Positions 1 through 64,000 of a DNA stretch of 64,000 nucleotides are shown here, one piece after another (position 1 is the first letter of the stretch; each line of letters starts with the position of its first letter). The translations under genes and the position numbers were made by a program. Below the pieces are notes generated by a model that did not search any database, was not told where the DNA came from, and worked only from the letters and a program-made list of their open reading frames with translations. The stretch spans positions 1,426,001 through 1,490,000 of the forward strand of contig NZ_CP045245.1 in the NCBI RefSeq assembly GCF_009720485.1. The letters run 5' to 3'. This DNA is from Cellulomonas sp. JZ18. GTDB lineage: Bacteria; Actinomycetota; Actinomycetes; Actinomycetales; Cellulomonadaceae.

Positions 1-562
1 CGTCGGGCGCCGTGAGCACCGCGGCGGCGACGCGGGCGACGTCGGCGCGCGCCACGACGGCGCAGCGTCCGTCGCGGGCGGGACCCCGGATCACGCCGTC
101 GGCGCCGACGAGCTCCTCCATGAAGTCGATGTAGAAGGTGTTGCGCAGGAAGGTCCACGCCATGCCGGACGCCGCGATGTGCTCCTCGGTGGCGTGGTGG
201 TCGCGGGCGAGGGTGAACGTGGCCGCTGGGCCGGCCCCGGCGAACGAGGTGTAGACGACGTGCCGGACACCGGCCGCGGCGGCGGCGTCGACGAACGTGG
301 CGTGGTCGGCGGCGCGGGTGGGGCTCTCGTGCGCGGAGACCATGAAGAGCACGTCGACCCCGCGCAGCGCGGCGAGGGACAGGTCGTGGTCGGCGTAGTC
401 GACGCGGCCGACGTCGGTGACCGTCGTGAACGCGGGGAGCCGCGGGCTGGACGGGTCGCGCACGAGCAGTCGCTGTCCTCGGCCCACGGCGTCCAGGTGG
501 GAGGCGACGAGCCGACCGACGTGGCCGGTCGCGCCGGTGACGGCGATGGTGTCCTGCGGCAT
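1..562 (-). CDS. NAD(P)-binding NmrA/SDR-like oxidoreductase, C-terminus cut by window edge
   Basis: Only the first 187 residues lie in the window. An N-terminal Rossmann loop G10-ATGHV-G16 follows a short beta strand, and later segments (VVYTSFAGAG, TFLRNTFYIDFMEE) match the NmrA-like NAD(P)H-binding family. Members act as redox sensors or quinone/isoflavone-type reductases. The ATG is chosen because GAGGAG lies seven to eight bases upstream. It is the last visible gene of a leftward run after MarR, DoxX and twin-VOC genes, so a role in handling reactive aromatics or quinones is inferred. Substrate unknown. Confidence 0.8.
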   Translation of the reverse strand, partial: MPQDTIAVTGATGHVGRLVASHLDAVGRGQRLLVRDPSSPRLPAFTTVTDVGRVDYADHDLSLAALRGVDVLFMVSAHESPTRAADHATFVDAAAAAGVRHVVYTSFAGAGPAATFTLARDHHATEEHIAASGMAWTFLRNTFYIDFMEELVGADGVIRGPARDGRCAVVARADVARVAAAVLTAPD

Positions 563-639
563 GCGGTGCTCCTCGGCTCGCTCGGTCCATGCTGCTCGGG
601 TCGCGTGCGCGCGGCCACCCCTCGGGCCGGACGTGGCGG

Positions 640-1635
640 TCACCGTGCGCCGGGCGCCACCGACACGAGGACCTCGGTGCCCCAGGGGTCGGCGACGGAC
701 AGCCCGGCGGCCGTCCGCTCGTGCGCGAGCCCGGCGGCGGTCAGGCGCTCGGCCAGGGCGTCGATCTCCCCGGCCGTGGCAGCCAGCACCGAGAAGGACC
801 CGAGCCCGGCGGTGGTCGAGCGGGTGCCGGCGCCGCGGCTCGACCACGTGTTGGCGGCCAGGTGGTGGTGGTAGCCGCCGGCGGACATGAACAGGGCGCC
901 GTCGGTCTCGCTGGTGATCTCGAAGCCGAGGACGTCCACGTAGAAGCGTCGTGCCTGCGTCAGGTCGCCGACCTTGAGGTGCACGTGGCCGACCGTCGGC
1001 GTGCCGGCCGCCGAAGCGCTGCCGTGCCGGGCGATGAACGCGTTCGGGTCCAGCGGTGCGCTGCCCATCTCGACGCGGTCACCGCGCCACCGCCAGTCGC
1101 TGCGGGGGCGGTCGACGTAGAGCTCGACGCCGTTGCCCTCGGGGTCGCTGAGGTAGAACGCCTGGCTGACCGAGTGGTCGGAGGCGCCCTGGTAGGAGCC
1201 GGGCGCCGTGGCCGCGACCTGCCGGAGCACGGCGGCGAGGGAGGCGGCGTCCGGGTACAGGATCGCCGAGTGGTACAGACCCGCCTCGCGCGGGGACGGT
1301 GCGGGGGCGTCCGTGCGGACGAGCCTGACGAGCTCCTGGCCGTCGGCACCGAGGCTGAGGCGGCCGTCCTGCTCGTCGAGGACCTCCAGGCCGAGCGTGC
1401 CGGCGTAGAAGGACCGCTGCGCGTCGAGGTCGCGTACGTGCAGCTCGACGGCACCGAGCCGCGTGTCGGCGTGCAGGGGCTGGGCGGAGCCGTCCTCGCT
1501 GCCGCGCGTGCCGATCCCGACGGCCACCGCCACGACGGCGAGCGACGCAGCCGCGGCGGCGCCGACCAGGGTGTGACGACGCCGCCGCCGGCGGTCGTCG
1601 GCCGTCGAGGTCCGACGGAGGGCGTTCTTCGGCAT
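640..1635 (-). CDS. Twin-VOC (glyoxalase/extradiol dioxygenase-like) protein with N-terminal membrane anchor or export signal
   Basis: 331 residues. Two VOC repeats are visible: about 58-180 (LGAVELHVRDL...FYAGTLGLEV) and about 210-325 (VGHVHLKVGDL...FYVDVLGFEI). His in VGHVHL and in YHHHLA, and Glu in NGVELY, are candidate metal ligands as in CatE-type catechol dioxygenases. Unusually for this family, the N-terminus has a run of Arg (15-20) followed by a hydrophobic stretch (about 23-42), so the protein is probably membrane-anchored or exported; RRRHTLVG is loosely Tat-like. The start has GGGAGAA upstream. It lies 23 bases after the DoxX gene, an arrangement like Bacillus catDE. A paralogue without the anchor is at 51089-52045. 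Exact reaction unproven. Confidence 0.82.
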   Translation of the reverse strand: MPKNALRRTSTADDRRRRRRHTLVGAAAAASLAVVAVAVGIGTRGSEDGSAQPLHADTRLGAVELHVRDLDAQRSFYAGTLGLEVLDEQDGRLSLGADGQELVRLVRTDAPAPSPREAGLYHSAILYPDAASLAAVLRQVAATAPGSYQGASDHSVSQAFYLSDPEGNGVELYVDRPRSDWRWRGDRVEMGSAPLDPNAFIARHGSASAAGTPTVGHVHLKVGDLTQARRFYVDVLGFEITSETDGALFMSAGGYHHHLAANTWSSRGAGTRSTTAGLGSFSVLAATAGEIDALAERLTAAGLAHERTAAGLSVADPWGTEVLVSVAPGAR

Positions 1636-1658
1636 GGCTTCTCCCGGTTGCTGGGACG

Positions 1659-2108
1659 TCAGGGGCGTCCGGCGGTCGTCCGCCGGGCCAGGAGCTCGTC
1701 GATGCTGAACCGGCCCGCGCCGAGCGCGAGGACGAGGAGCAGCCCGGCGATCAGCGCGAGCACGAGCTCGTACCCGCCGTCGTCGACGAAGACGCCGTTG
1801 CCCGCGTGCACGAGGACGAGCGCGCCGAGCAGGTTGACGACGTTCAGGGCCGCGGCGACGGGCGTGAGCAGCCCGAGGATCAGCAGGACGCCGCCGACGA
1901 CCTCGACGACGGTGGCGAACAGGGCAGCCGCGCCGGGGGCGGGCACGCCCATGTCGGTGAAGGCGGCCGTCGTGCCGTCGAGCGTGTACTCGTCGTACTT
2001 CTGCCAGCCGTGGGCGAGCAGCACGAGACCGAGGGCGACGCGGGCGAGCAGGAGGGCGATGTCGCCGAGGACGGGCGTGGTCCGGGCAGGGCGGAGCAGG
2101 GTGAGCAC
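1659..2108 (-). CDS. DoxX-family membrane protein
   Basis: 149 residues with four predicted transmembrane helices (about 17-35, 62-82, 84-103, 112-130) and the DoxX pattern LLLARVALGLVLLAHGWQKY near the start. DoxX proteins sit in the membrane with redox or thiol-stress partners; CatD of Bacillus is a family member encoded next to a twin-VOC dioxygenase. The GTG start has GGGAG five to six bases upstream. The gene lies between MarR and the twin-VOC gene with short gaps, consistent with one transcript. The direct biochemical role of DoxX proteins is poorly known. Confidence 0.88.
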   Translation of the reverse strand: MLTLLRPARTTPVLGDIALLLARVALGLVLLAHGWQKYDEYTLDGTTAAFTDMGVPAPGAAALFATVVEVVGGVLLILGLLTPVAAALNVVNLLGALVLVHAGNGVFVDDGGYELVLALIAGLLLVLALGAGRFSIDELLARRTTAGRP

Positions 2109-2156
2109 GGTTCTCCCGGTGGTGGGGGGTGCGCCGGCCGGGTGGCCGGCACGTGG

Positions 2157-2729
2157 TCAGGGCGCGACGGGCGGCACGGCGCCGTCGGCGCGCGCGTCGT
2201 CGGTCTCGAGGGGGGTGACGATCTTGGCGAGCAGCGCGGACAGCTGGTGGACCTCGCTCGGGGTGAGCGGGTCGAGCACGGTGGCGCGCACCTGGGCGAC
2301 GTGTCCCGGGGCGGTCTGCTCGAGGAGTCGGCGGCCGGCGTCGGTGAGCGCGGCGACCTGGCCGCGCCGGTCCTGCGGGCAGGGGCGGCGAGCCACCCAG
2401 CCGCGCTGCTCCAGGGCGGAGACCGCGTGCGAGAGCCGGCTCTGGGACGTCGCCGTCTCCCGGGCGAGCTCGGTCATCCGCATCGCGGTCCCCGGCGCGT
2501 CGGACAGCGTCGCGAGGATCATGTAGCTCACGTGGGTCAGGCCGGCGTCGCGCCGCAGCTGACGGTCCAGGGAGCCGGGCAGCAGCATCACCAGACGCAG
2601 CACGTGCAGCCACGCCTGCATCTCGGTCTCGTCCAGCCAGCGCGTCCCGGCCCCGGTGGGCGGGGCCGCCGCGGGCTGGTCCTCGCCGCCCCCGGTGCCG
2701 ACCGCCTGGGCTCCCTCGGGTGCGGTCAT
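2157..2729 (-). CDS. MarR-family transcriptional regulator
   Basis: 190 residues with a low-complexity Pro/Ala/Gly N-terminal tail of about 30 residues, then a MarR winged helix: dimer helix (about 36-60), recognition region MTELARETATSQSRLSHAV (about 85-103) and wing DRRGQV (120-125). A single Cys (C117, in RRPCPQD at the wing) could be redox- or quinone-reactive, but that is speculation. The ATG overlaps the stop of a 48-codon ORF (ATGA). As first recognisable gene of the MarR-DoxX-VOC-NmrA run it probably represses its own operon from the TTGA-N4-TCAA site at 2954-2965. Confidence 0.9.
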   Translation of the reverse strand: MTAPEGAQAVGTGGGEDQPAAAPPTGAGTRWLDETEMQAWLHVLRLVMLLPGSLDRQLRRDAGLTHVSYMILATLSDAPGTAMRMTELARETATSQSRLSHAVSALEQRGWVARRPCPQDRRGQVAALTDAGRRLLEQTAPGHVAQVRATVLDPLTPSEVHQLSALLAKIVTPLETDDARADGAVPPVAP

Positions 2730-2872
2730 CGGCCGCTCACGGGCGCGTCCCGCTCCCAGGTGACGACGAGCGCGTCACGCGCGCCGAAGCGCTCCAGGTG
2801 GCGGCCGAGGGCGTCCTCGGCTTGCGCGATCGCGACGTCGGCGCGGCTGCGCAGGAGGCGGGTGCGGGTCAT
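2726..2872 (-). CDS. Small hypothetical protein, translationally coupled to MarR
   Basis: A 48-codon ORF starting MTRTRLLRSR and ending APVSGR. Its stop overlaps the MarR start (ATGA), and its ATG is preceded by GAGGAGC at good distance, which argues that it is translated. A longer version starting at 2923 would be possible but lacks a ribosome site. It is basic at the N-terminus and amphipathic in the middle (DVAIAQAEDALGRHLERF). No family recognised. It may be a leader peptide whose translation delivers ribosomes to marR. Confidence 0.45.
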   Translation of the reverse strand: MTRTRLLRSRADVAIAQAEDALGRHLERFGARDALVVTWERDAPVSGR

Positions 2873-2921
2873 GCGGCTCCTCACGGTGGCGGTGACGGCA
2901 TCGGGCACCGCCAGGCGATGC

Positions 2922-2966
2922 ATGAAACCTCAACAACACCGTACGTCACGAGCTTGAAGTGTCAAG
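2922..2966 (-). promoter_or_regulatory. Promoter with MarR-type palindromes
   Basis: On the minus strand a -35 TTGACA (2965-2960) and -10 TACGGT (2943-2938) are 16 bases apart. The -35 lies inside the perfect palindrome CTTGACACTTCAAG (2953-2966), which is TTGA-N4-TCAA at its core. A second copy with one mismatch, TTGA-GGTT-TCAT, lies at 2922-2933, near the expected transcription start. Two sites bracketing a promoter fit autorepression by MarR. The same core occurs in the promoter of the twin-VOC gene at 51 kb. Confidence 0.7.
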
Positions 2967-3331
2967 CACCCGCGGTCCGCGCCAGGGCGAACGGTGCCGT
3001 GAGTCCGTCGAGGGTCCGCACCACGGCGCCCCGTCGCGCGCGTGGCCGTCGCGTCCTCGACGCGCACCGTCGAGGTGCGGACCGTCACTGCCGCGACGGG
3101 CACCGGCGCGATCGTCCGCCCGCACTCGGGGCACGTGCCTCGACGTCTCCGGGTGGGGTACGGCGGACGGCACACGGGTGCACGGACCGCCGGCATGGAG
3201 GCCGCCGACGGTGAGCGCCACCGACCGCGGACCGGGACGTGAGCCCGGCCGCCCGGGCACCGCCGTCGGCACCGTCGGGGAGAACGCCGTCACCGGTGTG
3301 CGGCGCTGGGCGGCCCTGCCAGAGTGGGCGC
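2967..3331. other. Intergenic region without a supported gene
   Basis: No convincing coding region. A minus-strand ORF (2930-3196) contains CPECGR but has no ribosome site, only one Cys pair and runs through the MarR promoter, so it is not called. A 10-base inverted repeat GGTCCGCACC / GGTGCGGACC lies at 3013-3022 and 3072-3081. The end holds the probable leaderless promoter of the PAP2 gene (CAGAGT six bases before the GTG). Confidence 0.5.
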
Positions 3332-4294
3332 GTGGACGATCACACCGAGTCATCGACGGATCACGCCGTGCTGGACGAGTCCGCGAGCCGTGCGGTCGTA
3401 CGGCGGTGGTGGCTGCTGGTCGGCGTCGGCACGGTGGTGCTCGTCGCCTCCTACGTCGGGCTGGTGCTGACACCGGCGGGACAGGCGGTCGAGAACGCCG
3501 CGCTGCGCGGCGCCGACCAGGTCGGCGCGCAGGAGCGCGTCGAGTCCGACGACGCCCTGGCCGGCATCACCGTGTTCTCGCTCGCGGTCGCGTGCGCGCT
3601 CATCGCCCTGGTCGGTCTGCTGCGCCGCTCGGTGGCGCTCGCCGCCGCGGCGCTCGGGACGGTCGTCGTCGGGCTGCTCGTCGCCGAGGCGCTCAAGCGC
3701 GTGGTGCTGCCGCGTCCGGCGCTGGTGGAGGCGACGCCGGGGTACACCGGGAACAGCTTCCCGAGCGGGCACACGGCGATCGCCCTCGGCGTGCTCGCCG
3801 CCGCGCTGCTGCTCGCGACGTGGCGGTCCCGCGGGGTCGTGATGTTCTTCCTGGCGAGCTGGGCGGTGGCGATCGCGGGGTACACGATCACGTCGAAGTG
3901 GCACCGGCTCAGCGACACGCTCGGGTCGGCAGGGATCACGCTCGTCGTGGCGTCCCTCGCCGCGCTGTGGCTGCACCGGCGCGGGATGGTCCGACGTGTC
4001 ACGGCCGGCGGGCACCGCGCGCGTCTGGTCCTGGTCGTCGCCCCGCTCGTCCTGTCGCTGCTCGCGACCGTCGGGCTCGGTGGCGCGCTGCTGGTGCTCA
4101 CGGGGGACCTGCTCGACCGGGACCCCGTCACGGACGACAACGTGTTCCTGGCGTTCCAGCTGCTGGCCGTGGCGGGATCGACGGCGACCGCACTCGCCCT
4201 GTGGTGGAGCTGGCACCGTCTCGAGGTCGTGACGCCGGCCCCACCGCCACCCCCGGCGACGGCGGCCGAGGCGACCCAGGACGCCACCGCGTGA
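3332..4294 (+). CDS. PAP2-superfamily membrane phosphatase
   Basis: 320 residues with about seven hydrophobic helices. The PAP2 motifs are partly visible: LKRVVLPRP (a C1-like motif, one residue shorter than the usual K-x6-RP), NSFPSGHTA (C2 PSGH, intact) and SKWHRLSD (C3-like H-x3-D, lacking the upstream Arg of the classical motif). Family members dephosphorylate lipid pyrophosphates or phosphatidic acid at the membrane. Start GTG 3332 is chosen because the preceding bases resemble a leaderless -10 and hydrophobicity begins soon after. The C-terminal tail is Pro/Ala-rich. Activity is likely but the altered C1/C3 motifs leave some doubt. Confidence 0.8.
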   Translation: MDDHTESSTDHAVLDESASRAVVRRWWLLVGVGTVVLVASYVGLVLTPAGQAVENAALRGADQVGAQERVESDDALAGITVFSLAVACALIALVGLLRRSVALAAAALGTVVVGLLVAEALKRVVLPRPALVEATPGYTGNSFPSGHTAIALGVLAAALLLATWRSRGVVMFFLASWAVAIAGYTITSKWHRLSDTLGSAGITLVVASLAALWLHRRGMVRRVTAGGHRARLVLVVAPLVLSLLATVGLGGALLVLTGDLLDRDPVTDDNVFLAFQLLAVAGSTATALALWWSWHRLEVVTPAPPPPPATAAEATQDATA

Positions 4295-4634
4295 CCCGCC
4301 CGACGGCCTTGCGGCGCGACCCGGGGCGCTGATGCTGGACGGCCTCGTCGCCGGGGTGGTCGGCATGAACCGGTTCGCCCGTGCTCGTCGTCGCCCGTGC
4401 GCGGGGGCCTCGACGCGACCGCGGGAAGGGGCTGGCGCTGCGCCCCGACCCGGGACGGTCCTCGTCAGGGTGGCTCTGCACAACCGCGACGGAGACCGGC
4501 AGCTGGCGGACGAGGCCGAGCGCCAGGACCCGCACGTACGCGCGAGGACTGCCGTGCGCCGACCAGCGGGTGGGACCCTCCTCAGCCGCTGGGGGTCCGT
4601 GCTCGGTGCTCGAGGGCCGCGCTACGGTCCTCCC
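4295..4634. other. Intergenic region, no gene supported
   Basis: About 340 bases between the PAP2 and VOC genes. Open frames here are the stop-poor frames typical of very high GC and show no family signature, ribosome site or codon pattern. The last bases carry TACGGT (4623-4628), the likely -10 of the leaderless VOC gene. Confidence 0.5.
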
Positions 4635-5003
4635 GTGATCGGGAGCATCGACGAGGTCGTCATCGACTGCGCGGACCCGGGCGCGCTCGCCACATTCTGG
4701 TCGACGGTGCTCGGTGGCGAGCCCGTCCGACGCGACGACGCGTGGTGGTACGTCCTGCCGCCGGGGTGGACGCAGCTGTCGTTCCAGAGGGTGCCGGAGC
4801 CGAAGACGGTGAAGAACCGCGTGCACCTCGACGTCCGCGTCGACGACATCGCGAGCGCCACCGCCCAGGCGGAGGCCGTCGGCGCACGGCGCGTGGGCGA
4901 CGTGCACCACGACCGGGCCGGCTCGTTCCAGGTGCTGCACGACCCGGAGGGCAACGAGTGGTGCCTGGTCCGGCCGGCGCCGCCGGGTGCCGCTGGCGGG
5001 TAG
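4635..5003 (+). CDS. Small VOC-family (glyoxalase-like) protein
   Basis: 122 residues: one VOC fold of the actinobacterial glyoxalase-like type (IDEVVIDCADPGALATFWS at the start, VHLDVRVDDI in the middle, VLHDPEGNEWCLV at the end). Such proteins are usually of unknown substrate; some bind antibiotics or act on small metabolites. The GTG is six bases after a TACGGT -10, so it should be leaderless. It is transcribed towards the sigma factor gene and stands alone. Confidence 0.82.
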   Translation: MIGSIDEVVIDCADPGALATFWSTVLGGEPVRRDDAWWYVLPPGWTQLSFQRVPEPKTVKNRVHLDVRVDDIASATAQAEAVGARRVGDVHHDRAGSFQVLHDPEGNEWCLVRPAPPGAAGG

Positions 5004-5205
5004 GGCGGGCGCTCGCGACGCTCCACCTCGGCCGGGTCCACGGGTGCGGGGGCTGCTCGCCGCCCTCGGCCGGTTCCCCGGCGGCGGGTCCACGCCGTGG
5101 TGTCGACGTCCTCCGTCGTCGCGGTCCTCGGGGCGCCGCAGTGGTGCACCGTCGGAACGGCGGGGCGGGGACGTCGCCTCGGCGGCCCGGAGCCGGTACG
5201 AGCGG

Positions 5206-6471
5206 TCAGCCCGGTGGGGCGTCGGCGGGCGCCGACGGCTCGCGCCTGAGCGCTGCGCGGCGTCGGCGCAGCAGGGCATTGTCGGCGGCGGCCGGCGCCA
5301 GCGCGATCGCCCGGTCGTAGGCCAGGGACGCGGCCTCGTCCTCTCCGAGGCGCTCCAGCATCCCGGCCTGCGCGGCGTGGAAGAGGTGGTAGCCGTCGAG
5401 GTCGGGCGTCAGCGCCTGGAGCGTGGCGAGCGCGGCCTGCGGTCCAGCCGTCTCGGCCAGGGCGATCGCCCGGTTCATCGCGACGACCGGGGTGGGCGTG
5501 CGGGAGAGCAGCCGGTCGTAGAGCCGGACGATCGTCGCCCAGTCGGTCTCGCCGTGGGACGGTGCGGCGCAGTGGACCGCCTGGATGGCGGCCTGCAGGG
5601 CGAACGAGCCGGGGTGGGGGTGGCGCAGGGCGGCCAGGACGCGCCGCTGCCCCTCCCTGATCAGGGTCGGGTCCCACCGGGTGCGGTCCTGGTCGGCAAG
5701 GAGCACCACCTCTCCGTCGGCGTCCGACCTGCCGCGCAGGCGTGCGTCGTTCAGCAGCACGAGGGCGAGGAGCCCGTCGACCTCGGGTTCGTCGGGCATG
5801 AGCGCGCGCAGCTCGCGCGCGAGACGGACGGCCTCCGCTCGGAGCCCTGCGCGAGCGGGGTCGTCGGCCCCGGCGTTGTAGATCAGGTAGATGACGGTGA
5901 GGGCGGCCTGCAGGCGGCCGGGCAGCTCGGCTTCGGTCGGCACTCGGTAGGGGATGCGGGCCGCCCTGATCGTGGTCCTGGCTCGCGTCAGCCGTTTGGC
6001 CATGGTCGCCTCGCTCACGAGGAAGGCGCGGGCGATCTCGCCCGGGGTCAGGCCGGCGATCAGCCGGAGGGTGAGCGCGACCTGGTGCTCGGGGCGCAGC
6101 GACGGGTGGCAGCACGTGAAGACCAGCCGCAGCCGGTCGTCGTCGACGACGCCCTCCGCCTCCCCCTCGTCGACCGGCTCCACCCGGTCCTGGCGCAGCG
6201 GGTCCCGCGCCTGCTCCTCGGTGAGCTGCCGTCCTCGCGTCTCGCGGCGCACCACGTCGACCGCGCGGTTGCGTGCGGTCGCCACGATCCACCCCGCCGG
6301 GTTGGCCGGGACGCCGTCCCGCGGCCAGGTCTCCATGGCGCGCACGAAGGCGTCCTGCACGGCGTCCTCGGCGAGTGCGACGTCCCCGAAGACGCGGACG
6401 AGCGTGGCGACCGCCCGGCCGTGGGCGCGACGGAAGGCGGCCGTGAGCTCGTCCGCCCCCACCGAGCTCAC
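5206..6471 (-). CDS. ECF42-type RNA polymerase sigma factor with C-terminal TPR-like extension
   Basis: 421 residues. Region 2 lies at about 8-80 (LAEDAVQDAFVRAMETWP, GWIVATARNRAVDVVRRE) and region 4 at about 115-165 (HQVALTLRLIAGLTPGEIARAFLVSEATMAKRLTRAR). A 240-residue helical TPR-like extension follows, typical of the ECF42 group, which lacks an anti-sigma factor and is encoded with a YCII/DGPF protein. That partner is directly upstream: its TGA overlaps this GTG (GTGA). The C-terminal extension is thought to control activity in place of an anti-sigma factor; the signal is unknown. Confidence 0.93.
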   Translation of the reverse strand: MSSVGADELTAAFRRAHGRAVATLVRVFGDVALAEDAVQDAFVRAMETWPRDGVPANPAGWIVATARNRAVDVVRRETRGRQLTEEQARDPLRQDRVEPVDEGEAEGVVDDDRLRLVFTCCHPSLRPEHQVALTLRLIAGLTPGEIARAFLVSEATMAKRLTRARTTIRAARIPYRVPTEAELPGRLQAALTVIYLIYNAGADDPARAGLRAEAVRLARELRALMPDEPEVDGLLALVLLNDARLRGRSDADGEVVLLADQDRTRWDPTLIREGQRRVLAALRHPHPGSFALQAAIQAVHCAAPSHGETDWATIVRLYDRLLSRTPTPVVAMNRAIALAETAGPQAALATLQALTPDLDGYHLFHAAQAGMLERLGEDEAASLAYDRAIALAPAAADNALLRRRRAALRREPSAPADAPPG

Positions 6472-6836
6472 CCCTGCAGGCGTCCGGTGGCGCGGAACGG
6501 GCGCACCTCGACCGGGTGGCCGGTGGCTGCGCTCGTGCGGGCCGCCCAGTCCAGGGCCTCGTCGAGGTCCGCCGCGTTGATCACGTAGAACCCGGCGACG
6601 TGCTCCTTCCCCTCCACGAACGGTCCGTCGGTGGTCACCCTGTCGAGACCGCTGCGGACGACGGTCGCCGTGTCGGGGCCGTGCAGCGCGCCGCCGAAGA
6701 CGAGGGCGCCCGCTGCGTCCATCTGCTCCTCCAGTGCGACGACCTCGGACATGAAGGCCTGCATCTCCTCGGGCGTCGTCGGTGCGCCCTCGACCACGCC
6801 ATCGACCTCGTGCACGGACAGCAGGTACTGGTTCAT
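6468..6836 (-). CDS. YCII/DGPF-domain protein, partner of ECF42 sigma factor
   Basis: 122 residues with the YCII-related pattern: MNQYLLSVHEVDG at the start, DGPFVEGKEHVAGFYVINA in the middle and VEVRPF near the end. DGPF-type YCII proteins are the constant neighbours of ECF42 sigma factors; their biochemical function is not established. The ATG has AAGGAG upstream. The GTGA overlap with the sigma gene implies coupled translation. Confidence 0.92.
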   Translation of the reverse strand: MNQYLLSVHEVDGVVEGAPTTPEEMQAFMSEVVALEEQMDAAGALVFGGALHGPDTATVVRSGLDRVTTDGPFVEGKEHVAGFYVINAADLDEALDWAARTSAATGHPVEVRPFRATGRLQG

Positions 6837-7154
6837 GCCGACTCCTTCTCCGCGAGCGCGAGGACCTCTCGCACCAGTCTGATGACGAACGGGGCGCCGC
6901 CAGAAGGACACGACCACGGCGACGTGGCCGGTCCCTCCCTCCGGTGCCGCTCCGCGTCCGCTGGGCGTGCGGAGCGAGCCGCGGCTCGTGACGGCCCCGA
7001 GGTCTGTCCTGAGCCGGATCGAGGGCCGTCGGGACCAGGGGGGGCCGTGGTTGGGCCTTCCGGTCGCGGACGGTAGCGCCGCGATCCCTCGACCGTGTGA
7101 CCGGCGCGCGTGTGCGGCCGGGCGTGCTCACGTACGTGCTCGTACCCTGCGGAC
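6837..7154. other. Divergent intergenic region
   Basis: Lies between the leftward YCII-sigma operon and the rightward phosphatase gene. The right end has TACCCT (7143-7148), a leaderless -10 for the phosphatase. A minus-strand reading frame ends in an ATGA overlap with the YCII start, but its body shows no family and is not called. Otherwise nothing recognisable. Confidence 0.45.
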
Positions 7155-9293
7155 ATGGGGGCGGGGAGAGCGGCACGGCGCACCGGCGCGGAGGCCTGGG
7201 ACGCGGGCGGGAGCGGGCCCGGCGAGCGTGACCTCGTGCGCACGCTCGCCTGGGCGCTCGTGTACTCCGCGGCCGCGGCGCTGGGCCGCATGACCGTCGT
7301 CGGGGACGCGGGCGTGAGCCTGGTGTCGCCCGCAGCCGGCGTGTCGGTGCTGTGGCTGGTCGCGCGTGCGCGGCCGTGGCCGTGGGTGGACGTCGCGGCG
7401 CTCTGGCTGACCAGCCTCCTCGTCCTCGTGCTCACCGGCGAGGGGGCGGCCTCCGCGCTGCTGCTGGCGACCGCGGTGACGCTGCAGGCGGTGCTGTGCG
7501 TCGCCGTGCTCGAACGCTTCGCGCCGCACCTGTGGGCCGGGCGGGGACGCGTGCCCCTGGGACGCCTGTCGGACCTGTGGTGGCTCCTCCTCGGTGCCGG
7601 GGGAGCGGCAGTCCTCAGCGCGCCGCTCGCCCAGGTGGCCGTGCACGTGGGTGCCGGCGGCTCGACGTGGGACACCCCGCTGCTGTGGTTCGCGCGCAAC
7701 ACGGTGAGCGTCGTGACGATCGTGCCGCTCGGCTGGACGTTCGGCGCCTGGCTGGTCGGGCGCCGCGCGCGGGGCACGCTGCGGCAGCCCTCGGACCGGC
7801 GGACGGACGGCCGTGCCGCGGACCGCCTCGTCGCGCTCGTGCTCGCTCCTGTGGCGTACCTGCTGTGGTTCCTGCAGGGCACGCAGCCGGCGGTGGTGTT
7901 CCCGCTGATCGGCCTCACGGTGTGGGCGGGGTCGCGGCTGCCGGCCCGCTGGGTCGTCCTGCACACGACGCTGTGCGGAGGAGTGGTCGTCCAGCTGACC
8001 CTCATGGGCAGCGGCCCGTTCGCGCACCTGGACGACCCGGTCACGCAGATCGGCGTGGCGCAGCTGTACGTGGGTCTCCTGGCGGTCATCGGTCTGGCGC
8101 TCGCCCTCGCGGGCGAGGAGCGCCGCCAGCTCGTGCGGGAGCTGTCGACGGCGCGCGACCGGGCCCAGGAGCAGGCCGCGCTGCTGACCGCGGTCGTCGA
8201 CACGATGTCGGAGGGCGTGCGCGTCGTCGACGCCTCCGGTCGGGTGGTCGTGCGCAACCCGATCGCGGCGCGGCTGCTGGCGGGGACCTCGCACCTGGAC
8301 CCCGCCGACAGCACCAGCGACCTCGTGGGCCTGGCGCGGCCCGACGGGTCTCCGTTGCGCGAGGAGGAGCTGCCCTTCCGGCGTGCGCTGGCAGGGCACG
8401 AGGTACGCGACGTCGACCTGCTCGTGCGTGTGCCCGGCCAGTCGGAGCCCCGCTTCGTCAGCTTCTCGGCCACACCCATCCCGGCGGAGTCGGGCGGGGG
8501 TGTGGTCACCGTCCTGCGCGACGTGACGCTGCACCGCACGGAGCTGCGCCGCGCCGCGCAGGTCCAGGCGAGCCTGCTGCCCGCGCGCCGCCTGGAGGTC
8601 CCCGGGTTCGACCTCGCGGCGCGCTTCGTGCCCGCCGGCTCGGTCGGCGGCGACTTCTACGACTGGCAGCGGCTGCCCGGCGGGCTCGTCCTCACCATGG
8701 CCGACGTCATGGGCAAGGGGCCCGCGGCGGCGATCCTGGCGGCCACCACCCGCTCCGTCCTGCACGCGCACTCGGACCCCCAGGACGTGGCGGGCACGCT
8801 GACGGCCACCGAGCAGGCGATGGACGTCGACCTGGTGAACACCGGCGCGTTCGTGACGGTGTTCCACGCGTTCGTCGACGTCCGCGACGGGGAGGTCGCC
8901 TACACCGACGCGGGGCACGGCCTCTCGCTCGTCGTCCGGGCGGACGGCGGCGTCGAGCGGTTGGCGGCGACGGGGCTGCCGCTGGGTGTCGCCCCCGGGC
9001 CCGAGCGGGTCGAGGCGCGCACCCGCCTGCGCCCCGGCGACCTGCTGCTGACCTTCAGCGACGGCGTGCTCGACGCCCTGGGCGGGTCCGTCGCCGACCT
9101 CGACCAGGTGCCGCGGGCGGTACGGGGGGCGACCACGGCCGACGCCGCGGCGGAGGCCGTGCTCGCACTGGTCGGCGACACGGGGCACGCCGAGGACGAC
9201 CTCACCGTCCTCGCGCTGCGCCGCACCGCGCCGGTGGGCGCACCGGTCGTCCCCTCGCCGTCGTCCTGGGACGTGACCACGCGCTCGGCGTAG
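7155..9293 (+). CDS. MASE1-PAS-SpoIIE (PP2C) signalling phosphatase
   Basis: 712 residues. About 1-310: a MASE1-like sensor of about eight membrane helices. About 325-450: a PAS-type domain (LLTAVVDTMSEGVRVVDASG). About 465-705: a SpoIIE/RsbU PP2C phosphatase (VGGDFYDW, LTMADVMGKGPAAA, YTDAGHG, LLTFSDGVLDA carrying the metal Asp residues). Such proteins dephosphorylate anti-anti-sigma factors and so switch sigma-B-like responses. No partner kinase is encoded nearby. The ATG is six bases from TACCCT, so it is probably leaderless. The end is convergent with a dehydrogenase gene across a strong hairpin. Confidence 0.9.
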   Translation: MGAGRAARRTGAEAWDAGGSGPGERDLVRTLAWALVYSAAAALGRMTVVGDAGVSLVSPAAGVSVLWLVARARPWPWVDVAALWLTSLLVLVLTGEGAASALLLATAVTLQAVLCVAVLERFAPHLWAGRGRVPLGRLSDLWWLLLGAGGAAVLSAPLAQVAVHVGAGGSTWDTPLLWFARNTVSVVTIVPLGWTFGAWLVGRRARGTLRQPSDRRTDGRAADRLVALVLAPVAYLLWFLQGTQPAVVFPLIGLTVWAGSRLPARWVVLHTTLCGGVVVQLTLMGSGPFAHLDDPVTQIGVAQLYVGLLAVIGLALALAGEERRQLVRELSTARDRAQEQAALLTAVVDTMSEGVRVVDASGRVVVRNPIAARLLAGTSHLDPADSTSDLVGLARPDGSPLREEELPFRRALAGHEVRDVDLLVRVPGQSEPRFVSFSATPIPAESGGGVVTVLRDVTLHRTELRRAAQVQASLLPARRLEVPGFDLAARFVPAGSVGGDFYDWQRLPGGLVLTMADVMGKGPAAAILAATTRSVLHAHSDPQDVAGTLTATEQAMDVDLVNTGAFVTVFHAFVDVRDGEVAYTDAGHGLSLVVRADGGVERLAATGLPLGVAPGPERVEARTRLRPGDLLLTFSDGVLDALGGSVADLDQVPRAVRGATTADAAAEAVLALVGDTGHAEDDLTVLALRRTAPVGAPVVPSPSSWDVTTRSA

Positions 9294-9405
9294 CCGCGGG
9301 CTGCCCGCGTCGCAGGGGTCGCGGGCCGCGGGGGCGCCGAGTCCCGGGAACCGCGCCGCGAGCTGCGAGGCTGCGACGGCTCGACGGGTGACGACGACCC
9401 TGACC

Positions 9406-9448
9406 AGGCTCCGCCGGCGCGGTCGCGACGCCCGCGCCGGCGGAGCCT
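9406..9448. terminator. Bidirectional terminator hairpin
   Basis: A perfect 17-base stem (9406-9422 with 9432-9448) and a 9-base loop, placed between the convergent phosphatase and dehydrogenase genes. It has no T tract on either side, as is common in very GC-rich actinobacteria. Position and stem strength support a shared terminator. Confidence 0.75.
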
Positions 9449-9466
9449 TCGCCCACGCGGGACGCG

Positions 9467-10963
9467 TCAGGCGCCGACGGGCGCGGTCAGGAGCGCCTCG
9501 AGCGTCGCGCGCACGCCCTTCTCGTGCAGCGACGTGAGGGTGGCGACGTAGGGCGCGGTGAAGCGCTCGTCGTCGACGACGTCGCCGAACAGGGTGCGGT
9601 CGGCGAGGAACGCGGTCGGCTCCGTGCGGTTGCGCTGCGCGACGGCGGTGAGGCGCTCGGCGAGGCGGTCGACGACCCGGATGGGCGCGCCGTGCTCGTC
9701 GACGCCCTCGGCGTAGCGGGCCCAGCTCGCGACGACGGCCGCCGACAGCTCGACCTGCCGGCCCGCGGCGAGGTTCTCCCGGACGACGGGCATCAGCCAG
9801 GTGGGGATGCGGTCGGAGCTCTCCGCCGCCAGGCGCGCCACGGTGTCGGCGACGTGCTCGTTGGTGAACCGCTCGATCAGCCGGTCCTTGTACGCGTCGA
9901 GGTCGACGCCGGGCACGGGGGCGAGCGTCGGGGTGCCCTCCTCGTCCATGTACCGGCGCAGGAGCCGCGCGATCAGCGGGTCGCGCACGGCGTCGTGCAC
10001 GGCGCGGTAGCCGGCGAGCCACCCGACGTAGGCCAGGGCCTGGTGGCTGGCGTTGAGCAGCCGCAGCTTCATGAGCTCGTACGGCTCGACGTCGGCGACC
10101 ACCTGGACGCCGGCCTGCTCGAACGGCGGGCGCCCGGCGGTGAAGGTGTCCTCCAGCGCCCACTGCTCGAAGTCCTCCGTGACGACGGGCCACGCGTCGT
10201 CGACGCCGTGGCGCTCGGCGACGTCGGCGCGGTCGGCGTCCGTGGTGGCCGGGGTGATCCGGTCGACCATCGAGCTGGGGAACGCGACGTGCTCGGTCAT
10301 CCACGCGGCCAGGTCGGTGCCGTGGCGCTCGTCGAGCGCCCGCGCGAACGCGGTGAAGCTGCTGCGGGCGACGTGGCCGTTGCCCTGGATGTTGTCGCAG
10401 CTCATGACGGTGAACGCCGGGACGCCGCGCTCGCGGCGCAGGCGCAGGCCGGCGACGACGAGGCCGAAGACCGTGCGGGGCGCCTCGGGGTGGGCGAGGT
10501 CGTGCTGCACCCCCTCGTCGTCGAGGTCGAACTCGCCGGTGACCCGGTCGTAGTTGTAGCCGCCCTCGGTGATGGTGAGGGAGACGATGCGGATCGCGGG
10601 GTCGGCGAGGCGCTCGACGGCGGCCGCCGGGTCCGCGGGGGCGTGCACGTGGTCGACGATCGAGCCGATCACGCGCACGTCGCGCGACCCGTCGGGGTGC
10701 TTCACGACGAGCGTGTACAGGCCGTCGGAGGCCTGCAGCACCTCGTGCATGCGGGCGTCGCCCGGCAGGATCCCGAGACCGACGATGCCCCAGTCGAGCG
10801 CCGTGCCGGCGTTCATGAGGCGGTCGAGGTACATGGCCTGGTGAGCGCGGTGGAAGCCACCGACACCGATGTGGACGATCCCGGGGGTGACCCGGCTGCG
10901 GTCGTAGGCGGGGCGGGCGACGCCGGCGGGCAGGTCGGCGAGGTGGGCGTTGTCGAGCTTCAT
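9467..10963 (-). CDS. Long-chain polyol dehydrogenase (mannitol 2-dehydrogenase / D-arabinitol 4-dehydrogenase type)
   Basis: 498 residues, normal for the polyol-specific long-chain dehydrogenase family. The N-terminal NAD-binding domain includes IVHIGVGGFHRAHQAMYLD. The catalytic signature K-x4-N-x2-H is present in ELMKLRLLNASHQAL. The family oxidises mannitol to fructose or arabinitol to xylulose with NAD+. The ATG has CAGGAGA upstream. The permease gene ends 20 bases upstream and its family includes arabinitol and ribitol carriers, so the substrate could be either polyol. Confidence 0.9.
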   Translation of the reverse strand: MKLDNAHLADLPAGVARPAYDRSRVTPGIVHIGVGGFHRAHQAMYLDRLMNAGTALDWGIVGLGILPGDARMHEVLQASDGLYTLVVKHPDGSRDVRVIGSIVDHVHAPADPAAAVERLADPAIRIVSLTITEGGYNYDRVTGEFDLDDEGVQHDLAHPEAPRTVFGLVVAGLRLRRERGVPAFTVMSCDNIQGNGHVARSSFTAFARALDERHGTDLAAWMTEHVAFPSSMVDRITPATTDADRADVAERHGVDDAWPVVTEDFEQWALEDTFTAGRPPFEQAGVQVVADVEPYELMKLRLLNASHQALAYVGWLAGYRAVHDAVRDPLIARLLRRYMDEEGTPTLAPVPGVDLDAYKDRLIERFTNEHVADTVARLAAESSDRIPTWLMPVVRENLAAGRQVELSAAVVASWARYAEGVDEHGAPIRVVDRLAERLTAVAQRNRTEPTAFLADRTLFGDVVDDERFTAPYVATLTSLHEKGVRATLEALLTAPVGA

Positions 10964-10983
10964 GGTGGTCTCCTGGCAGGGGT

Positions 10984-12339
10984 TCAGTGGGCGCGGAGGG
11001 CGGGCGCCGTGCGGGCAGGCACGCCGTCGAAGCCGGGCTGGGTGCCGCGCAGCGTGGCGGACATGACCGCGGCGACGAGGTAGAGGGCGGAGAAGAGGAC
11101 GACGAGGCCGAGGGGACCGAGCGGCCCGTAGAGCAGCGCGACGAGCAGCGGGCCGGCGAACACGGCGGCACCGATGCCGAGGTTGTAGGAGCTCATGGCC
11201 GCGCCCGGCGTCTCGGGTGCGAGCGAGACGGCGATGGCCGACAGCGGCACGAAGCCGGCGAGGCCGATGCCGAAGACGGCGCCGCACACGAGCGTCAGGG
11301 GGTAGGCGGCACCCCAGCCGTGGTCGACCGCCCAGGCGGGCACCAGGTACAGCGAGAGCATCGCGACCGCGCACAGCACGGCGCCGAACCACACGACCGT
11401 GCGGCTCCAGCCCATCCGGTCGCCGAGCCAGCCGAAGAACAGGTTGAACGGGATGTTCACCGCGTAGATGACCGTGGTGAGGACGAGGAACCGGCCGACG
11501 GACCAGTCGAACCGGTCGACGAAGAGGGCGGGGAAGAAGATCGCCATGCCGTAGGTGGGCACGGAGTTGATCGTGCGCACGAGCATCACGCGCCGCGCCC
11601 GGCCGTCCCGGACGAGCAGGCGCAGCCCCTGCGTCAGCGTGTGGAGGACCTCCTCGGGGTTCTGCACCAGGGGGCCCCGGCCGGTCTTCTCGCGCACGCC
11701 GACGAGCGCGACGACGGCGCCGAGGACGACGAGGGCGAGCGAGACCCACAGCGTCTGGTAGTAGTCCAGGTGGAACAGGTCCAGGCTCGTCGTGGCGACC
11801 AGTGCCCCGAGCGTCGGCAGGCCCGCGGTGAACGCCACGTAGAACCAGCCGATCGCGCCGGCCATGCGTGCGGCGGGCGCGGTGGCGCCGATCCAGACGA
11901 GGAACCCGTAGGCGAAGAACGGGTAGCCGAGACCGCGGATCCCGTAGCTGAGGAAGATGAGCGTCTCGCTGCTCTGCGTCAGCGCGAGGCAGAGGAAGAC
12001 CAGCTCGAACGTCACCCAGATCGCGGCGCCGGCCATCATGACGCGCCGCGGTCCCCACAGGTCGGACAGGGCGGCCGAGAAGAACGCCGCCAGCGCGACC
12101 GCCACGCCGTAGACGGTGACGAGCGTGCCTGCCCGGGCGACGGAGAAGCCGTGCTCCCCGGTCAGGTAGGGCGCCAGGATGTTGGTCTCGACGCCGTCGC
12201 CGGTCATGAACAGGGCGAGCCCGACGAAGCCCCAGATCAGCGGGCGGGGCAGGCCGAGGCGGTCGAGGAGCGTGGTCCTGGGGGCCGGCTGCGTGGTGGT
12301 GGGGCCGCCCGACGCCGCCCTGGTCACATCGATGGTCAT
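10984..12339 (-). CDS. MFS polyol permease (RbtT/DalT/CsbX-like)
   Basis: 451 residues with 12 predicted helices. The first helix region, PRPLIWGFVGLALFMTGDG, and the following YGVAVALAAFFSAALSDLWG closely resemble the ribitol/arabinitol transporter group of the major facilitator superfamily, which imports polyols with protons. ATG 12339 is preferred over the upstream GTG (12369) because AAGGA is spaced correctly for it. It forms an operon with the dehydrogenase. The promoter region carries a repeat array facing a divergent DeoR regulator. Confidence 0.88.
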   Translation of the reverse strand: MTIDVTRAASGGPTTTQPAPRTTLLDRLGLPRPLIWGFVGLALFMTGDGVETNILAPYLTGEHGFSVARAGTLVTVYGVAVALAAFFSAALSDLWGPRRVMMAGAAIWVTFELVFLCLALTQSSETLIFLSYGIRGLGYPFFAYGFLVWIGATAPAARMAGAIGWFYVAFTAGLPTLGALVATTSLDLFHLDYYQTLWVSLALVVLGAVVALVGVREKTGRGPLVQNPEEVLHTLTQGLRLLVRDGRARRVMLVRTINSVPTYGMAIFFPALFVDRFDWSVGRFLVLTTVIYAVNIPFNLFFGWLGDRMGWSRTVVWFGAVLCAVAMLSLYLVPAWAVDHGWGAAYPLTLVCGAVFGIGLAGFVPLSAIAVSLAPETPGAAMSSYNLGIGAAVFAGPLLVALLYGPLGPLGLVVLFSALYLVAAVMSATLRGTQPGFDGVPARTAPALRAH

Positions 12340-12381
12340 GTCAGCGTCCTTGCCGTGGGGTGGCCGCACGAGCGCGGCCTG

Positions 12382-12516
12382 GATGTAACTCTAGATATAA
12401 CATGCGTAACACGGGATGTAGCAAGACGGTGGGTCACACAACCCGTTGACCAGGACTAATGCGACGGAGCGGTGAGCGCGGCCCATGCGATGTGACATCC
12501 GGCTTCCCGATGTAAC
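12382..12516. promoter_or_regulatory. DeoR operator array in the divergent promoter region
   Basis: Copies of GATGTAAC or close variants occur at 12382-12389, 12394-12401 (GATATAAC), 12403-12410 (TGCGTAAC), 12415-12422 (GATGTAGC), 12489-12496 (GATGTGAC) and 12509-12516. The first four overlap a minus-strand promoter for the permease: TTGCTA (12424-12419), 18 bases, TTATAT (12400-12395). The last lies just before the regulator's own -10 TACGGT (12527-12532). Arrays of short direct repeats are typical targets of DeoR-family repressors, so control of both genes is inferred. Confidence 0.65.
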
Positions 12517-12538
12517 GCGCGTGCAGTACGGTCGGGCC

Positions 12539-13378
12539 ATGAGCACGCCGACCCAGGAGGACGCCGGAGCCGGACCCCCGACGACGGCGGCCGGGTCAGC
12601 CGGCGCCGCGTCGGCGGCGCAGCGGCGGCAGGACATCCTGGACCTCGTCGCCCGCCGCTCCACGGTGCGCGTCGACGAGCTCGTGGACCGCCTCGGCGTC
12701 AGCCGGATGACCGTGCACCGCGACCTGCAGCACCTCGCGGAGAAGAACCTCGTCGTGCGCGTGCACGGCGGCATCCGCCGCGTCCACCCGCGCGTCACCG
12801 AGTCCGACCTCACGGTGCGCAGCGGCCTGCGCCGCGAGATCAAGGCGGCGCTCGCCGAGCGCGCCGCCGACCTGGTCCAGGACGGCGACGTGCTCGCGCT
12901 CGACGACTCCTCGACGGTCGCGTTCGTGCTGGACCACCTCGCGGTGCGGCACGACCTGACCGTCATCACGCACTCGCTCGCGCTCATGCGCGACGTCGCG
13001 GCGCTGACCCCGCGGATGGCGCTCATCGGTCTCGGCGGCGACTACTACCCGGAGACGGAGTCGTTCCTCGGCCCCGGTGTGGCGAACCAGGCGCGCGAGC
13101 TGCGTGCGGACACCGTGCTCGTGTCCACGACGGCGCTGCGCGCCGGCGTCCTGTACCACCCCGACTACGAGGCGGCGCTGACCAAGCGGACGCTGCTCGA
13201 GGTCGCCGAGCGTCGCGTGCTGCTCGTGGACGCCACCAAGCTCTCCGGCCCCGGCCTGTACCGGGTGGCCGCGCTCGACGAGTTCCACGACGTCGTCATC
13301 GACGCGTCGGCCGGGCGGGAGCGGATCGACGAGCTGCGCGAGCACACGGACGCGCGCTTCCACCTCGTCGGCGCGTAG
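12539..13378 (+). CDS. DeoR/GlpR-family transcriptional regulator
   Basis: 279 residues. An N-terminal DeoR helix-turn-helix lies at about 29-80 (RRQDILDLVARRSTVRVDEL, VSRMTVHRDLQHL). A C-terminal sugar-phosphate isomerase-like sensor domain follows (DLVQDGDVLALDDSSTVAFV, YHPDYEAALTKR). Family members usually repress sugar or polyol operons and are released by a phosphorylated sugar. It is divergent from the polyol permease and flanked by the GATGTAAC repeats. TACGGT six bases before the ATG indicates a leaderless message. Confidence 0.92.
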   Translation: MSTPTQEDAGAGPPTTAAGSAGAASAAQRRQDILDLVARRSTVRVDELVDRLGVSRMTVHRDLQHLAEKNLVVRVHGGIRRVHPRVTESDLTVRSGLRREIKAALAERAADLVQDGDVLALDDSSTVAFVLDHLAVRHDLTVITHSLALMRDVAALTPRMALIGLGGDYYPETESFLGPGVANQARELRADTVLVSTTALRAGVLYHPDYEAALTKRTLLEVAERRVLLVDATKLSGPGLYRVAALDEFHDVVIDASAGRERIDELREHTDARFHLVGA

Positions 13379-13474
13379 CACGCCGCCCGGCCGCGCCGGG
13401 TGAGCCGGCACGCGGCGCCGGCGAGCCGGTGCCCGCAGGCCGGCAGCGGTCACGGCGTCGGTGACCCGGTCGCG

Positions 13475-15979
13475 TCAGGCGTTGCGTCCCGTCTCGTGCG
13501 GGACGGACGCGGTGACGACCGTGCCGTCCGGTCGCCGCGTCCCCAGCCGCGCCTTCGGGTCCGGCACGCCCTCGATGCGCGGACCCTGGTCCGCGAGCGG
13601 CACGACGACCGGCTCGTCACCGACGTCGACGGCGGCGCCGCGCACCTGGACGGTCAGCGGCGGGCCGTCCTCGACCGCGAGCTCGAGCGCGTCGCGGCGC
13701 AGGCGCACCCGCAGCCGGCTGCCGCGCACCGCGAGGCGGAAGCCCAGCGCCTCCCAGGACGCGGGCAGGCGCGGGTCGAACGTCAGGACCCCGTCGTGGT
13801 GGCGCATCCCGCCGAACCCGCACACCAGCGCGCTCCACACCCCGCCGGCGGACGCGACGTGCACGCCGTCGGACGCGTTGCCGTGCAGGTCGGCGAGGTC
13901 GACGTAGAGGGAGCGGTGGAAGTAGTGCAGGGCGAGGTCCTGGTAACCGACCTCGGCCGCGACGATCGACTGCACCACCGCGGACAGGGTCGAGTCACCG
14001 GTGGTGATCGTGTCGTAGTACTCGAAGTCCGCCCGCTTCTGCTCGGGCGTGAAGTCCGCGCCCTGCAGGAACAGCGCGAGGACGACGTCCGCCTGCTTGA
14101 GCACCTGGAAGCGGTAGATCACGAGCGGGTGGTAGTGCAGGAACAGCGGGCGCTTCTCCGGCGGGGTGCCGGCCAGGTCCCAGACCTCCCGCTCGTGGAA
14201 CTGCGAGTCCTGCGGGTGGATGCCCAGGTGCGGGTCGTACGGGACCGCGAGCGCGTCGGCCACGCGCGCCCACTCCGCCGCCTCCTGCAGGTCCAGGGCC
14301 AGGCGTGCGCACAGCCGGGCGAACCACTCGGGGCGGCGTGCGGCGACGTCCCGCACGGCGCGCGCGGCCCGTCGCAGGTTCGAGCGGGCCATCACGTTGG
14401 TGAACAGGTTGTCGTTGACGACGGTCGTGTACTCGTCGGGCCCGGTGACGCCGTGGATGTGGAACGAGTCGCCCCCGCCGTTCCCACGCCAGAAGCCCAG
14501 GTCCGTCCACATCCGTGCGGTCTCGACGAGGATCTCCAGGCCCTCGCGGTCCATGAACTCCTCGTCGCCGGTGACCTCCACGTAGGTGCCGACGGCGTGC
14601 GCGACGTCGGCGTCGATGTGGTACTGCGCCGTCCCCGCGGCGTAGTAGGCGGAGGCCTCCTCGCCGTTGATGGTCCGCCAGGGGAACAGCGCGCCGTCCT
14701 GCGTCAGCTCGCGTGCCCGGCGCCGCGCCGCGGGCAGCATCGTGTAGCGGAACCGCAGGGCGCTCCGCGCGACCTGCGGCGTCGTGTACGTGAAGAACGG
14801 CAGGACGTAGATCTCGGTGTCCCAGAAGTAGTGCCCCTCGTACCCGGAGCCGGTGACCCCCTTGGCGGGGATGCCGTCGCCGTCGGCGCGGGCGGCCGCC
14901 TGCGCGAGCTGGAACAGGTTCCAGCGGACCGCCTGCTGGACCTCCGGGTCGCCCTCGACCTGCACGTCGGAGCGGTGCCAGTACGCGTCGAACCACGTGC
15001 GCTGCTGCGCGAGCTGCGCCTCGGCGCCCTCGCCGCGCACCCGGTCGAGGGTCCGCCGGCAGCGGTCCGCGAGCTCGCGCGCGGGCACGGTCCGGGCCGT
15101 GTGGTAGCTGACCGTCTTCGTGATGGTGAGGGTCCGGTGCGGCTGCGCGCGCACGCGGACCACGTGCTTGGCGTCGTCGGGTCCCACCTCGGTGGCCGCG
15201 TCGTGCTCGTCGGGCGTGCGCACGTCGTGGTCGGCCGCGACGGCCAGCGTCATGCGGGACCGGGCGCACCGGTAGCCGAGGACGATCCGCCCCGCCTCGT
15301 CCGACGTCAGCTGCGGCTCGAGCACCCGGTCGCCCAGCGTCGGCGCGCGGCGCGGGTCGTCGCGCGCCGGCTCCTCGTCGTCCGGCTGGTCCGCGTACTC
15401 GTCGGCGCCGTCCTGGCGGTTGACGACGTGCGAGGAGACGACCACCGGCGCCGGGCAGTCGAGGAGCGTCACCTCGAGCGTCATGACGGCGAGGTGCCGC
15501 GACGTCATCGACACCATCCGCCGGGAGCGGACCCGCACGCGGTTGCCCGACGGCGTACGCCACACGAGCTCGGTCGTCAGCAGGCCGGCCGCGAGGTCGA
15601 GCGCGCGCTCGTACTCCACGAGGTCGGCGACGCCGAGCACGAGCGGCTCGTCGTCGACGTACAGACGCATCACGGTCGCGTCGGGGACGTTGACGATCGT
15701 CTGCCCGACCTCGGCGAAGCCGAACGCCTCCTCGGGGTGGCGGATCGGCCACGTCTCGTGGAACCCGTTCACGTACGTGCCGTGCGCGTGGCTCGGGCGG
15801 CCCTCGGTCGTGCTGCCGCGGATGCCGAGGTACCCGTTGCCGACGGCGAACAGGGTCTCGGTCGTGCCGAGGTCGTGGGTCGCGAACGACGTCTCGACGA
15901 GGCGCCACGGCTCCACGGGGAAGCGCACGCGGTCGAGGGGCGAGGGCGGCCCGGCCTCGTCGTCCGCGAACGGGGTCAC
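13475..15979 (-). CDS. GH65 family disaccharide phosphorylase (trehalose/kojibiose/maltose type)
   Basis: 834 residues, the usual GH65 size. It has the N-terminal beta-sandwich (WRLVETSFATHDLGTTETLFAVGNG), an alpha/alpha barrel with GYEGHYFWDTEIYVLPFF, and the catalytic Glu at about residue 516 in TGPDEYTTVVNDN. The C-terminal jelly roll follows. GH65 phosphorylases release beta-glucose-1-phosphate from alpha-glucosides. The beta-phosphoglucomutase gene directly upstream overlaps its start (GTGA), which fits channelling to glucose-6-phosphate. Trehalose, kojibiose and maltose cannot be told apart from sequence alone here. Confidence 0.9.
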   Translation of the reverse strand: MTPFADDEAGPPSPLDRVRFPVEPWRLVETSFATHDLGTTETLFAVGNGYLGIRGSTTEGRPSHAHGTYVNGFHETWPIRHPEEAFGFAEVGQTIVNVPDATVMRLYVDDEPLVLGVADLVEYERALDLAAGLLTTELVWRTPSGNRVRVRSRRMVSMTSRHLAVMTLEVTLLDCPAPVVVSSHVVNRQDGADEYADQPDDEEPARDDPRRAPTLGDRVLEPQLTSDEAGRIVLGYRCARSRMTLAVAADHDVRTPDEHDAATEVGPDDAKHVVRVRAQPHRTLTITKTVSYHTARTVPARELADRCRRTLDRVRGEGAEAQLAQQRTWFDAYWHRSDVQVEGDPEVQQAVRWNLFQLAQAAARADGDGIPAKGVTGSGYEGHYFWDTEIYVLPFFTYTTPQVARSALRFRYTMLPAARRRARELTQDGALFPWRTINGEEASAYYAAGTAQYHIDADVAHAVGTYVEVTGDEEFMDREGLEILVETARMWTDLGFWRGNGGGDSFHIHGVTGPDEYTTVVNDNLFTNVMARSNLRRAARAVRDVAARRPEWFARLCARLALDLQEAAEWARVADALAVPYDPHLGIHPQDSQFHEREVWDLAGTPPEKRPLFLHYHPLVIYRFQVLKQADVVLALFLQGADFTPEQKRADFEYYDTITTGDSTLSAVVQSIVAAEVGYQDLALHYFHRSLYVDLADLHGNASDGVHVASAGGVWSALVCGFGGMRHHDGVLTFDPRLPASWEALGFRLAVRGSRLRVRLRRDALELAVEDGPPLTVQVRGAAVDVGDEPVVVPLADQGPRIEGVPDPKARLGTRRPDGTVVTASVPHETGRNA

Positions 15980-16689
15980 GGCCCGACCAGGTCCGTCAGC
16001 CGCGTGACGACGACGTCCGCGCCCGCGGCGCGCAGGGCGTCGGCGCCGGCCCCGCGGTCCACCCCGACGACGAGCCCGAAGCCGCCGGCCGCACCGGCGG
16101 CGACCCCCGAGACGGCGTCCTCCAGCACGACGCACCGGTCCGCCGGGACGCCCAGCGCGCGCGCCGCGTACGCGAACGTCTCGGGCGCGGGCTTGCCGGC
16201 CAGACGCTCGCGCGCGGCGACCACCCCGTCGACGACGAGCCGGAACCGGTCCGTCAGGCGGGCGGCGTCGAGCACGGCGCGCGCGTTGCGGGAGCTGGAG
16301 ACGACGGCGCAGGGGAGGTCCGCCGCGGCGAGCCGGTCGAGCAGGGCGACGGCGTCCGGGTAGGCCTCGACGCCGGCGGCGAGCAGCCGCAGGACGTGCG
16401 CGTTCTTGGCGTTGCCGACCGCGTGCACGGTGCCGTCGCCGGGCGGGTCCTGCGGCGATCCCTCGGGCAGCACCACGTCCCGGGACGCCAGGACCGCCCG
16501 CACGGCGTCGTACCGCGGCCGGCCGTCGACGAACCGGAAGTAGTCGTCGTCGCCGTACGGCGGCTCGATCCCACGTGCTCGGAACAGGGCGGTGAAGGTC
16601 GCGTCCCACGCGCGCATGTGCACCAGCGCGGTGGGCGTCAGGACCCCGTCCAGGTCGAACAGCGCGGCGTCGTACCGGTCCCAGTCCAT
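15976..16689 (-). CDS. pgmB: Beta-phosphoglucomutase-like HAD hydrolase
   Basis: 237 residues. The HAD nucleophile motif is FDLDGVLTP (Asp12 and Asp14); other motifs are VVSSSRNARAVLD, the Lys in AGKPAPETF and VVLEDAVSGVAAG. The subfamily converts beta-glucose-1-phosphate to glucose-6-phosphate. ATG 16689 is preferred to upstream in-frame starts because GGGAGG stands six bases before it. Its TGA overlaps the GTG of the GH65 phosphorylase, which produces its expected substrate. Confidence 0.88.
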   Translation of the reverse strand: MDWDRYDAALFDLDGVLTPTALVHMRAWDATFTALFRARGIEPPYGDDDYFRFVDGRPRYDAVRAVLASRDVVLPEGSPQDPPGDGTVHAVGNAKNAHVLRLLAAGVEAYPDAVALLDRLAAADLPCAVVSSSRNARAVLDAARLTDRFRLVVDGVVAARERLAGKPAPETFAYAARALGVPADRCVVLEDAVSGVAAGAAGGFGLVVGVDRGAGADALRAAGADVVVTRLTDLVGP

Positions 16690-16815
16690 GCGCCTCCCGT
16701 CGGCGGTCGCGCCCACGGTAGCCGCGGCCGGCGCGGCGGGCCGGTCGAGCGGGACGGCAGGGCCGCACGGGCGGTGCTAGGAAGGTGGGACACCCCCCTC
16801 GGCGAAGGAGAACCC

Positions 16816-18543
16816 GTGGCTGCCACGATCGCCCAGACCATCGTCGCCACCCTGCGAGCCAACGGCGTCGAACGCGTCTACGGCATCCCCGGCGACTCCC
16901 TCAACGGCTTCACCGACGCGATCCGGCGGGACGGCTCCATCGAGTGGGTCCTCACGCGGCACGAGGAGGCGGCGGCGCTCGCGGCCGCCGCCGAGGCCGA
17001 GCTGACCGGCCGGCTCGCCGTCTGCGTGGGCAGCGGCGGCCCGGGCAACCTGCACCTGATCAACGGCCTGTACGACGCCGCCCGCAGCCGGGTGCCCGTG
17101 CTGGCGATCGCCGCGCACATCCCCAGCACCGAGATCGGCAGCGGCTACTTCCAGGAGACCCACCCGCAGGAGCTGTTCCGCGAGTGCAGCGTCTACCGGG
17201 AGCTCGTGTCCGACCCGGCGCAGATGCCCCGGATGCTCGAGATCGCGATGCGCAGCGCGATCGAGCAGCGCGGCGTCTCCGTCCTCGTCCTGCCCGGCGA
17301 CGTCGCCCTGCAGCGCGCCGCGAGCGAGCGCGTGGTCGTGGTCCCGCAGGCCCGGCCGCGGGTCGTGCCCGCCGCCGACGAGCTGGCCGCGGCGGCCGAC
17401 CTGCTCAACGCCGGACGCCGCACCACGATCCTCGCGGGAGCGGGCGTCGGGGACGCGCACGACGACGTCGTCGCGCTCGCGGACAAGCTGGCCGCCCCGA
17501 TCGTCCACACGATGCGCGGCAAGGACCGCATCGAGTACGACAACCCGTTCGACGTCGGCATGACGGGCCTGCTGGGGTTCGCCTCCGGCTACCGGGCGAT
17601 GGACGGCGCGGACACGCTGCTGATGCTGGGGACCGACTTCCCCTACCAGCAGTTCTTCCCGCAGGACGCGCGCGTCGTGCAGGTCGACATCCGCGGGGAG
17701 CAGCTCGGCAGGCGCACGCCGCTCGCGCTGGGCCTGGTGGGCGACGTGGGGGAGACGGCCCGGGCGCTGCTGCCCCTGATCGACGGGGGCCGCGACCGCG
17801 GGCACCTCGACGACGCCGTGGACCACTACGCGAGGACGCGCGCCCGCCTGGACGACCTGGCCACCGAGTCCCGCGGCAACCGGCCGATCCACCCGCAGTA
17901 CGTCGCGCGGCTCGTCGACGAGCTCGCGTCCGAGGACGCCGTCCTCATCCCCGACGTGGGCTCGCCGGTCATCTACGCCGCCCGGTACCTGCACACCGGC
18001 GGCGGCCGCCGGCTCATCGGCTCGTTCACCCACGGCACGATGGCGAACGCCCTCTCGCACGCGATCGGCGCGCAGAGCGCGTTCCCCGGCCGGCAGGTCG
18101 TCGCCCTCGCCGGCGACGGCGGGCTCGCGATGCTGCTGGGGGAGCTCATGACGCTCGCGCAGCACCGGCTGCCCGTGAAGGTCGTCGTGTTCAACAACGC
18201 GTCGCTGAACTTCATCGAGCTGGAGATGAAGGCCGCGGGCTTCGTCAACTACGGCACCGGCCTGCAGAACCCGAGCTTCGCCGCCGTCGCGGAGGCGATG
18301 GGCGTGCGGGGCGTGCGGGTGGAGCGGTCGGCGGACCTGCGCGGCGCCCTCGCGGAGGCGTTCGCGCACGACGGCCCCGCGCTCATCGACGTCGTCACGG
18401 AGCGCGACGAGCTGTCGATCCCGCCGAAGGTCACGGCGGAGCAGGTCAAGGGGTTCACCCTCTACGCGATCCGCACCGTGCTCTCCGGCCGCGGGGACGA
18501 GCTGCTCGACCTGGCGAGCGCCAACTACCGGCAGCTCTTCTAG
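16816..18543 (+). CDS. poxB: Thiamine diphosphate-dependent pyruvate oxidase / pyruvate:quinone dehydrogenase
   Basis: 575 residues with the three POX-type domains: the Pyr domain with the catalytic Glu in RHEEAAAL, a central FAD/Rossmann domain, and the PP domain with the GDG...NN thiamine diphosphate motif (AGDGGLAMLLGEL to VFNNASLNFIELEM). PoxB enzymes decarboxylate pyruvate to acetate and pass electrons to quinones (or to oxygen in oxidases). The C-terminal segment (FTLYAIRTVLSG) resembles the membrane-association tail of PoxB. GAAGGAG precedes the GTG. Confidence 0.9.
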   Translation: MAATIAQTIVATLRANGVERVYGIPGDSLNGFTDAIRRDGSIEWVLTRHEEAAALAAAAEAELTGRLAVCVGSGGPGNLHLINGLYDAARSRVPVLAIAAHIPSTEIGSGYFQETHPQELFRECSVYRELVSDPAQMPRMLEIAMRSAIEQRGVSVLVLPGDVALQRAASERVVVVPQARPRVVPAADELAAAADLLNAGRRTTILAGAGVGDAHDDVVALADKLAAPIVHTMRGKDRIEYDNPFDVGMTGLLGFASGYRAMDGADTLLMLGTDFPYQQFFPQDARVVQVDIRGEQLGRRTPLALGLVGDVGETARALLPLIDGGRDRGHLDDAVDHYARTRARLDDLATESRGNRPIHPQYVARLVDELASEDAVLIPDVGSPVIYAARYLHTGGGRRLIGSFTHGTMANALSHAIGAQSAFPGRQVVALAGDGGLAMLLGELMTLAQHRLPVKVVVFNNASLNFIELEMKAAGFVNYGTGLQNPSFAAVAEAMGVRGVRVERSADLRGALAEAFAHDGPALIDVVTERDELSIPPKVTAEQVKGFTLYAIRTVLSGRGDELLDLASANYRQLF

Positions 18544-18649
18544 CGGGTGGCCGCCTCGCGCGCCGCCCGTTCGTCGGTCTCGAGGCGTGTCGCGGTGGCC
18601 GCGCCGGTGCCGAGCCGGTGCCGAGCCGGCCGTCGACCTCGCCGTGGCG

Positions 18650-19033
18650 TCAGCCGCTCCGGCCGAGGTCGTCGGGCACGACCGGCCGTCGGTCGCGGGG
18701 GAGCCCGGCGCGCACGAGCAGGTAGGACTCGCGCACGAGCTCCTGCACCAGGTCGGCGGTGACGTCGTCCCGACCGTGCACGGTGATCCAGTGGCGCTTG
18801 TTCATGTGGTAGCCGGGCGTGATGCCCGCGTGCTGCTCGCGCAGCGCCAGGGCGTCCTCCGGGTCGCACTTGAGCACGGCGACGGGTTCGCCGGGGACGT
18901 CGGTGAGCAGCAGGAAGACCTTGCCGGCGACCTTGAAGACGTCCCACTCGGGGCCGAAGGGGTGCTCGTGGGTGGCGCCCGGCAGGTCGGCGGCCGTCCG
19001 CACCGCCGTCTGCCGGACCGCGTCACCGTGCAC
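18650..19033 (-). CDS. MmcQ/YjbR-family protein
   Basis: 127 residues from the GTG at 19033, with CCGAGG upstream; an ATG at 19102 would add 23 residues of Pro-rich sequence unlike the family. The YjbR pattern is clear: HPFGPEWDVFKVAGKVFLLL, VLKCDPEDALALREQ and YHMNKRHWITV. The fold is a CyaY-like DNA-binding or MmcQ domain of uncertain role. Monocistronic and convergent with poxB. Confidence 0.85.
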   Translation of the reverse strand: MHGDAVRQTAVRTAADLPGATHEHPFGPEWDVFKVAGKVFLLLTDVPGEPVAVLKCDPEDALALREQHAGITPGYHMNKRHWITVHGRDDVTADLVQELVRESYLLVRAGLPRDRRPVVPDDLGRSG

Positions 19034-19261
19034 GTCGGGCCTCGGACCGCGCGTGGGCGGCGGGCAGGGAGGCGGGAGCGCGCACCCCGCAAGTCTGGTC
19101 ACGCCCCGCGGGCGCTGCCAGCCGGTGCGCGCCGGGCCCGGCCCTCCGCCTTGACGTGACGGGGGCGACAGCCGTGGTCCCGGCCGGCCGGGTTAGCCTG
19201 TCGCCGGTCCACGCGGGCGCGACGTAGGCAGGCGCCCGCCGTCCGTGGGGAAGTGCGGGAG

Positions 19262-19978
19262 ATGATCAGGGTCGGCATCGCGGAGGACGACGCCGCGAGC
19301 GTGGCCCTGCTGCGGTCCTACCTCGACCGGTACGAGCAGGAGCACGACGTCGCGTTCCGCACCACCACGTACGGCGACGGCGCCGACCTGGTCGAGCGCT
19401 ACCGGTCCGACCAGGACATCCTCCTGCTGGACGTCGAGATGCCCGACCTCGACGGGTTCAGCGCCGCCGAACGCGTCCGCGCCGTCGACCAGGACGTCGT
19501 CATCGTGTTCATCACGAACATGGCGCAGTACGCGATCCGCGGGTACGAGGTCGAGGCGCTGAGCTACCTCCTCAAGCCGGTGCCGTACTACGCGTTCTCG
19601 CAGCAGATGCGCCGGTCGGTGGAGCGGGTGCGCGCGCGGGCGTCCGTGGACCGCCTGTCCTTCACCGTGAACGGCGACCTCGTGCGGCTCGACCTCGCCG
19701 ACGTGCTGTACGTCGAGAGCATCCGCCACCACCTCGTCGTGCACACCGTCGACGGGCGGTACCAGCTGGTCGGGGCGCTGAAGAACATGGAGGCCGAGCT
19801 GGCCGACAAGGGCTTCTTCCGCAGCAACAACTGCTACCTGGTGAACATGCGGCACGTGCGGGCGGTGCGGCAGAGCACCTGCGTGCTGCACGGCGGGCAC
19901 GAGCTCGTGGTCAGCCGGCCCCGCAAGAAGGCGTTCCTCGCGGCGCTGACCGACCACGTCGGCGGGCGGCACGCGTGA
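19262..19978 (+). CDS. LytTR-family response regulator
   Basis: 238 residues. A receiver domain (1-120, phospho-acceptor Asp57 in LLLDVEMPDLDG) is followed by a LytTR DNA-binding domain (about 135-235: ADVLYVESIRHHLVVHTVDG, FFRSNNCYLVNMRHV). LytTR regulators bind pairs of direct repeats about two helical turns apart. The ATG is taken because receiver domains begin MIRVGIAEDD; a GTG three codons upstream is possible. TAGCCT at about 19194 may be the -10. Its TGA overlaps the GTG of the kinase gene. A repeat pair with 21-base period lies nearby at 22634-22671. Confidence 0.92.
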   Translation: MIRVGIAEDDAASVALLRSYLDRYEQEHDVAFRTTTYGDGADLVERYRSDQDILLLDVEMPDLDGFSAAERVRAVDQDVVIVFITNMAQYAIRGYEVEALSYLLKPVPYYAFSQQMRRSVERVRARASVDRLSFTVNGDLVRLDLADVLYVESIRHHLVVHTVDGRYQLVGALKNMEAELADKGFFRSNNCYLVNMRHVRAVRQSTCVLHGGHELVVSRPRKKAFLAALTDHVGGRHA

Positions 19979-21309
19979 ACCCGGCGGAGACGCTGCCGGA
20001 CATCCCCCGTGCGCTGACCGGTCTCGCCGAGTGGAGCGCGTGCGTCGTGTACCTGCTCGTCGTCGCGCGCCGCCGGCCGTCGGCGCGGCTCGCCGTCACC
20101 GCCGGTGTCGCGCTCGTCCTGCAGGTGGGCGTCCAGGTCGCCGCGGGTCTCCTGCCGCTGCGCCTGTGGCCGGTCGGCATGGCCGCGGCCGTCGTGGTGA
20201 TGCTCGCGTTCGTGCACCACGCCGCCCGGCTCCCGCTGCGCGCCTCGGGGTACCTCACGGCGCGGGCGCTCGTCCTCGCCGAGCTGGTCGCGTCGTTCCA
20301 CTGGCAGCTGCACGTCTTCTTCTTCCGCGCGGACCCCGTCCCCGACACCCCGGCGCAGGTCGGCTTCGCGGTGCTCGTGCACGCCGCGGCCTACACGGGC
20401 GCGTGGGCCGTCGAGCGGCGCAACGTCACCCGCGACTCCGTCGTCGGCGTGGGGACGCGCGACCTGCTCCAGGCCGGTGCGATCGCGCTGGTCACGTTCG
20501 CGATGAGCAACGTCTCGTTCCTGTCGACGAGCACGCCCTTCAGCGGACGCCTCGGGCAGGAGGTGTTCTACATCCGCACGCTCGTGGACCTGTGCGGCTT
20601 CGTCGCGCTGCACGCGCAGCAGGGGCAGCGGCTCGAGGCGCACGCGCGCGCCGAGCTCGGCGCGATCGACGCGGTGCTGCGCAGCCAGCACGAGCAGTAC
20701 CTGGCCTCCAAGCGCTCCATGGACGCGGTCAACCGGACGTACCACGACCTCAAGCACCAGATCCAGGTGATCCGTGCCGAGGCGGACCCCGCCCGCGCGC
20801 ACGCCCACCTCGACGACCTCGAGGCGAGCATCCGCGACCACACCGCGTACGTGCGCACGGGCAACCCGGTGCTGGACGTGCTGCTCACCACCAAGAGCCG
20901 CGAGTGCGCGGAGCGCGGGGTCGAGCTCACGTGCGTCGCCGACGGGGCCCTGCTGTCGTTCATGTCGGCGATGGACGTGGCGACGGTGATCGGCAACGCC
21001 CTCGACAACGCGGTGGAGGCGGCCTGCGTCGTGGAGCCGGCGGACGAGCGGCTGATCCGCATGGCCCTGTTCGCGCAGAGCGACCTGGTGCTCCTCGTCG
21101 TGGAGAACCGGTTCGCGGGGGAGCGGCGCGTCGAGGACGACCGGGTGGCGACGTCCAAGGCGGACCGCACCCGGCACGGCTACGGCCTCAAGAGCATCCG
21201 GCACACCGCGGAGAAGTACGACGGGTCGATGACCGTGCGCGCCGCCGACGGCTGGTTCACGCTGCGCGTGCTGCTGCCCCGGCCCGCCACCGACGCGTCC
21301 GCCGCGTGA
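19975..21309 (+). CDS. GHKL-type sensor histidine kinase (AgrC/LytS-like partner)
   Basis: 444 residues. About 200 N-terminal residues form six membrane helices. A coiled segment leads to the H-box YHDLKHQIQVI (residues 256-266). The GHKL ATPase domain follows (VIGNALDNAVEAA for the N box, GYGLKSIRHTAEKYDG for the G box). This architecture is that of AgrC-like kinases that pair with LytTR regulators, often sensing peptides or envelope state. The gene is coupled to the regulator by a GTGA overlap and convergent with the mutase gene, 14 bases apart. Confidence 0.9.
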   Translation: MNPAETLPDIPRALTGLAEWSACVVYLLVVARRRPSARLAVTAGVALVLQVGVQVAAGLLPLRLWPVGMAAAVVVMLAFVHHAARLPLRASGYLTARALVLAELVASFHWQLHVFFFRADPVPDTPAQVGFAVLVHAAAYTGAWAVERRNVTRDSVVGVGTRDLLQAGAIALVTFAMSNVSFLSTSTPFSGRLGQEVFYIRTLVDLCGFVALHAQQGQRLEAHARAELGAIDAVLRSQHEQYLASKRSMDAVNRTYHDLKHQIQVIRAEADPARAHAHLDDLEASIRDHTAYVRTGNPVLDVLLTTKSRECAERGVELTCVADGALLSFMSAMDVATVIGNALDNAVEAACVVEPADERLIRMALFAQSDLVLLVVENRFAGERRVEDDRVATSKADRTRHGYGLKSIRHTAEKYDGSMTVRAADGWFTLRVLLPRPATDASAA

Positions 21310-21323
21310 CGGCGGCCCGCGGC

Positions 21324-25756
<4,433 letters not shown>

Positions 25757-25779
25757 CGCCCCGTCCGACCCTCCGCCGA

Positions 25780-25820
25780 CCCCGGCCACGCCCCGCCCGA
25801 GAGCGGGGCGTGGGCCGGGG
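25780..25820 (+). terminator. Stem-loop between the two GH3 genes
   Basis: A 17-base arm (25780-25796) pairs with 25803-25820 around a 6-base loop, with one bulged base. It lies 24 bases after the permuted GH3 stop and 49 bases before the next start on the same strand. It could end transcription or reduce read-through. No T tract. Confidence 0.5.
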
Positions 25821-25868
25821 CGGCGCCCCCTCCTCGCACCGCCGCGCACGGAACGGATCCGACGCACC

Positions 25869-28310
25869 ATGACCGACCAGTCCCTCCGCACGAGCGCCGA
25901 CGTGGACGCCGTGCTCGCGCGGCTCACGCTGCTGGAGAAGGCCGCCCTGCTGGCGGGCAAGAACGTCTGGCAGACGCGCGACGTGCCGCGGCTCGGCGTC
26001 CCGTCCGCCTTCCTCGCGGACGGGCCGCACGGCGTGCGCAAGCAGGTCGGCTCGTCCGACCACCTCGGCCTGCACGCCTCCGAGCCGGCGACGTGCTTCC
26101 CCACGGCGGCCACGGTCGCGAACAGCTGGGACCCCGTCCTCGCCGAGCGGATCGGCCGTGCCCTGGGCGCCGAGGCCGCGGCGCAGGGCGTCGACGTCCT
26201 GCTCGGCCCGGGCCTGAACATCAAGCGCAGCCCGCTGTGCGGGCGTGCCTTCGAGTACTTCTCCGAGGACCCGCTGCTGTCCGGCCGCCTCGCGGCCGCG
26301 TACGTGCGCGGCATCCAGGACCAGGGCGTCGTCGCGTGCCCCAAGCACTTCGCCGCCAACAGCCAGGAGCTGCGCCGCATGGCCAGCGACTCCGTGGTGG
26401 ACGAGCGCACGCTGCGGGAGGTCTACCTCACCGCGTTCGAGATCGTCGTCCGCGAGTCCGCGCCGGGCGCGATCATGTCCGCGTACAACCTCGTCAACGG
26501 CACGTACGCGCACGAGAACCACCACCTGCTCACCGAGGTCCTGCGCGAGGAGTGGGGCTTCGACGGCGCCGTCGTCAGCGACTGGGGCGGCGCCAACGAC
26601 TCCGTGGCCGCCGTGCGCGCCGGCGGCTCGCTCGAGATGCCGGCCCCCGGGCTGCACGTCGCGCGGCGCCTCGTCCGGGCCGTCGAGGACGGCGAGCTCG
26701 ACGTGGCGGACCTCGACGCCCGGGTGCGCGAGGTCCTCGCGCTGGCCCTGCGCGAGCGGCCGCTGCCGGGCCCCGTGGACGCCGACGCGCACCACGCGCT
26801 GGCGCGCGAGGCCGCGGCCCGCAGCGCCGTGCTGCTGAAGAACGACGGCGACCTGCTGCCCCTCGCGCCCGGCACGCGCGTCGCGGTCGTCGGCGACTTC
26901 GCCGCCACGCCGCGCTACCAGGGCGCCGGGTCGTCGCAGGTGAACCCGACGCGGCTGGACTCGGTGCTCGGCGCGGTCGCGGGCAGCGGTCTCGTCCTGA
27001 CCTCCTACGCGCCCGGCTTCCGCCGCGACGGCACCCCCGCCCCCGCCCTCGTGCGCGAGGCCGTGGAGGCGGCGGCCGGGGCGGACGTGGTGCTCGTGCA
27101 CCTCGGGCTGGCCGAGATCGCCGAGTCGGAGGGTGTCGACCGCACCCACCTGCGGCTCGCGGACGACCAGGTCGCGCTGCTGCGGGCGGTCGCGGCCGTG
27201 CACGACCGGGTCGTCGTCGTGCTCTCCGCCGGCGGCGTCGTCGAGGTCCCGTGGCTGGACGAGTGCACCGCCCTGCTGCACGCCTACCTCGGCGGCCAGG
27301 CCGGCGCCGCGGGCGTGCTCGACGTGCTCACCGGCCGCGTCGCGCCCGCGGGCCGGCTCGCGGAGACGTACCCCGTGCGCCTGGCGGACACCCCCACCGC
27401 GGACACGTTCCCCGCCCAGGGGCGCACGGTCGAGTACCGCGAGGGGCCGTTCGTCGGCTACCGCTACTACACGACCGCGGGGGTCGCGGTCGCGTTCCCG
27501 TTCGGCTTCGGGCTGACGTACACGACCTTCGCGTACGACGACCTCGTCGTCGGGGACCGGGAGGTGCGGTTCACCCTGACGAACACCGGTGCCCGCGCAG
27601 GTGCCGAGGTCGCGCAGGTGTACGTCCGCCGCCGGGGCGACGGCGTGCTGCGCCCCGAGCGGGTGCTGGCCGGTTTCGCGCGCGTCGAGCTCGCGCCGGG
27701 GGAGCGCCGCACCGTCACGGTGGCGCTCGACCCGACCGCCCTGCGGCACTTCGACACCGCGAGCGGCTCCTGGCAGGTGGAGACGGCGGAGTACGACGTG
27801 CTGGTCGGGGCGAGCGTCACCGACGTGCGCCTCGAGGGCGTCGCCCGGGTGACCGGGACCGCGCCCGCCCGCGCGGGCGCCGCCGACGCGCTGCCGAGCT
27901 ACCGCGCCGCACGCGTGCAGCGCGTCCCGGACGCCGAGTTCGCCGCCCTCCTCGGCCGGCCGGTGCCCGTCCCGGCGACCCGCGGGCCGCTCGGGGTCAA
28001 CGACACCCTCGGCCAGATGGACGGTGCCCGGTCGCCGCTCGCGCGGTTCGTCCACCGCGTGCTCGTCGCGGTCCGGCGCCGCGCGGACCGGCGGGGGAAG
28101 CCCGACCTGAACGCCCTCTTCGTCTACCACATGCCGTTCCGCGCGATCGCGAAGATGACGAACGGCGTCGTCAGCGACGCCGCCGTCGAGGCGATCCTCA
28201 CCGCCGTCAACGGACGCACGCTCGTCGGCCTCGGGCGCACGGTCCGCGCCCTCGTGCGCACCGCGCTCGCCGACCGCCGCACCCGCCGGGACCTCGCGAC
28301 CGGTCACTGA
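25869..28310 (+). CDS. GH3 beta-glycosidase with FnIII-like domain
   Basis: 813 residues in conventional GH3 order: TIM barrel (about 15-270), alpha/beta C-domain (about 310-530, AVLLKNDGDLLPLAP), FnIII-like domain (about 560-665, FPFGFGLTYTTFAYDD), then an extra C-terminal part of about 140 residues (LGRPVPVPATRGPLGVNDTL onwards). The nucleophile is Asp238 in VVSDWGGAND, and KHFAAN is intact. No signal peptide, so it should act in the cytoplasm, probably as a beta-glucosidase. The same-strand neighbours GtrA and GT2 suggest it processes the same glycan as the membrane GH3. Confidence 0.9.
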   Translation: MTDQSLRTSADVDAVLARLTLLEKAALLAGKNVWQTRDVPRLGVPSAFLADGPHGVRKQVGSSDHLGLHASEPATCFPTAATVANSWDPVLAERIGRALGAEAAAQGVDVLLGPGLNIKRSPLCGRAFEYFSEDPLLSGRLAAAYVRGIQDQGVVACPKHFAANSQELRRMASDSVVDERTLREVYLTAFEIVVRESAPGAIMSAYNLVNGTYAHENHHLLTEVLREEWGFDGAVVSDWGGANDSVAAVRAGGSLEMPAPGLHVARRLVRAVEDGELDVADLDARVREVLALALRERPLPGPVDADAHHALAREAAARSAVLLKNDGDLLPLAPGTRVAVVGDFAATPRYQGAGSSQVNPTRLDSVLGAVAGSGLVLTSYAPGFRRDGTPAPALVREAVEAAAGADVVLVHLGLAEIAESEGVDRTHLRLADDQVALLRAVAAVHDRVVVVLSAGGVVEVPWLDECTALLHAYLGGQAGAAGVLDVLTGRVAPAGRLAETYPVRLADTPTADTFPAQGRTVEYREGPFVGYRYYTTAGVAVAFPFGFGLTYTTFAYDDLVVGDREVRFTLTNTGARAGAEVAQVYVRRRGDGVLRPERVLAGFARVELAPGERRTVTVALDPTALRHFDTASGSWQVETAEYDVLVGASVTDVRLEGVARVTGTAPARAGAADALPSYRAARVQRVPDAEFAALLGRPVPVPATRGPLGVNDTLGQMDGARSPLARFVHRVLVAVRRRADRRGKPDLNALFVYHMPFRAIAKMTNGVVSDAAVEAILTAVNGRTLVGLGRTVRALVRTALADRRTRRDLATGH

Positions 28311-28358
28311 CCGGCGCCGGCCCGCCCGCCCGTCCCGTCCCCTGAGAGGTCCCTGCCC

Positions 28359-28988
28359 GTGGTCACCCGTCTCCGCGGTCTGTGGGCGTCGTTCGTCGAA
28401 CGCCGTCCCGGCACCGCGCAGTTCCTCGTCTTCCTCGTGCTGAGCAACGGCATCACCGTGCTGCAGCTCGCGCTCATGCCCCTCTTCCGGGCCGCCTTCG
28501 ACGGCACGTCCCTCGTCGGCACCGACTTCCAGGTGTGGCAGGTCGGCACCAACCCGGACGGCACCGCGTACCACGTGTTCGACTACGCGGCCGGAAGCCT
28601 CCCCGAGGGCGGGGGTGGCTTGGCATACTTCCTGGCGGTGCAGATCACCCTGCTCATCGCGCAGGTCATCAACTTCTTCGCCCAGCGCAGCATCACCTTC
28701 AAGTCCAACAGCTCGGTCGCGCGTGCGGCGGCCTGGTACGCGATCGCCTACGTCGTGATCACGCTCGGGGCTGCCGCTGCCCAGGGCCTGTACAAGGCGC
28801 CGCTGTACGAGCTGCTGATCGACACGTGGGGGATGGGGCGCACCGGCGAGACGGCCGCGGACGTGCTGACGATGATCATCAACAGCGCGATCTCGTTCTG
28901 GGTGTTCTTCCCGATCTTCAAGGTCATCTTCAAGCGCGAGCCCGAGCCGGCTGGTGCCGTGGCGACGGAGGACTCGAGGACGGCATGA
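28359..28988 (+). CDS. GtrA-like membrane protein
   Basis: 209 residues with four predicted helices. The first begins QFLVFLVLSNGITVLQL, and AQVINFFAQRSITFK is the typical GtrA loop. GtrA proteins are thought to flip polyprenyl-phosphate-linked sugars across the membrane. A hydrophilic insertion (about 50-85) between helices 1 and 2 is longer than usual. GAGAGG precedes the GTG. Its TGA overlaps the ATG of the GT2 gene, the classic GtrA-GtrB pairing. Confidence 0.88.
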   Translation: MVTRLRGLWASFVERRPGTAQFLVFLVLSNGITVLQLALMPLFRAAFDGTSLVGTDFQVWQVGTNPDGTAYHVFDYAAGSLPEGGGGLAYFLAVQITLLIAQVINFFAQRSITFKSNSSVARAAAWYAIAYVVITLGAAAAQGLYKAPLYELLIDTWGMGRTGETAADVLTMIINSAISFWVFFPIFKVIFKREPEPAGAVATEDSRTA

Positions 28989-30061
28989 GCACGACCACCG
29001 CACCGGCGACGTCGGCCTCCCCGCGCACCGTCGACGGCGTCGCCGTGGCGACCCCGGTCCTGACGGTCGTGGTCCCCGCCTACAACTCCGAGGCGTACCT
29101 CGACCGCTGCCTGGACACGGTGGGCGCGGCGGGCCCGGAGGTCGAGGTCGTCGTCGTCGACGACGGCTCGCAGGACGGGACGGCGGCGCTCGCGCAGCGC
29201 TACGCCGACCGGCACCCGTCCGTGCGCGTCGTCCGCAAGGCCAACGGCGGTCACGGGTCGGCGATCAACGTCGGCCTCGAGCACGCCCGCGGGACCTACC
29301 TCAAGGTCGTCGACAGCGACGACTGGGTCGACGAGGACGCGCTCGCCGAGCTGGTCGCGACGCTGCGCGGATTCGTGTCGCGCGGCGACGACGTGGACCT
29401 CGTCGTGAGCAACTTCGTGTACGAGAAGGTCGGCCGCCGGCCGCACGTCGTCCGGTTCGGCGCCGCCCTGCCGCGCCGGCGGGTGACCACCTGGGACGGC
29501 ACGCGTCGCTTCCGCAAGGGGCGGTACCTGCTCATGCACGCCCTCGTCTACCGCACCCGGCTGCTGCGGGACTGCGGCCTGCGGCTGCCGGAGCACACGT
29601 TCTACGTCGACAACCTGTACGCCTTCCTGCCGCTGCAGCACGTGCGGACGCTGTACTACCTGGACGTCGACCTCTACCGGTACTTCATCGGCCGCGACGA
29701 CCAGTCGGTGCACGAGGCGGTCATGCTGCGTCGTCTCGACCAGCAGCTGCGGGTCAACTGGGCGATGCTGCGGCACCTGCGCGGGCTCGAGGTCCCCGAC
29801 GGGCGGCTGCGCGACTACCTGCTGCACCACGTCGAGATCGTCTGCGCGGTGTCGTCGATCCTGCTGCTGCGTTCCGGCACACCGGCCGACCTCGCCGCCC
29901 GCGACCACCTCTGGGACGAGCTGCGCGCCGAGGACGCCTGGCTGTACCGGCGGGTGCGCTGGTCGGCCGTGGGGGCGCTCAGCAACCTGCCCGGAAGGGC
30001 GGGGCAGCGTGCCTCGCTGCTCGCGTACCGGGTGGCGCAGCGAGTCGTCGGCTTCAGCTGA
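28985..30061 (+). CDS. Family 2 glycosyltransferase
   Basis: 358 residues with a GT-A fold. VVVPAYNSEAYLDRCLDTV starts the nucleotide-binding half, EVVVVDDGSQDGT follows, and the DxD motif is in KVVDSDDWVDEDA. No membrane helices, so it resembles soluble EpsJ-like enzymes more than classical GtrB, which has two C-terminal helices. It probably transfers a sugar from a nucleotide or polyprenyl donor at the inner membrane face. The ATGA overlap with GtrA implies joint function. Confidence 0.9.
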   Translation: MSTTTAPATSASPRTVDGVAVATPVLTVVVPAYNSEAYLDRCLDTVGAAGPEVEVVVVDDGSQDGTAALAQRYADRHPSVRVVRKANGGHGSAINVGLEHARGTYLKVVDSDDWVDEDALAELVATLRGFVSRGDDVDLVVSNFVYEKVGRRPHVVRFGAALPRRRVTTWDGTRRFRKGRYLLMHALVYRTRLLRDCGLRLPEHTFYVDNLYAFLPLQHVRTLYYLDVDLYRYFIGRDDQSVHEAVMLRRLDQQLRVNWAMLRHLRGLEVPDGRLRDYLLHHVEIVCAVSSILLLRSGTPADLAARDHLWDELRAEDAWLYRRVRWSAVGALSNLPGRAGQRASLLAYRVAQRVVGFS

Positions 30062-30100
30062 GCCCGGCGGTGGCGGGAGCACCGCGGCGACGGTGGCACG

Positions 30101-30131
30101 GAAACGGTCCTGTACAGTGCTTGACCGTTTC
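30101..30131. promoter_or_regulatory. Inverted repeat upstream of BCCT gene
   Basis: GAAACGGTC (30101-30109) and GACCGTTTC (30123-30131) are perfect complements separated by 13 bases that include the palindrome TGTACA. The site lies 40 bases after the GT2 stop and 26 bases before the BCCT GTG. It may be an operator in the BCCT promoter (TTGACC and TTGACT hexamers overlap it) or a weak terminator. Confidence 0.4.
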
Positions 30132-30157
30132 TTGACTGCCGACGAAGGGCATGGCCT

Positions 30158-32236
<2,079 letters not shown>

Positions 32237-32257
32237 CCGACGCCCGGGCCGGTGCCG

Positions 32258-33459
32258 TCAGCGTGCCGACCCGGGGGCGGCGGCCGACGCCGGCGCCCCC
32301 GCGGCCCGCGCACGGGACGACGTCGGCGGTCGCCAGCCCATGGTCGCGTCGGTCCCGCGCAGCGCGAGGGCCGCGGGGGTGAGGCGCACGGCGGCGTCCC
32401 GGACGCGGGCCGCGACGGGTCCGGTGTGCTGCGTCAGGCGGCCCAGCCGCCCCGAGGTGGCGTGGAGCCGCGCGGCCCGCGGCCGCCGGGACGCGGTGTA
32501 CCGGGCGAGTGCGGGCTCGACCGGTGCCCCGCCGGCGAGCACGTGCGCCAGCACGACCGCGTCCTCCAGCGCGAGGCCGGCACCCTGGCCGAGGTTCGGC
32601 TCGAGCGCGTGCGCGGCGTCACCCACCAGCACGGTGGTGCCGCGGTGCAGCGCGGCGGGGACCGCCGACAGCGCGTGCACGTCGTGCCGGAGCACGGTCT
32701 CCGGGTCGACCGCGTCGAGCAGGGCCGGGATCGGCGCGTGCCAGTGCCCGAAGCGCCGCCGCAGCTCGGCCAGCTCGGTGGCGCCGTCGGGTGCGCGCCC
32801 GCCCTCGGGACGGTCGCCGTGGCGAACACGTAGACCAGGCCGTCGCCGACGGGGACGACGCCGAAGCGCTCGCGGCGGCCCCACGTCTCCGACGCCTCGG
32901 TCACGGCCGCCGGCGTGCGCACCACCGCGCGCCAGGCCGTGTAGCCGGCGTACGCGGGCGTGACCGCGGCCGGTGCGACCGCCGCGCGCGCCGCCGACCG
33001 CATCCCGTCGGCCGCCACGACCAGGTCGTGCTGCGGGAGCAGCGACCCGACGTCCCGCACCGGCCAGCCGCACCGGACGGCGTCGGGGCCGAGCGCCTGC
33101 GCGAGGAGGGCGTGCAGCGCGGCGCGCCCGACGCCGAGCACCGGTGCGCCGTGGCGGGCGGCCACCCGCCGGGCGTCGAGCCGCGCGAGCGGCGCACCGT
33201 CGGGACGCAGCAGCGCGGAGGCCGTGAGCGCGACGCCGCGCTCGCGGACCGCGTCCCCGAGCCCGAGGGCGTCGAGCGCGTGCACGGCGTTGGGGGCCAG
33301 CACCAGCCCGGCGCCGAGCGCCTCCAGGCTCGCCGCGCGCTCGTGGACCAGCACCGACCAGCCGGAGCGTCGCAGGGCGACGGCGGCGGCCAGCCCGCCG
33401 ATCCCCGCCCCGACGACGGCGGCGGAGCGTGCTCGGGTGACGGGCGCGGAGGAGGTCAT
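32258..33459 (-). pseudogene. FAD-dependent monooxygenase, reading frame broken once as sequenced
   Basis: The N-terminal half reads AAVVGAGIGGLAAAVALRRSG (FAD GxGxxG) up to YVFATATVP. The rest, with VLVGDAAHALEPNLGQGAG (GD motif), is in the -1 frame. One base added to the GGG run at 32807-32809 restores a 400-residue class A flavoprotein monooxygenase with a natural junction VPEGGRAPDG. The family hydroxylates aromatic compounds, including antibiotics and polyketides. The start is probably leaderless: TAGAGT seven bases before the ATG, within a TetR operator. A sequencing deficit is more likely than decay, since all motifs are intact. Confidence 0.8.
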
Positions 33460-33466
33460 GGCGGTG

Positions 33467-33513
33467 ACTCTACGGACGTAGAGGAAGGATCCACAACTCT
33501 ACGGCGGTAGAGT
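33467..33513. promoter_or_regulatory. Paired operators over two divergent leaderless promoters
   Basis: ACTCTAC-GGAC-GTAGAGG (33467-33484) and ACTCTAC-GGCG-GTAGAGT (33496-33513) are near-identical palindromes with centres 29 bases apart. Each contains the -10 (TAGAGT) of one flanking gene: the monooxygenase leftward, the TetR regulator rightward. A TetR dimer on each site would shut both genes. Confidence 0.8.
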
Positions 33514-33519
33514 CGTCAC

Positions 33520-34091
33520 GTGGAGCCCGACCGTCGCCGCCTCATCGCCCGGCACGCGCTCGAGGTCCTGGCGACGCAGGGAGCACGCGGGCTCACGCAC
33601 CGCGCGGTCGACCAGGCCGCGGGCCTGCCGCCCGGGTCGACGTCGTACTACCACCGCACCCGCGCGGCGCTGCTCGACGCGTGCCTCGACGACCTCGTGC
33701 GGCAGGACGAGGCCGACGTCGCGGCGACGGCCCCCTGCTGCGGGCCGGCGACGAGGAGTCCCTCGCCGCCGTCCTCGCGCAGGTGCTGCACCGCTGGGCC
33801 ACGACCGAGCGCACGCGTCAGCTCGGGCGGTACGCCCTGTTCCTCGAGGCGCTGCGCCGCCCCGAGCTGGCGCGTGCGCTGCACGAGGGCGGCGCCGCGG
33901 TGCGGCGCGCGGTCGCCGCGGTCCTGGCCGACCTGGGGGCACCGCAGCCGCAGCAGCGCGCGGACTGGCTGGTGGCCGCGCTCGACGGCGTGCTCCTGGA
34001 GCGTGTCGCCGGCGCGCGGTCCGGTGAGCCCGTCGACGACGACACCTTCGTGGGGGTCGCACGCTGGCTCGCGCACGCCGCGCTCACGTGA
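33520..34091 (+). pseudogene. TetR-family regulator, reading frame broken once as sequenced
   Basis: The first 70 codons form a TetR helix-turn-helix (RLIARHALEVLATQGARGLTHRAVDQAAGLPPGSTSYYHRT is spread over residues 5-48). The frame is lost at a run of five C (33731-33735); one more C gives the natural junction ATAPLLRAGDEESL and a 190-residue protein ending WLAHAALT. The ligand-binding half is otherwise normal. GTG 33520 follows TAGAGT by six bases, so it is leaderless. It is divergent from the monooxygenase with matching operators, so it probably represses it. Confidence 0.8.
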
Positions 34092-34127
34092 GCGGGGCCG
34101 GACCGCACCTCGACCGGTCCGCCTCCC

Positions 34128-34907
34128 TCACGCCACGTCGACGTACACGTCCAGCCCGTCGACCTCGGTGAACCCGAGCCGGGCGTAGACGCGGGCGGCG
34201 GCGTCGTCGTCCGGGTGCAGGTGCGCGAACCGGCAGCCGCGACCGAACGCGTCCCGCAGCAGCCACGCCGACACGGCGGCCGCGACGCCGCGGCGCCTCG
34301 CCTCGGGTCGCACGCCCACGCCCGCCAGGTACGCCGCCGGTCCGGCGAGCCCGTCGGAGCGCACGACGTACGCCGTGGCGACGGGCACGCCGTCGAGCTC
34401 GGCGAGCGCCGTCGTGATCTCGGACGAGACCAGGTGCGGGCGGATCCACTCCTGCGCGACGGCGCCGCCGAAGGCGGCCGCGTCGACGTCGAGCACCGTG
34501 GGCAGGTCCTGCGGGCCCGCCGCCCGCACACGGAGCCCGGGGACAGGGGCGACGGGCCGCAGGTCGGGCGCGTCGAGGGTCATGAGGCGGGTCCGCAGGA
34601 GGAGCCGCCCGTGCGTCCACGGGGTGCCGGCCGGGACCCGGACGCCCCAGCGCACGCCGCGGGACGCGAACCACGCGCTCACCGCCGTGACGTCGACGAG
34701 CCCCGGGTCGGTGACGTCGCCGTGGTTCCAGCGGGCGTCGTCGAGGCCGCTCGTCATGACACGGATGCCGGGCAGGTGCGCCGTCGCGCCGCCGGCCGCG
34801 CGGCGCACGAGCGCCTGCTGCTCCCAGGCGTCGGCGTGGGCGGTGCGGGCGCGACGGGCGGCCGGCGACGGGTCGGCGGCGTCCGGGCCGCCGGGTGCGT
34901 TCTCCAC
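34128..34907 (-). CDS. GNAT-family N-acetyltransferase with N-terminal extension
   Basis: About 259 residues. The C-terminal half is a GNAT domain (LRVRAAGPQDLPTVLDVDAA, acetyl-CoA loop VGVRPEARRRGVAAAVSAWL, and ARVYARLGFTEV). The N-terminal half (LPGIRVMTSGLDDARWNHGD and GVRWGVRVPAGTPW) looks like a conserved partner domain seen in some actinobacterial GNAT proteins. No ribosome site marks a start; GTG 34907 is a compromise and the true start may lie a little inside. Substrate unknown. Confidence 0.75.
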   Translation of the reverse strand: MENAPGGPDAADPSPAARRARTAHADAWEQQALVRRAAGGATAHLPGIRVMTSGLDDARWNHGDVTDPGLVDVTAVSAWFASRGVRWGVRVPAGTPWTHGRLLLRTRLMTLDAPDLRPVAPVPGLRVRAAGPQDLPTVLDVDAAAFGGAVAQEWIRPHLVSSEITTALAELDGVPVATAYVVRSDGLAGPAAYLAGVGVRPEARRRGVAAAVSAWLLRDAFGRGCRFAHLHPDDDAAARVYARLGFTEVDGLDVYVDVA

Positions 34908-35056
34908 GGGAGGACCGAAGCACGCGGTCGCGCCGCCGGCGAAGGACTTTTCCGGGCGCAGCCCGCACCGGTACGGGTTGGGCGCGCGGCGCGTCCCGGG
35001 CCACGATGGCGTCCGCGACGTCGCGAGGACGTCCGGGACGAGGGGAGGACGGGGTC

Positions 35057-35542
35057 GTGCTGATCCGCGACTACACGGCGGCCGACGCCGCACCGACGCT
35101 GGCCGTGTTCGAGGACGCCATCCGGCGGACCGCACGCAGCCGGTACTCCGCGGAGCAGGTGGAGGCGTGGCTCGGCGGGCCGCGCGACCTCGCGCCGTGG
35201 AACGCGGCACGGCTGCGCGTGCGCACGTTCGTCGCCGACGACGCCGGCACCGTGGCGGGGTTCACCGACCTCGACGACGCCGGCTACGTCGACCGGCTCT
35301 TCGTCTCGCCCGACCACGGTCGGCGGGGCGTCGGCCGCGCGCTGCTGGAGCACGTCCTGGTGACGGCCGACGCCCTGGGCCTGCCCGAGCTCACGACGCA
35401 CGCCAGCCTGGTGGCCCGACCGGTCTTCGAGCGCGCCGGGTTCCACGTCGTCCACGAGGAGACGGTCCGCAGGGGAGCGGTGGAGCTGACGCGGTTCCAC
35501 ATGCGCCGCCCGTCCGACGCGGCGGCACCGACGTCCCCGTGA
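35057..35542 (+). CDS. GNAT-family N-acetyltransferase
   Basis: 161 residues forming one GNAT domain: VLIRDYTAADAAPTLAVFED, the acetyl-CoA loop VSPDHGRRGVGRALLEHV, and ARPVFERAGFHVVHEETV. The GTG is preceded by GGGGAGGAC. It is of the type often annotated as YafP-like; substrate unknown. Divergent from the other GNAT gene and convergent with a small membrane protein gene, 12 bases apart. Confidence 0.87.
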   Translation: MLIRDYTAADAAPTLAVFEDAIRRTARSRYSAEQVEAWLGGPRDLAPWNAARLRVRTFVADDAGTVAGFTDLDDAGYVDRLFVSPDHGRRGVGRALLEHVLVTADALGLPELTTHASLVARPVFERAGFHVVHEETVRRGAVELTRFHMRRPSDAAAPTSP

Positions 35543-35554
35543 CCCCTCGCCCCG

Positions 35555-36202
35555 TCAGCCGTCGGCGGCGACGCGCCGCCCGTCGGGTGCGGCCGGCGGG
35601 CGGACCCCGAGCGCGCGCAGCTCGAGCGCCGCGAGGGCGTGCACGACCGCCGGGTCGCCCCGTCGCCACGCGCCGGCGGGGTCGTCACCGACGCGGGCGA
35701 GGCGCGTGACGGGCTGGGTGGCCAGCGCCCGCAGCGCGAAGAGGTCGAGATCGGCGGCGGAGTCGACGAGGCGCGCGGCGGCACCGGCCCTGCGCGCGAA
35801 CGCCCACCGCGCGCGCAGCCACGCGACGAGCACGACGAGCACCGGGCCGAGCGCGACGGCGACGGCCACCGCGAGCGCCAGGCGTGCGGTGGCGTCCTGC
35901 ACCTGCACGCCGGCGGCGGCGACGGAGCCGGCCGCGCCCCCCGCGGCGTCGAAGGGCGACCGGACCTCGTCCCCGACGAGCGGGATGCGCGAGACGGACT
36001 CCCCGGCGGAGCCGAGGCTGTCGCGCAGCGACGTGCCCGCGTCCTCGAGCGTGCGCCCGGGCGCGCCGAGCCGCGCGACGAGGTCGTGCAGCCACCGGGC
36101 CACCCACAGCCACCCCGCCACCCAGACGAGCACCGCGACGTCGCCGAGGACCTGACGGGTGCGACGGCGCCCGTCCTGCGCGTAGAGCCTCATGCCGGTC
36201 AT
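35555..36202 (-). CDS. Hypothetical membrane protein with two membrane segments
   Basis: 215 residues. Hydrophobic segments at about 21-40 (VAVLVWVAGWLWVARWL) and 108-130 (LALAVAVAVALGPVLVVLVAW) flank a soluble loop with GTSLRDSLGSAGESVSRIPLVGDEV, a pattern recalling actinobacterial envelope proteins of unknown role. The C-terminal domain after the second helix is about 85 residues. ATG 36202 or 36193 could be the start; neither has a good ribosome site. No family assigned. Confidence 0.7.
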   Translation of the reverse strand: MTGMRLYAQDGRRRTRQVLGDVAVLVWVAGWLWVARWLHDLVARLGAPGRTLEDAGTSLRDSLGSAGESVSRIPLVGDEVRSPFDAAGGAAGSVAAAGVQVQDATARLALAVAVAVALGPVLVVLVAWLRARWAFARRAGAAARLVDSAADLDLFALRALATQPVTRLARVGDDPAGAWRRGDPAVVHALAALELRALGVRPPAAPDGRRVAADG

Positions 36203-36277
36203 CGTGGTGCGCGCGCGCCGTGGCCGCAGCCCGGGACCACGCGGCGTCGCGCCGGCCCCGCTGCCGCTCGTGCGCCC

Positions 36278-37672
36278 TCAGTCGACCAGGCCCAGCACGC
36301 CGGCGACGCCCCCGAGCAGCGCGCACGCGCCGAGGGTGCGCAGGACGGACCAGCGCAGGCGGAGGACGAGCACGCCCGCGACCAGGGCGATCACGACGGG
36401 GACGGGACGGACGGACGCGAGGTCCGGGAGCTCGAGGTGCACGGGTCCCGCCTGCACGGTCGTGGTGGACGCGAACAGGGTGTGCAGGGCGAAGTACACC
36501 GCGAGGTTGGCGATCACGCCGACGACCGCGGCGGTGATCCCCGTGAGCGCGGCCGCGAGCGGCCTGTTCCCGCGCAGCCGCTCGACGTAGGGAGCCCCGA
36601 GCAGGATGAGCAGGAAGCTCGGCACGAACGTCACCCACGTGGTCAGCAGCGCACCGAGCAGGGCCGCCACCCACGGGTCGAGGCCGCCCGGGTCGCGGTA
36701 CGCGCCGAGGAAGGCGACGAACTGCACCACCATGATGAGCGGTCCCGGCGTCGTCTCGGCCAGGGCGAGCCCCCGGACCATCTCCCCGGGCGCGAGCCAG
36801 CCGTAGGTCTCCACGGCCCGCTGGGCGACGTAGGCGAGCACCGCGTAGGCGCCGCCGAACGTGACGACGGCGGTCCCCGAGAAGAACAGGCCCTGCTGCG
36901 TGAGGACGCCGTCGCCCCCGGTCGTGATCGCCGCCGCCGCGACGGGAGCCAGCCACACGGCGACGCCCAGCACGAGCAGCAGGGCCGTGCGCCGGCCCGA
37001 GGGCCGCGCGCTGTGCAGCGCGTCGTCGGGGATGAGCGGCGGGGGACCGGCGGGCTGCGCGCCGTCCGCGCCGGCCGTGGTGAGCAGGCGGGGCGCGACG
37101 CGGTGCAGGAGCCAGCCGAGCACGCCCGCGGCGACGACGACGAGCGGGAACGGCAGGCCGAGGACCGTGAGCGCGACGAACGCGGCCACCGCGAGCGCCA
37201 CCAGCGCCGGCCCGGCCAGGGCGCGCCGGCCCACGCGCACGACCGCCTGCACGACGATCGCCAGCACGGCCGGCGCCAGGCCCGCGAACAGCGCCGCGAC
37301 CGCGGTCGTGTCGCCGAACGCCACGTACACCGCGGCGAGGCCGAGCAGGGCCACGACGCCCGGCAGCACGAACAGGCTGCCCGCCACCAGGCCGCCCCGG
37401 AACCCGTTCAGCAGCCAGCCCGTGTAGACCGCGAGCTGCTGCGCCTCGGGACCGGGCAGGAGCATGCAGTAGTTGAGCGCGTGCAGGAACCGCTGCTGCC
37501 CGATCCAGCGCTTCTCGTCGACGAGGGTGCGCTGCATGACGGCGATCTGCCCGGCCGGGCCGCCGAAGGTCTGCAGGGAGATCGCGAACCACGTGCGCAC
37601 GGCGGTGCCGAACGGGACGAGGTCCCGGCCGGGTGCGGGGCGGTCCGACGTCGTGGTCTCGTCCGCGCTCAT
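36278..37672 (-). CDS. chrA: ChrA-type chromate ion transporter
   Basis: 464 residues in two homologous halves, each starting with the CHR signature: FGGPAGQIAVMQRTLVDEKRW near the N-terminus and FGGAYAVLAYVAQRAVETYGW after residue 280. The typical PGPEAQQLAVY and TTPGPLIMVVQFVAFLGAY motifs are present. Long-chain ChrA proteins export chromate and confer resistance; some carry other oxyanions. ATG 37672 has GGAGGG about 11 bases upstream. No ChrB-like regulator was seen next to it. Confidence 0.88.
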   Translation of the reverse strand: MSADETTTSDRPAPGRDLVPFGTAVRTWFAISLQTFGGPAGQIAVMQRTLVDEKRWIGQQRFLHALNYCMLLPGPEAQQLAVYTGWLLNGFRGGLVAGSLFVLPGVVALLGLAAVYVAFGDTTAVAALFAGLAPAVLAIVVQAVVRVGRRALAGPALVALAVAAFVALTVLGLPFPLVVVAAGVLGWLLHRVAPRLLTTAGADGAQPAGPPPLIPDDALHSARPSGRRTALLLVLGVAVWLAPVAAAAITTGGDGVLTQQGLFFSGTAVVTFGGAYAVLAYVAQRAVETYGWLAPGEMVRGLALAETTPGPLIMVVQFVAFLGAYRDPGGLDPWVAALLGALLTTWVTFVPSFLLILLGAPYVERLRGNRPLAAALTGITAAVVGVIANLAVYFALHTLFASTTTVQAGPVHLELPDLASVRPVPVVIALVAGVLVLRLRWSVLRTLGACALLGGVAGVLGLVD

Positions 37673-37834
37673 GGCGTCGTGCGCCCTCCGGGCCTCTTCT
37701 CGGCCGCCTGGGCGCGACCCGCCGTCCTGCGGCCCGCCGCCGCCCGTCACGTCCGTGAGGCAACCACGGTGGCGGCAGCGGGGGAAGCCCCGTCTCGTCC
37801 CGGGCGCGCTCGTCCCCGTCGCGTCCTGGGGTCG

Positions 37835-39535
37835 TCAGCCGCGCGCGCCCCCGCGGCGGCCCGGCCGCTCGCGCTCACGCCCCTGCACCCGCGCGGTGAC
37901 CTGCTCGGTCACGTGCTCGACGAGCTGCGCGCGCCGCAGCCGCCGTTCCGCCCGCAGCAGCTCCGTGTGCTCGCGGTGCAGCGCACGCGACGTCGCCACG
38001 CCCATCCCGATCATCACGACGCTGAACGGCAGGGCGATGAGGATGGCCGCGGTCTGCAGGGCCACCAGACCGCCGGCGAGGAGCAGGGCCACGGCGAGGA
38101 CCCCGGACAGCACCGCCCACGTCACGCGGATCGCGACGCGGGGCTGCGGGTCGCCGCCCGACGCGAGCATCGCGACCACCAGCGACCCCGAGTCGGCGGA
38201 CGTGACGAAGAAGAGGGCCACCAGCACGATCGCGAGCACCGACAGCGCCGAGCCCCACGGCAGGTCGCCCAGCAGGTCGAAGAGGGCGTTCTCGGGGACG
38301 ACCGTGCCGTCGGCGCCCACCATGCCGCCCTGCCCGAACAGCTCGCGGTACACCGCGCTGCCGCCCAGCACCGAGAACCAGAGGAAGGTCACGAGCGTCG
38401 GGACGAGCAGCACGCCGCCCACGAACTCGCGGACCGTCCGCCCGCGGGAGATGCGTGCGATGAAGACGCCGACGAAGGGCGCCCAGGAGATCCACCACCC
38501 CCAGTAGAAGGTGGTCCACGCGGCCTGCCACGCCTCGCCCGCCTCGCCCGCGTAGGCGCTCACGTTGAACGTGAGCGGCAGCACGTTCGCCAGGTAGACG
38601 CCGAGCGACTGCACGAACTCCCGCAGCAGGAACAGCGTCGGGCCGAGGACCAGGATCGCGAGGAGCAGGACGCCCGCCATCGTGACGTTCGCGTTCGAGA
38701 GCCACTTGAGCCCCCGGTCGAGCCCCGAGACGACCGACACCGTCGCCGCGGCGGTGATGACGAGGATGAGCACGACCTGCACGCCCGTGGACGGCGTGAG
38801 CACCCCGATGTGGTCGAGGCCCGCGGTGATCTGCAGCACGCCGAGACCCAGCGACGTCGCCACGCCGAACACCGTGCCGACGACGGCGGTCACGTCGATC
38901 ACGTCACCGAGGCGGCCGCGCACCCGCTCGCCGAACAGCGGCTCGAGCGCCCAGCGGATCGAGACGGGCCGGCCACGGCGGTGGATCGCGTACGCGAGCG
39001 CGAGCCCGACGACCACGTAGATCGCCCACGCGTGGACACCCCAGTGCAGGTACGTCTGCGCCATGGCCTGCTCCGCGAGGCGCTCCGGTGCCCCGACCAC
39101 CCCCGGCTTCGGCGAGGCGAAGTGCGAGAGCGGCTCGGCGACACCCCAGAAGACGAGACCGATGCCCATGCCGGCGGCGAACAGCATCGAGAACCACGCA
39201 CCGATCCCGAACTCGGGCTGCGCGTCGTCGTCGCCGAGCACGATGTCGCCCCAGCGGCCCAGGCCGACCCACAGGGCGAAGACCACGAACGCCGCGACCA
39301 GCAGCACGTAGTACCAGCCGAACGCGCCCACGACGTTGTCCTGGAGCGCGTCGATCGCGGTGCCGGCCCGGTCGGGGAAGGCGATCGCCAGCCCGGCCAC
39401 CAGGACGATCACCACGAGGGCCGGCCAGTAGACCGCCGGGTGCATCCCGCCCCGCCCCGTCCCGTACCTGCCGGTGGCGCCCCCGGTGCCGGGGGCGAGG
39501 TCGTCGGTGCCGCTGCTGTCGGTGCCGCTGGTCAC
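37835..39535 (-). CDS. BCCT-family compatible-solute transporter
   Basis: 566 residues with 12 helices. AAGMGIGLVFWGVAEPLSHF and WGWWISWAPFVGVFIARISRGRTVREF are BCCT signatures, and the GVAEP motif is closer to betaine/choline carriers than the BCCT at 30 kb. The C-terminal tail is strongly basic (RRLRRAQLVEHVTEQVTAR), as in osmosensing members. GTG 39535 has GGGAAGG upstream. Confidence 0.92.
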   Translation of the reverse strand: MTSGTDSSGTDDLAPGTGGATGRYGTGRGGMHPAVYWPALVVIVLVAGLAIAFPDRAGTAIDALQDNVVGAFGWYYVLLVAAFVVFALWVGLGRWGDIVLGDDDAQPEFGIGAWFSMLFAAGMGIGLVFWGVAEPLSHFASPKPGVVGAPERLAEQAMAQTYLHWGVHAWAIYVVVGLALAYAIHRRGRPVSIRWALEPLFGERVRGRLGDVIDVTAVVGTVFGVATSLGLGVLQITAGLDHIGVLTPSTGVQVVLILVITAAATVSVVSGLDRGLKWLSNANVTMAGVLLLAILVLGPTLFLLREFVQSLGVYLANVLPLTFNVSAYAGEAGEAWQAAWTTFYWGWWISWAPFVGVFIARISRGRTVREFVGGVLLVPTLVTFLWFSVLGGSAVYRELFGQGGMVGADGTVVPENALFDLLGDLPWGSALSVLAIVLVALFFVTSADSGSLVVAMLASGGDPQPRVAIRVTWAVLSGVLAVALLLAGGLVALQTAAILIALPFSVVMIGMGVATSRALHREHTELLRAERRLRRAQLVEHVTEQVTARVQGRERERPGRRGGARG

Positions 39536-39663
39536 GTGCTCAGCCTTCCCTCTCGTGGTCGTGCGCCCCCAGGGTCACAGGGCGGGCCCGTGCACGCACC
39601 CCGGACCGCCCGGACGCGTCACACCCGCCGGGCGCCGCCCCCGTGCCGGGTTAGCCTCGAGGC

Positions 39664-41208
39664 GTGCGTGCGGTGGGCGTGGTGCGGCGGCTGGCGCGCC
39701 GCGGGGTCGGGGGCCCGCCGACGGTCCAGGTCGGGCGGCGCACACGCGGTGGCGGGCGCGACGAGGCGTTCGTCCGTGACGTCCTGGAGCTCGCCGTCCG
39801 GGTCGGCGAGACGATGCTGTCGCTCGGGGCGTCGGCGGCCGACGTGACGGCCACGATCCGGCGTCTGGCGCACGCCTTCGGCCTGGAGTGCGAGGTCGAC
39901 CTGACGTTCACGGCCATCCTCGTCTCGCACGACCCCGGCGGCAGCCGTGCCCCCGTCACGGTGCTGCGCGTCGTGGCGGCGCGGACCGCGGACTACGGCC
40001 GCCTCACGCGCGTGCTCGAGCTCGCGCAGGAGGTCGGTGCGGGGCCGGACGGGCCGGAGGACCACGCCGCCGTCGTCGCCCGGCTGCGCGACGCGCACGA
40101 GCGGCTCGACGTCATCGTCGCCGCCCCGCACCCGTACCACCGCCGGCTCGTGACGGTCCTGCTGTCCGTCATGGCCGCCGGGGTCGCGGTGCTCCTCGGC
40201 GGGGGGCTCGCGGTCGCGGTGCTCGCCGGGGCGACGACGGCGGTCGTCGACCGGGTGCTGCTGCGGCTGCAGCGCTGGGCGATCCCGCCGTTCTTCCAGC
40301 AGGCGGCCGGGGCGACCGTCGCGACGCTCGTCGCGGTGGCGCTGTTCGTGCTGGTCCCCCTGCTGCCCGTCGGCCTCGCGACGCTGCCGCCCGCGCTCGT
40401 CGTGGCGTCGGGGATCGTCGTGCTGCTGGCCGGGCTGTCGTTCGTCGGTGCCGCCGAGGACGCGATCGACGGCTTCCCCGTCACCGCCGTCGGGCGCATG
40501 TTCGAGGTGCTCCTGCTCACGCTGGGCATCGTCGTGGGCATCGGTGGCGTGCTGGACGTCGCGCAGCGGCTCGGCGTGACCCTCGAGGTCGTCGACGTGC
40601 CGCAGGGGGCGCTGCCGACGGGGGTGCAGGCGGTCGCGGCCGGCGTCGTGTCGGGCGCGTGGGCGCTGGCGTCGTACGCGCGGGCCCGGGCCGCGGTGGT
40701 CGCCGCGCTCGCGGGCGGCACGGCCTGGCTCACGTCCGCGGCGCTCGGTGCGCTCGGCCTGGGGCCCGCGGTCGCGGGCGCGGGTGCGGCCCTGCTCGTG
40801 GGCTTCCTCGCGGAGTCGCTGGCGCGCCGGCTGCGTGTGCCCGCGATCGTCACGTCGATCTGCGCGATCGTCCCGCTGCTGCCGGGCCTCGCCATCTACC
40901 GCGGGCTGTTCCGCCTCGTGCAGGCCGACCCCGCCCGTCCGGCGACGCCCGTCCTGCTGGGCGCCGCCATGGTGGCCCTCGGGCTCGCGGCCGGCGTCAC
41001 GCTGGGCGGCCTGCTCGCGCGTCCCCTGCGCGAGCGGGTGCGCCGGGCGACCTGGCCCGTCCAGCGGGTGGGCGTCCAGGTCGTCCGGCGCCCCGGGCGC
41101 GGCGACGGGACGCGGACCGCCGGGGGACCGGTGCAGGCCGCACCCGACCCGGGTGACGTGCGCCACACCGCGGACGCCGCGGCGCCCGACGACGACGCGG
41201 GCGCCTGA
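39664..41208 (+). CDS. ThrE-family threonine/serine exporter
   Basis: 514 residues. About 35-165: the soluble ThrE N-domain (FVRDVLELAVRVGETMLSLG, VDLTFTAILVSH). About 170-460: around ten membrane helices with RLQRWAIPPFFQQAAGATVAT and VTSICAIVPLLPGLAIYRG, both family hallmarks. ThrE exports threonine and serine in corynebacteria. The acidic, Ala/Asp-rich C-terminal tail is disordered. TAGCCT six bases before the GTG indicates a leaderless message. Confidence 0.92.
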   Translation: MRAVGVVRRLARRGVGGPPTVQVGRRTRGGGRDEAFVRDVLELAVRVGETMLSLGASAADVTATIRRLAHAFGLECEVDLTFTAILVSHDPGGSRAPVTVLRVVAARTADYGRLTRVLELAQEVGAGPDGPEDHAAVVARLRDAHERLDVIVAAPHPYHRRLVTVLLSVMAAGVAVLLGGGLAVAVLAGATTAVVDRVLLRLQRWAIPPFFQQAAGATVATLVAVALFVLVPLLPVGLATLPPALVVASGIVVLLAGLSFVGAAEDAIDGFPVTAVGRMFEVLLLTLGIVVGIGGVLDVAQRLGVTLEVVDVPQGALPTGVQAVAAGVVSGAWALASYARARAAVVAALAGGTAWLTSAALGALGLGPAVAGAGAALLVGFLAESLARRLRVPAIVTSICAIVPLLPGLAIYRGLFRLVQADPARPATPVLLGAAMVALGLAAGVTLGGLLARPLRERVRRATWPVQRVGVQVVRRPGRGDGTRTAGGPVQAAPDPGDVRHTADAAAPDDDAGA

Positions 41209-41287
41209 CCGCGCGACCGCGCACGGCGGCGACCACCGGTCGGTCGCCGGGGACGACCCCGTCCGGACGTCCTCTACCCTCGGCCCC

Positions 41288-43963
41288 GTGAGTGGAGCGG
41301 AGAAGGCGGCCGAGGTCCCGCGCGGCGTCGCCAGCCACGAGGTCCCCGAACCCCTGCGCAACGACGTCCGGCTGCTCGGCGAGCTGCTCGGACGCGTCCT
41401 GCGCGAGTCCGGCGGCGAGGACCTGCTGGCGGACGTGGAGCGGCTGCGCGAGCTGACCATCCGGTCGCACGGCGAGCCGGACGGCGACGCGCTCGCCCAG
41501 GCCGAGCACCTGGTGGCGTCGTTCTCGCCCGAGCGTGCCGAGCAGGTGGCCCGCGCGTTCACGTGCTACTTCCACCTGGCGAACCTGGCGGAGGAGTACC
41601 ACCGGGTGCGCGTGCTGCACGAGCGCGAGTCGCGTCTGGCGCCGCACGAGCTCGCGCCCGACGACTCGCTGCCGGCGGCCTACCAGCGGCTGGAGGAGGA
41701 GGTCGGCCCCGAGGTCGCGCGGGAGCGGCTGCGCACGCTCGAGTTCCGGCCCGTCTTCACGGCCCACCCCACCGAGGCGCGGCGCCGCGCGGTCGCCCGG
41801 TCGATCCGCCGGGTCGCCGAGCTCGTCGCGGAGCGCGACGCCCAGCACATCGGCGGGACGACCCTGGCGGAGAACGAGCGGCGCCTGCTGGCGGAGATCG
41901 ACACGCTGTGGCGGACCTCCCCGCTGCGCGCGGAGAAGCCCACGGTCCTCGACGAGGTCGAGACCGTGCTGTCGATCGTCGACGCGACGCTCGCCGACGT
42001 GCTGCCCCAGGTGTACCGGCGGCTGGACGACTGGCTGCTCGCCGCGGACGCCGGGACCACCGCCCCCGTCGTCGCGCCGTTCGCCCGGCTGGGCACGTGG
42101 ATCGGCGGTGACCGCGACGGCAACCCGAACGTCACGGCGGAGGTCACGCGCGCCGCCGCCGTCGCCGCGTCGGAGCACGCGCTCGACGCGCTCCTGACGT
42201 CGGTGCGCCGCACGGCCGCCGGGCTCACCCTCGACGCGGTCGGCACGCCGCCGTCGCCCGAGCTCAACGCCCTCTGGCAGCGGCAGCGCTCGCTCGCCGA
42301 GCAGATCGCCGCGCGCGCCGCCAACGACGCCCCGAACGAGCCGCACCGCCGGGCCCTGCTGGTCGTCGCCGAGCGCGTGGCGGCCACGCGCCGGCGCGAC
42401 GCCGACCTCGCCTACGCCGCCGCGGACGAGCTCGAGGCGGACCTGCGCGTCGTGCAGGACTCGCTCGTCGCCGCCGGTGCGCGCCGCGCCGCCTACGGCG
42501 ACCTGCAGCGGCTGCTCTGGCAGGTGCAGACCTTCGGGTTCCACCTCGCCGAGCTCGAGGTCCGCCAGCACTCGCAGGTGCACGCCGCGGCGCTCGCGGA
42601 CATCGAGGCGAACGGCGTCGACGGTCCGCTGGAGCCGCGCACGCTCGAGGTGCTCGACACCTTCCGCGCGCTGGGCGCGGTGCAGCGGCGGTTCGGCGTC
42701 GCCGCCGCCCGTCGGTACATCGTGTCGTTCACGCAGTCCGCCGAGCACCTCGCCGCGGTGTACCGGCTCGCGGAGCTGGCGTTCGGCGGCGCCGAGGACG
42801 CCCCGGTCATCGACGCGATCCCGCTGTTCGAGACGTTCGCGGACCTGCAGGCCAGCGTCGACATCCTCGAGGAGGCCCTGCAGCACCCGCGCGTGCAGGA
42901 GCGCCTCGCGCAGAACGGCCGTCGGGTCGAGGTCATGCTCGGCTACTCCGACTCGTCGAAGGACGTCGGCCCGCTGTCGGCGACCCTCGCGCTCGACGAC
43001 GCGCAGCGCCGCATCGCCGACTGGGCCCGCCGCCACGACATCGTGCTCACGTTGTTCCACGGCCGCGGCGGCGCGCTCGGCCGCGGCGGCGGTCCCGCCA
43101 ACCGTGCTGTGCTCGCGCAGCCGCCGGGCTCCGTCGACGGCCGGTTCAAGCTCACCGAGCAGGGCGAGGTCATCTTCGCCCGGTACGGCGACCCCGACAT
43201 CGCCACGCGCCACATCGAGCAGGTGGCGGCGGCGACCCTGCTCGCGGACGCCCCGAGCGTGGTGCGGCGCAACGAGGCCGCAGCGGCCCGGTTCGCCGAC
43301 CTCGCACGTCGTCTGGACGTCACGTCGCGCGAGCGGTTCCACGCGCTCGTGCGGGCCGAGGGGTTCCCGGCCTGGTTCGCCGAGGTCACCCCGCTCGAGG
43401 AGCTCGGGCTGCTGCCGATCGGCTCCCGCCCGGCGCGCCGTGGGCTGTCCGTCTCCTCGCTCGACGACCTGCGCGCCATCCCGTGGGTGTTCTCGTGGTC
43501 GCAGGCCCGCATCAACCTCGCGGGCTGGTACGGGCTCGGCACGGCCCTCGACGCGGTCGGCGACCTCGACGAGCTGCGCACCGCGTACGCGGAGTGGCCG
43601 CTGTTCGCCACCATCATCGACAACGTCGAGATGTCCCTGGCGAAGACCGACGAGCGGATCGCCGCCCGCTACCTCGCCCTCGGGGACCGCGACGACCTGG
43701 CCGACGCCGTGCTCGAGGAGATGCGGCTGACGCGTCGCTGGGTGCTCGCGACGACCGGCTCGGACGCGATCCTCGGCCGCCGCCGGATCCTGGGACGGGC
43801 GGTGCAGCTGCGCAGCCCGTACGTCGACGCGCTGTCGCTGCTGCAGCTGCGCGCCCTGCGCGGCCTGCGCACCGGCGCGGAGGGCGAGCAGGTGGACGAG
43901 CTGCGCCGGCTGCTGCTGCTGACCGTGAACGGCGTCGCCGCGGGTCTGCAGAACACCGGGTGA
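41288..43963 (+). CDS. ppc: Phosphoenolpyruvate carboxylase
   Basis: 891 residues, normal for bacterial PEPC. The conserved FTAHPTEARRR (catalytic His), GGDRDGNPNVT, MLGYSDSSKD and FHGRGGALGRGGGP motifs are present, and the C-terminus ends in the expected QNTG. The enzyme carboxylates PEP to oxaloacetate to refill the citric acid cycle. GTG 41288 follows TACCCT by seven bases, so it is leaderless. The gene ends at a strong hairpin. Confidence 0.97.
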   Translation: MSGAEKAAEVPRGVASHEVPEPLRNDVRLLGELLGRVLRESGGEDLLADVERLRELTIRSHGEPDGDALAQAEHLVASFSPERAEQVARAFTCYFHLANLAEEYHRVRVLHERESRLAPHELAPDDSLPAAYQRLEEEVGPEVARERLRTLEFRPVFTAHPTEARRRAVARSIRRVAELVAERDAQHIGGTTLAENERRLLAEIDTLWRTSPLRAEKPTVLDEVETVLSIVDATLADVLPQVYRRLDDWLLAADAGTTAPVVAPFARLGTWIGGDRDGNPNVTAEVTRAAAVAASEHALDALLTSVRRTAAGLTLDAVGTPPSPELNALWQRQRSLAEQIAARAANDAPNEPHRRALLVVAERVAATRRRDADLAYAAADELEADLRVVQDSLVAAGARRAAYGDLQRLLWQVQTFGFHLAELEVRQHSQVHAAALADIEANGVDGPLEPRTLEVLDTFRALGAVQRRFGVAAARRYIVSFTQSAEHLAAVYRLAELAFGGAEDAPVIDAIPLFETFADLQASVDILEEALQHPRVQERLAQNGRRVEVMLGYSDSSKDVGPLSATLALDDAQRRIADWARRHDIVLTLFHGRGGALGRGGGPANRAVLAQPPGSVDGRFKLTEQGEVIFARYGDPDIATRHIEQVAAATLLADAPSVVRRNEAAAARFADLARRLDVTSRERFHALVRAEGFPAWFAEVTPLEELGLLPIGSRPARRGLSVSSLDDLRAIPWVFSWSQARINLAGWYGLGTALDAVGDLDELRTAYAEWPLFATIIDNVEMSLAKTDERIAARYLALGDRDDLADAVLEEMRLTRRWVLATTGSDAILGRRRILGRAVQLRSPYVDALSLLQLRALRGLRTGAEGEQVDELRRLLLLTVNGVAAGLQNTG

Positions 43964-43980
43964 CGGCACCGCCGACGCTC

Positions 43981-44017
43981 CCGGACCCCCGCACGGCACC
44001 CGCCGGCGGGGGTCCGG
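43981..44017. terminator. Bidirectional terminator hairpin
   Basis: A perfect 12-base stem (43981-43992 with 44006-44017) with a 13-base loop lies between convergent ppc and the AAA ATPase gene. No T tract. Position supports termination for both. Confidence 0.7.
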
Positions 44018-44047
44018 CCGTTCCGGGCGGCGGCCCCGCCCGTCGGG

Positions 44048-45555
44048 TCAGCGCGCCGGGACGGTCCGCCCGGCGGCCCACCGGCGCAGCGCCGCGACCT
44101 GCTCGTGCATGACGACCGCGAGCGGGCGCGTGGCGCGGACCTCCGCCAGGACGGTCGCGGCGTCCACGGGCACGCCGTGGGCGTGCGCGGCGTACGTCGC
44201 GGCCACGACCGCCTGCTCGACCTCCGCCCCGAGAAGCCCTCGGCGGCGGCGGCGAGGACCGCGAGGTCCGCCTCCGGCGGCTCCACGCCGCGGCGTCGCG
44301 CGTGCAGGCGGAACAGAGCGGCGCGGGTCGGCGCGTCGGGCAGGTCGACGAAGAACAGCTCGTCGAAGCGTCCCTTGCGCACGAGCTCGGGCGGCAGCGC
44401 CGAGATGTCGTTGGCGGTGGCGGCGACGAAGACCGGCGCGCGGCGGTCGGCCAGCCAGGACAGCAGCGTGCCGAGCACGCGGCGCGAGGCGCCGCCGTCG
44501 GTGTCCGTCGTGCCCACCGCCTTCTCGAGCTCGTCGACCCAGACGACGCACGGCGCGAGCGCCTCGGCGGCGGCGAGCGCCTCGCGCAGCCGCCGCTCGG
44601 ACTCGCCGACGTACTTGTCGTGCACGCCCGCCAGGTCCAGGCGCAGCAGGGGCACGCCCAGCACGCCCGCGGCGGCGCGCGCGGCGAGCGACTTGCCGCA
44701 CCCCTGGACGCCGAGCAGGAGCATGCCGCGCGGTGCGGGCAGGTGCGCGGCCGTGCCGTCCATCGCCGGCCGGCGCAGCGCGAGCCAGCGGACGACCGCG
44801 TCGAGCCCGACGACGTCGTCGGGGCCGACCGTCGCGTACTCGTACGCGAGGACGCCGTCGCCGGCCAGGGCCTCGACGCGGGCACGCTCGACGGCGGGCA
44901 CGTCGCGCACCGAGAGCACGCCGTCGTCGACGACGGCGCCGTGCGCGAGCCGCGCGACGTCGCCGTGCGACAGCCCGGCGAGCCGCGCGACGAGCAGGTC
45001 CCGGGCGTGCGGGTCGACGTGCGCGAGACGGCCCGTGGTCGCGGACCACTGGGCGACGACCTCGTCGACGATGCGCGCGCGCTCCGCCGCGGTCGGGACG
45101 AGGGCGGGCAGGCGCACCGCGAGGTGCTCGACCTCGGGCGGCACGCGCAGCGCACGCGACACCAGCACGAGGGTGCTGCGCCGGGCCGGCGGGACCTGTG
45201 CCGCGTCCTTGAGGAGCCGCACGACCACGGGGTCGTCGAGGAACGGGTGCAGGTCGAGCAGCACGTAGACGGCGGGCACGGTGGAGTCGACGACCGACCG
45301 CAGCACCGTCGTCGGGTCGGCGTTGTGCCGCTGCGCCCCGGCGCCCGGCACGTCGGCGCGGCGCAGGCCCTCGGTGACGCTCCACCGGAACACGGGGCGG
45401 GCAGGTGCGGTCCCGGTGCCGCGCGCGGCGGCGGCCGCGACGAGCGCCACCGCGCCGGCCTCGTCGTCGGTCTCGAGCACGACCAGCGGCGTGCGGGCGG
45501 CGAGCACGGCCGCCAGGTCGTCGTCCGTCGCGGTGACCGCCGGCGCGTGGAGCAT
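44048..45555 (-). pseudogene. Ycf46-like AAA ATPase, reading frame broken once as sequenced
   Basis: About 502 residues once repaired. An N-terminal Ycf46-type domain (about 1-250: VVDSTVPAVYVLLDLHPFL) precedes an AAA module with Walker A GVQGCGKSLAARA, Walker B VVWVDELEKAV and ELVRKGRFDE. The frame is lost at CCCC 44227-44230; one more C gives the junction EGFSGAEVEQAVVAA and the normal AAA lid. Ycf46 relatives are linked to regulation of inorganic-carbon use in cyanobacteria; actinobacterial roles are unknown. TAGCGT six bases before the ATG suggests a leaderless message. Confidence 0.78.
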
Positions 45556-45614
45556 GGGCGCACGCTAACGGGACCCGCGGCCGACGCGGGACCGCCGTCG
45601 GTGCGACCCGCCGG

Positions 45615-46130
45615 TCAGGACGGCAGCGACACCACGGCGGGCAGCGCGTCACCGGCGGCGAGGTGCTCGAGCACGAGACGCTCGTGCGGCACGACCGGGT
45701 CGGGGAGGGCGTCGAGCGGGTACCAGGCCATGGCCGCGGTCTTCGCGGGCTCGCGCACCCCGGGCTCACCGCTCCACGCGGCGACCTCGAAGAACGCGTC
45801 CAGGCGCTGCTCGACGGCCGGCCCGCCGCGCTGGAAGCGGTGCAGGACCGTGAGCGGGCGCAGCGCGTCGGGGGCGACGACGACGCCCGCCTCCTCGGCG
45901 GCCTCGCGGACGGCGGCCTCGTGGACCGACTCGCCGGGGTCCACGTGGCCGGCGAGCGTGGCCCAGAACCCGTCCATGTACCCCGTGCCGTGCCGCAGCT
46001 GCAGCAGCACCTCATCGTGCCCGGCGTGGCGGCGGCGCAGCACGACGTAGGCCGCCGCCACGAGGAGCGAGCGCCCGCCGAGGTGGTCGTCGGGTGCGTA
46101 GCGCACGGGGCCGGCGGGGTCGACGGGCAT
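45615..46130 (-). CDS. Nudix hydrolase
   Basis: 171 residues with a complete Nudix box (GHVDPGESVHEAAVREAAEE followed by AGV, residues about 62-84), so Mg-dependent cleavage of a nucleoside diphosphate linked to another group is expected. GTGYMDGFWATLAGH just before it resembles ADP-ribose or dinucleotide-cleaving members. Start ATG 46130; upstream CACACT may be a weak leaderless -10. Substrate not determinable. Confidence 0.9.
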   Translation of the reverse strand: MPVDPAGPVRYAPDDHLGGRSLLVAAAYVVLRRRHAGHDEVLLQLRHGTGYMDGFWATLAGHVDPGESVHEAAVREAAEEAGVVVAPDALRPLTVLHRFQRGGPAVEQRLDAFFEVAAWSGEPGVREPAKTAAMAWYPLDALPDPVVPHERLVLEHLAAGDALPAVVSLPS

Positions 46131-46167
46131 GGCAGGAGTGTGGCACGGGCACCGCGGCCCCCGGGGC

Positions 46168-46566
46168 TCAGGCGCCGACGAGGTCCATGTGCAGGATCTC
46201 CCACACGTGCCCGTCGGGGTCGGCGACGGACCGCCCGTACATCGGTCCCTCGTCCTGCGCGCCGCGGAACTCCGTGCCACCGGCGGCGAGCGCGCGCTCG
46301 ACGAGGTCGTCCACCTCGTCCCGCGAGGCGGCCGACAGGCAGTTGAGCACCTGCGTGCTCGTCCGGGCGTCGGCGATCGGCAGGGGGGTGAACGCGGCGA
46401 AGCGCTCGTGGTCGAGCAGCATCACGCAGATCGTGTCGGACACGACGACGCTGACGACGTGCTCGTCGGAGAACATCTCGTTGACGCCGAACCCGAGGGC
46501 CTCGTAGAACGCGCGGGCGGCGGCCAGGTCGGACACCGGCAGGTTGACGAAGATCATGCGGTCCAC
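46168..46566 (-). CDS. VOC-family (glyoxalase/bleomycin-resistance-like) protein
   Basis: 132 residues: a single VOC module starting MIFVNLPVSDLAAARAFYEALGF, with the later pattern SVADPDGHVWEILHMD. Members close to this form are common next to sigma factors and are of unknown function. GTG 46566 is chosen because GAGGAG lies at correct distance; ATG 46557 is possible. It is divergent from the SigG-like sigma gene, a pairing also seen near sigG in mycobacteria, so co-regulation is possible. Confidence 0.87.
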   Translation of the reverse strand: MDRMIFVNLPVSDLAAARAFYEALGFGVNEMFSDEHVVSVVVSDTICVMLLDHERFAAFTPLPIADARTSTQVLNCLSAASRDEVDDLVERALAAGGTEFRGAQDEGPMYGRSVADPDGHVWEILHMDLVGA

Positions 46567-46747
46567 GACGGGCTCCTCGGTGGTCGGACGTCCCGCGCGG
46601 ACCGGTCCGGCGGGCGGCGGCGCGACGGACGTCCGGCGCGTCACCCGTGCCGACCGGTGCCGCGCGCCGGACTCATCGGCCGGGTGGCGACACCGGTGCC
46701 CGAGGGCGGGGTTCCGGGCTGTCGGTGGTCGCCGCTACCGTCGACGT

Positions 46748-47875
46748 GTGACCACCACCACACCGCACGAGGCCCCCGTCGCGACGTCCGCACCGGCCTC
46801 GGCGCCGGCGTCCGAGCCGACGTCGGAGCCGACGTCCGCGCCGACGTCGGAGCCGACCTCTGAGCCGCCCGTGGCGGGCGGGGCGGAGCTCTCGGAGGAG
46901 GAGTTCACGGCGCGCCTGGCGCCCCTGCGCCGCGAGATCCTCGCGCACTGCTACCGCATGACGGGCTCCGTGCACGACGCGGAGGACATGCTGCAGGAGA
47001 CGTACCTGCGGGCGTGGCGCGCCATGCGCGGGTTCGAGAACAGGTCCTCGCTGCGCACGTGGATGTTCCGGATCGCCACGAACGCGTGCCTGACCCACCT
47101 CGAGGGGCGCAAGCGCCGGCCCCTGCCCACCGGCATCGGCGCACCCGCCGCCGACCCGCGCGAGCAGCCGCGGGAGGACACGAGCGTGCCGTGGCTCGAG
47201 CCGCTGCCCGACGACCTGGTGTGGTCGAGCGCACCGGCGGACCCGGCGGACACGACGGTGGGACGCGAGACCGTCCGCCTCGCGTTCGTCGCCGCGCTGC
47301 AGCACCTGACCGCGCAGCAGCGCGCGGTGCTGCTGCTGCGCGACGTGCTCGCGTGGTCCGCGGCGGAGGTCGCCGACGCGCTCGACCTGTCGGTGGCGGC
47401 GGTGAACTCGACGCTGCAGCGTGCCCGCGCGCACATGGCGAACGTGCAGGACGTCCCGCCGCTGGAACCGACCGACCCGCGGCACCGCGAGCTGCTCGCC
47501 CGCTACGTCGCGGCCTTCGAGGCGTACGACGTCGCGGCGATCGTCGAGCTGCTGGCCGCCGACGTCGTCTGGGAGATGCCGCCGTTCCCGGGCTGGTACC
47601 AGGGGCCGGAGGCGGTGGGCGAGCTCATCGCCACCTGGTGCCCCGCGACGGGGCCGGGCTCGATGCGGCTGCTGCCGACGGCGGCGAACGGCCTGCCCGC
47701 GTACGGGCTCTACATGCGCGGCGAGGACGGCGTGCACCGCGCGTTCCAGGTGCAGCAGGTGACGCTCGGCGAGGACGGCGTGCGGCACGTGACGGTGTGG
47801 TTCGGCGCCGAGCTGTTCGCGCGGTTCGGGCTCCCCGCCGAGCTCGGTCCGCAGGAGCCGGCGCCCGCCGACTGA
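46748..47875 (+). CDS. SigG-like ECF sigma factor with SnoaL-like C-terminal domain
   Basis: 375 residues. A low-complexity Ser/Pro/Thr/Glu tail covers about 12-42. Region 2 is at about 50-125 (LREILAHCYRMTGSVHDAEDMLQETYLRAW is split over residues 54-84). Region 4 is at about 180-235 (LTAQQRAVLLLRDVLAWSAAEV). A SnoaL/NTF2-like domain follows (about 250-365, LLARYVAAFEAYDVAAIVELL). This order is that of the SigG group, in which the C-terminal domain takes the place of an anti-sigma factor. TACCGT six bases before the GTG suggests a leaderless message. Confidence 0.92.
   Translation: MTTTTPHEAPVATSAPASAPASEPTSEPTSAPTSEPTSEPPVAGGAELSEEEFTARLAPLRREILAHCYRMTGSVHDAEDMLQETYLRAWRAMRGFENRSSLRTWMFRIATNACLTHLEGRKRRPLPTGIGAPAADPREQPREDTSVPWLEPLPDDLVWSSAPADPADTTVGRETVRLAFVAALQHLTAQQRAVLLLRDVLAWSAAEVADALDLSVAAVNSTLQRARAHMANVQDVPPLEPTDPRHRELLARYVAAFEAYDVAAIVELLAADVVWEMPPFPGWYQGPEAVGELIATWCPATGPGSMRLLPTAANGLPAYGLYMRGEDGVHRAFQVQQVTLGEDGVRHVTVWFGAELFARFGLPAELGPQEPAPAD
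46814..46861 (+). repeat. Four 12-base tandem repeats in the sigma factor N-terminus
   Basis: Units close to GAGCCGACGTCG start at 46814, 46826, 46838 and 46850, encoding E/A-P-T-S. They lengthen the disordered tail before region 2. Slippage would change tail length in steps of four residues. Confidence 0.75.
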
Positions 47876-47890
47876 CGCCGCACCAGGCGC

Positions 47891-47962
47891 GGAGCCGGCC
47901 CCGTGCCCGGAGCCGGCCCCGTGCCCGGAGCCGGCCCCGTGCCCGGAGCCGGCCCCGTGCCC
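47891..47962 (+). repeat. Four perfect 18-base tandem repeats after the sigma factor stop
   Basis: GGAGCCGGCCCCGTGCCC repeats exactly four times (47891, 47909, 47927, 47945), 15 bases after the stop codon and just before the terminator hairpin. It is not in any supported gene. Perfect identity indicates recent expansion; useful as a variable-number marker. Confidence 0.9.
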
Positions 47963-47968
47963 GGCGCG

Positions 47969-48010
47969 GGCGCCGGTCCCTCCGCCCGCGCCGGGCGGGG
48001 GACCGGCGCC
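47969..48010. terminator. Bidirectional terminator hairpin
   Basis: A perfect 12-base stem GGCGCCGGTCCC / GGGACCGGCGCC (47969-47980 and 47999-48010) encloses an inner stem CGCCCG-cgc-CGGGCG. It is placed between the convergent sigma factor and pectate lyase genes. Confidence 0.7.
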
Positions 48011-48015
48011 GGTGG

Positions 48016-50067
48016 TCAGCCGCGGACGGTGAGCCGCAGCGGCGCGCTGTCGGTGGTGCCCGCGGCGTTGCCGAGCCGCGCGACCACGGTGTGCGTGCCG
48101 GGCGTCAGACCGGTCAGGGTCGTGGTGGCCCGTTGCCGCTGCGGCGTGGCGGCCACCAGGTCCTGGCGGTCGACCTCCGCGCCGTCGAGGAGGAGCACGT
48201 ACTCCGTGGCGTTCGTGCCCCACCAGAGGGTCGTCGTCACCGTCACGGAGCCGTCCACGACGCGACCCGCCGTGACGGTGGGCCGTGCGGGTGCCGCGTC
48301 CCGCACGTGCACGGTGAGCGGCGCCGACCGTGCCGTGCCCCAGGGGTTGAGCACCTCGGCGACGTAGGTGTAGGTCCCGTCCGGCTTGCCGCGGACGTCC
48401 AGGGCGGCGGTCTGCCGCGCGGGCGAGCGCCCGTCCAGCCACTGCGCGTCGACCAGGACGTCGTTCTCGTAGAACCGCACGACGGTCGCGTTCTGCCCCC
48501 ACCACAGCGTCGACGTGACGGTGTAGTCGCCGTCGTGCAGGCCGGTGTCCCAGCCGTTGTCGTGCGACAGGCGCGGGGCGTCGGGCGCGCGGGACGCGAC
48601 GGGCGTCCCGGACGGGAGCGTCGCCCCGGCGCCGGCGCGGACCGTCGCCGCGACCTCCTCGGTCGGCTGCACGACCGGGTCGTAGTGGTCGGCGGGCGTC
48701 CAGCGGGCGGTGTCGGCGAGGGGGTTCGCCGCGGTCGCGTTGAAGGCGGCGACCAGGTCGAGGGGCGCGCCGTTCACGAGCGTGCCCGTCTCCCGCAGCT
48801 GCGTGCCCTTCCACTCCGCGACCACGCGGGCCGGGTCGACCCCGTCCGCGAGCTCGACCGCGTTGTTCTCCGCCACGATGCTCGACTCGATGCCCGCGCC
48901 CCAGTAGTAGGAGAACAGGCCGGGCCGCGTCTGCTCGTACAGGTCGTTGTAGACGTGCACGTCGCCGAAGCGCACGCGCGGTGCGCGCTGGCCCACGTCG
49001 GTCCACCGGTTGTGGTGGTACGTCACGCGGTGCTGCCCGCGGTCCTGCAGCCGCGAGTCGGAGGAGCCGACGATGCTCGTCTTGTCGTGGTCGACGAAGT
49101 GGTTCCACGACACGGTGACGAGGTCGGACCCGTGCGTGACGTCGAGCAGGCCGTCGTGCACCTCGAACGGGCGCCCGTACACCGTGGGCAGGGAGGCCGG
49201 GGGGTTGTCCCCGTCGTCGAGGGTCAGGTGGTCCGCCCAGACGCTCGTGGACGTCCACACCGAGAGGTTGTCGTAGGCCGAGTTCCAGTTGCCCGTCTCA
49301 CCGTCGCCCGGGTCCCACTGCGGGAAGCAGTCGTACGCGTCGGACAGGCGCAGGTTGCGCACGATCACGTTGGACGCGTCGCGGATGCGCAGGTTCGCGC
49401 CGACGATGCGCGCGTCGTCGCCGACGCCCACGATCGTCACGTTCGACCCCACGTGCTGCTGCGTCTGCCGGGCCTGGACGGTGGCGGCGGCGACGCGCGC
49501 GTCCTCGAGGGGACCGCTCGGGTCCTCGCGCCCCCACGGCCCGGAGGGGTCGTAGTGGGCGATGTAGTCGTCCATCGAGAACGGCGCGCCGGTGCCGGCG
49601 ACGGTCACCTGCGCGGCGAGGTCGTCGCAGGTCAGGCGCGTGCCGTCGGCCTGCGTGAAGGCGTCGAGGGTGCCGCGGACGTAGATGATCCGGGGCGTGG
49701 TGCTCCGCCGCGCGTCGGTCTGCGACCCGCCCGGACGGCCGGCGAGGGCGTCGCGCAGCTCCGTCCACGTGTCGACGACGTACACCTCGGCGGGGTCGGC
49801 GGCGGCGCCGCCGGTCGTGCCCGTCGCCTGGACGACGCGTCCGTCGGGTCGGGTCGTCCCGGACCAGGAGGCCCAGCCGTCGCCGGCGGGCAGGACCTCC
49901 CGGCCCAGGTCACGCGCGGCGGGTGCGGTGGGCGACGGGGGAGCGGCCCCGGCGGGGGCCGCGACGAGCGCGGTGGCGAGCGTCCCGACGAGCGCCGCGG
50001 CGAGCAGGCCGCGGCCCGGTCGGGACAGGGAAGAGGTGGTCCGTGCGGACCTGGGGACAGGGGGCAT
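48016..50067 (-). CDS. Secreted family 1 pectate lyase with two C-terminal Ig/FnIII-like repeats
   Basis: 683 residues. A signal peptide (1 to about 41, GLLAAALVGTLATALVAAPAGA) precedes a PL1 parallel beta-helix: NVTIVGVGDDARIVGANLRIR, VWADHLTLDDG, VSWNHFVDHDKTSIVGSSDS, and the catalytic-Arg segment TDVGQRAPRVRFGDVHVYND. Two related beta-domains follow (about 490-590 and 590-683), each with the motif LWWGxNAT. The enzyme cleaves polygalacturonate by beta-elimination outside the cell. AAGGAG precedes the ATG. A LacI-type palindrome lies 30 bases upstream. Confidence 0.9.
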   Translation of the reverse strand: MPPVPRSARTTSSLSRPGRGLLAAALVGTLATALVAAPAGAAPPSPTAPAARDLGREVLPAGDGWASWSGTTRPDGRVVQATGTTGGAAADPAEVYVVDTWTELRDALAGRPGGSQTDARRSTTPRIIYVRGTLDAFTQADGTRLTCDDLAAQVTVAGTGAPFSMDDYIAHYDPSGPWGREDPSGPLEDARVAAATVQARQTQQHVGSNVTIVGVGDDARIVGANLRIRDASNVIVRNLRLSDAYDCFPQWDPGDGETGNWNSAYDNLSVWTSTSVWADHLTLDDGDNPPASLPTVYGRPFEVHDGLLDVTHGSDLVTVSWNHFVDHDKTSIVGSSDSRLQDRGQHRVTYHHNRWTDVGQRAPRVRFGDVHVYNDLYEQTRPGLFSYYWGAGIESSIVAENNAVELADGVDPARVVAEWKGTQLRETGTLVNGAPLDLVAAFNATAANPLADTARWTPADHYDPVVQPTEEVAATVRAGAGATLPSGTPVASRAPDAPRLSHDNGWDTGLHDGDYTVTSTLWWGQNATVVRFYENDVLVDAQWLDGRSPARQTAALDVRGKPDGTYTYVAEVLNPWGTARSAPLTVHVRDAAPARPTVTAGRVVDGSVTVTTTLWWGTNATEYVLLLDGAEVDRQDLVAATPQRQRATTTLTGLTPGTHTVVARLGNAAGTTDSAPLRLTVRG

Positions 50068-50096
50068 GCCGGGACTCCTTCGTCGCGGTGGCCACG

Positions 50097-50114
50097 CGAG
50101 AAACCGGTTTCTCG
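50097..50114. promoter_or_regulatory. LacI-type operator palindrome
   Basis: CGAGAAACCGGTTTCTCG is a perfect 18-base palindrome with the central CG typical of LacI-family sites, located 30-47 bases before the pectate lyase start. It probably binds a pectin- or uronate-responsive LacI repressor encoded outside the window. Confidence 0.7.
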
Positions 50115-50400
50115 ACGTCACTCCCGAGCCTCGCACGGCTCCGGCGGGAAGCGCAATCCCGCCGGAGGGGTCCGTCGTCGCGTGGTGCCGCACGACCATG
50201 GGCGGAGCGCAGGTGCGTGCACGGCGCTTGTGCAACCTGCAGCACGGTCGTGCTGCGTCGTCGCCCGAAGGGACCAGGGGGCGCCACGCGCCCGTCGGGT
50301 GACCACGCGGGGTGCGTGCGGCGCCCCGGCCGCCCGCGGTCGCTAGCGTGGTGCCCGACGGGCGCGCGCCGGGCGCGCGGTCACCGGCGGACGGGCGGAC
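50115..50400. other. Intergenic region with stem-loop and palindrome
   Basis: No gene. CTCCGGCGGGA (50139-50149) pairs perfectly with TCCCGCCGGAG (50157-50167). GCAGCACG-GT-CGTGCTGC (50239-50256) is a second operator-like palindrome. TAGCGT at 50344-50349 is the likely -10 of the CYTH gene, giving a leader of about 45 bases. Confidence 0.5.
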
Positions 50401-51036
50401 ATGAGCGACACCGGGTACGGGGACTTCGAGTTCGAGCGGCGCTTCCTCGTGCGGGACGTGCCCGAGGAGCTGCTGGACGCCGCGCCGGCGCTCATCGTGC
50501 AGAGCTACTACCTGGCCGACGGGGGGTACGCGCTGCGCGTGCGGGCGCAGGCGTCGTCGGTCGGCGTCCCCGTGGACACCCGCCTCGACGAGGTGACGCT
50601 CCTCGAGCGCTTCGCCGACCGGGTCGACTTCTGCGCCGTGACCGTCAAGGGCCCCATGGCCGGGGGCACCCGCTACGAGGCCGAGCGGGAGATCGACCCG
50701 CAGGTCGGCGTCGAGATGGTCCGGCGTGGCGGGGCGCGCGTCGCCAAGCTGCGGCACGCGGTGTGGCTGGGCGACGACGGCTGGGTCGTCGACGTGTTCG
50801 CCGGCGGCAACGCGCCGCTGCTCGTGGCGGAGGTGGAGCGGGGCGGCCCGGTGACCGACCTCGCGATCCCGTCGTTCTGCCTCACGGAGGTCACCGAGGA
50901 CGCGCGGTTCGCCAACGACGCCCTCGCGCTCACGCCCTTCGGCGGCTGGGCCGAGGCCTACGAGGCCGAGCTCGCGCGGACGGGCCCGCGCTTCCTGCCG
51001 GGTTTCGGCCACGACCACCGCATGTCCGGCACCTGA
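50401..51036 (+). CDS. CYTH-domain protein (triphosphate-tunnel metalloenzyme superfamily)
   Basis: 211 residues. It starts with the CYTH signature FEFERRFLV (an ExExK-like motif with Arg in place of Lys), then ALRVRAQ, AVTVKGPMAGGTRYEAEREI, VAKLRHAVWLG, VVDVFAG and AEVERGG, the acidic and basic strands that line the tunnel. Family members hydrolyse inorganic triphosphate or make cyclic AMP. A CHAD protein, often fused to or beside CYTH domains, is encoded 6 kb away. Function likely in polyphosphate or triphosphate metabolism. Confidence 0.87.
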   Translation: MSDTGYGDFEFERRFLVRDVPEELLDAAPALIVQSYYLADGGYALRVRAQASSVGVPVDTRLDEVTLLERFADRVDFCAVTVKGPMAGGTRYEAEREIDPQVGVEMVRRGGARVAKLRHAVWLGDDGWVVDVFAGGNAPLLVAEVERGGPVTDLAIPSFCLTEVTEDARFANDALALTPFGGWAEAYEAELARTGPRFLPGFGHDHRMSGT

Positions 51037-51052
51037 CGACACTGGTTGAGTG

Positions 51053-51081
51053 TTGAACTGTTGAACTCTCAACCGTAGGGT
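51053..51081 (+). promoter_or_regulatory. Leaderless promoter with TTGA-N4-TCAA operator
   Basis: The -35 is TTGAAC (51053-51058) and the -10 TAGGGT (51076-51081), 17 bases apart; the ATG follows seven bases later. TTGA-ACTC-TCAA (51061-51072) sits between them, and an outer inverted pair GGTTGAG / CTCAACC extends the symmetry. The core matches the operator of the MarR operon at 2954-2965. Confidence 0.75.
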
Positions 51082-51088
51082 GGGGGTC

Positions 51089-52045
51089 ATGTCCACCGCA
51101 CCCCTGCCCGGCACCGGCCCGGCGCCGCTGCGCGCCCGCCGCTCGGCGTCCGAGCCCATCGCCGCCGGCACCGTGATGGACGCCGTGACCCTCCTCGTCG
51201 GCGACCTCGACCTGCAGCTGCGCTACTACCGGGACGTCCTGGGCCTGCAGGTCGTCGAGCAGCCGGGGGAGCGCTTCGCCGGCGACGCGGGCGGCGCCGG
51301 GCCGACCCGCGTCGCGCTGGGCCGGCGGGGCGTCCCGCTCGTCGTGCTCGAGCACGCCGCGGACCTGCCCCCGCGCACGCGGGGCTCGGCCGGCCTGTTC
51401 CACACCGCGCTGCTCTTCGAGGACCGCGCCGGGCTGGCCGCGGCCCTCGCCTCGGTCGCGCGGCACGCCCCGCACACCTACGTCGGCTCGGCCGACCACC
51501 TCGTCTCGCTCGCGTTCTACCTCACCGACCCCGAGGGCAACGGCGTCGAGCTGTACTGGGACCGCGCCCGTGACCAGTGGCGGCGCACCCCGGAGGGTGG
51601 CGTCGTCATGGACTCCCTGCGGCTCGACCCGCAGGAGTTCCTCGCCGAGCACCTGGCGCACCCCGGACCGGGCGACGAGGCGGCCGTGGTCGGCCACGTC
51701 CACCTGCAGGTCGGCGACGTCCCCGGCGCGCGCGCGTTCTACGTCGACGCCCTCGGCTTCGACGTCACGGCCGAGTGGCACGGCGCGCTCTTCGTCTCCG
51801 CCGGCGGGTACCACCACCACCTGGCGATGAACACGTGGGGCACCGCGGGTGCCGGTCCGCGCGCGTCGTCGCTCGGGCTGGGCGAGGTGCGGGTCGTCGT
51901 GCCGACCGCGGACGACCTCGGTGCGCTGCGCGAGCGCGTCCGGTCGGCGGGCGTCGTCCCGGACGACGACGGGGCGACGCTGCGCTTCGAGGACCCCTGG
52001 CGCAACGTCGTGCGCGTGAGCGCCGGCGAGGCGCACGCCGCCTGA
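51089..52045 (+). CDS. Twin-VOC protein (catechol 2,3-dioxygenase CatE-like)
   Basis: 318 residues, soluble. VOC repeat 1 is at about 28-155 (MDAVTLLVGDLDLQLRYYRD) and repeat 2 at about 190-310 (VGHVHLQVGDVPGARAFYVD, YHHHLAMNTWG). Candidate metal ligands are the His of VGHVHL and YHHHLA and a Glu near GNGVELYWD. It is a paralogue of the anchored protein at 640-1635. It is expressed from a leaderless promoter carrying the same TTGA-N4-TCAA core as the MarR operon, so both are probably induced by the same quinone or catechol-like signal. Confidence 0.85.
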   Translation: MSTAPLPGTGPAPLRARRSASEPIAAGTVMDAVTLLVGDLDLQLRYYRDVLGLQVVEQPGERFAGDAGGAGPTRVALGRRGVPLVVLEHAADLPPRTRGSAGLFHTALLFEDRAGLAAALASVARHAPHTYVGSADHLVSLAFYLTDPEGNGVELYWDRARDQWRRTPEGGVVMDSLRLDPQEFLAEHLAHPGPGDEAAVVGHVHLQVGDVPGARAFYVDALGFDVTAEWHGALFVSAGGYHHHLAMNTWGTAGAGPRASSLGLGEVRVVVPTADDLGALRERVRSAGVVPDDDGATLRFEDPWRNVVRVSAGEAHAA

Positions 52046-52088
52046 GCCGGTCCGGCGGAGCGATCGCAGGGCGGCGCACCGCCCGTCC

Positions 52089-52925
52089 TCACCCGCCCAC
52101 CGACGCCCACGTCTCCAGCAGCCCCAGGCGCCACAGGGCCGCACCGACCGCCACCGTCGTGCCGACCGCGACGGCCGCGAGCACGGCGTCACCCGCCTCG
52201 AGGCGGGCCGGCCGGTGCACCGTCCGCGGGCCGCTCCCGACGCCGCGCGTCTCCAGCGTCACGGCCATCTGCTGCGCCTGCCGCAGCGTCACCACGAGCA
52301 GCGTGAACGCCGCACGGACCAGCAGGTCCGGTGAGGTGGGCAGGGCGCCCGCCCGGGTCGGGCGCGGACCGGGCAGCCGCGCCGCCTGCGCCTGCCGCAC
52401 CGCGACCCACCGGACGGGGAGCTGCTCGAGGACGCGGTGCGCGGCGAGCAGCGCGGCGGCCCCCCGGGCCCCGAGCCGAGCGTGCCGGTGCAGGCTCGTG
52501 ACGAGCCGTACCGGGTCGAGCGACGCCGCCACGACGACCGCGAGCGTGCCGACCAGCACCGTCCGCAGCGCCAGACCGGTGCCCACGAGCACACCCACGT
52601 CGGTCACGGTGAGACCCGCGACCCGGGCCACCGGCGTGCCCGGCCGCGTCACGAGGTTCACGGCGAGCACCGACACCGCGAACGGCCCGAACGACGCGAG
52701 CCCGCGCCCCAGGGTGGACCACGGCACCGCCGCGGCGCGGGCCGCCGCAACGGCCAGCACGAGCAGGGTGAGCGGGGTCCAGGGGTCGACCGGCACGAGC
52801 AGGAGCAGCGAGACCACGAGCAGGGTCGCGAGCACGACGGTCGGGTCGCGACGTGCGAGCGTCGGCCGGCGCGCGGGCGGGGGCGCCTGCGCGTCCGGCG
52901 GCGTGCCCACGGGAGCCGCGGTCAC
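52089..52925 (-). CDS. ykoC: Energy-coupling transporter T component (YkoC-like)
   Basis: 278 residues with about five helices and the EcfT coupling motifs ARG-like in the loop (ALRTVLVGTLAVVVAASLDPV, and LETRGVGSGPRTV). It joins the substrate-specific and ATPase subunits of an ECF-type vitamin transporter. The GTG overlaps the ATPase stop (GTGA). It is last in the TPP-riboswitch-controlled operon, pointing to thiamine precursor (HMP) uptake. Confidence 0.87.
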   Translation of the reverse strand: MTAAPVGTPPDAQAPPPARRPTLARRDPTVVLATLLVVSLLLLVPVDPWTPLTLLVLAVAAARAAAVPWSTLGRGLASFGPFAVSVLAVNLVTRPGTPVARVAGLTVTDVGVLVGTGLALRTVLVGTLAVVVAASLDPVRLVTSLHRHARLGARGAAALLAAHRVLEQLPVRWVAVRQAQAARLPGPRPTRAGALPTSPDLLVRAAFTLLVVTLRQAQQMAVTLETRGVGSGPRTVHRPARLEAGDAVLAAVAVGTTVAVGAALWRLGLLETWASVGG

Positions 52926-54563
52926 GGCGCGACCCCGGCCGTCACGCCCGCCCGCGCCGTCGCGGCGGCGACCCCGGCGAGCACCCGCGCCGCACCACGG
53001 CCGTCGTCCACCGCGGCGCGCACCGCCGGCGGCAGGGGAAGGCCGGCGCGGTCGAGGACGCCCGAGCGCAGGACCGCCTCGACGGGCCCGTGGGCGAGCG
53101 CGCGCCCGTCGCGCAGCACCAGCACGTCGTCGGCGACCTCCGCGACCAGGCGGACGTCGTGCGTCACCAGCACCACCCCCTGCCCTCGTCCGCCAGCGCG
53201 CGCAGCGCCACGGCGCAGGAGCGCCACGTCGCCCGGTCCTGGCCGAAGGTCGGCTCGTCGGCGAGCACGACCTCGTGGTCGCACACCGTCACCGACGCGA
53301 GCGCGAGCCGGCGCTGCTGCCCGCCGGACAGCCGGAACGGATCGGCTCCGGCGAGTGCGGCGAGGTCGTAGCGCTCCAGGGCGGCGTCCGCGCGGGCCTC
53401 GGCGTCCCGCGCGCCCGCCCGCCGCGGGCCCCACGCGACCTCGTCCCGGACGGTCCGCGTGAGCAGCTGCTGCTCGGGCCGCTGCAGCACGAGGGCCGCA
53501 CGGCCGCCGCGGACGACCCCTCGGCGGGCAGCAGCCCCGCGAGCGCGAGCAGCAGCGAGCTCTTGCCGGACCCGTTGAGCCCGACGACGGCGGTGACGCG
53601 GCCGGAGCGGACGGCGAGGGACACGCCGTCCAGCACCCGACGTCCGCCGCGGTGCACGACGAGGCCCCGCGCCTCGAGGAGGACCCGACCCTCGGGCCGG
53701 CGCGCGGGCGTGGGGGCGGCCTCGACGTCGGCGAGCCGGCGCGCGCCGGCCGCCGCGAGCTCCGCGGCCCACGGCAGCCAGGTCCCGAGCCCGGCGAGGT
53801 GCGCGCCGGCGTCCCCGAGGACCTCGGCCGTCGGGCCGTCGGCGACGACGTGGCCGCGGGCGCCGAGCACGACCACCCGCTCGGGCAGCCCGCCCGCGCC
53901 CCCCGGACCGGCCCCGTCGTGCTCGTCCAGCCGGTGCTCGACGAGCAGCGTGGTCGGGTCCGGACCGCCGGCGGCTCGCAGCGCGCGGGCCACCCCGGCG
54001 GCACCCGCCGGGTCGAGCAGGGCCGTCGGCTCGTCGAGCAGCAGCACCCGGGGACGGGCGGCGAGCACGGCGGCCAGCGCGACCCGCTGCCCCTCACCGC
54101 CGGAGAGCGTGGCGGTCCGCCGGCCGGCGAGGTGGGCGGCCCCGACGGCCCGCAGCGCGTCCGCCACGCGCGCGTCGATCTCCGCGGCCGGCACGCCCCG
54201 GTGCTCCAGGCCGGACGCGACCTCGTCCGTCACGGTCGGCAGGCACAGCTGCGCCCACGGGTCCTGCGTGAGGGTGCCGACGTCCCGGGCGAGGTGCGCG
54301 GTCGCGGTGGTGGGGACGGAGGGCCGCCCCGGCCCCGACGGTGCCAGGACGCGTCGGCCGGCGACGTGCACGCGGCCCCACGTGTGCGCGTCGACCTGCT
54401 GCGGCACGACCCCCGCGAGCGTGCGCAGGAGCGTGCTCTTCCCGGAGCCCGAGGCGCCCAGCACGAGGACGTGCTCGCCGGCCCGCACCGTCAGGTCGGT
54501 GCCGGCGAGCACGTCCTCGTCGGCGTGCGGCCAGCGCACGCGCAGCCCGCCCACCTCGATCAC
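52922..54563 (-). pseudogene. ykoD: Double-ATPase subunit of the ECF transporter (YkoD-like), frame broken twice as sequenced
   Basis: The first ATPase domain (about 1-240) is intact: GASGSGKSTLLRT, TLSGGEGQRVALAAVL, VLLLDEPTALLDP. The second starts VVGLNGSGKSSLLLA but loses frame at CCCC 53517-53520, continues as LVLQRPEQQLLTRTVRDEV and LSGGQQRRLALAS, and is lost again at 53176-53185 before VVLVTHDVRLVAEV. One extra C at each place restores a 547-residue tandem ATPase, as in YkoD. Overlaps both neighbours by GTGA. Two under-called homopolymers are more likely than decay. Confidence 0.82.
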
Positions 54564-55258
54564 GCGGGCGCCCCGTCGCCGGCGGCGCCCGCCGCGGGGA
54601 CGGGCGCGCCGGCGTCGCGCGCGACCCGGGCCCGCCACGCGCGGCCCAGGGCCGTCTCGTCGAGCACACCCGTGCGCACGAGCGCGTCCCCGAGCACGCG
54701 CGCCAGCAGCCCGCACAGGACGACGCCGCTGACGAGCTGCAGCGCGACCCGCAGCGCGAACAGGTCCTGCAGGTGCCACCCGGACCGCACCATGCCGAGC
54801 AGGGTGCTCGCGACGGCCGCCGTCACGCCGCTCAGCACGAACACCCACCACCCGTAGCGCCGGTACCGGGTCAAGGTGAACGCCAGCTCGGCGCCCGCAC
54901 CCTGCACGAGACCGACGACGAGCAGCATCGGCCCCACGGGCGACGCCAGGAACGCCACCTCGACGAGCGCGGCCGCGAGCTCGACCACCACCCCGACCCC
55001 CGGCTTGCGCACGATGTACAGCGCGAGCGGGGCGACGACCATCCAGCCGCCGACGAGCACGTGCTGGGCGAGGTCGCCGAACGGTCCCATCGCCAGCTGC
55101 AGGGCGCCCCAGGCCTGCACGAGCGCCCAGTAGAGGAACCCGAAGACGGCCGCGAGGACGGTCAGCAGCACGAGCTCGGACAGCGTGAGCCCGCGGCGGG
55201 CCCGGACGTCGACGACCGGCGCGTCCACGTCGGCGGGCGCGGCGTCCTGCGCGCTCAC
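54560..55258 (-). CDS. ykoE: ECF transporter substrate-binding component (YkoE-like, thiamine/HMP)
   Basis: 232 residues with about six helices: LSELVLLTVLAAVFGFLYWAL, VGGWMVVAPLALYIVRKPG, and VQGAGAELAFTLTRYRRYGWW are YkoE hallmarks. YkoE is the membrane S component that binds hydroxymethylpyrimidine or thiamine. The GTG overlaps the YkoF stop and its own stop overlaps the ATPase start, so the four genes are translated as a chain. The TPP riboswitch upstream supports the substrate assignment. Confidence 0.9.
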   Translation of the reverse strand: MSAQDAAPADVDAPVVDVRARRGLTLSELVLLTVLAAVFGFLYWALVQAWGALQLAMGPFGDLAQHVLVGGWMVVAPLALYIVRKPGVGVVVELAAALVEVAFLASPVGPMLLVVGLVQGAGAELAFTLTRYRRYGWWVFVLSGVTAAVASTLLGMVRSGWHLQDLFALRVALQLVSGVVLCGLLARVLGDALVRTGVLDETALGRAWRARVARDAGAPVPAAGAAGDGAPA

Positions 55259-55953
55259 CGGGTCACCGCCACGTGCGCCGGGGCGGCGGACGGCGAGCCC
55301 ACCGAGACGGTCACGTGCGTCACCACGTGCCGCACGTGCTCACCCGTGCGGGCCCACGCGAGCGCCACGGCGCCCAGCACGTCCGCGAGGTCCCCGTCCA
55401 GCCGGGTGACGTAGTGCTCGGGCGTCACGCGCACCCGCGTGCCCGCCTCCTCGACGGCCGCGAGCACCGCGTCCAGGTGCCCGTCGACGCCGAGCGGGTA
55501 CAGCGCCCAGTGCGCGCTCGCGGGCAGGCCGACCGGTGCGGGCAGCGGCAGGTCGACCGGGGCGAGCACGACGTCGTCGCCGAGGTCGCACGCGACCTCG
55601 CCGGGGCAGCCGCGGGACAGGTGGACGTGCGCCACCACGTGCCCGCCGGCGCGCGCGACGGCGGTCACGAGCGCGACGACGGTGCGCAGCACGTCCGGCT
55701 CGGGTCCGCGCACGAGCGTCGAGACGTCGTCGGTCACCACGTCGACGCCCGTGCGGTCGAGCGCGTCCAGCGCCGCGAGGAGCACGGGCGCGAAGTCGTC
55801 GCGGTGCGGGTGCACGGACACGCGCGCGCCGACGCCGAGCGCGGCGGCGCGCGTCCGCCGGTCGTCGTGCGCGGCGGGGGCGCTGCTCGCGGTGCCGGTG
55901 CCGGTGTCGGCCGCGGCGTCGGTGGCGGCGTCGGGGGTGGTGGTCGGGGTCAC
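55255..55953 (-). CDS. ykoF: YkoF-family thiamine/HMP-binding protein
   Basis: 232 residues from GTG 55953, with GGGAGGA upstream. An Ala/Thr-rich N-terminus of about 35 residues is followed by two ferredoxin-like YKOF repeats (VGARVSVHPHRDDFAPVLLA; HWALYPLGVDGHLDAVLAA). Bacillus YkoF binds thiamine and HMP with low affinity and is encoded with ykoEDC. First gene downstream of the TPP riboswitch. Confidence 0.88.
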   Translation of the reverse strand: MTPTTTPDAATDAAADTGTGTASSAPAAHDDRRTRAAALGVGARVSVHPHRDDFAPVLLAALDALDRTGVDVVTDDVSTLVRGPEPDVLRTVVALVTAVARAGGHVVAHVHLSRGCPGEVACDLGDDVVLAPVDLPLPAPVGLPASAHWALYPLGVDGHLDAVLAAVEEAGTRVRVTPEHYVTRLDGDLADVLGAVALAWARTGEHVRHVVTHVTVSVGSPSAAPAHVAVTR

Positions 55954-56029
55954 GGGTCCTCCCGGGGTCGGGCCCCCGGGGAGGACGCAACCGGGCAGGA
56001 GGAGGTGGCGAGCCCCGCCGGCACGCGGA

Positions 56030-56062
56030 CGCGCCCGCCCGTCGTGCACCCGTGCGGGCGCG
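56030..56062 (-). promoter_or_regulatory. Hairpin between TPP riboswitch and ykoF, possible expression platform
   Basis: Nine-base arms (56054-56062 and 56030-56038, CGCGCCCGC / GCGGGCGCG on the minus strand) around a 15-base loop could form in the leader RNA after the aptamer. It may act as the regulated terminator, though no T tract follows. Confidence 0.4.
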
Positions 56063-56104
56063 CGACGGGAGGAGGCGCGCCGCGGGTCGCCGCGACACGA
56101 GCCC

Positions 56105-56202
56105 TGCTCCCTACGCTGGTGCTGACCAGATCAGGTTCCACGGGTCAGCCGGTGGGACGACGGGCGTCCGGCCGGCACTCTCAGCGCTCCTGCGCTCCCC
56201 GG
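56105..56202 (-). ncRNA. TPP riboswitch (THI element)
   Basis: On the minus strand the conserved parts appear in order: GGGGAGC (about 56201-56195), CTGAGAGTGCCGG (56184 downwards), GACCCGTGGAACCTGATCTGG, and ACCAGCGTAGGGA ending near 56109. These are the pyrimidine- and pyrophosphate-sensor helices of the THI box. It lies 150 bases before ykoF, so thiamine pyrophosphate should lower expression of ykoFEDC. Confidence 0.95.
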
Positions 56203-56308
56203 GGGCGTGTGGCGCCGACCCTAGCGCGCCCCGCGACGCCGTGACCAGGGTGCCCGGGACGGCGGGCGGGGGCGTCCCGTGCCCGCCGGCCGCACCTCGC
56301 CCGCAGCG

Positions 56309-56668
56309 TCAGGACGTCAGCGGCGTGAGGACGGCGATGCGCCAGGCGTCGCCGTCCTGGACGAGCTGGTACATGAACCGCTCCGTCCGCTCGTCCCCGT
56401 AGCGCCATGTGACGTCGGCCCACACGCTGTGCCCGGTCTCGGCCACGACGCGCACCTCGGACGTGACGTCGTCGACCCCGTCGTCCTGCTCCCACGCGCT
56501 GGCGAAGAACGCCTCCGTCTGCGAGCGGTCCGCGACCGCCAGCGACTGCGCCGGGAACGCGATGAGCGCCGGCACGGCGTACAGACCCGCCACCGCCGCC
56601 GTGTCGCGGGCGAGCAGCCCGCGGCGGTACTCGTCGAAGAACTGGTCCACCTCGGCGCGCTCCGTCAT
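56309..56668 (-). CDS. SnoaL/SgcJ-like small protein of NTF2 fold
   Basis: 119 residues. The pattern VDQFFDEYRRGLLARDTAAVAGLY with a C-terminal MYQLVQDGDAWRIAVLTP is that of SnoaL-like NTF2-fold proteins. They may be small enzymes or ligand-binding proteins. ATG 56668 is chosen because TAGCGT lies seven bases upstream (leaderless); a GTG three codons earlier would overlap the -10. Confidence 0.78.
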   Translation of the reverse strand: MTERAEVDQFFDEYRRGLLARDTAAVAGLYAVPALIAFPAQSLAVADRSQTEAFFASAWEQDDGVDDVTSEVRVVAETGHSVWADVTWRYGDERTERFMYQLVQDGDAWRIAVLTPLTS

Positions 56669-56731
56669 GCCGTCCACGCTACGGAGCGGCCCGCGCCGCG
56701 GCGCGCCGGGAGCCGGTACGGGCGACGCGTC

Positions 56732-57652
56732 TCAGCCGAGCCAGCCCCGCCCGCGGCGCGCCCGCTCGATCGCCACGAGGCCGTCCCGCTCGGCGGCGTC
56801 GGCCGCGACCTGCGCCAGGGCGTGCAGCCGCCCGTAGGTGAACGCGTTCTCCCCGTCGAGGTGGGCCTGCATCGCGACCCTGCGCAGCGACGCCTGGCGG
56901 ACCCGCGCGTCGTGCTGGTCCCCGAGCGCCGCCTGCACCGCCTTCGCCCGGCGCGCCGAGCGCCGGGCCGGGGCGCCGACGGCAGATGCCGCGACCTCGG
57001 CCGCGTACCGGGCACGGCGGGCGTCCTTGCGGGCGGCGTGCAGCGCCTCGTCCCGTCGGGGACCGGGCGGCACCGCGGTCGCCCGCTCCACGGCCGCGTC
57101 GAAGCGGCGCCACGCCTTGCGTGCCCGTCGGGGGAGCAGCCGCTCGGCCGGTTCGTCGGCGCGCGGCCCCGGCGGCAGGTCCTCCGCCAGGGAGGCGAGC
57201 GCTGCGAGCAGGCGCCGGTGCTCGCCGGAGGCCAGGTGGGCGTGCAGGCGCTCGAGCGCGTCGGTGCGCGCGGTCCGCCGGTCGTCGTCGACGCGACGGC
57301 GGACCGGCCCCACGACCAGCTCGGCCGGCTCCGCGTCGAGCAGGTCCAGCAGCGCCGCGCGCTCGACGTCCGGGTCGCGCACGTCCCCCAGCAGCCGCCC
57401 GAGCGTGCGCAGCTGCGCCCGCAGCGGCGCGACGTGCTCGCGGTCGAGCACCGGGCGGAACACGCCCAGCGCGGCGCGCAGGCGCCGGGTCGCCACCCGG
57501 GCGTCGTGCACGGCCTCGTCGTCGCCGTCCTGGAGCCCGGGCCCGGCGGCGACCAGGGCCGCGACGCCCGCGGCGACGGCGGCGCGCACGTGCTCGCGCG
57601 CGGTGCCGTCGCGGGGTTCGACGGGGGCGTGCGCGAGCTCGGGCGCGCTCAC
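56732..57652 (-). CDS. CHAD-domain protein
   Basis: 306 residues, almost all alpha-helical and rich in Arg and His: DEAVHDARVATRRLRAALGVF is the conserved CHAD start, and EALHAARKDARRARYAAEV opens the second half. CHAD domains bind polyphosphate through basic residues. The GTG overlaps the stop of the hydroquinone reductase homologue (GTGA), an unexpected pairing. A CYTH protein, the usual companion, is 6 kb away. Confidence 0.9.
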   Translation of the reverse strand: MSAPELAHAPVEPRDGTAREHVRAAVAAGVAALVAAGPGLQDGDDEAVHDARVATRRLRAALGVFRPVLDREHVAPLRAQLRTLGRLLGDVRDPDVERAALLDLLDAEPAELVVGPVRRRVDDDRRTARTDALERLHAHLASGEHRRLLAALASLAEDLPPGPRADEPAERLLPRRARKAWRRFDAAVERATAVPPGPRRDEALHAARKDARRARYAAEVAASAVGAPARRSARRAKAVQAALGDQHDARVRQASLRRVAMQAHLDGENAFTYGRLHALAQVAADAAERDGLVAIERARRGRGWLG

Positions 57653-58701
57653 TCCCCGGCCTCGTCGCCCGCTGCACCGTGCCCCGCGGGGACGCGCTCC
57701 TCCGGCCGCACCGGCCCGGGCGGCGTCCCGTCGCCGAACGGCCGACCGCCGAGCGCCTCGCGCCCGTGCGGCGTCAACCAGCCGGCCAGGAGCGGACCGC
57801 GCGGCACGACGCCCGACGGGTTGATGTCCCGGTGCACCTCGTAGTAGTGCTGCTTGACGTGGACGAAGTCCACGGTGTCGCCGAAGCCGGGGGTCTGGAA
57901 CAGGTCGCGCGCGTAGGCCCACAGCACCGGCATCTCCGTGAGCTTGGACCGGTTGCACTTGAAGTGGCCGTGGTAGACGGCGTCGAACCGCACGAGGGTC
58001 GTGAACAGCCGCACGTCGGCCTCGGTGATGGTGTCGCCGACGAGGTACCGGCGGTCCGCGAGGCGCTCGCTCAGCCAGTCCAGGCCCGCGAACAGGCGCT
58101 CGTAGGCCCGCTCGTACGAGCGCTGCGAGCCGGCGAAACCGCACCGGTACACGCCGTTGTTGACCTCGGTGTAGACGCGCTGCGCCACCTCGTCGATCTC
58201 GTCCCGCAGCGCGTCCGGGTACAGGTCCGGCGCCCCGGCGCGGTGGTACGCCGTCCACTCGGTCTCCAGGTCGAGCGTCATCTGCGCGAAGTCGTTCGTC
58301 ACGACCATCCCCGACGGCACGTCGACGATCGCCGGGACGGTGATGCCGCGGGGGTACTCCGGGTCCCGGCGCAGGTAGGCGTCGCGGATGCGGGGGATGC
58401 CCAGCACCGGGTCGACGCCGCCCGGGTCGAGGTCGAAGGTCCAGGACCGCTCGTCGTGCGTCGGGCCGCAGACGCCCATCGAGAGCGCGTCCTCCAGGCC
58501 CAGCAGGCGCCGCACGATCACGGCCCGGCTGGCCCACGGGCACGCCCGGGACACCACGAGCCGGTACCGCCCGGGCTCGACGGGCCACCCGTCGCGCCCG
58601 TCCGCGGTGATCCGGGTGGTGATGTACCGGGTGTCGCGGTCGTAGTCCGCGCCGGGCGTGACGTACACGCCCGGCCGGTCGTGCGCGGCCGTGCCCGGCA
58701 C
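57649..58701 (-). CDS. Glutathionyl-hydroquinone reductase family protein (Omega-class GST-like, YqjG/ECM4)
   Basis: 350 residues. The catalytic CPW motif is in VVSRACPWASRAVIVRRLLG; family blocks RSWTFDLDPGGVDPV, YTEVNNGVYRCGFA and DVRLFTTLVRFDAVYHGHFKCN follow. Characterised members reductively remove glutathione from hydroquinone adducts. Actinobacteria mostly use mycothiol, so the thiol substrate here may differ. Start GTG 58701 has no strong ribosome site. It is coupled to the CHAD gene. Together with two twin-VOC genes and DoxX it adds to a quinone-handling theme. Confidence 0.88.
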   Translation of the reverse strand: MPGTAAHDRPGVYVTPGADYDRDTRYITTRITADGRDGWPVEPGRYRLVVSRACPWASRAVIVRRLLGLEDALSMGVCGPTHDERSWTFDLDPGGVDPVLGIPRIRDAYLRRDPEYPRGITVPAIVDVPSGMVVTNDFAQMTLDLETEWTAYHRAGAPDLYPDALRDEIDEVAQRVYTEVNNGVYRCGFAGSQRSYERAYERLFAGLDWLSERLADRRYLVGDTITEADVRLFTTLVRFDAVYHGHFKCNRSKLTEMPVLWAYARDLFQTPGFGDTVDFVHVKQHYYEVHRDINPSGVVPRGPLLAGWLTPHGREALGGRPFGDGTPPGPVRPEERVPAGHGAAGDEAGE

Positions 58702-58910
58702 GTCGGTGCCGGCCGAGGGGCGGAGGTCGTCGCGTCGTCCACCCGCCGATCATGCCCCGCGTCCGCCGCGCCCGCAGGAGGGCCGTGACCAGCGGGCCTG
58801 CGGTCGCAGGCGGCGCCGCCTACAGTGGCTGGGCGTCGGCCCGACGCCGGCCGCGGCCGGTGGCCGTGCGAGCAGCGGCACCGCCGCCCGACGACACGGG
58901 AGGGGACTGC

Positions 58911-60749
58911 GTGCAGCCGGTCCGACCCCAGCCGACCGACCACCCCCGCACCACCCGACGCGCCCGGCGCCTGTGCGTCGCCGCGCTCGCGGGCTCGCTC
59001 GCGCTCCTCGCGGCGTGCACGGACGGGACGCCGGACGGGTCGGGACGGACGGACGCCGCGACGTCGTCGCCGTCCCCGACGCCCACGGCCGCGACGCTGC
59101 AGGCGTCCCCGCCCCCCGCGACCGTGACCGACGACGACGCGGCCGTCGCGGCCGTGCAGACGTCGGCCGCGCTGTTCGCGTCCGCGCCGGTCGTCGTGCT
59201 CGCCGACGTCGCGGACGTGCCGGGTCAGCTGACGGCCGCCACGGCGGCCGTCGCCGTCGGCGCGCCCGTGCTGCTCACCGGCGCCGGTGCGGACGTCGCG
59301 GCGGAGGTCGAGCGGCTCGAGCCGCGGGCCGCGCTGGTCGTGGGCGCGGCCGATCCCGCCGTCCTGCCCGACGACGTCGACGCCGTCCCGCTGCCCGCCG
59401 GCGCGGACGCCGACGCCCTCGCGGACGTCACCGGGCGCCCCGTGGGCGCCGACACGCCCGTCGCCGCCGGCGGGGAGGCCGCCGCCGTGCGGGCGCTCGC
59501 CCCGGGTGACGTGGCGGTGCTGCGACCGCAGGCGGCCGACGGAGCGGCGGCCGACGGGGCTGCGACCAGCGGGACGCCGGCGGACGGCGGGTCCGGCGAC
59601 ACGGCCACGCCCGCGCCGAGCGGGTCCGCGACCACGTCCGCACCGGCCGGTCGGGACGACGCCGACGAGGACGGGCCGGCCCGGCTGCCCGCCACCGCGT
59701 CCCCGGCGACCGGCCCGGTCGTCCTCGGCCTCGTCGCCGGCCCGCAGCCGCTCGCGGCGCTCGCGACCCTGCGCGCCGCGGGCGCCGGCGTCCTCGACGT
59801 GCCCGGGGCGGACCCCCGGGCGACGGCGGCGTCCGTCGACCAGGTCGCCCAGGTGAAGCCGGCCGCCGTCGTCGCGCTGGGCGCGGCGTTCGGGCCCGCG
59901 GACCACCTGGCGCAGCGCGTCGCGACGGCGGCCACGGGTGTGCAGCTGCCGGGCGGCGGCCAGCTCGTGTTCCCCGCGGCGCAGGGGCAGCCGGGCAAGA
60001 GGTACGTGGCGCTGTACGGGACGCCCGGCTCCTCGGCGCTGGGCGTGCTGGGCGAGCAGGACGTGCCCGCCACGCTCGCCCGGGCGGAGCAGCACGCGGC
60101 GCCGTACCGGGCGCTGACGACCGACACGGTGGTGCCGATGGTCGAGATCATCGCGACGATCGCGTCCGCGGGGGCCGGTGACGACGGCGACTACTCCGCC
60201 GAGCGGCCCGTGGAGGACCTGCGTCCGCTGGTCGAGGCCGCGGGCGCGGCGGGCACGTACGTCGTCCTGGACCTGCAGCCCGGCAGGACAGACTTCGTCA
60301 CGCAGGCCCAGCGCTACGCCGACCTGCTCGCGATGCCGCACGTCGGCCTCGCGCTCGACCCGGAGTGGCGGCTCGCACCCGACCAGGTGCACCTGCGCCA
60401 GATCGGCTCGGTGAGCGCCGACGAGGTCAACGCGACCGCGGCGTGGCTCGCGCAGTTCACGCGCGATCGCGACCTGCCGCAGAAGATGTTCGTGCTGCAC
60501 CAGTTCCAGCTGCGCATGATCGGCGACCGGGAGCGGCTGGACACGTCGCACGACGAGCTCGCGACCGTCATCCACGTCGACGGCCAGGGCACCCAGCCGG
60601 CGAAGGCCGGGACGTGGGCGACGCTGCGCGCGGGCGCGCCGCCCGTGCACTGGGGCTGGAAGAACTTCTACGACGAGGACCAGCCGATGCTCGACCCGGT
60701 CCAGACGTACCAGGTGCAGCCCGTCCCGGACCTCGTGACCTACCAGTGA
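58911..60749 (+). CDS. Lipoprotein with cell-wall-binding-repeat-like N-domain and unknown C-domain
   Basis: 612 residues. A lipobox (LLAACTD) follows a short basic N-terminus, so it should be anchored outside the membrane. A Thr/Pro/Ser-rich linker comes next. Residues about 75-140 and 265-330 (LADVADVPGQLTAATAAVAVGAPVLLTG; VVLGLVAGPQPLAALATLRAAG) recall cell-wall-binding type 2 repeats, separated by an Ala/Gly/Thr linker. The C-terminal 270 residues (VPMVEIIATIAS, TYVVLDLQPGRTDFVTQAQRYA, VGLALDPEWRL, VHWGWKNFYDED) look like a TIM-barrel of unknown function. GGGAGGGG precedes the GTG. Confidence 0.75.
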   Translation: MQPVRPQPTDHPRTTRRARRLCVAALAGSLALLAACTDGTPDGSGRTDAATSSPSPTPTAATLQASPPPATVTDDDAAVAAVQTSAALFASAPVVVLADVADVPGQLTAATAAVAVGAPVLLTGAGADVAAEVERLEPRAALVVGAADPAVLPDDVDAVPLPAGADADALADVTGRPVGADTPVAAGGEAAAVRALAPGDVAVLRPQAADGAAADGAATSGTPADGGSGDTATPAPSGSATTSAPAGRDDADEDGPARLPATASPATGPVVLGLVAGPQPLAALATLRAAGAGVLDVPGADPRATAASVDQVAQVKPAAVVALGAAFGPADHLAQRVATAATGVQLPGGGQLVFPAAQGQPGKRYVALYGTPGSSALGVLGEQDVPATLARAEQHAAPYRALTTDTVVPMVEIIATIASAGAGDDGDYSAERPVEDLRPLVEAAGAAGTYVVLDLQPGRTDFVTQAQRYADLLAMPHVGLALDPEWRLAPDQVHLRQIGSVSADEVNATAAWLAQFTRDRDLPQKMFVLHQFQLRMIGDRERLDTSHDELATVIHVDGQGTQPAKAGTWATLRAGAPPVHWGWKNFYDEDQPMLDPVQTYQVQPVPDLVTYQ

Positions 60750-60803
60750 CCCGGCGGCGCGCCCGCGTGCGCGGGCGGCGCCCTCGTGCCTAGCGTGGCG
60801 GGC

Positions 60804-61640
60804 ATGACGGTCCCCACGCGCACGCTCCTCGACGGCCTCGAGCTGCCGGTCATCGGCTTCGGCACCTACCCGCTCAAGGGGCACGACGGGGTGGAGGCGG
60901 TCCGGTCCGCGATCGACGTCGGCTACCGGCTCATCGACACGGCGTACAACTACGAGAACGAGGGGTCGGTCGGCGAGGCGGTGCGCCGCAGCGGCGTGCC
61001 GCGGGACGAGCTCGTCCTGTCCTCGAAGCTGCCCGGCCGCTACCACCGGCACGACGACGCGGTGCGCGCCGTGCACGAGTCGCTCTTCCGTGCGCGCCTC
61101 GACCACTGGGACCTCTACCTCATCCACTGGCCCAACCCGAAGCAGGGGCTGTTCGTCGAGGCGTTCGCGACCCTGCTCGAGCTGCAGCAGGCCGGGCTGA
61201 TCCGCTCCGTCGGGGTGTCGAACTTCCTGCCCGAGCACCTGCACGCCCTGCTCGACGCGACGGGCCGCGTGCCCAGCGTGAACCAGGTGGAGCTGCACCC
61301 GTACTTCGTGCAGCGCGAGCAGCGCGCGGCCGACGAGACGCTCGGCGTCGTCACGGAGGCCTGGAGCCCGCTGGGCCGCGGCTCGGACGTGCTCGAGGAC
61401 CCCACGGTCGTCGAGATCGCGCGGGCGCACGGCGTCGGACCGGGCGAGGTGATCCTGCGCTGGGTGACGCAGCTCGGCGCGGTGCCGCTGCCGAAGGCGG
61501 CCGACCCCGAGCGGCAGCGCCGCAACCTCGGGGTGCTGTCGTTCACGCTCTCCGACGACGAGGTCGGCGCGATCACCGCCCTCGACCGGCCGGACGGGCG
61601 CCTGCAGGACCAGGACCCGGCGGAGTACGAGGAGTTCTGA
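60804..61640 (+). CDS. Aldo/keto reductase
   Basis: 278 residues. The catalytic tetrad is complete: Asp45 and Tyr50 (LIDTAYNYENE), Lys75 (SSKLPG), His108 (LIHWPNP). VGVSNFLPEHL and the C-terminal VPLPKAADPERQRRNL form the NADPH-binding part. The closest group is the 2,5-diketo-gluconate reductase type. TAGCGT seven bases before the ATG indicates a leaderless message. It is the last intact native gene before the foreign segment. Confidence 0.93.
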   Translation: MTVPTRTLLDGLELPVIGFGTYPLKGHDGVEAVRSAIDVGYRLIDTAYNYENEGSVGEAVRRSGVPRDELVLSSKLPGRYHRHDDAVRAVHESLFRARLDHWDLYLIHWPNPKQGLFVEAFATLLELQQAGLIRSVGVSNFLPEHLHALLDATGRVPSVNQVELHPYFVQREQRAADETLGVVTEAWSPLGRGSDVLEDPTVVEIARAHGVGPGEVILRWVTQLGAVPLPKAADPERQRRNLGVLSFTLSDDEVGAITALDRPDGRLQDQDPAEYEEF

Positions 61641-61733
61641 GACCCGTCCGCCGTCGTCCGTCGCCCGGGAGGGATCCGCGGGTGCCACGATGACGCGGCG
61701 CGCGCGAGCGTGCCCCCGACCGGAGGAGTACCG

Positions 61734-61856
61734 ATGACCGCACCCGTCCGCATCGGCGTCCAGCTGCAGCCGCAGCACGCCGACTACGCCCAGATCCGCG
61801 ACGCCGTCCTGCGCGCCGAGGACCTCGGGGTCGACGTGATCTTCAACTGGGACTAG
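61734..61856 (+). pseudogene. LLM-class flavin/F420-dependent oxidoreductase, truncated after 40 codons by insertion
   Basis: A normal start (CCGGAGGAG then ATG) opens MTAPVRIGVQLQPQHADYAQ and continues to GVDVIFNWD, the conserved N-terminus of luciferase-like F420-dependent oxidoreductases. In intact relatives this continues with a His-rich segment and a further 240 or so residues. Here a TAG follows at once and base composition changes. The 3' part is expected on the far side of the inserted island. Confidence 0.85.
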
Positions 61857-61991
61857 TTGCTGACCCAGAGTGGGTATAAGACTGCAGACGCTCGCGCCTC
61901 CCAATACACCGGCCGATTGAGGGCAGAGGCGCACGCGAACGCCTGCGCGGCTAGCGCAGCGCAGCGCAGCGACATATGGGAAGGAAGGCGC

Positions 61992-63224
61992 GTGGCGAAC
62001 GACCCAACACCATGGCCAGAGCTCGAAGACGCGTTCAGCGGAGTCCTCATCAAAGTCCTTGCCGTCGAAGATGATCGACGTGCCTTCTTGGGTCGATACC
62101 TGAATGGGAACGTTGCACGGTTTCAATACGAGGATGAGGTCGAATTCGAGCGCGGTGACGTCATCGTGGCCAACGATCAGGCATGGAGGCTTGCTCCTTC
62201 AAAGTCGTGGCCCGACGACACGCGCATCGGGATCGTTAGGCGGATCACGAAGGACGCGGTAGTCGTCGACGGGCCGACCGGTCTCCAAATGCTCGATGGG
62301 CAGGTGGATCCGAACCTCCAAGTCGGAAACACGGTCCAATACGACGATTACAGTGGCATTCGGCAGGTGGTCTCATCAACGCCGTTGAGGCCGCGCGAGA
62401 ACGACCTGGACGAGTCCCTCGCGGAATACCGCGCGAGCGTCGGGACGGGCGGAGAGTCCGGATTCCACTCGTTCGGGGGCTATAAGGACGTCATCGCCCG
62501 CGCTCGTGAACTGATCGAGACGCAACTTGAACGCCGTGAGGACTTAGATTCGATCGGCGCCCAACCGGTTCGTGGCGTCATCTTCACCGGCCCTCCCGGA
62601 ACCGGAAAGACCCACCTCGCACGCGCGATTGCTGCGGAAGCTTCAGCGGAGTTCTACGTAGTCAGCGGCCCCGCGGTGGTCAGCAAGTGGGTGGGCGACA
62701 GTGAGCAGACGCTCAGGAGACTCTTTGAAGCAGCATCGAAGGATGATCGAGCGATTATATTCTTCGACGAGATCGACAGCATTGCCGCCAAGCGGAGCAG
62801 TGACTCGCAGGGCGACGCTAAGCGGCTCGTAGCACAGTTGCTAACGCTGCTGGACGGGTTCACGGAGACCGGCAACATCATCGTCATCGCCGCGACAAAC
62901 CGTATCGAAGATGTCGATGAAGCTCTCCTTCGGCCAGGGCGGTTCGATTGGGAAATCGAATTCGGTCTGCCCAGCCGAGACGATCGCTTACAGATACTCC
63001 GCGTCCGGTCGGCTTCGCTATCGACCGAACAGGATCTCCCCTTGAACGAGTTGGCATCGATGACAGAAGGGTGGTCTGGGGCCGAATTGTCCGCTATCTG
63101 GACCGAGGCCGCTCTTGCGGCAGCGAAGGATCGGCGCCGTGCCATCTCGGCGGAGGATCTCGCTCTAGCATTTGAGCGCGTTGCTACCCGCCCGGAGCGC
63201 GTTCGATCCGGGGGAACTTCGTGA
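61992..63224 (+). CDS. PAN/CDC48-like AAA ATPase of an inserted island
   Basis: 410 residues from GTG 61992, with GGAAGGAAGG upstream. The N-terminal 130 residues are beta-rich and resemble the OB-type interdomain of proteasomal ATPases (FERGDVIVANDQAWRL, VVDGPTGLQML). The AAA domain has Walker A GPPGTGKT (200-207), Walker B IIFFDEID (Asp259, Glu260), sensor 1 VIAATN and the Arg finger region RPGRFD, then a normal lid. All catalytic residues are present. A single AAA ring ATPase with such an N-domain probably unfolds or remodels proteins. Its TGA overlaps the start of the next gene. Confidence 0.88.
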   Translation: MANDPTPWPELEDAFSGVLIKVLAVEDDRRAFLGRYLNGNVARFQYEDEVEFERGDVIVANDQAWRLAPSKSWPDDTRIGIVRRITKDAVVVDGPTGLQMLDGQVDPNLQVGNTVQYDDYSGIRQVVSSTPLRPRENDLDESLAEYRASVGTGGESGFHSFGGYKDVIARARELIETQLERREDLDSIGAQPVRGVIFTGPPGTGKTHLARAIAAEASAEFYVVSGPAVVSKWVGDSEQTLRRLFEAASKDDRAIIFFDEIDSIAAKRSSDSQGDAKRLVAQLLTLLDGFTETGNIIVIAATNRIEDVDEALLRPGRFDWEIEFGLPSRDDRLQILRVRSASLSTEQDLPLNELASMTEGWSGAELSAIWTEAALAAAKDRRRAISAEDLALAFERVATRPERVRSGGTS

Positions 63225-64000
63225 ACATTCGTCAGTGGCCGTCGAGGTTCAGGAGGTGGCGCTTCGAGCGCCAGCGCTCGAAGCGTCTCAAGAGCGCGGC
63301 TGGGTCCCAGGCAGAGACCCCACCTTTGCGAGAGTTCGTCTACCTCGATGCGGTGAGTCTCCAGAGTCTTCTCGTGTCGCAAGCGATGACTATCCCCGAG
63401 TCGGTGATGCTTGCCGCGGGGCGCGGTAGCGAGGCGGAGATCTCGAGTTCCCTCTCGGCGGACGCTCTGGTAGGTAGTGGCGAAGTCGCCGCGCGCTATC
63501 AGACTATGAGTTCTAGCAGCCAAGAAGTATCACGCCGCGCGTTGATCCAGAGCTCATTCAAGGAGTTTCGAGAACTGCCGCTCGAGTTCAAATTGTCGGA
63601 GTTTGACAAGCGAACGGCCGGTGGCTTCAGCATGCTCTCCGAGTTTGGGGTGAAGGCTGACGGACTTCGTCGAGGCGAGTTGGTTGAGATCGAGGTCATC
63701 TTAGAGGTCGACCCGGTCTACAAACTCGCCGCGATGGTGTCGGAATACTCCGAGATGGCGAACGCGTACCCGCAGATGTTCGAAGGCGGAGTCTTGGGAT
63801 TCCTTCGAGGCTCGCAGCCGATCATCAAGGTGCTACAGCGCTTTCTCGCTGGCTTGATTCCGATTCGAGCAACGGCCGCGAGTATCGTGGTGATCGAACA
63901 TGAGGGTCAGGAGTACGTGGCCGAGTCCGGCTCCGCTGGCCCTGATGTGCGCGAGCGACCGTTGCGGATCGTGGGGGTCACGGAGCAGCAGAACTACTGG
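63221..64000 (+). CDS. DUF6414-like protein, C-terminus beyond window
   Basis: 260 codons visible, open to the window edge. After a very basic start (RFRRWRFERQRSKRLK) comes REFVYLDAVSLQSLLVSQ, which resembles the DUF6414 opening. LSEFDKRTAGGFSMLSEFG and RRGELVEIEVILEVDPVYKL follow, then an amphipathic stretch and IVVIEHEGQEYV. The family has no known activity. The GTG overlaps the ATPase stop (GTGA), so the two are translated together and probably form one complex. The family assignment is from memory of its opening motif and is moderately secure. Confidence 0.7.
   Translation, partial: MNIRQWPSRFRRWRFERQRSKRLKSAAGSQAETPPLREFVYLDAVSLQSLLVSQAMTIPESVMLAAGRGSEAEISSSLSADALVGSGEVAARYQTMSSSSQEVSRRALIQSSFKEFRELPLEFKLSEFDKRTAGGFSMLSEFGVKADGLRRGELVEIEVILEVDPVYKLAAMVSEYSEMANAYPQMFEGGVLGFLRGSQPIIKVLQRFLAGLIPIRATAASIVVIEHEGQEYVAESGSAGPDVRERPLRIVGVTEQQNYW

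Follow-up and report, generated by a model that had tools for sequence, protein, structure and literature searches.

What is a pair of genes encoding an AAA ATPase and a DUF6414 protein for, and how did it come to lie inside an oxidoreductase gene? This question arises at the right end of the window, by which we mean the whole stretch of 64,000 nucleotides analysed from Cellulomonas sp. JZ18 (contig NZ_CP045245.1, the only contig of a 4.04-Mb genome; positions 1,426,001 to 1,490,000). A preliminary description had placed the pair at the edge of a larger foreign island and had suggested a defence or conflict system. In our analysis, the pair looks like an unrecognised relative of the anti-phage system Dodola.

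The upstream gene of the pair, on the plus strand, had been read from a TTG at 61857. We consider the GTG at 61992, with a GGAAGG upstream, as its most likely start, which gives a gene at 61992..63224 and a protein of 410 aa. This protein belongs to the classical AAA clade (CDC48/PAN/Rpt-like) and matches PF00004 (7.8e-43) and AAA_lid_3 (1.1e-12). The Walker A motif GPPGTGKT is encoded at 62589..62612 (plus strand, aa 200-207) and the Walker B region IIFFDEID at 62754..62777 (plus strand, aa 255-262). When the ATPase was aligned with 42 homologues, the tested catalytic residues were invariant: G200, G203, G205, K206 and T207 of Walker A and D259 and E260 of Walker B are found in 43/43 rows, and the sensor T302-N303 and the arginines R314 and R317 are present. 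Position 233, in the pore loop KWVG, is aromatic in all 43 (38 Trp, 4 Tyr and 1 Phe). Hence, the earlier reading of a PAN/CDC48-like ATPase with intact catalytic residues holds.

The predicted model of the ATPase (pLDDT 87) has ten strands in the N-terminal 130 residues, a region that may form two small barrels, and its best fold matches are the Rpt subunits of the 26S proteasome (E 1.8e-28, TM 0.57). The likeness to proteasomal ATPases and CDC48 (PAN, Rpt, Mpa/ARC, p97) extends to the AAA domain, the aromatic pore loop and the strand-rich N-terminal region. It differs from them in being a single AAA domain under the PAN, pup_AAA and CDC48 cut-offs, with NCBIfam scores of 248.5 of 500 bits for PAN (NF003069) and 234.9 of 802.65 bits for CDC48 (TIGR01243). 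A 12-row alignment showed no conserved C-terminal tail of the ATPase. The protein also matches IetA of the IetAS system (PADLOC, 2e-38; NCBIfam NF042959, 8.8e-33), but the NF042959 score, 113.9 of 510 bits, is far under the cut-off. Moreover, IetS is a protease, whereas the partner of the AAA protein here is DUF6414, and the insert that carries them has no third gene able to be a protease.

The second gene is joined to the first by a GTGA overlap, the coupling already noted in the preliminary description. It occupies 63221..64000 on the plus strand, which corresponds to the first 260 codons of a long-form DUF6414 gene; the full protein has 448 aa and its gene ends at the equivalent of 64567. 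The 259 aa in the window match PF19952 with 8e-33 and the gene read past the window with 1.3e-49, in agreement with the earlier assignment. An AlphaFold2 model of a homologue (L070; mean pLDDT 82, pTM 0.72) presents a mixed alpha/beta structure with a C-terminal strand. Compared with the PDB, the DUF6414 model gave no match at E up to 0.001; among the first 16 rows, all non-significant, eight belong to PriB OB-fold chains, with E 0.19-0.90. A PDB sequence search with the DUF6414 profile gave nothing convincing (best E 0.059).

Both ends of the DUF6414 protein have recognizable features. The N-terminal tail is basic, with a median net charge of +6 in 54 proteins, and the C-terminus is hydrophobic-Tyr-Trp-stop in 67 of the 70 loci described below; in the other three the frame ends early (L111 and L115) or the locus reaches the contig end (L120). 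We take this end to resemble the HbYX tail of proteasome activators, as a lead only; since the predicted model puts it in a high-confidence strand, it may simply belong to the fold. Regarding the short forms of DUF6414, two end in IYR and VYR, one in ALY, and those of the DolA type are without such an end.

A profile built from 12 DUF6414 proteins was applied to 84,980 species genomes in the form of peptide patterns, and matches were confirmed by tblastn; this gave 70 loci with the long form. In 69 of them the gene immediately upstream, in the same orientation, is the AAA gene, and in the 70th (L126) the contig begins inside DUF6414. The locus titles name Actinomycetota, Alphaproteobacteria, Chloroflexi, Acidobacteria, Polyangiaceae, Ignavibacterium and haloarchaea. 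On plasmids, 13 records match DUF6414, and an annotated ATPase is found directly upstream in 9/9 of those examined (H2, H10, H11 and H13 excluded), two of these being recognised from the annotated name alone. In the host family, we found four further long forms, all of them with the AAA gene. These sets overlap: three of the four family long forms, as well as the Rubrobacter and Halomarina plasmid records, are among the 70 loci. PF19952 as such is present in 12 of the 221 family genomes, as five long forms with AAA, three Dodola-type short forms and four other short forms; these last four have no AAA beside them, and one is in two pieces.

The two genes are also tightly spaced, with a gap of at most 10 nt in 48/55 callable pairs and of exactly -4 in 23, and the pairwise distances of AAA and DUF6414 are correlated (r = 0.89, Mantel p = 0.001). 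Beyond the pair itself, each neighbour family is confined to at most 8 of the 70 loci. The preliminary description had taken co-occurrence of the two families as its test, and had held that conserved housekeeping loci or a lack of co-occurrence would speak against it; the loci show pairing in 69/70 and no constant neighbourhood.

The AAA and long DUF6414 genes are co-inherited and have spread together, in a block of about 2.7-2.9 kb. The copies of Microbacterium Leaf288 and Agromyces soli are 96% identical over 2,864 bp, comprising the pair and around 130 bp on each side, in unrelated flanks. Among metagenome-assembled genomes (by title mostly Acidimicrobiia, and Dehalococcoidia for L119), the loci L095, L102, L105, L113 and L119 have around 2.7 kb in common, corresponding to the pair; the similarity ends within around 25 bp after the DUF6414 stop, and L102 and L105 also share 0.9 kb elsewhere. 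Of two further pairs, 77% identical, the one in L045 follows a type I system and the one in L068 a type III endonuclease. In L071 and L072, a 90% similarity reaches far beyond the pair, and the restriction genes have travelled along.

The DolA component of the Dodola system is a DUF6414 protein, as reportedly described by Millman et al. in 2022, and a PADLOC match served as the test. A short-form pair (L049) matches DolA with 4.5e-77 and DolB with 1.3e-132. Two more pairs (L050 and L052) align to it at 54-64% identity, and in all three (genomes G200, G043 and G102) a short DUF6414 is followed by another ATPase. Dodola, made of DolA (DUF6414) and DolB (a ClpB-like AAA+), thus resembles the window pair in having two genes, for a DUF6414 protein and an AAA+ ATPase, and PF19952 is found both on the window DUF6414 (8e-33 for the part present) and on the DolA of L049 (1.9e-35). 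The two differ in several respects. The window ATPase is of the classical AAA clade and has a strand-rich N-terminal region, whereas the best Pfam match of DolB is AAA_2 (2e-13); the gene order is AAA followed by DUF6414 in the window and 69/70 loci, and the reverse in L049, L050 and L052; and the long DUF6414 has about 450 aa versus 245 aa. The full 448-aa window DUF6414 matched none of the PADLOC families, DolA found no match at E up to 10 in the four other long forms or in three other short forms, and DolB is absent from the 12 PADLOC matches of the window ATPase up to E 1. When the long forms were compared as a profile directly with the three DolA sequences, the probability was 1.1%, one of the two profiles being very thin. 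The Dodola link rests on PF19952, which covers both. With the models missed, another AAA clade and the reversed order, the pair is Dodola-like in composition, yet we do not file it as Dodola.

Concerning Dodola itself, one report attributes to it broad protection against S. thermophilus phages, with none from one vector, and lists its mechanism as unknown (PMC12322248). A second one presents it as made of two genes, with reported activity on phage SPP1, describes a minimal effect of Dodola and other stand-alone systems on the phages tested there, and mentions weak nucleic-acid-binding matches for one Dodola protein (PMC11514479). Since the same text assigns a Clp-like match to DolA, the names may be exchanged there (PMC11514479). 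In the literature searched, which lies outside most subscription journals and preprints, the term DUF6414 was absent and there were no 2025-26 papers joining Dodola, AAA, mechanism and structure.

We then looked at the neighbourhood of the pair. Of the 70 loci, 8 have restriction-modification-like genes within 10 kb, compared with none of the 20 control regions (Fisher p = 0.19); for this comparison, most queries came from the loci themselves, the controls were unmatched, and 1,279 kb versus 240 kb were searched. In some loci these genes are upstream of the pair in the same orientation; in L068 the endonuclease gene is immediately next to the AAA gene, and one gene lies between in L069, L071, L072 and L087. 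We also gathered 211 nearest-neighbour proteins, setting aside by hand 7 of the 70 loci as apparent near-copies, and scanned the first 150 (46 loci). They match 201 PADLOC models, while the control, comprising 137 of 153 proteins (from 18 of 20 regions, all of one family), matches 56; these counts are of models, which are redundant, and not of proteins with matches, and Pfam was run on the neighbours only. Among the 150 proteins, three match type I restriction enzymes, two Gabija GajB, four mads_3 and two Mrr-type domains. No defence family is common among them, the maximum being 4/150 proteins per PADLOC model, and the control regions have Wadjet-like and DISARM-like matches of their own. The enrichment near defence genes, a check named in the preliminary description, is suggestive in its counts but falls short of significance; the neighbours fit a defence role and are no proof of it. 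A phage origin of the pair was considered as well and rejected: DUF6414 gave no tblastn match at E 1e-3 in 50,697 phage records, and none of ten pattern-matching stretches in viral contigs was confirmed.

Taken together, we consider it somewhat probable that the pair is an anti-phage system of two genes, similar in kind to Dodola but outside the Dodola models of PADLOC 2.0.0. Of the defence or conflict system first proposed, the co-occurrence, the lack of conserved neighbours and the DUF6414 protein of L049 as DolA speak for it, while the island with an integrase and the replacement of a gene, to which that proposal was tied, did not stand. In such a system, the ATPase would assemble into a hexameric ring and take hold of protein through the aromatic pore loop, with DUF6414 as the dedicated partner of this ATPase, either sensor or effector. 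DUF6414 might bind phage or host nucleic acid, or membrane, a guess prompted by the basic N-terminal tail and the very weak, non-significant OB-type likeness. Upon infection, the ATPase would remodel DUF6414, or a phage protein bound to it, and phage growth would be stopped. As DUF6414 lacks a significant fold match, its role here is a guess, and we regard this exact mechanism as doubtful.

One could argue that the pair serves the maintenance or competition of plasmids and other mobile elements, acting against incoming plasmids or as an addiction pair. The unit is compact and mobile, and some of the 13 plasmid records with DUF6414 relatives have it near integrases, recombinases or toxin-antitoxin genes. 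Nevertheless, several of the 70 loci are titled chromosomes, some copies are behind restriction-modification genes, and Dodola, the nearest named system that shares the domain, acts against phages, so we think this explanation unlikely. Even less probable, in our view, is a housekeeping pair for proteostasis or stress, with a PAN-like unfoldase, a substrate adaptor and no conflict role. The ATPase is indeed nearest to CDC48 and the proteasomal ATPases in sequence and fold, but it remains under the NCBIfam cut-offs for PAN and CDC48, and the pair is patchy (the long form is in 5/221 family genomes), has no conserved context and has been transferred horizontally in recent times.

There is also the matter of how the pair reached its place in JZ18. 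By reading the genome past the end of the window, we found that AAA and DUF6414 are the only genes of a 3,060-bp insert within the gene of an LLM-class F420-dependent oxidoreductase (TIGR03856, 2.9e-99 for the downstream part). The in-window part of this insert spans 61854..64000 (no strand), and around 0.9 kb lies further beyond; the segment 61857-64000 amounts to around two thirds of it. The right end was taken from the whole genome. The GC content is 0.605, compared with 0.729 and 0.749 in the 1-kb flanks and about 0.73-0.78 around, confirming the lower-GC DNA seen earlier. In the region past the window (sequence to the genome equivalent of 1,495,000, frames to 1,506,000), GC is back to normal 0.9 kb on, where the insert stops, which rules out a large island with an integrase beyond 64000. 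Besides the pair and the oxidoreductase end, the only frame of at least 100 aa in the insert is antisense across the pair, and the frame listing contains no integrase-sized gene. Reading on thus revealed no further cargo, and the supposed island edge turned out to be an insert of two genes. A tRNA-Asp gene at 61203-61293 on the minus strand was discarded as attachment site, since it sits within an aldo/keto reductase gene.

The preliminary description had the native gene replaced, but we found it split after codon 40 and kept on the left as a 5' stub at 61734..61856 (plus strand), with 40 codons followed by TAG and the translation MTAPVRIGVQLQPQHADYAQIRDAVLRAEDLGVDVIFNWD. On the right, 3' of DUF6414, there is a likely ribosome-binding site and a GTG, and then a second, recoded 5' end, VEDRVKIAVQLQPQHADYSQIRDALRRAEDVGVDICMNWD, that continues into the remainder of the gene (HFFPL...). 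Over 31 codons, the left and right 5' ends are identical in 24/31 residues and 64/93 bases, with a GC3 of 1.00 and 0.58, respectively. In the JZ18 assembly, a frame shift is found a few codons beyond the right junction, and for this reason the oxidoreductase gene may not be functional in JZ18, judging from this one assembly; relatives have intact copies. The hexamer TGGGAC is present on both junctions, 3,060 bp apart, at 61848..61853 (plus strand) on the left and, on the right, past the window end at a position corresponding to 64908-64913.

The 5' end of the oxidoreductase gene is found at E 1e-9 in at least 170 of the 221 family genomes. At least three, JZ18 (G000), G002 and G013, have the gene interrupted at the same codon (after NWD), with TGGGAC at both ends of each insert. 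That of G002 has 11.7 kb, a large serine recombinase beside its right end (Resolvase 1.4e-16, Recombinase 5.1e-19, and a zinc ribbon) and no restored oxidoreductase 5' end. That of G013 has 2,285 bp, a 295-aa frame, no recombinase gene that we could see, and a recoded 5' end giving a complete oxidoreductase frame of 257 aa. Its cargo was provisionally taken for an abortive-infection gene, an assignment we dropped for lack of Pfam or PADLOC support (best Pfam match E 0.074). A small insert with a recoded 5' end of its target gene has therefore been seen twice; it is the most unusual part of the locus, and lies beyond what the preliminary description covered. Compared at the nucleotide level with 17 native genes of relatives, the best identity is 95% and 97% for the left stubs of JZ18 and G013, and 72% and 80% for their right copies. 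These right copies are 70% identical to each other, and being no closer they lend no support to a common origin of the two inserts.

We also searched for the target gene elsewhere. Its 5' end had no matches in phage records and two on plasmids, with no annotated gene there, which look like ordinary chromosomal copies filed as plasmids. The junction DNA pattern was found in 16 viral contigs, none with the oxidoreductase: by our own reading, 15 have an unrelated phosphoesterase-like frame, and L143 has another unrelated frame. A search for double 5' ends at the order level (396 genomes) gave at least 157 matching genomes, at least five of them, besides JZ18, with two matches. In G229, G251, G521 and G552 the frames are long and lie far apart or on separate contigs, and we read them as paralogues. 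For G560 two matches were counted, with one place among those listed, and in G437, from the same search, there is a TAG within the match.

Elements with large serine recombinases are able to rebuild the end of the gene they enter, and short inverted repeats around a central GA are expected of serine-integrase sites. Read from the letters, such repeats are seen at the element ends in G002 and G013 and, weakly, in JZ18. Like SCC-type and other large-serine-recombinase elements, the inserts use a fixed site in a conserved gene, and the recombinase that G002 has there belongs to the large serine class; its scores are far below the cut-offs of the Ccr models. Unlike such elements, the JZ18 and G013 inserts have no visible recombinase gene, while G002 has one and restores no 5' end. 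The window insert also differs from an integrative mobilizable or conjugative element in having no integrase-sized frame of its own.

These comparisons suggest that the pair may have entered JZ18 as a 3,060-bp insert, through recombination at a serine-integrase-type site in the oxidoreductase gene, and that the insert would bring its own copy of the 5' end. It was presumably moved by an enzyme acting in trans, or has lost its own. The insert alone could also be explained by homologous or illegitimate recombination with a donor having the pair upstream of the same oxidoreductase gene. The missing integrase gene and the right-hand 5' end, which by its GC3 of 0.58 resembles a piece of a lower-GC homologue, would fit this. 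We nonetheless hold such recombination to be rather unlikely, since both junctions fall on the 6-bp TGGGAC at the codon also used by G002, with its serine recombinase, and by G013, and chance would hardly place two different cargoes, each with a second 5' end, at a single codon.

Joining both parts, we tentatively propose that DUF6414, as a common sensor or effector, has been coupled at least twice to different AAA+ motors, one ClpB-like and one CDC48/PAN-like, the latter being a separate, unnamed defence system of bacteria and archaea, and that the 2.3- and 3.1-kb cassettes without recombinase, sharing their site with the 11.7-kb serine-recombinase element of G002, are moved in trans by the enzyme of another element and repair the gene they enter with a recoded 5' end. 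As a whole, we see this proposal as possible rather than probable.

For the DUF6414 family, these results indicate a role as fixed partner of ATPases, in a widespread pairing with a motor whose class is well understood, the unfoldase-type ATPases, and which has an aromatic pore loop. A second pairing of DUF6414 with a motor would provide a comparative handle on the mechanism of Dodola, in which the common part would be sought in DUF6414 and the differing part would tell the purpose of the motor. Finally, the insertion site suggests a route by which compact, defence-like cargo may enter a conserved gene without a recombinase gene, bringing along a copy of the 5' end of that gene.

Two relatives of the window genome carry inserts at the same codon of the oxidoreductase gene as the window insert. 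Using the locus L181 of G013 (G013:C2:3547001-3562000), a genome from another genus, we located an insert of 2,285 bp (6038-8323) that encodes a 295-aa frame of no recognised family, with a 164-aa frame on the opposite strand; its recoded 5' end gives an oxidoreductase frame of full length. In G002 (locus L027, G002:C23:392001-412000), the element at this codon spans 11.7 kb and encodes a large serine recombinase (L027 3205-4686); it interrupts the oxidoreductase gene without restoring it. Regarding the window insert, the restored oxidoreductase frame is disrupted in this assembly a few codons beyond the right junction (around 4908-4960 of L004, shortly beyond the window end, equivalent to 64908-64960), a break that may be real or a sequencing error. 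A tRNA-Asp called by ARAGORN at window 61203-61293 (minus strand) lies within the aldo/keto reductase coding sequence and is probably a false call.

Other forms of DUF6414 were also found among the relatives. Three loci from the family of the window genome (L049, L050 and L052) hold Dodola-type pairs of DUF6414 and a second ATPase, of which the L049 pair was compared against PADLOC and Pfam; L049 also contains a long frame that we read as relaxase-like. Short DUF6414 genes with no adjoining AAA gene are present in L048, L051 and L054, two of the three ending C-terminally in hydrophobic-Tyr-Arg.

At four loci (L069, L071, L072 and L087), one gene family separates a type I restriction gene from the AAA-DUF6414 pair, and in L083 a member lies near both. 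According to the Pfam counts, this family is a YgjP-like metallopeptidase.
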